Shown here: piece after piece, positions 1-32,184 of the stretch | Numbering within the stretch: position 1 is the stretch's first letter | How the letters are laid out: each line of letters opens with the position of its first letter | Source: a virus | IMG/VR virus record: IMGVR_UViG_3300025120_000284 | Location: 1 to 32,184 of that record | Direction: 5' to 3' (one strand) | Length of the DNA stretch: 32,184 nt | Position numbers and translations under genes: made by a program | The notes under the pieces: model-generated | Databases searched by the model: none | What the model saw: the letters and a program-made list of their open reading frames with translations, nothing else | Told to the model about the DNA's origin: nothing

Positions 1-158
1 TATCCAATTGCGCCGTTTCTATAAAATCACCAAACGTTGATTCCGTCATTTTAGATTTTGGAAAAAAATATTCTTTGTTTTTGTATTTGAAACTTTTTTG
101 TTCACCATCGATTTTTTCATTGTCCGTGATATTTGAATTTAAAAAATTCGTCATTGTC
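1..158. repeat. Terminal direct repeat, left copy (contig overlap)
   Basis: Positions 1-158 match 32027-32184 base for base except position 32 (A) versus 32058 (G). The repeat reaches exactly both ends of the window, which is what an assembler leaves when it closes a circular or circularly permuted molecule. It lies inside a coding sequence that becomes intact only when the ends are joined, which favours an assembly overlap over a physical terminal repeat. Confidence 0.93.
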
Positions 159-442
159 ATTAAAACGTTTGACATTTTTTCCGCATTCGAATTGTTAACG
201 ATTTCATTTGTCAAACCCGTTAATTCTTGAAACACTAATTTGTTGACTTTTAAATTATTCAAATTGCGTTGTGATTCAATCACTTTCAATTGTTGATCCG
301 TTTTGAATCCGTCTTCGTGTGTTGGTTCTTCAAATTCGTTTTCTTTTATTATTTCGTAAATCTTTGAATATTTGTCCAACGTGATTTCGTCCCACGAATT
401 CGGGATTTTTGTTTTTGTTTTTCCTACTAATAAATTAATCAT
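1..442 (-). CDS. Tail assembly chaperone, N-terminal part (gene crosses contig junction)
   Basis: This is the 5' part of a gene that runs off position 1 and continues at the other end of the window, where it stops at 31761. Joined with a 32,026-bp period it is 708 nt, 235 residues, uninterrupted. The start is the ATG at 442-440, overlapping by 8 nt the stop of the preceding gene (435-854), which suggests translational coupling. The N-terminus (MINLLVGKTKTKIPNSWDEI, then TLDKYSKI) resembles phage proteins that open with a 'xIPxSWdEiTL' segment. Function is inferred mainly from the -1 frameshift arrangement at its 3' end, which is typical of lambda G/GT chaperones, and from its place ahead of the tail genes. 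An alternative is an unrelated tail protein. Confidence 0.8.
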   Translation of the reverse strand, partial: MINLLVGKTKTKIPNSWDEITLDKYSKIYEIIKENEFEEPTHEDGFKTDQQLKVIESQRNLNNLKVNKLVFQELTGLTNEIVNNSNAEKMSNVLMTMTNFLNSNITDNEKIDGEQKSFKYKNKEYFFPKSKMTESTFGDFIETAQLD

Positions 443-854
443 TTGTTTGTTTTTGGTTTTTGGTTTTTAATCTTTTTTCACGTCTGAATTTTCTTTTATC
501 AATCATTTGTTCCAATTCATTAATTGTGTTTTGAATTGAATTGAATAACATTTCGGTTTGTTCGTTTACTAAATTTTCATTGTTTTTGTTTTTTATTGCG
601 GACGCAAAACCGATTCCCGCGAACAACATATAATTTGGAAACATATAAACCCACTCCGATTCGTCAATGTTCATTGATTTTAATTCACGTCCAATGTTGT
701 TGTGTAATTCTTTTGCGTTGGAAATAACGGGTTTAAAATTTTTGAATTTATAAAAATTTTGATCGTCCGTGATTATATAAATAAAACGTTCAACGTCATT
801 GATAAATCCATTTAAAATTTTGCCGTGTTCTTTGTTCAATGTTTTTATTTCCAT
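435..854 (-). CDS. Hypothetical protein between terminase and tail chaperone
   Basis: A 139-residue protein not recognised as a known family. It is soluble-looking, with a mostly helical N-terminal two thirds, one short hydrophobic patch near residues 70-85 (YMLFAGIGFASAI) and a probable coiled segment at residues 98-118, ending in a very basic tail (KFRREKRLKTKNQK). It starts 49 nt after the terminase large subunit stop and its own stop overlaps the ATG of the chaperone gene, so it belongs to the packaging/tail operon. The position and basic tail would fit a small virion or assembly factor, but nothing in the sequence proves that. Confidence 0.85.
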   Translation of the reverse strand: MEIKTLNKEHGKILNGFINDVERFIYIITDDQNFYKFKNFKPVISNAKELHNNIGRELKSMNIDESEWVYMFPNYMLFAGIGFASAIKNKNNENLVNEQTEMLFNSIQNTINELEQMIDKRKFRREKRLKTKNQKQTND

Positions 855-903
855 AATTTACAAAACTAAAAAAATGTTTTATATGTCCATCGCAATTTTT
901 GGT

Positions 904-2211
904 TTATCCAAAATAAAGAATTTTCGTTTTACTTAATTCGAAATAATATCGCATAATCAACGCGTCCGACAAATCGGGCGATCGTCCCAATAATGATTTG
1001 ATTTTGTCTTTTGGTGTGATTGACAATTTGTTGTCTTTGTCGATGTCGTGTTGTTTAACCATTTCAAATTCCATAATGATTTTGTTTTTCAATTCACCAT
1101 TATTTGTGTTGATGTATATTTGTCCATTCATAACACGTTGCGCGAATTTATAATAACATTGTGTTTTTAAGTTTCTGAAATTTTCATTGTCCAATGCTTT
1201 TGAATTATTGACAAAAGATTTGCAACCCTTCAACATATCAACAAAACCACCACCCACGCCGTCCGAATCCGCGACAATGTTTGATCGTTGGACGTTGTGT
1301 TTCTTTGCCAACTGATCAACGATGTTTGCCAATTCGTCAATTGAATTTTTGTCAAACGTTTTGATTTCTTCACAACGCCAATCGTGCCACAAACAAACAA
1401 CCGATTGATCCCGTCCATATCGCGCAACGTCAACGGAAATGAATTTTTGTCCAACCCCCGAAACATATTCATTTGTAAACATATCGTTTAACGCGTCAAT
1501 TGAAAACAATTGTGTGTCGTCGTCGCTATATTCCCAATCGCCAAACAACAAACGTTTTTGTGATAACACGTCCAATTGTCGTAATTGGTTGATGTAATGT
1601 TTTGAAATGTTGGGATTGTCCGTGACTAATGATTGAACGAATTGTTTGTTGTCGTCCAATGTCCCGTCTTTGAATTTTTTGTAAAACTCCGAATAAATCC
1701 AACCCTTTGACGGATTGCACGTCATTAACAATTTGGGCGTCAATCCGTGTTTGTCTAAATTATAACGCATTCGTGATTGAATCACATTATATGCCGTCGT
1801 TGTTATTTCGGTTGCTTCGTCAATAAACGCGCCCGTGATTTCCATTGATCCCAACGAATCAAAATTTGGATCGGACGGATAATGGAACAAATCTTTTAAT
1901 AAAATTTCGGATTTGGTTTGGTGAATTGTGATCAACGATTTTGTTTCATTATAAGTGAAATCGACATTCGCCGTCAATCCTTGCATTGAACAAACTTCAA
2001 ACAATGATCGCAACGTTGTTTCCTTCAAATTTTTTAAACGTGATCGTCCAATCACATAACGCGTGTTTGGATATTTCAAACATTGTTTTAAAACCCAATA
2101 TGCGCCCAACATTGATTTTCCGCCACCCGCACCCCCGCCGTATAAAATAACGTTTGTGTCGGTGTCTTCTAAATAATCAATCGCGATCGTTTGTTTGACT
2201 GATAATTTCAT
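904..2211 (-). CDS. terL: Terminase large subunit (packaging ATPase/nuclease)
   Basis: The motor that pumps DNA into the prohead and cuts it. The 435 residues show a Walker A loop GGGAGGGKS at 25-33, Walker B GAFIDEA at 127-133 with D131/E132, and a coupling motif TCNPS at 164-168. The C-terminal RNase H-like nuclease half starts at about residue 257; candidate metal ligands are D261 (SVDVARYG), D315/D317 (ADSDG) and D413/D416 (SPDLSDA). The length is normal for a TerL. It overlaps the terminase small subunit gene by 35 nt, the usual TerS-TerL pairing. In most siphophages the portal would follow; here a 139-residue unknown and tail genes follow instead. Confidence 0.97.
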   Translation of the reverse strand: MKLSVKQTIAIDYLEDTDTNVILYGGGAGGGKSMLGAYWVLKQCLKYPNTRYVIGRSRLKNLKETTLRSLFEVCSMQGLTANVDFTYNETKSLITIHQTKSEILLKDLFHYPSDPNFDSLGSMEITGAFIDEATEITTTAYNVIQSRMRYNLDKHGLTPKLLMTCNPSKGWIYSEFYKKFKDGTLDDNKQFVQSLVTDNPNISKHYINQLRQLDVLSQKRLLFGDWEYSDDDTQLFSIDALNDMFTNEYVSGVGQKFISVDVARYGRDQSVVCLWHDWRCEEIKTFDKNSIDELANIVDQLAKKHNVQRSNIVADSDGVGGGFVDMLKGCKSFVNNSKALDNENFRNLKTQCYYKFAQRVMNGQIYINTNNGELKNKIIMEFEMVKQHDIDKDNKLSITPKDKIKSLLGRSPDLSDALIMRYYFELSKTKILYFG

Positions 2212-2578
2212 TCGTGGCGTATGTTTTTGTTTCGTTCCAATTAATCGGTTTTCCGTCTTGTCCCGTTAATTCTTGACGTTCAACATATCCACGTGATTTT
2301 CCTTTTGTTTTTAAATAAAATAAAATACACGGAACGTTGCCGTCTTTTATTTGTTTCCACAATTCGGATTCGCAAATGTCAATCGCGATTTCCGTTATAT
2401 CGTCAACGGCTTTTTTAAATTCGTCGTCCGCGTTATAATATCGATAAAATGTTGATCGACTACATTTCCCAAAATGACACGCCAACGTGACGTTTCCCAT
2501 ATTTTGTTCCAAATGTTTTAATAATGTGTCCTTTGTTATTTCGGTGCGTTTCTGATCCTTTTTTTTAGATTGTCCCAT
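2177..2578 (-). CDS. terS: Terminase small subunit
   Basis: A 133-residue protein that would recognise phage DNA and load the large subunit. Residues 15-50 form a helix-turn-helix of the homeodomain-like TerS type (LLKHLEQNMGNVTLACHFGK followed by CSRSTFYRYY). The middle is helical, and the segment ILFYLKTKGKSRGYVER at about 95-111 is a pattern I associate with this family in Bacteroidota phages. Its 3' end overlaps terL by 35 nt, strong context support. An A-rich leader without Shine-Dalgarno precedes the ATG, and a possible -7 box lies 33-40 nt upstream. Confidence 0.88.
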   Translation of the reverse strand: MGQSKKKDQKRTEITKDTLLKHLEQNMGNVTLACHFGKCSRSTFYRYYNADDEFKKAVDDITEIAIDICESELWKQIKDGNVPCILFYLKTKGKSRGYVERQELTGQDGKPINWNETKTYATNEIISQTNDRD

Positions 2579-2610
2579 TTCGTAACATTTTATTTGTTTT
2601 TATGTTTTTA

Positions 2611-2645
2611 CAAAAGTAACAAAAGAAATCAAAATTGTTTCACAA
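2611..2645 (-). promoter_or_regulatory. Possible promoter ahead of terminase genes
   Basis: On the minus strand TACTTTTG (2618-2611) fits the Bacteroidota -7 consensus TAnnTTTG. The nearest TTG triplets sit 11 and 24 nt upstream, not the favoured 19, so the -33 element is doubtful. It lies in the 81-nt gap before terS, about 33 nt from the ATG. Confidence 0.35.
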
Positions 2646-2659
2646 AATAAAGAAAACAT

Positions 2660-2965
2660 TTATTTGTCGTCTATGTCCCACCCTTCGAAATTGTAACCGC
2701 CTAACGAACTGATCGGAACGTTTAACGCTTCGACAATTGCAAATTCAAATATTTTTGATTTGTTATCATAACCCAACACGTCACCCCAATTTTCACACAA
2801 TTGATTCCACATTTCGTGTGTTTCCTTTGTCACCTTTAATGTAATTACTTTGTCGAATTTTTCTTTTGGTTGATCCGTTGTTTTGTCTTCGGACAAATAA
2901 TCATTTAATGATTCGTATTTTTTGAAATCGTCTTTGGGTTTGTATTTGTCAAATTCGTTTGTCAT
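2660..2965 (-). CDS. Ribbon-helix-helix-like small protein
   Basis: A 101-residue protein with an acidic, lysine-containing N-terminal arm (1-38) and a C-terminal part that looks like a ribbon-helix-helix DNA-binding fold: a short strand KVITLKVTKE at about 39-48, then helices through WNQLCENWGDVLGYDNKSKI. No enzyme motif is seen. It is the first gene after the terminator at 2989-3020 and lies upstream of terS. By position it could be a late-gene regulator or a packaging accessory factor; that is inference. The assignment to a fold is tentative because the basic residues expected on the strand are few. Confidence 0.8.
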   Translation of the reverse strand: MTNEFDKYKPKDDFKKYESLNDYLSEDKTTDQPKEKFDKVITLKVTKETHEMWNQLCENWGDVLGYDNKSKIFEFAIVEALNVPISSLGGYNFEGWDIDDK

Positions 2966-2988
2966 TGTTTTATTTTTAAAATGTTATT

Positions 2989-3020
2989 GAAAAAAGAATG
3001 GACGGCAACCACGCCGTCCA
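2989..3020 (-). terminator. Rho-independent terminator ending the accessory operon
   Basis: A perfect 8-bp stem TGGACGGC (2999-3006) / GCCGTCCA (3013-3020) with a 6-nt loop. Read on the minus strand it is followed at once by TTCTTTTTT. It sits in the 159-bp gap after gene 3125-3514 and separates the accessory block from the packaging genes. The rest of the gap (3021-3124) holds two CGATCG palindromes and nothing else I can name. Confidence 0.85.
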
Positions 3021-3124
3021 CTCAACCAAAAAAAACCGACGATCGGGAAAACAAACAAAACGATCGCCAATTATTGAAATGTAAAATTACGTTTGTTTTT
3101 CCATTATGTTTTCGCAATAAAAGT

Positions 3125-3514
3125 TTATTTTTTCTTTTTTGCTTTTGTCTTCTTTTTATTTTCCTTTTTTAATTGTTCTTTACTCAATAACATTTTTGGA
3201 TTCACTTTGTTTGCTTGTTCCTTTTTTTCTTTGTTTTGTTTATCCAATGCCGTTTGAACATTTCCCATATTTTTAAATAATTGATTCAATCTTTTTTGTC
3301 GTTCCATTTCGATTTCCATTAATGTTAATCCGAAATTATCCGATCCGTTGGCACGTTCAAATGTTTTAATCATTTTTCGACACGCTTTTAATTGATCGTC
3401 CGTTCGTGAACTCCATATTGTGCGCATAATATGCAACATTTGATCACGTGGTGTCAATGATTGTTTTGTTTGTTTTTCTTGTTCGTTTTGCCCTAATGCT
3501 TTAATTGATCCCAT
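3125..3514 (-). CDS. Hypothetical lysine-rich coiled-coil protein
   Basis: A 129-residue protein not assigned to a family. The centre (about 20-80) is helical with heptad-like spacing, and the C-terminal 45 residues are dominated by lysine, ending in KKKTKAKKKK, a likely nucleic-acid binding or disordered tail. The ATG overlaps the end of the preceding gene by 14 nt. It is the last gene before the terminator at 2989-3020. The run of A-rich codons at its end is the most compositionally biased coding stretch in the region. Confidence 0.8.
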   Translation of the reverse strand: MGSIKALGQNEQEKQTKQSLTPRDQMLHIMRTIWSSRTDDQLKACRKMIKTFERANGSDNFGLTLMEIEMERQKRLNQLFKNMGNVQTALDKQNKEKKEQANKVNPKMLLSKEQLKKENKKKTKAKKKK

Positions 3515-3887
3515 TTTCTTTTTTTTGTTTAATTAATAATTTTACGTCGTCCATTCTCAATGTTGTGTGTTTTGTTTCCAACAACATTATTGCGACGCGT
3601 TCCAATGTTTGGTTGTTATATGTTTTTTCGCCAATGTCCACGATGTCCATTAATTCAAACACCATTTGATTTTGATTGTTTATTATTTCGGATCGCAACA
3701 CGTCCATTATTTTTTTTATATCGTGTTCACCTTGCAACAACACCCATTGGTGAAATGCGGTTGGTTCTTTTAATATAAACGTGCAATGTTCCAAACAATC
3801 CGAACATTCGTCCGTGTCTTCGTATATGCCACACGAACAACAATTTGAAATGACGTGTTCGCGATATTCGGGTTTTGATATTTCCAT
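3501..3887 (-). CDS. Hypothetical protein with N-terminal zinc-binding cysteines
   Basis: A 128-residue protein. Residues 16-35 contain six cysteines (C16, C17, C19, C28, C31, C35) spaced like a small zinc knuckle. The rest (45-128) is helical, with an acidic patch and a mixed-charge end. No catalytic motif is evident. It lies 3 nt after gene 3891-4328 and overlaps the next gene by 14 nt, so it is co-translated in the accessory block. Small zinc-binding proteins in phage early operons often bind host proteins or nucleic acids, but there is no specific evidence here. Confidence 0.83.
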   Translation of the reverse strand: MEISKPEYREHVISNCCSCGIYEDTDECSDCLEHCTFILKEPTAFHQWVLLQGEHDIKKIMDVLRSEIINNQNQMVFELMDIVDIGEKTYNNQTLERVAIMLLETKHTTLRMDDVKLLIKQKKENGIN

Positions 3888-3890
3888 TTT

Positions 3891-4328
3891 TTAAAAATTT
3901 ATTGTTATTTCTTTGCGTTCAAAATCTAATTCGACACGTTGAACACAAAACATATTTTGATCCGTTGTTTCTGATTTTAATTCAAAATCTTTTATTAATT
4001 CCGTCAAATCAAATGTTTTTTCATATAACGTTTCGTCGATGTCGTCCGCGTAATATTCAACCGAAATTTCCAATCCTTTTATTTGTGTTGCGAAAACGTC
4101 AAATGATTTGATCCCCCACGATCGCGTTTCGATATACGACGCCCATTCAATTATTGCGGACGGATTTGTTGAATCGATTTCCGATGGTTTGAATTTAAAA
4201 TTTTCTTTTGCGAATTCATTAAATCCGAATAAATCGAAATCAATTTCCGTGTGATCGTTTGTGTGTGTTGTAAAATCCATATATGATAATTTTATTTTTG
4301 TGTTTGTTTCGTGATACGTGAAACGCAT
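3891..4328 (-). CDS. Hypothetical acidic protein, accessory block
   Basis: A 145-residue, strongly acidic, beta-rich protein of unknown function (many D/E with alternating hydrophobic residues such as KIKLSYMDF and GLEISVEYY). No cysteine cluster, membrane segment or enzyme motif is visible. Its start lies 37 nt inside the preceding gene in another frame, a long overlap that suggests coupled translation; a later in-frame start at M17 (SYMDFTT) would shorten but not remove the overlap. Small acidic proteins of phage early regions are sometimes DNA mimics that inhibit host defence; this is only a possibility. Confidence 0.8.
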   Translation of the reverse strand: MRFTYHETNTKIKLSYMDFTTHTNDHTEIDFDLFGFNEFAKENFKFKPSEIDSTNPSAIIEWASYIETRSWGIKSFDVFATQIKGLEISVEYYADDIDETLYEKTFDLTELIKDFELKSETTDQNMFCVQRVELDFERKEITINF

Positions 4329-4765
4329 TGTTTTAAATTATAATTAATAATTGCGCAAAATCTAATGATTCGATCCGTCATTGATCGTTTGACATATTGT
4401 TTTCCGTGTTTGTCTAATTGTTCCAATGCGAATTCGGTTAAATAATTTTTTCCCGTTTCGTCCAACCATTCGTCCCAATCTTGAATGAAATAATCTTGAT
4501 AAACTGATTCCGTCGCATAATCCCAACGATCGTTGTAAAATTCCAAATGTCCGCGTTGTTCGATGTCTTCGCGGAATGAATCAAAATTAGACGTTTTAAT
4601 GAACTTAATTTCGTCCCCGTGATGATCACACCAAAAAACGATTTCGATTTCGTCACGATCGTTAAAATAGTAAATTGAACATTGTTTGTTGTCAATGGTT
4701 GTTTCGGTTTCTAATGTTTCCGATCCGTCATTGTAATATTGTAATTGTGCAAAATCTTTTTTCAT
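4292..4765 (-). CDS. Hypothetical acidic protein with A-rich shared leader
   Basis: A 157-residue acidic protein of unknown function, rich in aromatic and D/E residues (DRWDYATESVYQDYFIQDWD at about 80-100). The C-terminal 40 residues switch to basic (KQYVKRSMTDRIIRF, then RITKQTQK). The start at 4765 is fixed by the 15-nt leader AACCAAAAAAAACCA 6 nt upstream, shared with five other genes. It follows the 54-residue micro-gene across a GGCGGG hairpin and overlaps the next gene by 37 nt. Promoter and leader type place it among the early genes. Confidence 0.85.
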   Translation of the reverse strand: MKKDFAQLQYYNDGSETLETETTIDNKQCSIYYFNDRDEIEIVFWCDHHGDEIKFIKTSNFDSFREDIEQRGHLEFYNDRWDYATESVYQDYFIQDWDEWLDETGKNYLTEFALEQLDKHGKQYVKRSMTDRIIRFCAIINYNLKQCVSRITKQTQK

Positions 4766-4771
4766 TGTGGT

Positions 4772-4786
4772 TGGTTTTTTTTGGTT
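4772..4786 (-). promoter_or_regulatory. Shared translation leader AACCAAAAAAAACCA (copy 1)
   Basis: Identical 15-nt leader on the minus strand, 6 nt before the ATG at 4765. It directly abuts the hairpin at 4787-4805. It probably acts as an A-rich ribosome entry site in a host that does not depend on Shine-Dalgarno pairing. Confidence 0.75.
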
Positions 4787-4805
4787 GGCGGGAATTTCAC
4801 CCGCC
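4787..4805 (-). other. GGCGGG hairpin between micro-gene and gene 4292-4765
   Basis: Stem GGCGGG (4787-4792) / CCCGCC (4800-4805), loop of 7. It lies 7 nt after the stop of the 54-codon gene and directly before the shared leader. No T run follows on the minus strand, so it is more likely an RNA processing, stability or partial attenuation element than a full terminator. Confidence 0.65.
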
Positions 4806-4812
4806 GTTTATG

Positions 4813-4977
4813 TTATGCGTAATAAGACGCGATTTTTTTTAATTTGTTTTCCGCTTTGCGTAACGTTGTGAAATGTCCTTCACAATCAAATTCGTTGCAA
4901 ACAAAATATGTGTTTGATCCGTTGAATGTTATTGTGTAAACTGAATTTCCGATTGTGGTTGTTTTGATGATTTGCAT
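4813..4977 (-). CDS. Small hypothetical protein, 54 aa
   Basis: A short gene found from its leader: ATG at 4977, 3 nt after AACCAAAAAAAACCA, stop TAA at 4813. The product begins MQIIKTTTIGNSVYTITFNG and ends KLKKIASYYA; it looks like a beta-rich domain followed by a helix with basic residues, with C27 and C32 as the only cysteines. It is the first gene behind the best-formed promoter of the window (5014-5043). Function unknown. Confidence rests on promoter, leader and clean frame rather than on similarity. Confidence 0.78.
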   Translation of the reverse strand: MQIIKTTTIGNSVYTITFNGSNTYFVCNEFDCEGHFTTLRKAENKLKKIASYYA

Positions 4978-4980
4978 AAT

Positions 4981-4995
4981 TGGTTTTTTTTGGTT
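4981..4995 (-). promoter_or_regulatory. Shared translation leader AACCAAAAAAAACCA (copy 2)
   Basis: Exact copy of the 15-nt leader, 3 nt before the ATG at 4977 and 18 nt after the -7 box of the promoter at 5014-5043, so the whole 5' leader is about 35 nt. Confidence 0.75.
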
Positions 4996-5013
4996 TGATT
5001 AATAATTCTTTGA

Positions 5014-5043
5014 CAAAGATAAAAGAATTTTTCATTCCGACAA
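5014..5043 (-). promoter_or_regulatory. Bacteroidota-type promoter, TTG-N19-TATCTTTG
   Basis: Minus strand: TTG (5043-5041), exactly 19 nt, TATCTTTG (5021-5014), a full match to the TTG/TAnnTTTG consensus. Inside the spacer is GGAATGAAA (5038-5030), 8 nt before the -7 box, as in two other promoters here (9 nt in a fourth). It overlaps the 3' end of gene 5032-5499 and drives the accessory block. Confidence 0.8.
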
Positions 5044-5499
5044 CAATAAATAAAAGTTTTTTTTATTTTTTTTCGTTATTACTGATTCGATCGTGAATTT
5101 GTATAATCCTTTTAAAACCTCGACGATCATTAATTCGTTGTCCGTTTGCAATAGTTTTTCCCCGTATGACATACAAAAAATGTTGTTCCAAAATTCAATG
5201 TAAACCACACCACATTTCGTGTCCGTAATCGCAATGTTTTTGTGTTTCTTTGCCAACATAACGTCATTGATTGCGTGTTGTTGCATTTGGGTTATCAATG
5301 GGAATTGATCCAAATTGTTTTTTTGATTCGCGTTGATCCGTTCCAATTCGCGTTGTGCGTTAAACAATTTGATAAATGGTTTGGACACATATTCGAATCC
5401 CGTTCCGTCATAACGTGCCACGCGGAATCCTTCGTTTGTTTCTTCAATTTTATTCATTGGGTGTTTTATTAAAACGGGTTTTGGATTTTGGTTTTCCAC
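5032..5499 (-). CDS. Hypothetical protein, accessory block
   Basis: A 155-residue protein not recognised. The N-terminal half contains a charged helix (FNAQRELERINANQKNNLDQ at about 46-65); the C-terminal half is beta-rich with hydrophobic strands (CGVVYIEFWNNIFCMSYGEK) and ends KKNFYLLLSE. No motif or membrane segment. Unlike its neighbours it has neither the shared leader nor an obvious promoter; the hairpin at 5591-5612 lies 92 nt upstream. Its last codons contain the -33 region of the next promoter. A later methionine (M15, HPMNKIEE) is a possible alternative start. Confidence 0.8.
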   Translation of the reverse strand: MENQNPKPVLIKHPMNKIEETNEGFRVARYDGTGFEYVSKPFIKLFNAQRELERINANQKNNLDQFPLITQMQQHAINDVMLAKKHKNIAITDTKCGVVYIEFWNNIFCMSYGEKLLQTDNELMIVEVLKGLYKFTIESVITKKNKKNFYLLLSE

Positions 5500-5590
5500 T
5501 TTTTGTTGTTTTGCTACACGTCGCGATCGTGTCGGAATTCTTGTTGATCAATCCGTGTGATCCCTTTTTTTCTTTTTTCCCGTTTATTTT

Positions 5591-5612
5591 GGGCGGGTGA
5601 TTATTCCCGCCC
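5591..5612. other. GGGCGGG hairpin with T run on the plus side
   Basis: Perfect 7-bp stem GGGCGGG (5591-5597) / CCCGCCC (5606-5612), 8-nt loop, followed on the plus strand by ten T. As a terminator it would work for plus-strand transcription, although no plus-strand gene is seen; on the minus strand it is followed by AAAATAAACGGG. It lies 8 nt after the stop of the 95-residue gene. Either a protective element against antisense transcription or an RNA 3'-end structure for the minus transcript. Confidence 0.65.
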
Positions 5613-5620
5613 TTTTTTTT

Positions 5621-5908
5621 TTATGCTTCGATTGTATAAGAACACATTAACAATTCCATCATTTCTTTTTCCGTTCCGTAATTTAATAATGATGTGATTT
5701 CAATTTGTCCGTTTGAATTTCTTTTTCTTCCAATTGCTGAAAATAAATTTTTGTCAATTGTTAAATCCATACACCCGTGTTGTGTTCCCGTTACCGACAT
5801 ACAACCTTCTGATTTTAAAATTGAAATGTCTTCTTTTGCGTATTGTGTCAACGCGTTGATTGTTTCGATTACTTCTTTTGTGATTTGGTTTTTTGTAGAT
5901 TCTAACAT
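5621..5908 (-). CDS. Small hypothetical early protein, 95 aa
   Basis: A 95-residue protein of unknown function. The start at 5908 (MLESTKNQITKEV) is chosen over an upstream in-frame ATG at 5974 because that one would place the -7 box and the shared leader inside the coding sequence; the leader ends 7 nt before 5908. The N-terminus is helical and charged, the centre has a C-M-S-V-T-G-T-Q-H-G-C-M segment (residues 36-47) and the C-terminus is helical. It forms a one-gene unit: strong promoter in front, hairpin 5591-5612 behind. Confidence 0.82.
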   Translation of the reverse strand: MLESTKNQITKEVIETINALTQYAKEDISILKSEGCMSVTGTQHGCMDLTIDKNLFSAIGRKRNSNGQIEITSLLNYGTEKEMMELLMCSYTIEA

Positions 5909-5915
5909 TTTGATT

Positions 5916-5930
5916 TGGTTTTTTTTGGTT
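5916..5930 (-). promoter_or_regulatory. Shared translation leader AACCAAAAAAAACCA (copy 3)
   Basis: Exact 15-nt copy, 7 nt before the ATG at 5908. Together with the promoter upstream it shows that the longer in-frame start at 5974 is not used. Confidence 0.75.
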
Positions 5931-5960
5931 TGATTAAAACTTCGCGTTTCAATTATAGTG

Positions 5961-6013
5961 TAAAGATAAAACAATTTTTCATTCCAACACTATAAAATGA
6001 AAAAAACTTTCAT
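5961..6013 (-). promoter_or_regulatory. Promoter with GGAATGAAA spacer element and upstream palindrome
   Basis: Minus strand -7 box TATCTTTA (5968-5961), GGAATGAAA (5985-5977) 8 nt before it, TTG at 5987-5985 (spacing 16, short). Further upstream ATGAAAGTTTTTTTCA (6013-5998) is a small inverted repeat found unchanged in the promoter at 10746-10809. It overlaps the gap after the nuclease gene and drives gene 5621-5908. Confidence 0.7.
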
Positions 6014-6024
6014 TTATTTTTGTT

Positions 6025-6393
6025 TTACTCTGATAATTCGTCCGTTTCTTCGTTCAAATATGCGGTGATTTGTTCGATTGCTTCGTCAAAACCTTTTGCA
6101 ACAACGGCATAATATCCGCGATCGTTCAATTTTTTGATCCATTCTTTTTGTTCTTTTGACGCGTAACCCTTTGAATCCGCTTTTAATTCAATGAACATTC
6201 CACAATGTTTTGCGGTTGGGTGCATTAATTGCAAATCGGGCATTCCCTTAACATATCCCGACGCCTTCATTTTTTTTGCAACACTTAATGACGTCCGCAT
6301 TCCCCCCGCACTTGCGCAATAAAGCATTTCGGGGAAATTCCATTTGATCCAATTAACAACCGCGATTTGAACTTTCAATTCATTTTGTGCCAT
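6025..6393 (-). CDS. VRR-NUC domain nuclease (PD-(D/E)XK)
   Basis: A 122-residue stand-alone VRR-NUC protein, a family of structure-specific nucleases related to Holliday junction resolvases and common in phages. Visible active-site set: E5 in the first helix (ELKVQIAVVNW), the loop SAGGMR at 28-33, GMPD at 50-53 with D53, the E-x-K core FIELK with E69 and K71, and Q82 in KEQKEW. Its ATG overlaps the stop of the replication gene by one base (TAATG), so the two are coupled. Likely acts in recombination or resolution of replication intermediates. The fold is clear; the exact substrate is not. Confidence 0.92.
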   Translation of the reverse strand: MAQNELKVQIAVVNWIKWNFPEMLYCASAGGMRTSLSVAKKMKASGYVKGMPDLQLMHPTAKHCGMFIELKADSKGYASKEQKEWIKKLNDRGYYAVVAKGFDEAIEQITAYLNEETDELSE

Positions 6394-7553
6394 TACAAAA
6401 CGATTTTTTCCAAATTGACTTTTTTATCTTTTAACATATGCAATGAAATTTTAATGTGTTCGATTTCAAAATTTGAATTGTTTGTTTTTCCCAATGATTC
6501 AACAAACGATTTTGATATGCGCCCACGATTTTTTTGTTTTTCTTTTTTTGATTCCAAATCCTTTTTTAATTTGTTGATCACCTTTTGATCGTCAACCAAT
6601 AAATTATGTTTTTTTAATGTCTTGTAAACAATCCCCCCAAAATTTGTGATGTAAAGTGAACCCGACGAAACAAATGTGTTGTATGGTTTCAACAAATTGT
6701 CCGTTATAAAATTCACGTGCAATCGTTTTTTTTCTTCTTCACTTACAACGGGCGGTTTAAATTCTTGTTTTTGCGGTGCGTTTTGTTGTCTATGCGGAAC
6801 GTTTGGCGCGGAACGTCCCCATTGATCATTTCCGAACCTTCGGTTCTTTGCAACCTCTATTTTCGCCCAATTCAAAAAATGCGATTTTGTTTCCTTAATT
6901 GATTTGAACGCGTCATCTTTTAAATTTTGTTCGTCAACAAATTGTTGCAATAATTTTTCCGTGTGAAATGGATTCAATAAAAGATACCGCGAACAATGTT
7001 CCAACCACATTGTTTGATTTTTTAATTCTTTTACGTCAATACAAATTGCGCCGTTAATTATTGAATTCACTTTTTGATTCATTTTTGGATCGTCCATTAA
7101 TTTTTTGGTTTCAACTTTTGGTTCTTCTTTTAAAATTTCAAAATCTTTTTTTATATATTTTTTTTCTTTTTTAATTGTTTTATTAATTGTTTTATTATCT
7201 TGTTTATTATGTGTTAAATTTTCCGTGTGTCTGCTTTTAAGTTTTTTTAAACTCTGCATTTCCATTTTTTTAAAATCTGCTTTTAAAATGCGTGTGCGTC
7301 CGTCGAACGAAACTTGTTCAATGTAACCCAATTTTTTCAATTTAGAAACCGACGTTGAAATGGTTGTTTTGGTAACACCTAAAAATTCGGCGAAATAATC
7401 ATTGGACGCAAAACACCCACGTTCGTTGTCCAACGATTCAATTTCAATCAATAAAATTTTATCCGTCCAACTTAATTTTTTGTTCAAATAAATTTCGCGG
7501 GGAATCCATATCCCTAAAAATTGGCGGTTTTCTTTGGTTTGTTTGTTTTCCAT
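6393..7553 (-). CDS. Replication initiation protein with N-terminal winged helix
   Basis: A 386-residue protein. Residues 1-95 form a winged helix-turn-helix of the phage replisome organiser/RepA-like type: LGIWIPREIYLNKKLSWTDK, then FLGVTKTTISTSVSKLKKLG as the recognition helix region. A lysine-rich linker with runs of K and E (about 105-150) separates it from a C-terminal helical domain (about 165-300, with LLLNPFHTEKLLQQFVDEQN and HFLNWAKIEVAKNRRFGNDQ) that looks like the DnaD-type region used to load helicase. Position between SSB and nuclease genes supports replication initiation. No helicase or polymerase is encoded, so host machinery would be recruited. The poly-K linker is coded by a long AT-only stretch, a possible origin region. 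Confidence 0.8.
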   Translation of the reverse strand: MENKQTKENRQFLGIWIPREIYLNKKLSWTDKILLIEIESLDNERGCFASNDYFAEFLGVTKTTISTSVSKLKKLGYIEQVSFDGRTRILKADFKKMEMQSLKKLKSRHTENLTHNKQDNKTINKTIKKEKKYIKKDFEILKEEPKVETKKLMDDPKMNQKVNSIINGAICIDVKELKNQTMWLEHCSRYLLLNPFHTEKLLQQFVDEQNLKDDAFKSIKETKSHFLNWAKIEVAKNRRFGNDQWGRSAPNVPHRQQNAPQKQEFKPPVVSEEEKKRLHVNFITDNLLKPYNTFVSSGSLYITNFGGIVYKTLKKHNLLVDDQKVINKLKKDLESKKEKQKNRGRISKSFVESLGKTNNSNFEIEHIKISLHMLKDKKVNLEKIVL

Positions 7554-7569
7554 TCTGCAAATCTAAAAA

Positions 7570-7878
7570 TTAAAACGGCATATCGTCGTCCGATGTGTGA
7601 AAATTATTTTGATTTGTTGAAACATTTTGTGATTGATTGTTTGTTTGTTGTTGTGGAACAAATTGTGAAACTTCGCAATAATGCGTCAATCCGTTTTCCG
7701 CTTTTTCACGACGTGATTTTATTTCCAATGTAATTTTTCCGTCACTTTTTGCGTGTTTTTTTAATTGATCCGCAAAATCAAATGCGTTAACAATTTCACA
7801 TTTAATAATTGATCCGCCATTGTCAAATTGTTTTTCTCTAATGAATATTCCATTCATAAAAATTTTGTCTTCGTTCAT
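7570..7878 (-). CDS. Single-stranded DNA-binding protein-like
   Basis: A 102-residue protein ending in DDDMPF, the acidic tip by which SSB proteins bind partner proteins, preceded by a Q/N-rich disordered linker (about 74-95). Residues 1-72 are beta-rich and compatible with an OB fold (IFIREKQF, SIIKCEIVNAF, KITLEIKSRRE) but shorter than a full bacterial SSB (about 110 residues in the fold). It sits directly before the replication initiator with a 16-nt gap. A reduced SSB or SSB-like protein is the most economical reading; the shortened fold is the main uncertainty. Confidence 0.78.
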   Translation of the reverse strand: MNEDKIFMNGIFIREKQFDNGGSIIKCEIVNAFDFADQLKKHAKSDGKITLEIKSRREKAENGLTHYCEVSQFVPQQQTNNQSQNVSTNQNNFHTSDDDMPF

Positions 7879-7889
7879 TTTTTTTGTTT

Positions 7890-8084
7890 TTAATTATTTT
7901 TTAATTTTTCTTTTTTTGCAATATATCGTTCCGCATATATTTTGTTAATCGTTTCACGTGGCAAATTAAAATGGATTGACGCGTTTAAAATTGTTGATTG
8001 GTGATCCAATATCCATTTCAAAATTGTGTCCTTTTTGTCTTCGCTTAATGATTCGAACGACTTATAAATTCTTGGTTTCGGCAT
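7890..8084 (-). CDS. Small helix-turn-helix protein
   Basis: A 64-residue basic protein. After MPKPRIYKSFESLSEDKKD comes a helix-turn-helix pattern at about 25-55: TILNASIHFNLPRETINKIY, with basic residues after it (ERYIAKKEKLKNN). It overlaps the preceding HTH gene by 23 nt in a different frame and lies 11 nt before the SSB-like gene. Likely a DNA-binding regulator of early genes, or an adaptor; target unknown. Confidence 0.78.
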   Translation of the reverse strand: MPKPRIYKSFESLSEDKKDTILKWILDHQSTILNASIHFNLPRETINKIYAERYIAKKEKLKNN

Positions 8085-8283
8085 TGATTATGTCGTCTAA
8101 TTGTTCCAATTTTAAATCCGTCATTTTTCCGATTGTTTTTAATTGATTCAATCGAAACATTGTTGGGTTTTCGCAATAACTTTTGATCGTTGGTTGCGAC
8201 AATTTTAATTCCGTTCCTAAATCACGTTTTGAAACCCCGTGAAATCTTAACGTCTTTGAAAATTCGTTGTCTTTTTTCTTCAT
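8062..8283 (-). CDS. Small HTH regulator-like protein
   Basis: A 73-residue protein from the start MKKKDNEFSKTLRFHG. A longer reading from 8316 would overlap the preceding gene by 17 nt and add 11 residues; I prefer 8283 because it has the A-rich leader ACAAAAAAAATG and no overlap. Residues 15-40 (GVSKRDLGTELKLSQPTIKS) fit a XRE-like helix-turn-helix. The remainder is a helix pair, LKTIGKMTDLKLEQLDDIIN. A candidate for the phage's early-gene regulator, and so a candidate binder of the shared GGAATGAAA element; no direct evidence links them. Confidence 0.75.
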   Translation of the reverse strand: MKKKDNEFSKTLRFHGVSKRDLGTELKLSQPTIKSYCENPTMFRLNQLKTIGKMTDLKLEQLDDIINAETKNL

Positions 8284-8299
8284 TTTTTTTGTTTTATAG

Positions 8300-8587
8300 T
8301 TAATTAAATACGCCACGTTTACACATTTCGCGGAATTGTTCGCGACAATCTTTGTGGTTTTGATTTTCTTTTAATTCAAAAACTAATTTTGACATTTCCG
8401 ATTGACGCATTGTGTCAATGTCATTCAACATAATTTGTTTTTGTTCTTCGGTGTTTAATGAATTCATAATTAATGATTCAACAAATCCCAAATAATTAAA
8501 TGATCCCGTTTCGGCAACAATTGGATCGTCTATGTCGTCCAATATGTCGTCAATCCATTGATCGTCATTTTTTTGATCGCTTGACAT
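8300..8587 (-). CDS. Hypothetical acidic protein
   Basis: A 95-residue protein of unknown function. The N-terminal 25 residues are very acidic (DDQWIDDILDDIDD); the middle is helical (YLGFVESLIMNSLNTEEQKQ) and the C-terminus (about 75-95) turns basic with two cysteines (DCREQFREMCKRG). It overlaps the preceding membrane-protein gene by 23 nt. The pattern resembles the many small uncharacterised replication-operon proteins of Bacteroidota phages; I cannot assign a role. Confidence 0.78.
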   Translation of the reverse strand: MSSDQKNDDQWIDDILDDIDDPIVAETGSFNYLGFVESLIMNSLNTEEQKQIMLNDIDTMRQSEMSKLVFELKENQNHKDCREQFREMCKRGVFN

Positions 8588-8855
8588 ATTTTCGTTTTTT
8601 GTTTTTGATTATTGTTTTTTTGTTTTCTTCAACTTGTTTGTTGATTTCGTCTTTTATATATAATGAATAAAAGAATGGATCAACTTTTGGATCGTCTTTG
8701 AAAACTTTTTTGATCACGTCTTTTTCAATTTTTGATGTTTTTAAATTACGTGTTGACATAATTTTTAAACCTCTAATCAATCCGTTTGCAAACGCAACCG
8801 CAATGAAAATGAAAAATAAAATGATTGATAAAATAATGATTGTGATTTTTAACAT
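8565..8855 (-). CDS. Small membrane protein with cytoplasmic basic tail
   Basis: A 96-residue protein with one strong N-terminal transmembrane helix (residues 3-25, ITIIILSIILFFIFIAVAFA) and no signal-peptidase site. The rest is a charged helical domain ending in KNKKRKYVKRSKK, expected to face the cytoplasm. Located in the replication operon, 11 nt after the annealing-protein candidate and overlapping the next gene by 23 nt. Possible roles are anchoring replication at the membrane or interfering with host envelope functions; unknown. Confidence 0.8.
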   Translation of the reverse strand: MLKITIIILSIILFFIFIAVAFANGLIRGLKIMSTRNLKTSKIEKDVIKKVFKDDPKVDPFFYSLYIKDEINKQVEENKKTIIKNKKRKYVKRSKK

Positions 8856-8866
8856 TGCTTTTTGTT

Positions 8867-9358
8867 TTATGAATTATAATCGATAAACGCTTGTCCGATG
8901 TTCCCCAAATCCGTTTTTGGTTCGTCTTTGTCCGTTGGCGGTGTTGGTTGTGGCGGACGTTTAAAATCGTCGGCTTCAACTTCGGAATATACCCCCAAAC
9001 TATAAAATTCCGTCAACATTAAAATTGCGCGTCCCTTACTTCTTTTTTCCGCCATTTCTAAATAATATGTTGATTTGCAATTTTTCGGTTGTGCGGTTGA
9101 ATATGATTCAATTTCAATTGTTCCGTTTTCGGTTTCTTTTGTTGCCATACATTTAACCGCGCAAAAATCACGTTCACAAACAATGACTTCATATTTTAAT
9201 TTGATGTTGTCGTGTGACATTATTTTTTCGATTCCCGTTCGTGTGACAATTGGGATTTTTCGTCCGCCCATTTTCATTGTGAAAATGTCTTCGCGATCCA
9301 ATTTATAATGTTTGAATAATGTTTTCAAACGTTCGCGTTGTGTGTTGTTGTTTTCCAT
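8867..9358 (-). CDS. Candidate Rad52/Sak-like recombination protein
   Basis: A 163-residue protein. Residues 30-125 carry a pattern reminiscent of single-strand annealing proteins: a beta-sheet (GGRKIPIVTRTGIEKI, LKYEVIVCERDFCAVKCMAT) followed by the helix STYYLEMAEKRSKGRAILML, comparable with the 'A.KRA..R' helix of Rad52/DdrA-like folds. A P/T-rich linker (134-145) leads to a short end peptide (GQAFIDYNS). It lies in the replication operon upstream of SSB, as annealing proteins often do. No significant match can be claimed from sight; a generic nucleic-acid-binding protein is the alternative. Confidence 0.8.
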   Translation of the reverse strand: MENNNTQRERLKTLFKHYKLDREDIFTMKMGGRKIPIVTRTGIEKIMSHDNIKLKYEVIVCERDFCAVKCMATKETENGTIEIESYSTAQPKNCKSTYYLEMAEKRSKGRAILMLTEFYSLGVYSEVEADDFKRPPQPTPPTDKDEPKTDLGNIGQAFIDYNS

Positions 9359-9378
9359 TTTGTTTTTTTTTGGTTCTA

Positions 9379-9410
9379 CAAATTTAATAATAAAGTTTTA
9401 TAAAATGCAA
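9379..9410 (-). promoter_or_regulatory. Possible promoter before the annealing-protein candidate
   Basis: Minus strand TTG (9410-9408), 21 nt, TAAATTTG (9386-9379), then a leader with AACCAAAAAAAAACA, a degenerate version of the shared leader, before the ATG at 9358. Lacks GGAATGAAA. Confidence 0.5.
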
Positions 9411-9674
9411 TTATTTTTTATAAATGTTTCCGCCATATCGCGGGTTTGAATCCGCGTCAATGATTCCGTTTCCAACAACACGCAATCCATTAACAATGTC
9501 ACCACGTGTTGCGTTCTTAATTAGACGTTCCCATTTTGTGAAATTTCGATAACCCGAATCGACACACGTTCGAAATGATCGTTCGCCATCATTGAAAAAA
9601 AGATAATACATTGTTCCCCCCGTTTTTTGTGACGGAACGGATTTTTGGTTTTTGTAATGAAATTGTTTTGACAT
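9411..9674 (-). CDS. Hypothetical basic protein, 87 aa
   Basis: An 87-residue basic protein (MSKQFHYKNQKSVPSQKTGG...). The centre has beta-type segments (TMYYLFFNDGERSFRTCVDS) and the C-terminus is glycine/asparagine-rich (VVGNGIIDADSNPRYGGNIY). Not recognised; no metal-binding or enzyme motif. The ATG is 2 nt after the stop of the 44-residue gene upstream, so the three genes 9951-9411 form a tight cluster. Confidence 0.78.
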   Translation of the reverse strand: MSKQFHYKNQKSVPSQKTGGTMYYLFFNDGERSFRTCVDSGYRNFTKWERLIKNATRGDIVNGLRVVGNGIIDADSNPRYGGNIYKK

Positions 9675-9676
9675 AA

Positions 9677-9811
9677 TTATTGTTTGTTTTTTGATTTGGT
9701 TTTTAAATAAAAAAGAATTGCATTCATTTGTTTTTGTTCTTCTTTTTTGTCTTTTGGTTTATTTTTTATTATTTCTAATAATTTTTTTTTAATGAATTTT
9801 TCCGTGTCCAT
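9677..9811 (-). CDS. Micro-gene, 44 aa, lysine-rich
   Basis: ATG at 9811, stop TAA at 9677. The product starts MDTEKFIKKKLLEIIKNKPK and ends FYLKTKSKNKQ; it is helical and about one third lysine. It begins 2 nt after the stop of the gene upstream and ends 2 nt before the ATG of gene 9411-9674. This spacing on both sides is the main evidence that it is real. Function unknown. Confidence 0.68.
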   Translation of the reverse strand: MDTEKFIKKKLLEIIKNKPKDKKEEQKQMNAILFYLKTKSKNKQ

Positions 9812-9813
9812 AA

Positions 9814-9951
9814 TTATATTGTTTTAATAGTTATGACGCCACGCCACGTGTCCAATGAATGAACGCAAACAACGCCCGTGTCCAATTGGATTGATTCAAT
9901 AATTTGATGTCTTGAAAACAGGTTTTTAAATACTGATAATAAATTTTTCAT
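9814..9951 (-). CDS. Micro-gene, 45 aa
   Basis: ATG at 9951 behind an A-rich leader (AAACAAACAAA), stop TAA at 9814. The product starts MKNLLSVFKNLFSRHQIIES, an amphipathic helix, and ends in a short beta segment (GVVCVHSLDTWRGVITIKTI). It follows the hairpin 9969-9989 and is 2 nt from the next micro-gene. Function unknown. Confidence 0.65.
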   Translation of the reverse strand: MKNLLSVFKNLFSRHQIIESIQLDTGVVCVHSLDTWRGVITIKTI

Positions 9952-9968
9952 TTTGTTTGTTTTAATAT

Positions 9969-9989
9969 GGGCGGGAATCACACCCGCCC
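9969..9989 (-). other. GGGCGGG hairpin after the papain-like gene
   Basis: Perfect 7-bp stem GGGCGGG (9969-9975) / CCCGCCC (9983-9989), loop of 7, starting 8 nt after the stop of gene 9998-10402. No T run follows on the minus strand. Same stem as at 5591-5612 and 10430-10450. Confidence 0.65.
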
Positions 9990-9997
9990 GTTTTTAA

Positions 9998-10402
9998 TTA
10001 TTTGTTTTTGATGTAATATGAAAACACGCGGTTTGGTTCGTCCCAACTATTTGTTCGGGAATCCCACGTGTCGAAAATTGTTCCGTTGATCATTGCAACC
10101 CAATGTTTGCGAACGTGACAAATAATCGTTTTGTTTTTTGGGATTAATTTTGAATTCATACGAACCATTCGTTTTCCAAACTTGATTCGTTCCCAACCTT
10201 GTTGTTCTAAATATGCAACACACGTTGAATCCGCGTTTGGGAAATTTCCCGTTTCCAATGATATTGAAAACAAATCGTTCCAAACTTTTTTGTAATCTTG
10301 ATGTGTTGCAATTGCGATTGCTCGAATCACACAATCACCCGCGCGTGTGTCTGCTTTTGGAAATGCTTGTTTTCGTCCGCCGTCAAATTTTGTAAATTTC
10401 AT
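9998..10402 (-). CDS. Candidate papain-like cysteine peptidase/transglutaminase fold protein
   Basis: A 134-residue protein with the three pieces of a Cys-His-Asp triad in papain-like order: C24 at the start of a helix (AGDCVIRAIAIATH), H100 in a strand (CHVRKHWVAMING) and D111 or D114 shortly after (IFDTWDS). The spacing and the 'GDCVIRAI' helix are typical of compact papain-like folds. Such small phage proteins could cut or modify host proteins; the substrate is unknown. The ATG at 10402 is 3 nt after the shared leader, and the gene is preceded and followed by GGGCGGG hairpins. Fold assignment is from pattern only. Confidence 0.83.
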   Translation of the reverse strand: MKFTKFDGGRKQAFPKADTRAGDCVIRAIAIATHQDYKKVWNDLFSISLETGNFPNADSTCVAYLEQQGWERIKFGKRMVRMNSKLIPKNKTIICHVRKHWVAMINGTIFDTWDSRTNSWDEPNRVFSYYIKNK

Positions 10403-10405
10403 AAT

Positions 10406-10420
10406 TGGTTTTTTTTGGTT
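10406..10420 (-). promoter_or_regulatory. Shared translation leader AACCAAAAAAAACCA (copy 4)
   Basis: Exact copy, 3 nt before the ATG at 10402, downstream of the hairpin at 10430-10450. No promoter of its own is seen between the two genes, so the leader works inside a polycistronic transcript. Confidence 0.75.
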
Positions 10421-10429
10421 TGATTAAAT

Positions 10430-10450
10430 GGGCGGGATTCGTTCCCGCCC
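10430..10450 (-). other. GGGCGGG hairpin between two early genes
   Basis: Perfect 7-bp stem GGGCGGG (10430-10436) / CCCGCCC (10444-10450), loop of 7. It lies 9 nt after the stop of the 78-residue gene and 9 nt before the shared leader of the next gene; followed by ATTTAATC, not by a T run. Confidence 0.65.
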
Positions 10451-10459
10451 TTGTTGTTA

Positions 10460-10696
10460 TTATCTTGCAATTGCTTTTGCTAAAAATGTGAAAAAGTGCA
10501 TAACGTCGCCGTTGTGAAAATCAATTTTTACCAATGTGTTTTTGATTTGGTTTTGTTCGTGTTGTGGTGCGATTAAGATGTGTTCAACAACAACGCCCAA
10601 TGGGATAATGTTTAATCCGCTTTTTCCTTCAACGTCAATTGTTGTGTGAATGTTTAATCCTTTTTCTTCGATTAGTGTGTTGATCCAATTTTTCAT
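10460..10696 (-). CDS. Small hypothetical early protein, 78 aa
   Basis: A 78-residue protein starting MKNWINTLIEEKGLNIHTTI and ending HFFTFLAKAIAR. The start at 10696 is fixed by the shared leader 4 nt upstream; the longer in-frame ATG at 10759 would include the promoter. The sequence alternates strand and helix (GLNIIPLGVVVEHIL, IKNTLVKIDFHNGDV) and resembles conserved hypothetical proteins of Bacteroidota mobile DNA that I recall but cannot name. First gene behind the promoter at 10746-10809. Confidence 0.83.
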   Translation of the reverse strand: MKNWINTLIEEKGLNIHTTIDVEGKSGLNIIPLGVVVEHILIAPQHEQNQIKNTLVKIDFHNGDVMHFFTFLAKAIAR

Positions 10697-10700
10697 TTTG

Positions 10701-10715
10701 TGGTTTTTTTTGGTT
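10701..10715 (-). promoter_or_regulatory. Shared translation leader AACCAAAAAAAACCA (copy 5)
   Basis: Exact copy, 4 nt before the ATG at 10696, about 30 nt after the -7 box at 10753-10746. Confidence 0.75.
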
Positions 10716-10745
10716 TTCGTCAAAACTTTGTGTCTTAACTTGGTG

Positions 10746-10809
10746 TAAAGATACAACAAAGTTTCATTCCACCAAACATTTTTTCACTTTTATTGAAAAA
10801 AACTTTCAT
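10746..10809 (-). promoter_or_regulatory. Promoter with GGAATGAAA element starting the early region
   Basis: Minus strand TTTG (10776-10773), 19 nt, TATCTTTA (10753-10746); GGAATGAAA at 10770-10762, 8 nt before the -7 box; upstream inverted repeat ATGAAAGTTTTTTTCA at 10809-10794, identical to that at 6013-5998. It lies in the gap after the phosphoesterase gene and would start transcription of the early/replication genes. Confidence 0.78.
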
Positions 10810-10830
10810 TATCTGATAAGAAATTGGAAA

Positions 10831-12084
10831 TTATTTCACCAAATTGTGCGCGAATTGGCATATTAAACCTTCGTTTTCGTCCCAAATGAACGCTTCACAA
10901 CTACGAATTCCGCCCGTGTAACCTTTTAAATTGTGCCACGCGTCCGTTCCACTCAATGATCGCATAAAACGAATCGTGATTCCCTTTATTTCTTGCGTTG
11001 ACATAAATTTTATTTCCTTTTTATGGTGTAAATGTCCAATGTGTATTTCACGAAATTGTGTTTTTGCCCATAATTTAGGGACTTCGGACGCCACCAACAA
11101 CGGCAAATCAATAATTTTTTCATTGTTTCCGTGTGTGTATGTGATCAAACAATTTCCGAATTGATAATGTTTTCGCGGTGTTGGTTGATTGTTAACGTCA
11201 ACGTTTGGGTTGTTGTGATACCAACACGACAAAACGTCCCCAACATAAAATGATCGTTCCCAATCGTGGTTTCCTTGCACAATTACAACGTCAACGGGCG
11301 CAACCTTTGACAAAAGATCAATTCCCGCGATCAACAATTCGCGTCCCGCCTTGAATGTTTTTTGCCACCTCACGTCCTCGTCTTGTGGTGTTCCCGCGCT
11401 TGTTTGATTCCAACGTGAATCCGAATTAAAAAAATCGTTTCCAACGGGAAAAACAACGCGTTTGATGTCGTAACCTTCCGAACGTTTAATAATGGCGGAA
11501 ATGGCGTTTAAAAATAGTTTTGACGCAATTTTGGTGTCGTAATTGTCCCCCGTTTCCAACCCCCAACATAATTTGCCAAAATGCAAATCAAAAATGTTGA
11601 CTTCTAATAATTGCCCGTTGTTTATTTTTTTATAATTATTCGGTTTGTAAATGGGCGCGAAACTTTTTATTTCTTCTAAAATTTCGTTTTTTATTTCTTT
11701 GATGTTTAAAACGTTGTTGTTTGGTTTTAACCACGCTTTAATTTGAAATAATGGTTCGACAATAATTTGTCCGTCAACATTTGATCCAACTTCCCATTTG
11801 TTCACAACGTAACGTTCAATTTCCCAAATGTCCAAATCAATTTGACAATGATTCACCAAATCGTCAATTGTTTTGATTCGGTTTGATTTTGGCGTTTCAA
11901 TTGTTGCGCCGTTTTTATTTTGTGTGAAAATAGATTCTTCGCCACCTTCCATTGCTTCGACACATTTTTTCAAATAATATAATTGTGTCGGTTGTGGGTG
12001 TTTTTGAAATGCCGTGACAAATGGTTGCATTTCTTTTGAAAAATACGGGCGAAATGGTTTATGTGATTTTTGCCCTTTTTTCAT
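10831..12084 (-). CDS. Metallophosphoesterase (calcineurin-like)
   Basis: A 417-residue protein. The C-terminal part has the full set of two-metal phosphoesterase motifs: D166-x-H168 (DLHFGKL), GND at 215-217, GNHD at 271-274, H318 (THGN) and GHLHH at 350-354. Residues 1-160 form an N-terminal domain rich in charged helices (ending KNEILEEIK), probably for DNA or partner binding. Related phage enzymes are nucleases or phosphodiesterases of the SbcD/Mre11 type, so a role in DNA processing is likely but the substrate is unknown. Its ATG overlaps the spanin stop by 4 nt, so it is expressed with the lysis genes, an odd place for a replication enzyme. Confidence 0.92.
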   Translation of the reverse strand: MKKGQKSHKPFRPYFSKEMQPFVTAFQKHPQPTQLYYLKKCVEAMEGGEESIFTQNKNGATIETPKSNRIKTIDDLVNHCQIDLDIWEIERYVVNKWEVGSNVDGQIIVEPLFQIKAWLKPNNNVLNIKEIKNEILEEIKSFAPIYKPNNYKKINNGQLLEVNIFDLHFGKLCWGLETGDNYDTKIASKLFLNAISAIIKRSEGYDIKRVVFPVGNDFFNSDSRWNQTSAGTPQDEDVRWQKTFKAGRELLIAGIDLLSKVAPVDVVIVQGNHDWERSFYVGDVLSCWYHNNPNVDVNNQPTPRKHYQFGNCLITYTHGNNEKIIDLPLLVASEVPKLWAKTQFREIHIGHLHHKKEIKFMSTQEIKGITIRFMRSLSGTDAWHNLKGYTGGIRSCEAFIWDENEGLICQFAHNLVK

Positions 12085-12551
12085 ATTTTAAAAAAACGTT
12101 TTATAATTAAAAACCCAACGATCAAAACAACACCAAAAATTGTCCAATCTTTTATTTGTTTTGTGATTGGTGATTTCTGAATTACTATTTTTTCAATTGG
12201 AATTTCGCGATCAATATAAATTGTGTCACCTATACATTCGCCCGTCAAATAAATTAACGAATCGGTTTTTATATATTTAATAATTAATTTGTCGCGTTCA
12301 ACAATGATTGTGTCGTTTATGTTGCCAAAAACAAACGACGTGTCAACTTCGACGCTTTGAATGTTTATTGTGTCCGACAATCGGATCGTGTCCGTCGGTT
12401 GGATTAATTCGGGAAAACGTTTTGTTAATACAATGATTTTTTCCGATGCCCTTTGTTTTTGGCACTCATAACGATTGACGGGTGATTTTAACGAACAACA
12501 ACCCGATAAAACAACCAATAAAAAAACTAATATGTTATTTTTTACATTCAC
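12081..12551 (-). CDS. Unimolecular spanin (lipoprotein with C-terminal membrane anchor)
   Basis: A 156-residue protein built like the u-spanins that fuse inner and outer membranes in the last step of lysis. It has a lipoprotein signal (residues 1-17, hydrophobic ILVFLLVVLS) with lipobox LSGC and lipidated C18, a beta-rich periplasmic part with repeated D-T-I motifs (PTDTIRLSDT, GNINDTIIV, CIGDTIYI), and a transmembrane helix at 136-151 (WTIFGVVLIVGFLII) followed by KRFFKI. Both anchors in one chain distinguishes this from two-gene Rz/Rz1 spanins. Adjacent holin and amidase genes support the call. An alternative is a lipoprotein of other function. Confidence 0.85.
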   Translation of the reverse strand: MNVKNNILVFLLVVLSGCCSLKSPVNRYECQKQRASEKIIVLTKRFPELIQPTDTIRLSDTINIQSVEVDTSFVFGNINDTIIVERDKLIIKYIKTDSLIYLTGECIGDTIYIDREIPIEKIVIQKSPITKQIKDWTIFGVVLIVGFLIIKRFFKI

Positions 12552-12759
12552 AATTTAAACACGTTGAACCACTCGGACGTTTTGTTTCGCCGTATATGTA
12601 ACCGATGACAAATGGTGACAAACTCGCAAAATATGTTGCCAATGACGTCAAATCCGTTCCGTTGTTAATTCCTTTGATTCCAAACACAATCCAACACAAA
12701 ATCATAATTGATGTTATTATTGCGCGTTTTGATGTTATTAATTTTGATAAATTCTTCAT
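12535..12759 (-). CDS. Holin candidate with two transmembrane helices
   Basis: A 74-residue protein with a positively charged N-terminus (MKNLSKLITSKR), transmembrane helix at about 13-29 (AIITSIMILCWIVFGI) and a second at about 38-56 (SLATYFASLSPFVIGYIYG), ending in a polar, cysteine-containing tail (CLNCECKK). Size, topology and its place between amidase and spanin fit a class II holin. It overlaps the spanin gene by 17 nt. Gene 13423-13608 also encodes a small membrane protein and is the competing holin candidate. Confidence 0.75.
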   Translation of the reverse strand: MKNLSKLITSKRAIITSIMILCWIVFGIKGINNGTDLTSLATYFASLSPFVIGYIYGETKRPSGSTCLNCECKK

Positions 12760-12772
12760 TTTATGTTATTTT

Positions 12773-13255
12773 TTACATTTTTACGTTATTCATTGCCAAA
12801 CCAATTTCACAACAAAAATTCGGAACGTCAAAAGACGGACACGCTTTGTTTGAAAATTGATTGTGTCCCGCAATCTTAATGTTTGGGTGACGCAAAATTT
12901 CGTGTTCAATGTATATTCGTAAACTATTTTTTTGATCGTTTGTCATTGTGTTTTTTGGTGATCCTTCTTTGTCTAATCCCCCAACATAACAAACGTGTTT
13001 TGATTTTTTATTAATGCCACGAACACCCCACGTCATTTCGTGGTTTTCAATTATTTGATCATATGGATTTGATCCGTCCGCAAAATGTAAATTGTGCAAC
13101 GTGCCGTCGATTGAAATTAAATCGGAATATCCAACCCGCGTCCAACCACGCCCATTTTTTCCCATATGCCATTGACGGATCATTTCGGGTGTTACTTCGA
13201 AACCTTCTTTTGTTGCCGTGCAATGAATTATTAAATATTCGTATTGATGTGACAT
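12773..13255 (-). CDS. N-acetylmuramoyl-L-alanine amidase (endolysin)
   Basis: The cell-wall hydrolase that cuts the bond between N-acetylmuramic acid and L-alanine of the peptide. The 160 residues form a single amidase_2/T7-lysozyme-like domain: zinc ligands H11 (IIHCTAT), H131 (AGHNQ) and C139 (KACPSFDV), with Y43 (VGYSDL) and K137 as likely catalytic helpers by comparison with T7 lysozyme. HVCYVGG at 87-93 is a typical core strand. No signal peptide or binding domain, so release would need the holin. It heads the lysis trio amidase-holin-spanin. Confidence 0.95.
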   Translation of the reverse strand: MSHQYEYLIIHCTATKEGFEVTPEMIRQWHMGKNGRGWTRVGYSDLISIDGTLHNLHFADGSNPYDQIIENHEMTWGVRGINKKSKHVCYVGGLDKEGSPKNTMTNDQKNSLRIYIEHEILRHPNIKIAGHNQFSNKACPSFDVPNFCCEIGLAMNNVKM

Positions 13256-13301
13256 TGCGCAAACATAAAAATTTGTTTTATATTATTGTCGCAATTGTTG
13301 G

Positions 13302-13436
13302 TTATCGTCCCCCCCCCGCGTATGGTTTACGATAATTTTTTGATGTCTTATTTTTAGACGTTTTCGATTTGGCGTGAACTCCTTTCCGTTTGGTTTGCTT
13401 TGTTTTTTTATATGTGAAAACACTATTTTTCGCCAT
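13302..13436 (-). CDS. Small very basic protein, 44 aa
   Basis: A short gene with ATG at 13436, inside the last codons of gene 13423-13608 (14-nt overlap), and TAA at 13302. The product (MAKNSVFTYKKTKQTKRKGV, then HAKSKTSKNKTSKNYRKPYA and GGGR) has about one third lysine/arginine and no acidic residue. This 'KGVHAK.KTSK.K.SKNY.KPY.G.GR' pattern recurs, to my recollection, in Bacteroidota prophages; it suggests a nucleic-acid-binding peptide. The glycines are coded across a run of nine G, where sequencing errors are likely. A 64-codon reading in another frame (13283-13477) is less convincing. Confidence 0.68.
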   Translation of the reverse strand: MAKNSVFTYKKTKQTKRKGVHAKSKTSKNKTSKNYRKPYAGGGR

Positions 13437-13608
13437 TCCAATTTTTTATTTCTTTTATTACTTTTATTGTTGTCCATACGATCGCAACCGCATATGACAT
13501 AAGTTTTAATATTAATTCGGCGTCCGTCATTGAAATTGCTAATGTTGTTAAATTAATTGTTAATGTTGTTGGACAAAATTTGTTCGCTATATCAATGAAT
13601 TTTTCCAT
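13423..13608 (-). CDS. Small membrane protein, holin-like
   Basis: A 61-residue protein from the start MEKFIDIANKFCPTTLTINL at 13608; an upstream in-frame ATG at 13689 would overlap the fibre-like gene by 70 nt and is rejected. One transmembrane helix at about 33-51 (ILKLMSYAVAIVWTTIKVI) with a charged end (KEIKNWNGEK). Placed between the fibre-like gene and the lysis cassette, it could be a holin, antiholin or membrane-anchored accessory factor. Confidence 0.75.
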   Translation of the reverse strand: MEKFIDIANKFCPTTLTINLTTLAISMTDAELILKLMSYAVAIVWTTIKVIKEIKNWNGEK

Positions 13609-13619
13609 AATATTATTTC

Positions 13620-14405
13620 TTAATATGTGATTTCTAATGTTCCCGTGAATGATGTTGTCCCGTTTGAATTTGTTTTTAAACCAATACAAAATTGATCATT
13701 GGGTAATACTGCGGTTAACGGGCTAATGGTAAAACAATGCGCACCACCCGCCGTGACTGAAATTGTTGTTGTTCCAATTTGTGTTGCGGTTCTTAATAAA
13801 CTATTTTTGCAATCGGGACGCATTAAAAACAATGACATTACGCATTGCGTTGTTGTCGTTCCCGTTACAATTCCCGAAAACGAATCAACACTTCCATTTC
13901 GAACGGCACTCGCAAATGTCGCGCCTATTCCTTCCAATGGATTTGCCAAATTTATTATGGTTGCGGTTTGTTTTGTGTCAAATGAAAAATTTGTTCCGCT
14001 TGTAATTGATTGCAAAAACCAATTTGTGGACGGCTTTTCACCTTGTGTCAAATATCCTTTTGTTGTTTCGGTGACTTTGTCCGTTGACGATGGAATTGTT
14101 GCGTTAATTGTTACGTTTCCCGTTCCGCCACTTGGCGAAATTGTCACATTATTTCCCGCAATTATTTGTGAAACACCACCCGTCGCCGTTGAATTAATTG
14201 TAACCGCACCCGTTCCGCCCGTTGGCGTAATCGAAATGTCCGTTCCCGCGACAATTTGTGTCACACCACCGCCACCGCCCGAATCCGTCGCCCATTCCAA
14301 CGCACCCGTCGCGTTTTTGATTAATTTTGTTCCGTTGGACGCATTCGCAAATCCTTTTGGAACGTGCAATTGAATGTCCGATAAATCTTTGTGTAAATTA
14401 CTCAT
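13620..14405 (-). CDS. Fibre-like virion protein with tandem repeats
   Basis: A 261-residue protein with few charges and many G/T/S/N residues, as in phage fibres and decoration proteins. Two tandem 30-residue repeats lie at 46-73 and 76-103 (GGVTQIVAGTDISITPTGG and GGVSQIIAGNNVTISPSGG), a beta-type stalk pattern seen in trimeric fibres. The N-terminus (HKDLSDIQLHVPKGFANASN) looks like an attachment segment; the C-terminal 110 residues could be a globular beta domain and end in EITY. It overlaps the preceding gene by 8 nt. It probably makes a head or tail fibre involved in host contact; which one is unknown. Confidence 0.85.
   Translation of the reverse strand: MSNLHKDLSDIQLHVPKGFANASNGTKLIKNATGALEWATDSGGGGGVTQIVAGTDISITPTGGTGAVTINSTATGGVSQIIAGNNVTISPSGGTGNVTINATIPSSTDKVTETTKGYLTQGEKPSTNWFLQSITSGTNFSFDTKQTATIINLANPLEGIGATFASAVRNGSVDSFSGIVTGTTTTQCVMSLFLMRPDCKNSLLRTATQIGTTTISVTAGGAHCFTISPLTAVLPNDQFCIGLKTNSNGTTSFTGTLEITY
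14097..14270 (-). repeat. Tandem 90-bp coding repeats in fibre-like gene
   Basis: Two copies of a 30-codon unit (residues 46-73 and 76-103 of the fibre-like protein) with the shared frame GGV-Q-I-AG---I-P-GGTG-VTIN. Protein similarity is high, DNA similarity moderate. A likely site of repeat-number change between relatives. Confidence 0.8.
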
Positions 14406-14820
14406 TGTTTGTTTTTTGATAAGTGAATTTTATAACCATTTTCGTTCCGTCTTCGTCCGTTTGTGTAACATATAAAACGCCGTTTTCGTGCAATTCGTCC
14501 ATTTCTTGTTGTGTAAATTGCAACGCGTGATCATAATTAATTTCGTTTCCGTATGGTTTTTTTTCTTTTTTTGTTTCCCCGTGTGATTTTCCACACATAA
14601 AAGATCCGTCTTCCATTTGGTGTTCCCAACCATCGGGACAATCCGCGTTTTTTCTAACTTTTGGCGCGTTTTGGATTTCGTCTTTGCGATCCCATTGTGA
14701 AACACACACCGCAATTCGTTGTGTCAAATTTGGGAATTCATCTTTTGATTTTTCGTCTTCAATACAACGTGAAATGAACCCGTCTTTTGTTTCGTCTTCT
14801 TTTGGATTTGGTAATGGCAT
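14398..14820 (-). CDS. Hypothetical protein with N-terminal 'FISRC' motif
   Basis: A 140-residue hydrophilic protein. The N-terminus (MPLPNPKEDETKDGFISRCI ... PNLTQRIAVCVSQWDRK) matches a pattern common beside or inside phage head-maturation proteins, with two conserved cysteines (C19, C39). A second cysteine pair and WEHQMEDGSFMCG (about 66-78) follow, then a C-terminal domain (95-140) with QQEMDELHENGVLYVTQTDE. It lies between the connector and the fibre-like gene, 4 nt after the former. Probably a virion or assembly protein; exact role unknown. Confidence 0.82.
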   Translation of the reverse strand: MPLPNPKEDETKDGFISRCIEDEKSKDEFPNLTQRIAVCVSQWDRKDEIQNAPKVRKNADCPDGWEHQMEDGSFMCGKSHGETKKEKKPYGNEINYDHALQFTQQEMDELHENGVLYVTQTDEDGTKMVIKFTYQKTNNE

Positions 14821-14824
14821 AATT

Positions 14825-15367
14825 TTAATAAATAATCATTCCGTGTTGTTTACTAACTCCGTTTTTTGTGTTTTTACAATCAACCGATGTTGTCGCGTTA
14901 TATTGTGGAAATTCGTTTGCGTTGTCGTCTAAAAATTCGATCATTGCTTGTAACATAACGTTTCCGCGTCTGTATGTGTCTTGTTTATAAACGTTTAATG
15001 TCTTTGCGTCAACCGCTTTTGAAAATTCGGGCATATTTGTAACAATTCCCGCCGACGTCGAATTGTCTTGAATTTCGTTGATCACTTCAAAACGAACAAA
15101 CCACGCAAACGTTGGAATTAACCATTCCGCCAAAAAATTTGTTTCCGCCGTTGTTGGTGATCCCGTCGGTGTTGAATTAAAAATCTTTTTTAAATGCAAA
15201 TAAAAATCACTTCCGATTGCACTTTTTAAATGTGCAAATTCTGACATTTGAATTAAATTGTTTGATATTAACGTCAAATCCGTGTTTTGATTCGTGAATG
15301 AATATGTCACAACTTGTTGCGCACTAATTAACGGATCATATGATAAATAATTATTTGTGATTGCCAT
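14825..15367 (-). CDS. Head-tail connector protein candidate
   Basis: A 180-residue, mostly helical protein that starts 1 nt after the portal stop. The helices (ISNNLIQMSEFAHLKSAIGS, FLAEWLIPTFAWFVRFEVIN) and the length fit the adaptor/connector proteins (HK97 gp6-like) that sit under the portal. The 'VYKQDTYRRGNVMLQAMIEF' helix near 130-150 is followed by a short tail. The family call rests on position next to the portal and helical pattern rather than on a diagnostic motif. Confidence 0.72.
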   Translation of the reverse strand: MAITNNYLSYDPLISAQQVVTYSFTNQNTDLTLISNNLIQMSEFAHLKSAIGSDFYLHLKKIFNSTPTGSPTTAETNFLAEWLIPTFAWFVRFEVINEIQDNSTSAGIVTNMPEFSKAVDAKTLNVYKQDTYRRGNVMLQAMIEFLDDNANEFPQYNATTSVDCKNTKNGVSKQHGMIIY

Positions 15368-15368
15368 A

Positions 15369-16604
15369 TTAAATTGTTTTTGTGTTTGTCAACATAACGT
15401 CGCCAAATTCCGTTGCTTCGAAACCTAACACCAAACGTTGTTCGTTGATCGTTAAAACTTGCGATGGGACTATGTCCGACAAAAAAGACACGGGCGGTTC
15501 ATAAACAATTTCGAAATCGTCAATGTCTAACGATGTGTTTTCTTTAATTATTTGTTGAATTTTTCCAAATATTAAACCTTCAACGTCTTTAATAATTGTT
15601 CCCATAACCATTTCCCACGCAACGCGAATTTCATTCCCCGTGTTGCTTAATTTTCCCGCGCTAACGATCCCCGACATTGCGGGTTGCCAACGATGGGCGG
15701 TGATGATATTTTGTGACGTCAATTTTTGTAAATCCATAAATGATCCGTCCGATCCGTCTTTTATTAATGTAACATTCGCGGGTGATGTGTCCCCGTTTTT
15801 TACTAAAAATAAAATTTTTGAATTATTGCCTTTGCCCGTCCATTTTTGTTGTGCGTCCTTAACTAATTTTTCCGCTTCTTCTTCGCCCATATCGCCGTTG
15901 ATTTCAACGATTGCGGACGGCGTAAAATTGTTTTTGAATTTACTTTCATTATATGTTTGCAATTCCCAATCAATCGCCAACCACGACATCGCACCGACGA
16001 AATCGGGCAAACCATAATAATTGAATGTCGGTTCGTAATCTTTGAATTGAATAATTGATGTGTTTTTTTCAAAATTTGGATAAACGGGAACAATTGCGGT
16101 GTCTTCTTTTGATTGTCCATATTTCGCCCAATCGGGGTGAATGTAAATGTGTTTTTGATCTTTTGAAACACGACATTTTGTGGAATCAATATGATATAAA
16201 TTGATCCCGCCTTCATACCTTACAATTTGCATATAAGCATTTCCGAACGTATAGTAATCACCAATTATTTTTCCGTAAACTTCACGCAATGATTCGCCCG
16301 TGTTCGCGTCATTAATAAATGATTGCACATTTGGATTTTCTGAATGAAATTGTTTCCCAATTGATAAAATTTTCTTTTGCCCTAAAATCGAACGATGGGT
16401 TGGCGATTGTCGCGCAACTTCCGCCAAAAATTGTGGAAATAAATTGTCTTCACCATTTGGAATGAACGGCGTTCGAATTGTTTTTAAATCTACGTTTTCA
16501 CGTATTTTTTCGGGAATTCCTAAATTAAAAATGTCAAACTTTGTGAATCCAACTTTTTTTGCAACGTTTTTAATCGTTTGTTTCGTTGTTTTCTTTTTTG
16601 TCAT
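15369..16604 (-). CDS. Portal protein
   Basis: The dodecameric ring through which DNA enters and leaves the head. The 411 residues follow the HK97/phage_portal layout: N-terminal wing (residues 40-110, FIPNGEDNLFPQFLAEVARQ), DYYTFGNAYMQIVR at 116-129, the YYGLPDFVGAMSW segment near 197-209, and a clip/stem region with SNTGNEIRVAWEMVMGTIIK near 322-341. Length is typical. The gene overlaps the small gene upstream by 35 nt. Unusually it lies downstream of the capsid genes and far from terminase. Confidence 0.9.
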   Translation of the reverse strand: MTKKKTTKQTIKNVAKKVGFTKFDIFNLGIPEKIRENVDLKTIRTPFIPNGEDNLFPQFLAEVARQSPTHRSILGQKKILSIGKQFHSENPNVQSFINDANTGESLREVYGKIIGDYYTFGNAYMQIVRYEGGINLYHIDSTKCRVSKDQKHIYIHPDWAKYGQSKEDTAIVPVYPNFEKNTSIIQFKDYEPTFNYYGLPDFVGAMSWLAIDWELQTYNESKFKNNFTPSAIVEINGDMGEEEAEKLVKDAQQKWTGKGNNSKILFLVKNGDTSPANVTLIKDGSDGSFMDLQKLTSQNIITAHRWQPAMSGIVSAGKLSNTGNEIRVAWEMVMGTIIKDVEGLIFGKIQQIIKENTSLDIDDFEIVYEPPVSFLSDIVPSQVLTINEQRLVLGFEATEFGDVMLTNTKTI

Positions 16605-16770
16605 TTTTCGTTGATTTTTTTGATTCTTTTAATTCCGTTACATATTCGAAACCTTCTTTGAATAATTTTTTCAATAAAGATTGATCAACATTTTTGGTTT
16701 CATATTTTTTCCCATCATATCGAAATGATGTTGAACCCTCGACGTCTTTGTGTAATTTATATTTTGCCAT
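16570..16770 (-). CDS. Small hypothetical protein before portal
   Basis: A 66-residue protein (MAKYKLHKDVEGSTSFRYDG...). Residues 1-45 look like a small beta domain with a helix (KNVDQSLLKKLFKEGFEYVT); the C-terminal 20 residues are charged and disordered (KKSTKNDKKENNETND). It overlaps the portal start by 35 nt, indicating coupling. It is the first gene after the terminator at 16829-16864. Possibly a small head or assembly protein; unknown. Confidence 0.78.
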   Translation of the reverse strand: MAKYKLHKDVEGSTSFRYDGKKYETKNVDQSLLKKLFKEGFEYVTELKESKKSTKNDKKENNETND

Positions 16771-16791
16771 TTTATTAATTTTTTGTTTTGT

Positions 16792-16821
16792 TAAAAATAC
16801 AACTTTTTTTCACAATTGGAA
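16792..16821 (-). promoter_or_regulatory. Possible promoter for the portal-lysis operon
   Basis: Minus strand -7-like TATTTTTA (16799-16792), 21 nt before the ATG at 16770, with GTGAAAAAAAGTTG just upstream, similar to the promoter at 20256-20287. A TTG at the right distance is missing. The terminator at 16829-16864 makes a new start here plausible. Confidence 0.4.
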
Positions 16822-16828
16822 CGTTGAA

Positions 16829-16864
16829 CAAAAAAAATTGGGAACACGTTTAAATGTCCCCAAT
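16829..16864 (-). terminator. Rho-independent terminator after the tail tube gene
   Basis: Arms ATTGGGAACA (16837-16846) and TGTCCCCAAT (16855-16864), 8-nt loop; nine pairs plus one G-U wobble in the minus-strand RNA. Eight T follow on the minus strand. It ends the protease-capsid-tube unit. Confidence 0.85.
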
Positions 16865-16912
16865 CTAATTTGAATTCAAACAATGAATTTATGCAATTAA
16901 TATAATTAAATA

Positions 16913-17464
16913 TTAAACGGGAATTGTTCCCGTGAATGCTCTTGGGTATTCACCTTGTTGTGTTGTTATTGTGATCGCCGTTCCGTTTGCGTCTTGTAAA
17001 CCAACACCCGTTGATTCTTCACCCGATGTGAATTCCATATATGCCGTTTCTTCGAAAATCTGATCCCAACCTAAAACGAATTTGTATGTTACTGCGGGTG
17101 ACGCGCAATCGTCCGCGTATGATTCAACAATTGCCGTAATTCCACAACTTGTAACTAACTCCATTAAATCATAATTAACTTCGCCCGTCACTTTTGGAAT
17201 GTAAAATTCTAAAGAAACTTCAATCAATGTTGATCCGTTTTCCCTTGTTGCGTTCGCCGTAAAACCCGCCGTTCCTCTTTCAAATTCCCATTTATAAAAT
17301 GTTGTTGCGCCCGACATAACAACCGCCGTATATCCGTGCGATCCCGCCGTTGCGTCTAATGTGAACGATGTAATATCGTCCGTGTTTGCTAAATGTATAG
17401 TTTTTAATCCGCCACGTCTATTTCTATCGCAACAAACCACATTGTGTCCACTTGTAATGCTCAT
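16913..17464 (-). CDS. Major tail tube protein candidate
   Basis: A 183-residue beta-rich protein (MSITSGHNVVCCDRNRRGGL, KTIHLANTDDITSFTLDA) without long helices. The layout - N-terminal 'C.RNRRGGLKTIHLAN' segment, central FYKWEFERGTAGFTANATRE near 55-75, and SGEESTGVGLQDANGTAITITTQ near 146-168 - matches a family I associate with tail tube or major tail proteins of Bacteroidota siphophages. It lies directly after the major capsid gene. A head decoration protein is the main alternative. Confidence 0.75.
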   Translation of the reverse strand: MSITSGHNVVCCDRNRRGGLKTIHLANTDDITSFTLDATAGSHGYTAVVMSGATTFYKWEFERGTAGFTANATRENGSTLIEVSLEFYIPKVTGEVNYDLMELVTSCGITAIVESYADDCASPAVTYKFVLGWDQIFEETAYMEFTSGEESTGVGLQDANGTAITITTQQGEYPRAFTGTIPV

Positions 17465-17490
17465 ATCTTTATTTTTTTAATGTTATTAAT

Positions 17491-18471
17491 TTAATATCCT
17501 ATTTGAACCAACGAATCGTGTAAAAACTGAACACCTAATTTGAAATATGCTCTTACATAAACTTTTTCCGTTAAATCGTCGTAAAACATTTTCATTTCGC
17601 CTTCGGGATCGTTTGTGTCCGTTCCAACCGCTAAATTTTGTTTTGCTACGTAACACGCACGAACGTTGTCCGCGATCAATCTTTGTGACGTTGCAACGTC
17701 CCAATCATACATTGGGATAACTTCAACACCTCTAAAATAAACTTTCAATGATCCGTCAACTAATTGTGAAAATCCTTCGGCGTTTCCTAAATTTTCTAAT
17801 GATGTCAAATAATCGTCATACATTAATCTTGAAACGTAAATTCCTTTTTCGTTGTTTGGAACACCTTGTAAAGCACTCGGCGCACTCGCCCACATTGCAC
17901 GTAATGCAACAATTGCGTCACCCGTTGCGAATGTTGCTGAATTTGCGATTGCCGTTTTTCTTCCGTTAATTACTGAATCCGCAATTAAAAGTTTCCACCA
18001 ACCATCGGTTGAATTGTAACAACTTGCGCTGTCCCCCGCTTCTTGCGTATCACCGAACCACGCCAAACGTGTAACGTCTTGCGAAATTCCGTTTCTTACG
18101 TTTGCCAATATTGTGTCCATTAACGCCGTTCCTTCTAAATTGAAAACGTTAACACCATTTTTGAATGATTCTTCCAAAAACGTTCCAAAAAATGCGTCTT
18201 GACATTGTGAAACCGCAACCCTCATTCTTCCCGCCGTGATCACTTTGTCGTTAATATTGAAATCGCCCGATTCCGCACCACCACACGTTGTGTATTTTTT
18301 CACGATACAAGACAATGCGTCCGCCGTGTATAAATTCATTTTGTGTTTTACGTTCGGTATTACTCTAAATTGCATAATGTCCGAATCCCTAAAGATTGGT
18401 TCTAAAAACAATTCGTTAAATTGTGCGCCACTATATGTCGCCGTGATGTTGTCTAATGCTACGTTTGCCAT
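17491..18471 (-). CDS. Major capsid protein
   Basis: The shell protein of the head, 326 residues, the usual size for an HK97-fold capsid. Features: N-terminal arm (1-40), a long helix region at about 95-135 (FFGTFLEESFKNGVNVFNLE), and a peripheral/A-domain part with KGIYVSRLMYDDYLTSLENL near 208-228 and FRGVEVIPMYDWD near 248-260. The C-terminus (EKVYVRAYFKLGVQFLHDSL) is a typical beta strand pair. Location immediately after the protease/scaffold gene strongly supports the call. No separate delta domain is evident, as the scaffold is part of the protease gene. Confidence 0.88.
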   Translation of the reverse strand: MANVALDNITATYSGAQFNELFLEPIFRDSDIMQFRVIPNVKHKMNLYTADALSCIVKKYTTCGGAESGDFNINDKVITAGRMRVAVSQCQDAFFGTFLEESFKNGVNVFNLEGTALMDTILANVRNGISQDVTRLAWFGDTQEAGDSASCYNSTDGWWKLLIADSVINGRKTAIANSATFATGDAIVALRAMWASAPSALQGVPNNEKGIYVSRLMYDDYLTSLENLGNAEGFSQLVDGSLKVYFRGVEVIPMYDWDVATSQRLIADNVRACYVAKQNLAVGTDTNDPEGEMKMFYDDLTEKVYVRAYFKLGVQFLHDSLVQIGY

Positions 18472-18504
18472 TTTAAATTCTTTTTTTAGTTAATTTTTTA
18501 TTTG

Positions 18505-18948
18505 TTATGCTTTGCGTTTTAATGTGTTCACCATTGCGTTGAAAAATGCCATATTTGGATCAACAACCGCGTTTTCGATCACGCTTGGATCGCCGTTTGG
18601 TTTTACGTCGGTTTTACCCGCTTTTAATTTAGAAATTTCAACCGCTTTGTTTTGTATTTCTTCGTTTGCAACTTCTAATTCTTTTGTTTTGTTTTCAACT
18701 TCGTTTTCCGCCATTCCCATTTTTTCCTCGATGTCGTGAATTGCGTTTTCTAAATTGTCAACCCTTGATTTTAATTCTTCATATGTCAACGCCCAATCCG
18801 CCTTTTCTGCGGGTGTGTCGTCCCCTTCGTGTCCTTCTTCGTGTTCATTTTTAACACCTAACATTGATTTGATTTTGCCTATTAAAGACGCGTCGTTTGA
18901 AACTTCTTTTGTTTCAACAACGTTTTCATTTTGCGTATTTTCCGCCAT
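18505..18948 (-). other. Possible internal start giving a separate scaffold protein
   Basis: In-frame ATG at 18948-18946 (MAENTQNENVVETK) lies exactly between protease and coiled-coil parts and is preceded by the A-rich CAAAAACAATTGTT. Translation from here would give 147 residues of scaffold, like lambda Nu3 inside gene C. Inferred from position only. Confidence 0.45.
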
Positions 18949-19569
18949 AACAATTGTTTTTGATTGATTAATAATTTTGTTTATTTTTTCGTTTGAAATA
19001 TTTTCAAATTTTGAAATGTCATAATTGTTTTCGATTTTTAATGGTTGTGTGATCCCATTAATTAATCCCATTTCCAATGTTTCCGTTGAATTAAACCACG
19101 TTTCGACGTCCATTAAATTAATATAATGATCCGCGTTGTGTTTTGATTTTGACGCGTAAATTCCCGCAATTTCATTTCGTATTTTATCTAAAATGTTTGC
19201 GGTTTTTCTTAATTCGTTTGCGTCGCCACCACTCATTGCAAATGGATTGTGGATCATAAACAATGAATTTTCCGCCATTTCTATTGTGTCACCCGCCATT
19301 GCAATAACTGACGCAATGGACGCCGAAATTCCTTCGACTTTGGTTGTCACTTTTTTTGAATGATTTTTTAATGCGTTGTAAATTGCCAATCCGTCAAACA
19401 CCGATCCGCCCAATGAATTAATGTGAACGTCGATGTTTTTGTCTTTTATCGTTTTTAATTCGTCGATAAAATTTTTCGCGTTCACGTCGTGTCCGCCTAC
19501 TTCTGAATAAATATAAACGTCCGCCGTTTCCGACTTTGCGTTGTTTTGTATTTCGAACCAATTTTTCAT
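18505..19569 (-). CDS. ClpP-type prohead protease fused to a scaffold domain
   Basis: A 354-residue protein. Residues 1-175 are an S14 (ClpP-like) serine protease with S84 (GISASIASVIAMAGD), H107 (FMIHNPF) and D154 (MDVETWF) as probable triad, plus the NSLGGSVFDG oxyanion loop at 51-60. Residues 210-320 are an acidic coiled coil (EELKSRVDNLENAIHDIEEK), as in scaffold proteins, ending in a conserved C-terminal tail (PNMAFFNAMVNTLKRKA) likely to bind capsid subunits. Start 19569 is preferred over an in-frame ATG at 19629 that would overlap the terminator. An internal ATG (M208, at 18948) could give a free scaffold of 147 residues. Confidence 0.92.
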   Translation of the reverse strand: MKNWFEIQNNAKSETADVYIYSEVGGHDVNAKNFIDELKTIKDKNIDVHINSLGGSVFDGLAIYNALKNHSKKVTTKVEGISASIASVIAMAGDTIEMAENSLFMIHNPFAMSGGDANELRKTANILDKIRNEIAGIYASKSKHNADHYINLMDVETWFNSTETLEMGLINGITQPLKIENNYDISKFENISNEKINKIINQSKTIVMAENTQNENVVETKEVSNDASLIGKIKSMLGVKNEHEEGHEGDDTPAEKADWALTYEELKSRVDNLENAIHDIEEKMGMAENEVENKTKELEVANEEIQNKAVEISKLKAGKTDVKPNGDPSVIENAVVDPNMAFFNAMVNTLKRKA

Positions 19570-19618
19570 TGTGACAAAAATAAAAAAGGTAAAAAAAAGT
19601 TTTACGAAATAACGGGAA

Positions 19619-19646
19619 TAAAAAAACACGGGTTGTTTGCCCGTGT
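19619..19646 (-). terminator. Rho-independent terminator after the single-gene unit
   Basis: Perfect 7-bp stem ACACGGG (19626-19632) / CCCGTGT (19640-19646), loop of 7, followed on the minus strand by six T. It lies 24 nt after the stop of gene 19670-20206 and ahead of the head genes. Confidence 0.88.
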
Positions 19647-19669
19647 CTTTTAATGTTTGTTTTTGTGGA

Positions 19670-20206
19670 TTACATATCCGTCACAAATTGGTGTTTTAAA
19701 TTTGTTGTGATGAATTTTCTTCCTTCACGTGATTTTGAAATTCTTGACAATTTGTCCATATCCGCAAATTTGAATTTGTCCATTTTCATAACATATTCGT
19801 TTGTTTTGTTTATTGTTGGTTTTCCGTTTTCAATTTTAAAATTGTCCGTTGGCACGATGTCAACTTTTTGAAAACCGCCACAATGAATTGATGTTGTTGT
19901 TTCTATTTTATTGATCAACTTTAATCCATCGGGACAAACAAATTCATAATAAAAATTTAATGGACGTCCATAATTTGATTCCGCGTCCACTTGTTCCGTG
20001 AATATACGTCCCCATTTTTCACACCCTTTAATTTTACGCGTCAATACGCTTGGACAATAGTATGAAAACATTTCTTTTAATTCTTTTGAATTTCTTAAAT
20101 CGTCTTTTGAAATTTCTTTGACTAAACGTCTTGTTGTTCCGTTAACTGATTCGATTGTTCTTTTTGTTCCTTCGTTTAATTGGTTGATTAATTCTTGATT
20201 TGACAT
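19670..20206 (-). CDS. Moron-like hypothetical protein between tail and head genes
   Basis: A 178-residue protein of unknown function, charged and helical at the N-terminus (NQLNEGTKRTIESVNGTTRR), with four cysteines (C50, C61, C91, C109) that could hold a metal, beta segments in the middle (RPLNFYYEFVCPDGLKLINK) and a basic C-terminus. The start is fixed by the shared leader 6 nt upstream. It has its own early-type promoter (20256-20287) and terminators on both sides, so it is an independent unit set into the structural region, as in phage 'morons' that alter the host. It may be a host-takeover or anti-defence protein; that is inference. Confidence 0.85.
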   Translation of the reverse strand: MSNQELINQLNEGTKRTIESVNGTTRRLVKEISKDDLRNSKELKEMFSYYCPSVLTRKIKGCEKWGRIFTEQVDAESNYGRPLNFYYEFVCPDGLKLINKIETTTSIHCGGFQKVDIVPTDNFKIENGKPTINKTNEYVMKMDKFKFADMDKLSRISKSREGRKFITTNLKHQFVTDM

Positions 20207-20212
20207 TTTATT

Positions 20213-20227
20213 TGGTTTTTTTTGGTT
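20213..20227 (-). promoter_or_regulatory. Shared translation leader AACCAAAAAAAACCA (copy 6)
   Basis: Exact copy, 6 nt before the ATG at 20206, and the only one outside the early region. A weak GGGA/TCCC hairpin lies just upstream at about 20230-20241. Confidence 0.75.
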
Positions 20228-20255
20228 GTGGGATTATTCCCGTTGTTTGATGGTG

Positions 20256-20287
20256 TAAATATACAACCTTTTTTTCATTCCGTGCAA
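20256..20287 (-). promoter_or_regulatory. Early-type promoter inside the structural region
   Basis: Minus strand TTG (20287-20285), 21 nt, TATATTTA (20263-20256), with GGAATGAAA at 20281-20273, 9 nt before the -7 box. It drives only gene 19670-20206, because a terminator follows at 19619-19646. Confidence 0.72.
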
Positions 20288-20307
20288 CTTTTTTTCACTT
20301 TAATTGC

Positions 20308-20338
20308 ATAAAAAAAGGGAATTATTTTGTTTTCCCTT
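20308..20338 (-). terminator. Rho-independent terminator ending the tail operon
   Basis: Stem AAGGGAA (20315-20321) / TTCCCTT (20332-20338) with a 10-nt loop, then a T run on the minus strand. It lies 14 nt after the stop of gene 20352-20717 and just ahead of the moron promoter. Confidence 0.75.
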
Positions 20339-20351
20339 GTAAATCAACGAC

Positions 20352-20717
20352 TTAACGACGATTTTTTTTGTGTATTTTCTTTACTTTTATCTTATAATCA
20401 CCCAATATTGTTTCATTTTTGGTGAATTTTGGGCGGTATTTATAGACGATTCCTTGAATTTGTCGATCACTTAGATTGTATTTTATTGACAAATCCATAA
20501 ATGTATGTGTGACGTGTCCTTTGTTTTCCCTCAATATTGTGTCAAAATCCGCAATGATCAAATAATTTCGAATTCGTGTTGGTTCACACAACCCGCGTTC
20601 CGTTAAATGATAAACAACGTCTTTTGGCGTCGCGAATTCCCCGAAACGCGTTTGCACTTCGTCCCATATTGTTTCGATAAAATCAATCACCAATGTTATG
20701 TCGTTTGGTTTTGCCAT
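20352..20717 (-). CDS. Hypothetical protein with C-terminal HTH-like region
   Basis: A 121-residue, mostly helical, basic protein. Residues 72-92 (FMDLSIKYNLSDRQIQGIVY) look like a helix-turn-helix, and the end is strongly basic (YKIKVKKIHKKNRR). The first half (ITLVIDFIETIWDEVQTRFG) is a helix bundle. It overlaps the preceding gene by 22 nt. I recall similar 'LSIKY.ISERQ' proteins next to tape measure genes in Bacteroidota phages but cannot name a function. Could be a late regulator or a DNA-binding assembly factor. Confidence 0.8.
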   Translation of the reverse strand: MAKPNDITLVIDFIETIWDEVQTRFGEFATPKDVVYHLTERGLCEPTRIRNYLIIADFDTILRENKGHVTHTFMDLSIKYNLSDRQIQGIVYKYRPKFTKNETILGDYKIKVKKIHKKNRR

Positions 20718-21004
20718 ATTTTGTAAATCGAAAACATATAATCAACCATTTTTTTTGCGCAACCCCCACAACCAAAAATGTTTCCCTTTGTGTTTGGATC
20801 AACATATTTTTGGAAATATGGCAACAATTGCATTCCTTCCTTTCGCGGTATTTGCCACGCACCCCGTGCGTCTTTGTGTTCAATGAATCGAACCATTAAA
20901 CGTGTAATTTCTTTGCGATCGTCCGATGTTATGTCTTTTGCGATTTCGGTTTGTTTGTTTTCCATTTCGTCAAATTTACTTTTTTTATATATTGGGAACG
21001 TCAT
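20696..21004 (-). CDS. Hypothetical protein with C-terminal cysteine pair
   Basis: A 102-residue protein. The start at 21004 (MTFPIYKKSKFDE) is given, but M14 at 20965 (MENKQTEIAKDIT) is an equally good start. The body is helical and charged; near the end GNIFGCGGCAKKMVDYMF (about 75-92) has a C-x-x-C pair that may bind zinc or iron. Overlaps the next gene by 22 nt, so part of the tail operon's 3' end. Function unknown. Confidence 0.78.
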   Translation of the reverse strand: MTFPIYKKSKFDEMENKQTEIAKDITSDDRKEITRLMVRFIEHKDARGAWQIPRKEGMQLLPYFQKYVDPNTKGNIFGCGGCAKKMVDYMFSIYKIWQNQTT

Positions 21005-21039
21005 TAATAAATGTTTTTTTTAACAAATATATGTTTATT

Positions 21040-21225
21040 TTACCATTTGCCAATTGGACATTTCCCGTCAAATTCTTTTGTGACACTTGTTTTTGCACTT
21101 AATAAACATTTACAAAGTGAACACGAATCGTAATTTAACACGCGTAAAAACTTGTTTGATCGATGGGCGCATTTTCTGCAAATGTCCATTCTTTTTTTCT
21201 TTGTTTTTTTATCTACTATAAACAT
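21040..21225 (-). CDS. Small zinc-ribbon protein
   Basis: A 61-residue basic protein with six cysteines placed like a zinc ribbon: C16-x2-C19, C35-x2-C38-x-C40 and C56, ending CPIGKW. This 'CRKC...C..C.C...KT.....CP.GKW' pattern is frequent in Bacteroidota phages near tail genes. M13 (MDICRKCAHRS) is a possible later start. It lies 11 nt after the tape measure stop. Likely structural or regulatory metal binding; no enzymatic motif. Confidence 0.83.
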   Translation of the reverse strand: MFIVDKKTKKKRMDICRKCAHRSNKFLRVLNYDSCSLCKCLLSAKTSVTKEFDGKCPIGKW

Positions 21226-21236
21226 AAATTTATTTT

Positions 21237-24200
21237 TTAAAATGTTATTCTTGATTCAATATTTTTGACATTACGTTGTGAATTTGTTACGTCCGCTTCA
21301 ACTAACAACACTTGTTGATTCGACATTGCTTCGGTTAATGCTTCGAAAATATCGTTGTCACCCGTTAATGTGTCCGTTTGGAAAACCATTCCCCCGTCCG
21401 CAAATTTACGTCCGCCACCCGCAACATTCATTTTTGACAATATAGGTTTAAACATTGCCGTTGATCTTTTATTGATCACCGCTTCGCCACCTTCTAATTC
21501 CGCAACACGTCCGCCAACACTAAATTTTTCACCACCTTGTGCGTGTGATCGTCCGTGAACCATTCCGCCCATTTTGAAAAATGAATCGTCCATAACACCC
21601 CCCAATTCCGCCGTTGGCGGTGCTTGTGCTTTTATTGTTGCTAATTGAAACGCCGTTGTTGCAACAACACCCGCGATCATAACACCTTTTATGATTGCGT
21701 CCGCAATAACATTATTCGTTGCCGAACCCGCTAAAATTCCCATCACCGCTTGTGCGCCACTTATAATTGCTTGGGCGGTTTGTAATTTTTTGTCTTTTTC
21801 GAATTGCTCAATTTTCAACGCCAACATTTTGTCGTCGTGTTTTGTCTCTATTTGTTCGATTGCCGTCGCTTGTTCTTCGGCACTCATTGACGCGAATTCT
21901 TCGGTTTCTTTGTATGCTTCAATTTCTTTTGATTTTTCCGCTTCAATGACACCCAATCGTGTGTTTAATTGTTCTTGTTGTAATTGATTGAATGACGCCA
22001 TAACGTCCGTGACTTGTGATAATGTCATATCAATTGCACCGATCAATTCTTCACCCGTGAAAATTCCGCCTTCTTCGTTCGTCCCAAAAATTGCACCTTT
22101 TAAGAATCCGCCCGACGCGCCTTCACTTTTTAATGCAACTTCAAATTCTCCGATTTGTGCTTTTAATCGTTTGATGTCTGCAATTTGTTGATCGGTTGAA
22201 ATTCCCGACGCTTCCGCCGTTTTCAATGCCAAATCCAATTCCGCTTTTGCAACTTTTAACGCCAATGAAATTCGTTCTTTTGCAACGTCCGCACCCGCGT
22301 CTTGCAAATCTTGTAAAATCTTTAATTGTTCTTTGTCCGCGTCGATCACCTTTTGTCCCGCGTCGCGCAATTCCAATAATTTATTTGTTTGCGTTTCTAA
22401 ATCATTGTTTATGATTTTGTTTTGTTTTTCGATTTCGTCGTCAACAACTTTCAAATCCTTTTTTGCTTTTAATACGTCGTTTGTTGCCTTTGTTACTTTG
22501 ATCGCGGTTTGCGTTTCAATTTCTGCAACACGTGTTGCGCGATCTTCGACACTCATTTTTTGCGCTTCTTCGGAATTTATAAACGCCGTTTTTGCTTGTT
22601 CACCAATAACAATTTGTTTTGTTAATTCTTCTTCATATCCTTTGACTTCGTCTTTTAACAATTGATATGCGGTTTTTAAATTTCCCGTCGCAAATGAATG
22701 TGTGTTTGTGGTTTGACTTAATCCCGCCAAAACTGAATTTTGATCCGCATAAACTTTTTTAATTTGTTTGTTTATGTTTTCCAATTTTGTTGATGATACC
22801 AATAAACGTGTGTTGAATATATCCGCATTGCTTTGTGCTTCGTTTTTATCATTTATTATATTAATGACGGCTTCTTCTGAATTTTGAATTGACAAATTGG
22901 ATTGTTCCGTTGCCGTTGCGTTTTCTTCAACTGCGGTTGCTTCTTCTTCTAATGCTTGGACAATTAACGCGGTGTTTGCACTAATATTATTTCCACGCGT
23001 GTTGACGTTTTGCGCTTGTTCGAAATAAAAATCCGTCATTTTTTCGTTTTCCGTTTTTGTTGCGTTTGTTCGTTCTTCGCTATCCGCGATAAAATCCGCC
23101 GTTGATCTTGCGCCAACTTTTTGTCGTTCTTCGTCCAACTTTAATATGTCATTGTTTATTTTTAACAATGTTTCATTTGGTGCGATTGCTTCTTCTTTTG
23201 CTTTTGCCAATTCTTTTTCCGCAATGACTTGTTCTTTTATTAATTCCGTGATTGATTCTTCGGACGCTTGTAAAACGATTTTTCTTTTGATTGCGTCAAC
23301 CGCATTTTTATAACTCGATTCCAATTGTGCAACAATTGTTTTTTCGTCTTGTAAATTTGAAATGTTTGTTCCCGCTAATTTGTTAAATTCGTTTAATGCT
23401 TTTTCACGTTCTTTTAAATCTAAATTTGCGTTTTTGATTTGTCCCGATAATGCTTTTAATCGTGCGATTTCGTCCGCTTGTTGTTTGCCGTTCTTTTTTC
23501 TTATGTCCGACAATTTAGATTCCAACCCAATTGTTTTTTTGGTTTCAACGTTTGATTCCTTTTGAATTTTCGCGCCGTCTTCCGTTTCATCGTTCCACGA
23601 CATTAAAATTGCAATTCCCGTTGCTAATGCGCCAACCAACAATCCAATTGGATTTGCTTTCATTGCAAAATTCCACGCCACTTGTAATGCCCTTGCACCC
23701 TTAACAATTAAATTCCACGCCTTTGTGACAAATCCCGATTTTAATATTGACGCGGTGAATCCTTGTTGTGCAATTGTTGACGCGATAACAACCGCCGTAT
23801 ATGCACCAACACCAATTGCAATTGCTTTGAAATTTTCAATTAATGTTCGCAATGCGTTAAACAATAAAGAAATCCCGTCAACGATTAATTCAATTGCGGG
23901 TGCTAATGCTTCGAACAATTCAATCACAAATCCGTTTGCACTTGACGACGCTTCGTCCAATGATCCTTTCAATGAATCACGCATAACGTCCGCAAATTCT
24001 TTTGCCGTTCCCGCCGAATTTTCTAATGAATCCGTTAAAACTGAAACTTGTTTTGCGCCACTTGCTAACGTTGCGAATGCCGTAACCGAACGTTTGTCCG
24101 TTAAACCTAACATTTCTTCGACGTTCGCGCCACTTTCGAACAAATCATTCAATGCGGGTAACAATGTATCAATTGACGTAACCGATCCCCCAAACGCTTG

Positions 24201-25253
24201 TGATAATGCCGAATTCGAATCCGCTAATTTTAAAAATATTGATCTTAACGATGTTCCCGCCGTTGACGCTTCCAATCCCGAATTTGCTAACTCACCCAAC
24301 AACGCGGTTGTTCCTTCTAAACTAAAACCCAATTGTGACGCAATCGCACCAACTTTTGGAAATGCAACATTAAATTTTTGTAAATCCAACGCCGTTGAAC
24401 TAAACGCCGACGCCAAAACGTCCGTCACCCTTGTTGCTTCGGACGCTTCTAATTTATAAGAATTTAAAACAACACCGACAATTTCCCCCGTTTCCGCAAT
24501 ATCGTTTCCAAATGCAAATGCCAAATCCAATGTCGCACCCGTCATTGCTTCAATTTCGGTTGGATCAAAACCCAACTTTGCCAATTCCTTTTGTAATCCC
24601 GCAACCTCACCCGCCGTGAACGCGGTTGTTGCGCCCAATTCTTTTGCGCTATTCGACAATAATTCTAATTCTTCGGCGGTTGCGCCACTAATAACACCAA
24701 CTTGTTTCATTTGAAATTCAAAATCGACAAACGTTCCCAACACACGTTGAAATGTTTTGAATGCTATAATCGCACCACCAACCGCCGTTGCAACACTTGT
24801 GATCGCTTGTTTATAATTTCCGACGTTCCTTTGGTTTCGTCCCATTTGCGCGTCCATCGCTTTTAACGATGTGGTGTTGACTTTTATTTTTGCACTTAAT
24901 TTTTCGAATTCCGCTTTGTTTTTACCTAACGGATCGGACAATTTCCGTAATTGTGCGGACAACTTCGCGTTTTGTGCGGTTAATGAATTATAAGATTTAT
25001 CGGTTGCGTTTACGGCTTTTGCGTTTTTTATTAATTCGGTTTTGCCTTTGTTCAATTCACCGCGTAATCCTTTTAATTTTGTTTCCGCCGTTACAACACG
25101 GGCGTTGTATTCTTTTAATGTTTCACCCGTTCGTTGCCCTTCACTTTTAAATTGCTTTAATTCTGCGGACGTGTTATCGATCGCGTTTTTTAATTGCGCC
25201 ATTTTATCCGTCCCCGTGACTTGAATGTCTAATATTGTGCTAATCGTTGTCAT
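21237..25253 (-). CDS. Tape measure protein
   Basis: The protein that sets tail length and is ejected with the DNA. The 1338 residues start with a coiled coil (1-150, DKMAQLKNAIDNTSAELKQF), then the conserved TP901-type core at about 170-440 (FVDFEFQMKQVGVISGATAE, ELGATTAFTAGEVAGLQKEL), a hydrophobic membrane-active stretch at about 465-570 (AIAIGVGAYTAVVIASTIAQ), long coiled coils (590-1150) and a glycine-rich end (GGMVHGRSHAQGGEKFSVGG). At roughly 0.15 nm per residue this implies a tail near 200 nm. It is the last large tail gene here and starts 2 nt after the preceding tail gene. Confidence 0.96.
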   Translation of the reverse strand: MTTISTILDIQVTGTDKMAQLKNAIDNTSAELKQFKSEGQRTGETLKEYNARVVTAETKLKGLRGELNKGKTELIKNAKAVNATDKSYNSLTAQNAKLSAQLRKLSDPLGKNKAEFEKLSAKIKVNTTSLKAMDAQMGRNQRNVGNYKQAITSVATAVGGAIIAFKTFQRVLGTFVDFEFQMKQVGVISGATAEELELLSNSAKELGATTAFTAGEVAGLQKELAKLGFDPTEIEAMTGATLDLAFAFGNDIAETGEIVGVVLNSYKLEASEATRVTDVLASAFSSTALDLQKFNVAFPKVGAIASQLGFSLEGTTALLGELANSGLEASTAGTSLRSIFLKLADSNSALSQAFGGSVTSIDTLLPALNDLFESGANVEEMLGLTDKRSVTAFATLASGAKQVSVLTDSLENSAGTAKEFADVMRDSLKGSLDEASSSANGFVIELFEALAPAIELIVDGISLLFNALRTLIENFKAIAIGVGAYTAVVIASTIAQQGFTASILKSGFVTKAWNLIVKGARALQVAWNFAMKANPIGLLVGALATGIAILMSWNDETEDGAKIQKESNVETKKTIGLESKLSDIRKKNGKQQADEIARLKALSGQIKNANLDLKEREKALNEFNKLAGTNISNLQDEKTIVAQLESSYKNAVDAIKRKIVLQASEESITELIKEQVIAEKELAKAKEEAIAPNETLLKINNDILKLDEERQKVGARSTADFIADSEERTNATKTENEKMTDFYFEQAQNVNTRGNNISANTALIVQALEEEATAVEENATATEQSNLSIQNSEEAVINIINDKNEAQSNADIFNTRLLVSSTKLENINKQIKKVYADQNSVLAGLSQTTNTHSFATGNLKTAYQLLKDEVKGYEEELTKQIVIGEQAKTAFINSEEAQKMSVEDRATRVAEIETQTAIKVTKATNDVLKAKKDLKVVDDEIEKQNKIINNDLETQTNKLLELRDAGQKVIDADKEQLKILQDLQDAGADVAKERISLALKVAKAELDLALKTAEASGISTDQQIADIKRLKAQIGEFEVALKSEGASGGFLKGAIFGTNEEGGIFTGEELIGAIDMTLSQVTDVMASFNQLQQEQLNTRLGVIEAEKSKEIEAYKETEEFASMSAEEQATAIEQIETKHDDKMLALKIEQFEKDKKLQTAQAIISGAQAVMGILAGSATNNVIADAIIKGVMIAGVVATTAFQLATIKAQAPPTAELGGVMDDSFFKMGGMVHGRSHAQGGEKFSVGGRVAELEGGEAVINKRSTAMFKPILSKMNVAGGGRKFADGGMVFQTDTLTGDNDIFEALTEAMSNQQVLLVEADVTNSQRNVKNIESRITF

Positions 25254-25255
25254 AT

Positions 25256-28200
25256 TTAAAATGTTGTTTGTTGATCAAATATTACTAATCGTGTATAATG
25301 TTTTTTTTGTGTTCGGTTGTTTATCACTTCAATTTTTGAAACAACAATGTTATAATTTCCGCCCGTTCCACTTCTTGCCGTTGCAATCACATTTGAATTT
25401 GCGTTTGGTTGAAAAACAAATTCGGCGGTTTGTGGTGATCCCGTCAATGTTGTTCGTGTTTGTCCAACTTTTAATCCGCCCGTGTCGCTTGTGTTGTCTT
25501 GCCAACGCCAAACCGAACCCGCCGTTCCATTAAATGAAACTTTCAATGTGTATTCGTCGCCGACAATATATTCAATCGATTGAACAAAATATGAAAACGC
25601 ACCATTTGTGGGAACATTTATTGTTGCGGTGTTGTTTGCAATTGTGAAATTTGTTCCCCCCCAATTTGAATTGTTTTCAAAATTTCCATTTTTAACACGA
25701 TCGCCCAATGCAAAAGGAACACCAATTGGAACGCCCGTCATAACTTCTTTGAATTCACCCGTTGTTGCGTCTTCATAATAAACATTTCCCCCGCCACCTT
25801 CTTTGATCATTCCCGTTGTGTCAACGGCAAATGCGGTTGAATTGTTTTGTGTTATTGCAAACGGCAAATTCGAATTTACGTTGTTACCTTCACCCAAAAT
25901 AATTTGATTACTTTTTGTGTTTTTAATATTATTTCCAATTGAAATTGAACCAACATTGATGTTGTTGTTTTTTCCAATATTTGACGAATTTAAAAATCCG
26001 TTTGAAATTAATTTTCCGCCGTCGTCAAAATAATTGTTGTCAATAAATTTATTCACTTTGTTTGGCAACGAATCCGATTGGACGCCGACGTTAAGTAATG
26101 GAATTTTTGTTGGACTATACACACCCAAATTTCCCGACGTGATTAATTCGTTGTTCGGAACTTTTGTGATTCCGTGATTAACCAATTCCGCCACGTGATC
26201 CGTCCATTGGTGCGTGTTGTTATGTCCCCAACCTTGATTGATATATGGAAATTTAATTTTACTCGGACGAACATTGTTAAATTCGTATAATTCAACTTGT
26301 GTCAATTTATTTTGTCCCGCTTGAAAATCCGTGATTTTGTTTAATATCCAATATGTGTCCGATTGTTTCCCTTGTATATGAATTAATTTTTTGAAATCTA
26401 ATTCCGAAATGTCTTTTGCGGTTAATTTGAACAACGCTTTTTTAATTATTGGACGTTCGATCAATGACAAAATATTGTTTTCCCAAAACATTTCATATAA
26501 TCCCGACGTCACGTCATATGGCGGTGCGGTTGAAACCGCGTTGATTTCTGAATTTTCAAAATATAATGACGGCGCGTCATAATCAACACCATTGATTGTC
26601 AATGTCCCACCCAACGAACCGACTTGATCCGAATAAACACCCGCGAATGGATATTCGGTTTCGTTTGTATATGGTGACGAATTGTTGTCGTAACCCCAAC
26701 GCCAAACATTTGAATTTGTGATTCCGTCTTCTTGGTTTAATGGTTGCAATCCATACCAACACAAAATTCGTGGCGAATATTCATTGTTTTTTTCGGGCAA
26801 ATCCGCGTTTGTTGTCGCACCCCAAATTGCGGAATAATCCGAATGAATCACGGGAACGAACGGAACTTTATATGTTCCATTATTATTTGAAATCGTTTTG
26901 TCGTAAAACATATATGTTGGCGAATAAAATTCCGATCCAATCTTTTGTTCTTCATTAATATACAATTCACCCAAATTCAATGTCTCCGATCCCAATTCAC
27001 ATTTTTGCCCTTTCCTTCGGTTTCGTTCTTCAACAAATCCGTCCGTTCCGTCATTTTCATATGTGAAACACAAATTCCGTTTTAATGCGTCGTATAAATA
27101 TTCGTTCTTTTGATCCGTTGATTCGTCTAATTTGTCCGTCCATTCAATCGCGTTTGAAATTGGATTGAAAAACATATCGCGCGGTTCAACTTTTATTGTC
27201 TTTGCGATTTCGTCCGATTCCCACATTAAATTGAACAATCCCGTTAAACCATTGATCCAACTTAATTGTGTAATGTCACACGGCAAAATTTGCGCCAACG
27301 AAATGTCCCCGCCGTCAATTAATGATGACGTCAAATTTCCTTTGAAATATTGTCGATTACACTTATATTTCATTTGTGTTAATCCAACAACTTTTTCATA
27401 TCCAAAAAATGTTGCGTCCGCATATTCCCATTTTTCACATTGAACTTCACCATATGCAAACACTTTGTCGTTGGCGTGTAAAATATCTAATTGAACACCA
27501 ACAAATCCTAATGTCGATTTTAAATTTGTGTTTCCCAATGGGTATGAATCACAATAATATGCGGGTGCGCTTGGATTGTTTGGATTATATTTTCGATCAC
27601 TTTGTGAAGAAACAACGTGATATTTTCCCGTTGAATGTTTGTAATGAATTAAATAAACATTGAAAACATATGTCATTCCTTTTTTATATGTTTCAAATGT
27701 TCCGTCGGGATCTTGTCCGCCCGAAATACAATCCGCCGTCGTCCCACCTTCGCCCGTTCCTTGTGTGTAAAGTGATTGCACACCACCACCCGCGTTCGTT
27801 GGTAAATCAAAAGGTGACACGGGATCGTTCAATTCATATGCGTTGTTCATTTCCAATTCCATTGATCCGTTGAATTCGTATGTCCCCAAAAAATTTGTTT
27901 GGAATGTTGATGTGTCTAATTGAATGGATTGTGTCGAATTCCCTTGTGTAATATCACAAGAAACACAACTCCAATCCATACCAACAATTTGATTTCCGCC
28001 ACCACACGGATTCGGACGATTCCACGCCAAACGTCCAAACGATGAATTCCCTTCACCATAACACCCCCAATACCAACCCGCCAACGTTGGCAATGCAACC
28101 GATGACGCGCCCATAAAATTATACGGACTTAACACGTCAAAATTTGGTGTCAATTGTTGTGTTGTGATCAAACCTTGTGGATCACACGTCGGACAAACTA

Positions 28201-29104
28201 ATGTTAAATTTGTCATTTGCCCGTGCCAATTATTCCCAACAACCGCACCGCAATTGTTTGACGATGTCGGATCATTATAATTCAACGGCGTTTTCCAATC
28301 CGTTGGTGTTCCGTTTTGATATTCGAACGAATAATCTGAAATTAATGTGTCGGGATTAACGAAATCTTCTTTTGGCAAAAAAGACACCAAACGTTTGAAC
28401 CATTCCGTTTCAAAAAATACGGAATCCAACGTGTAACCTTGTTGTGCAAAAATGCACTTTATCATATTATAAAAATAAAATGCGGGTGTCATATCCGACG
28501 GACTAACAAACGCCGTTCCGCCGTCCGTATAATTCCATTTTCCCGTGTTTACTAATGGATAAACAATGTGCGTTTGAACACCACTTATTGTTTCCCCCGC
28601 TTGTCCAAATTTCCACGTGTTTTCAATTGCTTGACGTCCGAACGTTGCCGTTGCGGGTGCGTTTGGAAAAAAGTTTCCCGCCGTAAAATCTATGTCACAC
28701 AAATTCAATGACGATAACGCGTTCACCCATTTAAAATTTTCACCATAAACATTGCATTCATACGATTTCGGGTGTCCTTTATATGTTGTTCCTTTGACTT
28801 GGAATTTACCTTGCAAAACAATTAATCCGTCAATAAAAATTTGGGCGTCATAATCTTCGATATATTGGAACGAATCATAAAGTGAATCCGAAAACAACAT
28901 TTGCAAAATTGTATTATTGTTTTTTGTTGCGGGAATCGAAAATGTTTTTGAAAATGAACCTTTTGATGACGACGGATCTTGGACGTCCTTAATTGAATAA
29001 GTTAACGCCAACGGAAAATCCGTTATTTTTGTAATATCCAAATCGTAAATGTCACGATTGGATTTTTTAATTATAAATTGAATGTTTGGTGTGTATTGCG
29101 CCAT
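25256..29104 (-). CDS. Large tail tip/adsorption protein with C-terminal carbohydrate-binding-like domain
   Basis: A 1282-residue virion protein. The N-terminal 200 residues (IIKKSNRDIYDLDITKITDF, ... SSKGSFSKTFSIPATKNN) match a type common in Bacteroidota phages near the tape measure, probably a distal tail/baseplate hub. The centre is beta-rich with W, N and G. Residues from about 1010 form a repetitive stalk (SNIGKNNNINVGSISIGNNI). The last 125 residues (VKNGNFENNSNW ... SKIEVINNR) look like a jelly-roll carbohydrate-binding module of the CBM4_9 type, as in receptor-binding tips. Sits directly before the tape measure. Receptor binding is inferred. Confidence 0.88.
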   Translation of the reverse strand: MAQYTPNIQFIIKKSNRDIYDLDITKITDFPLALTYSIKDVQDPSSSKGSFSKTFSIPATKNNNTILQMLFSDSLYDSFQYIEDYDAQIFIDGLIVLQGKFQVKGTTYKGHPKSYECNVYGENFKWVNALSSLNLCDIDFTAGNFFPNAPATATFGRQAIENTWKFGQAGETISGVQTHIVYPLVNTGKWNYTDGGTAFVSPSDMTPAFYFYNMIKCIFAQQGYTLDSVFFETEWFKRLVSFLPKEDFVNPDTLISDYSFEYQNGTPTDWKTPLNYNDPTSSNNCGAVVGNNWHGQMTNLTLVCPTCDPQGLITTQQLTPNFDVLSPYNFMGASSVALPTLAGWYWGCYGEGNSSFGRLAWNRPNPCGGGNQIVGMDWSCVSCDITQGNSTQSIQLDTSTFQTNFLGTYEFNGSMELEMNNAYELNDPVSPFDLPTNAGGGVQSLYTQGTGEGGTTADCISGGQDPDGTFETYKKGMTYVFNVYLIHYKHSTGKYHVVSSQSDRKYNPNNPSAPAYYCDSYPLGNTNLKSTLGFVGVQLDILHANDKVFAYGEVQCEKWEYADATFFGYEKVVGLTQMKYKCNRQYFKGNLTSSLIDGGDISLAQILPCDITQLSWINGLTGLFNLMWESDEIAKTIKVEPRDMFFNPISNAIEWTDKLDESTDQKNEYLYDALKRNLCFTYENDGTDGFVEERNRRKGQKCELGSETLNLGELYINEEQKIGSEFYSPTYMFYDKTISNNNGTYKVPFVPVIHSDYSAIWGATTNADLPEKNNEYSPRILCWYGLQPLNQEDGITNSNVWRWGYDNNSSPYTNETEYPFAGVYSDQVGSLGGTLTINGVDYDAPSLYFENSEINAVSTAPPYDVTSGLYEMFWENNILSLIERPIIKKALFKLTAKDISELDFKKLIHIQGKQSDTYWILNKITDFQAGQNKLTQVELYEFNNVRPSKIKFPYINQGWGHNNTHQWTDHVAELVNHGITKVPNNELITSGNLGVYSPTKIPLLNVGVQSDSLPNKVNKFIDNNYFDDGGKLISNGFLNSSNIGKNNNINVGSISIGNNIKNTKSNQIILGEGNNVNSNLPFAITQNNSTAFAVDTTGMIKEGGGGNVYYEDATTGEFKEVMTGVPIGVPFALGDRVKNGNFENNSNWGGTNFTIANNTATINVPTNGAFSYFVQSIEYIVGDEYTLKVSFNGTAGSVWRWQDNTSDTGGLKVGQTRTTLTGSPQTAEFVFQPNANSNVIATARSGTGGNYNIVVSKIEVINNRTQKKHYTRLVIFDQQTTF

Positions 29105-29116
29105 TTCTTTTTTGTT

Positions 29117-30517
29117 TTAATAACGTGGTTGTCTTTGGTTTACCGCCCTTGTAAATTTGAATTTCAATTGTGTTAAATTATCCGTCGTTTCGTCAAACAC
29201 GGCGGTTGCGGGTGTTATAACAATTGGAACAAAATAATATGGTTGTTCGCGGTTTGAATTTGCAACTTCATTGTTTGAAACTTGCAAAAATCCATCGTTC
29301 GGAACTCTTAAATAAACTTGTGTTGACGAAAACATTTCCGAAAAATGCTTTGCATATTCGGGTTTCATAAATTGTGTGCTAACTGAATATTCGGTGATTG
29401 ATTCATTCGCCCAATTTGAATTTCCAAACGCCATCGGTGTTTTCCAATTTTCGTAACCTAATGTTTGTTCAAAATTTTGAAATTTGTTTTTTGTTCCTTC
29501 TTTATATTTTCCCGTTGACGAAACCATATCATAACCGCCCATTGAATTTTTGAAACAAAATCTTAAATATCCTTTGTTTTTTAAACAACCGCGATCAACA
29601 TTAAAAACATATTCCGTCGCCGTAAATGTAGAAATCCCACCACCCGCGTTGATTAAATAATCAACCACATAAGAAACGACGTTTGCAAAATTTCCACCTT
29701 CCGTTCCCACATTTGCGGTGAATCCATTAACAATGTCACGGAATCCAACACACGTTGTGGACACGTTTTTTTCACTTGATGTTGTTGTGATTGCGTGTGT
29801 TCCCAATACTACGCCTTCGCCGTTGGGTTTTCCATATGTTCGAATTCTTATTTCCCCCGCGCCTTGTTGATTGCCGTAAAACATTAACATATATTGTTCT
29901 TCTTCGTGAATGTTGACAAAACTTTGATATGCGCCCGAATTATATTGAATCGGATAATTTGTGAACCATCTTTTGCGCGTAACGTCGGATTCATATTTGA
30001 ATTGAAAAAAATTGAATATTGATCCGCCCGAACCATTCGATCGAACACGTTGTGTCAACCATCGACGATCGGGGACGCCTTCGTGAACATAAAAAATACT
30101 TGACGAAACTTCGGTTGGATCTAAAACAATTAAACCCGTTGTTGCGTCTAAATATTCACGTTGAAATTTTACAACAACTTTAAATGACGCGACGTCTTGC
30201 CAAACTTTGTATAAATTCGGCGCACCACTATTGTTTCCCAATTGTTGATTGTTCGGCATATCAAACAACGTGTATTTTGTCAAATTGTTGAATACTTCGG
30301 ACGCGTCAAATTGATAAGTATAATTTATATTCGGGACATTTGCCAACCTAAATTTTCCGCCCAATGACGTTTCAACACCCGTGTTTTGATCTATTTTGTA
30401 ACAACGCGCAACAATGTTTGTTGTGTCCGCCGTGTTTTCAAATACTTGAAAAAGTAACGGAACTAATGTTGACGTCAAATAATTTGTTAATGGTTTACGT
30501 TGTATAATTATTGCCAT
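29117..30517 (-). CDS. Tail structural protein
   Basis: A 466-residue beta-rich virion protein from the start MAIIIQRKPLTNYLTSTLVP at 30517, which lies 1 nt after the preceding gene's stop; an in-frame ATG at 30559 would overlap that gene by 41 nt. Composition (many N, T, G, aromatic residues; few cysteines) and position between a small tail gene and the large adsorption protein suggest a tail tip, collar or minor tail component. No diagnostic motif was found; a tail tube protein is possible. Confidence 0.83.
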   Translation of the reverse strand: MAIIIQRKPLTNYLTSTLVPLLFQVFENTADTTNIVARCYKIDQNTGVETSLGGKFRLANVPNINYTYQFDASEVFNNLTKYTLFDMPNNQQLGNNSGAPNLYKVWQDVASFKVVVKFQREYLDATTGLIVLDPTEVSSSIFYVHEGVPDRRWLTQRVRSNGSGGSIFNFFQFKYESDVTRKRWFTNYPIQYNSGAYQSFVNIHEEEQYMLMFYGNQQGAGEIRIRTYGKPNGEGVVLGTHAITTTSSEKNVSTTCVGFRDIVNGFTANVGTEGGNFANVVSYVVDYLINAGGGISTFTATEYVFNVDRGCLKNKGYLRFCFKNSMGGYDMVSSTGKYKEGTKNKFQNFEQTLGYENWKTPMAFGNSNWANESITEYSVSTQFMKPEYAKHFSEMFSSTQVYLRVPNDGFLQVSNNEVANSNREQPYYFVPIVITPATAVFDETTDNLTQLKFKFTRAVNQRQPRY

Positions 30518-30518
30518 A

Positions 30519-31049
30519 TTAAATAATAATTTGAATGTTTGGTTGGAATGTGTCACCAATTATTTTGACAACTTCCGATTGATAAATTTGTGTTATTTTT
30601 TCCAATTCTTTGTTGATCTTTGGTTGTGATTTTCTAACGAATCCCAATTTTTGTTTGTCCATTGGATTTCCCAAACCAAAACCACCACGTGACGTTGCCG
30701 TTTGTTTTGTTGCTATTGCGAACGCCATTCCACGAATCACGTCGTTGTCACTTGAAATCCCTTTGTCTTGAATCCATTTCATTAATCCCGCTATGTATTC
30801 GGAATTTTCCGCACCCGTTCGTGTTCGTGCGTCATACGGAATATTGTTTGCGTTCACTCCATATTCAACAACACGCCAATAATCCAATCCCATTATTTGC
30901 ATATTAAAACCGAATTCACCTTGTGGGATAATTTGATGTGACAACGAATTTGTCAACGCGCCCGACGCGTTACGTTTCAACGCCAATAATTCCAAACCTA
31001 AAATGATTTGTATTTGTGTTGCAATGTTGTTGATCGGTTGTAAATTCAT
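30519..31049 (-). CDS. Tail completion/HK97 gp10-like candidate
   Basis: A 176-residue protein with a helical N-terminus (ATQIQIILGLELLALKRNAS), a central 'YWRVVEYGVNAN' segment (about 57-68) and 'WIQDKGISSDNDVIRGMAFA' (about 92-111), features shared with head-tail joining proteins of the HK97 gp10 type. It lies between the tail-completion-like gene 31053-31532 (gap 3 nt) and the tail protein (gap 1 nt). The family link is tentative. Confidence 0.75.
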   Translation of the reverse strand: MNLQPINNIATQIQIILGLELLALKRNASGALTNSLSHQIIPQGEFGFNMQIMGLDYWRVVEYGVNANNIPYDARTRTGAENSEYIAGLMKWIQDKGISSDNDVIRGMAFAIATKQTATSRGGFGLGNPMDKQKLGFVRKSQPKINKELEKITQIYQSEVVKIIGDTFQPNIQIII

Positions 31050-31052
31050 TTT

Positions 31053-31532
31053 TTATAAATTATTAAAATTGCAATATCTGAAAAAATCAAAACCCATTGT
31101 GACTTTTATTCCCAACAAACGATCGTTGGTTGATTCTTTTAATCTAACAATTTGAATCGGTGTTGTCATAACAAAATCAATTCCTTGCGACGTAAAATGT
31201 CCCCACCACGATTGCAACCAAAACAAACATTGATTTTCCATTGTGTCCCATAATTCCAAAATCTTTGTGTCGTCCGTCACATTATATGTTGACGGGAGAT
31301 TGTTGTAAATCGTAAATGTCCAATTTGATTTCATATCAACAACGTTTGAATTGTAATTTGTCGCGGACAATGTCATTGTTGGCGGGTTCATAATCATTAA
31401 CGGGAATTGTTTGTTGTGTATGTTGTCAACTTCCGATGGATAACCAAAATAAAATTGTCCCCCCGTTGTTGTCAAATTCCAATATGATTTCATTTGATCA
31501 ACAATTAAATTTGAATTTGTTATTGCACTCAT
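31053..31532 (-). CDS. Tail terminator/virion protein candidate
   Basis: A 159-residue protein from the start MSAITNSNLIVDQMKSYWNL at 31532, 4 nt after the stop of the frameshift extension; a longer in-frame start at 31658 would lie inside that gene. It is rich in aromatic residues and Asn, alpha/beta, with FYFGYPSEVDNIHNKQFPLM near 27-46 and TKILELWDTMENQCLFWLQS near 97-116. The layout resembles small tail-completion proteins; not proven. Confidence 0.78.
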   Translation of the reverse strand: MSAITNSNLIVDQMKSYWNLTTTGGQFYFGYPSEVDNIHNKQFPLMIMNPPTMTLSATNYNSNVVDMKSNWTFTIYNNLPSTYNVTDDTKILELWDTMENQCLFWLQSWWGHFTSQGIDFVMTTPIQIVRLKESTNDRLLGIKVTMGFDFFRYCNFNNL

Positions 31533-31536
31533 TTTT

Positions 31537-31881
31537 TTATCTTTTATTATTTCGTTTTGCGTTTGCCTTTTGTCTTGATTCCGCGTCAACCGATTTGCGA
31601 ACTTCGGATTCATATTCATTGTGTGCGGACTTCCACGACAAATAAGTGAACACGACAAATAAATTTTCCGCCCTTACTGAATCAATCGCGTTGTTTGGGT
31701 GCTTTGTAAACAACCCCGTGTTTGCAACGTCATACAATGTGTTTAACCAACCATATGGTTTCATAATTTCCCAATTTTTTGTTGCGTGTCGGTTTTCGTT
31801 TCTGATTCCGCTTTTAAATACGTTCGGGAATTTTTCTTGTAAATGTTTGTTTGTTTCGTCAAAAAAAAAACGAAATTCCAA
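31537..31881 (-). CDS. Tail chaperone -1 frameshift extension (GT-like C-terminal part)
   Basis: Open in the -1 frame relative to the 235-residue chaperone and overlapping its end. The bounds run from the first ATG (31881), but the likely product is a fusion made by slipping at T10 (31870-31861): the zero frame reads GTT TTT TTT TTG, containing T-TTT-TTT. A -1 slip yields 202 residues of the chaperone plus 108 residues ending at 31537, 310 in total. The extension (ETNKHLQEKFPNVFKSGIRN, then WEIMKPYGWLNTLYDVANTG) is mostly helical with a basic tail. Position ahead of tail genes fits lambda G/GT. If the run is really 11 T, it is one ordinary gene. Confidence 0.75.
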   Translation of the reverse strand: MEFRFFFDETNKHLQEKFPNVFKSGIRNENRHATKNWEIMKPYGWLNTLYDVANTGLFTKHPNNAIDSVRAENLFVVFTYLSWKSAHNEYESEVRKSVDAESRQKANAKRNNKR

Positions 31882-32184
31882 ACAACGTCCATTGTCAAAC
31901 CTTTGAACAACTTTGATTTTTTCAAAACCTTTTGTTCGTTATAAACTTCGCCAACTTCACGACAAAGAATCGCCATTTGTTCCGCGATCACTCCAAATTT
32001 TCCCGCCTTGTTTTTTTCGGTTAACATATCCAATTGCGCCGTTTCTATAAAATCACCGAACGTTGATTCCGTCATTTTAGATTTTGGAAAAAAATATTCT
32101 TTGTTTTTGTATTTGAAACTTTTTTGTTCACCATCGATTTTTTCATTGTCCGTGATATTTGAATTTAAAAAATTCGTCATTGTC
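31761..32184 (-). CDS. Tail assembly chaperone, C-terminal part (gene crosses contig junction)
   Basis: The 3' part of the 235-residue gene whose start is at 442 in this window. The first in-frame ATG visible here (32180) is internal, at M88 of the joined protein, and not the true start. The part contains KYKNKEYFFPKSKMTESTFG and ends KTDTQQKIGKL. The zero-frame stop at 31761 lies 100 nt past the T10 slip site (31861-31870), so the last 33 residues are replaced when the ribosome or polymerase slips. Tail chaperones of this type coat the tape measure during tail assembly; function here is inferred from the frameshift and the neighbourhood. Confidence 0.8.
   Translation of the reverse strand, partial: TMTNFLNSNITDNEKIDGEQKSFKYKNKEYFFPKSKMTESTFGDFIETAQLDMLTEKNKAGKFGVIAEQMAILCREVGEVYNEQKVLKKSKLFKGLTMDVVWNFVFFLTKQTNIYKKNSRTYLKAESETKTDTQQKIGKL
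31861..31871 (-). promoter_or_regulatory. Candidate -1 slippery site, G-T10
   Basis: On the minus strand ten T follow a G; zero-frame codons GTT TTT TTT TTG include the heptamer T-TTT-TTT. Slipping back by one joins the chaperone to the open frame ending at 31537. Both ribosomal slipping and RNA polymerase slipping are possible on ten T. Confidence 0.7.
32027..32184. repeat. Terminal direct repeat, right copy (contig overlap)
   Basis: Second copy of positions 1-158, offset 32,026. The single difference (G at 32058, A at 32) is a synonymous Phe codon change (TTC versus TTT) in the tail chaperone gene, pointing to population variation or a read error. Confidence 0.93.

Follow-up and report, generated by a model that had tools for sequence, protein, structure and literature searches.

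Textbooks present frameshifting in tail chaperone genes as a classic example of recoding by the ribosome, and the phage DNA studied here raises the question of whether a uniform run of ten T, at which two overlapping frames meet, joins them into one longer product, and whether the ribosome or RNA polymerase does the slipping. The sequence, referred to below as the window, is a single IMG/VR virus record (IMGVR_UViG_3300025120_000284) analyzed over its full length of 32,184 nucleotides. The two frames very probably encode the short and the long form of a tail-building helper, that is, a tail chaperone of the G/GT type. We moderately favor a reading in which this pair, located after the terminase block, would yield its fusion mainly by transcriptional slippage, with one U inserted.

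If transcription determines the ratio of the two forms, an equivalent protein arrangement would have been attained at another step of gene expression, a situation already described for dnaX of E. coli and Thermus. The analysis also identified a hidden family of fusion genes, the members of which are split by annotation into two hypothetical proteins, even in the cultured phages P12024S and P12024L, and the T-run pair is a directly testable system.

Two frames joined across the contig ends

The window begins and ends with 158 bases (1–158 and 32027–32184) that are identical except for a single A/G mismatch at position 32; this terminal repeat reflects either a circular or permuted genome or an assembly overlap with a variant. 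When the ends are joined, a frame of 235 codons appears on the minus strand, running from an ATG at 442 to position 1 and then from 32026 to 31761. In window coordinates, the 5' part of this G-like zero-frame gene occupies 1–442 and the 3' part 31761–32184, with the final 158 bases repeating 1–158. The coding strand carries T10 at 31870–31861, read in the zero frame as GTT TTT TTT TTG (31871–31860). Slipping at T10 into the −1 open frame (31537–31881, minus strand) gives a 310-residue fusion that ends at 31537, of which the part after the slip is a T-like domain of about 107 residues plus the stop, and a +1 shift leads to an immediate stop. These recomputed products agree with the preliminary description, in which a 235-residue gene and a second frame were said to overlap at ten T and to form a 310-residue fusion by a −1 slip, hidden by the contig break.

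Two independent contigs from different metagenomes, L002 (IMG/VR 3300001460_003183, 99.8% identical) and L003 (IMG/VR 3300027996_000885, 95.7%), run uninterrupted across the join and retain T10. The junction is therefore neither an artefact of the contig ends nor a miscounted run, and, together with the −1 junction in 145 relatives described below, these contigs rule out both an assembly artefact and a single plain gene with 11 T. Apart from T10, no coding-strand run of at least eight T lies within any gene of the window: three further such runs, at 3028, 16830, and 19591, fall between genes or, at best, within a questionable 5' extension.

Gene order

All genes considered here are on the minus strand. 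The terminase small subunit (2177–2578; phrog_4044, 6e-10) and large subunit (TerL; 904–2211; phrog_2, 4e-35) are followed by p139 (435–854), which gene-order comparison places between TerL and the G-like gene. Downstream of the fusion, the same comparison gives p160 (31053–31532), kept next to the fusion and occupying what is probably the tail-terminator position, and then p176 (30519–31049), p480 (29117–30559), and p1282 (25256–29104), followed by the tape measure protein (21237–25253; PF10145 PhageMin_Tail, 1.9e-33). Near relatives keep the order TerL, p139, G/GT-like gene, p160, p176, p480, p1282, tape measure, and the core of p139, G/GT-like gene, and p160 is kept even beside a terminase of another type. 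Thus, the fusion lies ahead of the tape measure gene in the same block and is separated from it by four genes (p160, p176, p480, and p1282), as initially noted. Even where the terminases differ greatly, p139 itself keeps its place separating TerL from the fusion gene. Flavobacterium phage 11b and Cellulophaga phi10:1 carry the named terminases closest to the window TerL (47–48%), from which Bacteroidota are the likely hosts.

Conservation of the junction

Relatives were gathered through TerL, most at more than 50% identity, and second-domain profiles, scanned twice, enlarged the set to 146 distinct run contexts. In the 19 TerL-found relatives with both parts of the fusion present, these overlap by one base where they meet; in L022–L025 the alignment begins one residue later, yet the junction reads identically to those of the others. 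A run of nine to 11 T is present at the junction in all 146 contexts (T9 in 121, T10 in 23, and T11 in 2; none shorter than nine), and the second frame is in the −1 register in every distinct relative for which both frames could be read (145/145), a relation that excludes chance. The run is thus kept in relatives, and the −1 direction, likened at the outset to that of lambda G/GT, holds throughout. The second domain is conserved as a protein, with the pattern GWLN...Y..A..G.F. The phages bearing the T-run junction form a group, largely marine, that is related to Flavobacterium phages; a search for prophages in bacterial genomes with the second-frame profile found none.

In the clade of the window, the zero-frame site is always xxT TTT TTT TTG. 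Across a tree of 143 sequences, the amino acid of the codon preceding TTT TTT TTG changed at least 15 times, and zero changes occurred in the third bases of that codon, of both Phe codons, and of TTG; third bases a few codons upstream of the site changed 8–30 times. A point against the polymerase reading is that coding needs in the two frames, for Leu in one and for Phe in the other, already fix part of the flanking T.

Three diverged clades, including that of the cultured Nonlabens phage P12024S, also combine T9 with a −1 second frame. L026–L029 have GTT TTT TTT TAC or TAT at the equivalent place, and in profile comparisons their first domain matches both the family of the window (E 1.4e-9) and the P12024S gene after TerL (phrog_32199, 4.6e-6), which itself has CTT TTT TTT TAT and a −1 second frame. 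L124, L215, and L216 have AAT TTT TTT TTG and are tied to the family through their layout and a match of the second domain. In each diverged clade the run comprises nine or more T, set between codons that differ from clade to clade. P12024S and P12024L (P12024S genes 38 and 39; phrog_32199 and phrog_38404) resemble the window's family in their T9/−1 junction, which lies in the gene directly after TerL, and differ from it in having shorter domains. In P12024S (L114, 23136–23830), the fusion gene with its T9 slip site is annotated as two hypothetical proteins.

Two distant Bacteroidota phages encode both domains in one frame: L127 (2461–3228), with T8 and a +1 frame that stops right after the run, and Elizabethkingia phage TCUEAP1 (L217, 2092–2634), with no run. 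These single genes suggest that the fused form is functional. Flavobacterium phage 6H (L115, 10352–10927) has a matching G-like fold and, instead of T9, just six T and then a C where the run would be expected; its frames are not joined by one simple shift, possibly through a sequence error or another arrangement.

Slippage by polymerase or by ribosome

Under the favored mechanism, the G-like protein of 235 residues would be translated from faithful U10 transcripts. Less often, RNA polymerase would slip back in the run and add one U, giving U11 in a minority of transcripts (loss of two U would have an equivalent effect), and ordinary translation of these transcripts would produce the 310-residue GT-like fusion. 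Its GT-like second domain would recruit tail tube subunits, and the first domain would bind the tape measure protein.

Slipping of the ribosome to −1 requires only seven U (U UUU UUU or U UUU UUG). Hence, a floor of nine T points to polymerase stuttering rather than to ribosome slipping alone. In many bacterial genomes, it is from nine bases on that selection against polymerase slippage shows up (PMC1088944), and slippage at runs of about nine bases has been observed experimentally (PMC5009743, PMC6260861). At A/T runs, single-base insertions predominate (PMC5574713) and the E. coli polymerase favors poly(T) (PMC6260861), both of which fit the constant −1.

Transcriptional slippage as a standing mechanism implies not only that an A/T homopolymer of about nine or more is kept at the junction, as observed, but also that long runs are avoided in other genes whatever the phase. 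Relative to synonymous recoding, the 471 other ORFs examined in these phages (676 kb) contained three runs of at least nine A against about 28 expected, and ten runs of at least eight T against about 33 expected; A7 occurred at the expected frequency. The depletion of long runs is present in every codon phase and so fits polymerase (or replication) slippage, not a ribosomal heptamer; replication slippage could be an alternative cause.

The main competing explanation, possible yet less probable, is that the ribosome is programmed to shift by −1 at U UUU UUU or U UUU UUG and so makes the G/GT pair in the lambda manner, with U at the slip site. The direction matches lambda, both heptamers of the X XXY YYZ type are in frame within the run in all relatives of the window's clade and are good slippery sites, and the fixed third base of the preceding codon would be the X of such a heptamer. 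The constant −1 fits the ribosome too, and slippage by the polymerase alone might have allowed some +1. Nevertheless, the run is never shorter than nine T though seven would do, and L026–L029 and P12024S keep the length of nine T even though TA interrupts their second heptamer. In other genes, A7 and T7 in the slippery phase show no special depletion, and no conserved RNA structure was found upstream or downstream of the site (mean z of about −0.35 to 0).

The search for stimulators found, in one T9 subclade only, that GGGAG-like sequence with its GAG codon and a TTC codon are kept upstream of the run; these synonymous choices could be a ribosomal stimulator. In this clade (e.g., L062, 5985–6004), GAG is used 111 times versus 5 for GAA, and the upstream Phe codon is TTC 132 times versus 7 for TTT, despite TTT being the common Phe codon. 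The sequences just before the run have GGGAGTTC in common, perhaps with a Shine-Dalgarno-like or hybrid effect.

Both mechanisms fit the junction, as the preliminary description recognized in rating them equally likely. The floor of nine T and the depletion of long runs shift that balance toward the polymerase, and, as judged from the DNA sequence, a polymerase-made fusion is moderately probable.

Among experimentally demonstrated cases, mxiE of Shigella flexneri comes closest: one U inserted at T9 joins two overlapping frames into a longer product (PMC1088944, PMC6260861). The product of mxiE is an unrelated protein, a bacterial transcription activator, and the polymerase step that was shown for mxiE is proposed for the window. 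A published tail chaperone fused by transcriptional slippage was not found in a literature search that was thin on subscription papers and did not extend to bioRxiv preprints.

Probable role of the pair in tail assembly

The assignment as tail chaperones follows from architecture and gene position. As in lambda gpG/gpGT (PMC5009743), a −1 shift late in the first frame would yield, beside a short product, a clearly longer one that gains a second domain, the pair is placed in the block before the tape measure gene, and the shift site and junction are conserved in relatives (145/145 at −1 on T9–T11). The window differs from lambda in its pure run of T9–T11 in place of a mixed heptamer (G-GGA-AAG), and in its gene order: lambda has tube, G, GT, and tape measure, whereas the pair of the window follows the terminase and p139, outside the interval between tail tube and tape measure genes, with four genes before the latter. 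The window pair also lacks detectable sequence homology to named chaperones.

Searches of Pfam, PHROGs, and NCBIfam with either frame of the window yielded no chaperone match above chance. In Foldseek, the fold predicted for the G-like protein (pLDDT 76) has many matches among unnamed phage proteins and only one, a weak one, named as a tail assembly chaperone (E 1.3), and it has no match in the PDB; there was thus no sequence match, and no fold match beyond that weak one, to a named tail chaperone. Fold matches of the T-like model were not used as evidence, given its low confidence (pLDDT 64). The chaperone identity put forward at the outset is therefore upheld by architecture and position and left without support by the profiles.

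These profile results, together with the location after the terminase and four genes ahead of the tape measure, would also suit a programmed fusion of another function, e.g., a head-tail joining factor, which would compete with the proposed function and not with the slip. We consider this unlikely: a short and long pair with a frameshifted C-terminal domain, in a block that ends with the tape measure gene, is the hallmark of tail chaperones, and no other such pair was noticed in the block.

Start codons of the second frame

The second frame could alternatively be a separate gene with its own start, at TTG 31881 or further in, coupled to the first. TTG at 31881 is its only possible start near the junction, 21 nt before it, a TTG or GTG is found at this distance in the window's clade, and the annotation of P12024S shows two genes. 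However, this TTG is forced by a conserved Trp codon (within Val/Phe-Trp codons). Start codons were counted from the upstream stop of the second frame to 15 codons past the junction: 125 of the 145 relatives have no ATG, and 24 have no ATG, GTG, or TTG at all, so that in these 24 the second frame cannot be an ordinary separate gene. L022–L025 likewise have no start codon near the junction. A separate gene would, moreover, have no need to keep the T run. For want of starts, this explanation is very improbable and was rejected; no separate second gene, which the preliminary description had named as contrary evidence, was seen in the clade of the window.

Chaperone pairs at A runs in other flavobacterial phages

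Overlapping frames joined at a long homopolymer (A8–A10) before the tape measure gene also occur in Flavobacterium phage 11b (A9, −1) and in the Cellulophaga phages phi10:1 (A8, +1), phi17:1 (A10, −1), and phi18:2 and phi12:1 (A9, +1). Unlike the window, these pairs use an A run, belong to another protein family, follow the tube gene in the standard order, and in some cases shift by +1. Comparison by hhalign detected no homology of the window family to the phage 11b-type chaperone (probability <1%), so that the comparison is one of analogy.

Overall, we lean slightly toward the view that, in this group of phages with probable Bacteroidota hosts, polymerase stuttering at T9–T11 controls the proportion of the two chaperones, with a chaperone family that is unnamed in the libraries, and that related flavobacterial phages use A8–A10 likewise, some of them in the opposite direction.

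Among the Cellulophaga phages, phi18:2 and phi12:1 (L212 and L213, 884–892) are near-identical to phi17:1 (L211, 883–892), and a difference of one A moves the second frame from −1 in the latter to +1 in the former. Sequencing errors may affect these run lengths; if the lengths are right, only two-way slippage serves both. The second frame of phage 11b matches proteins named as tail chaperones in Lactobacillus and Enterococcus phages.
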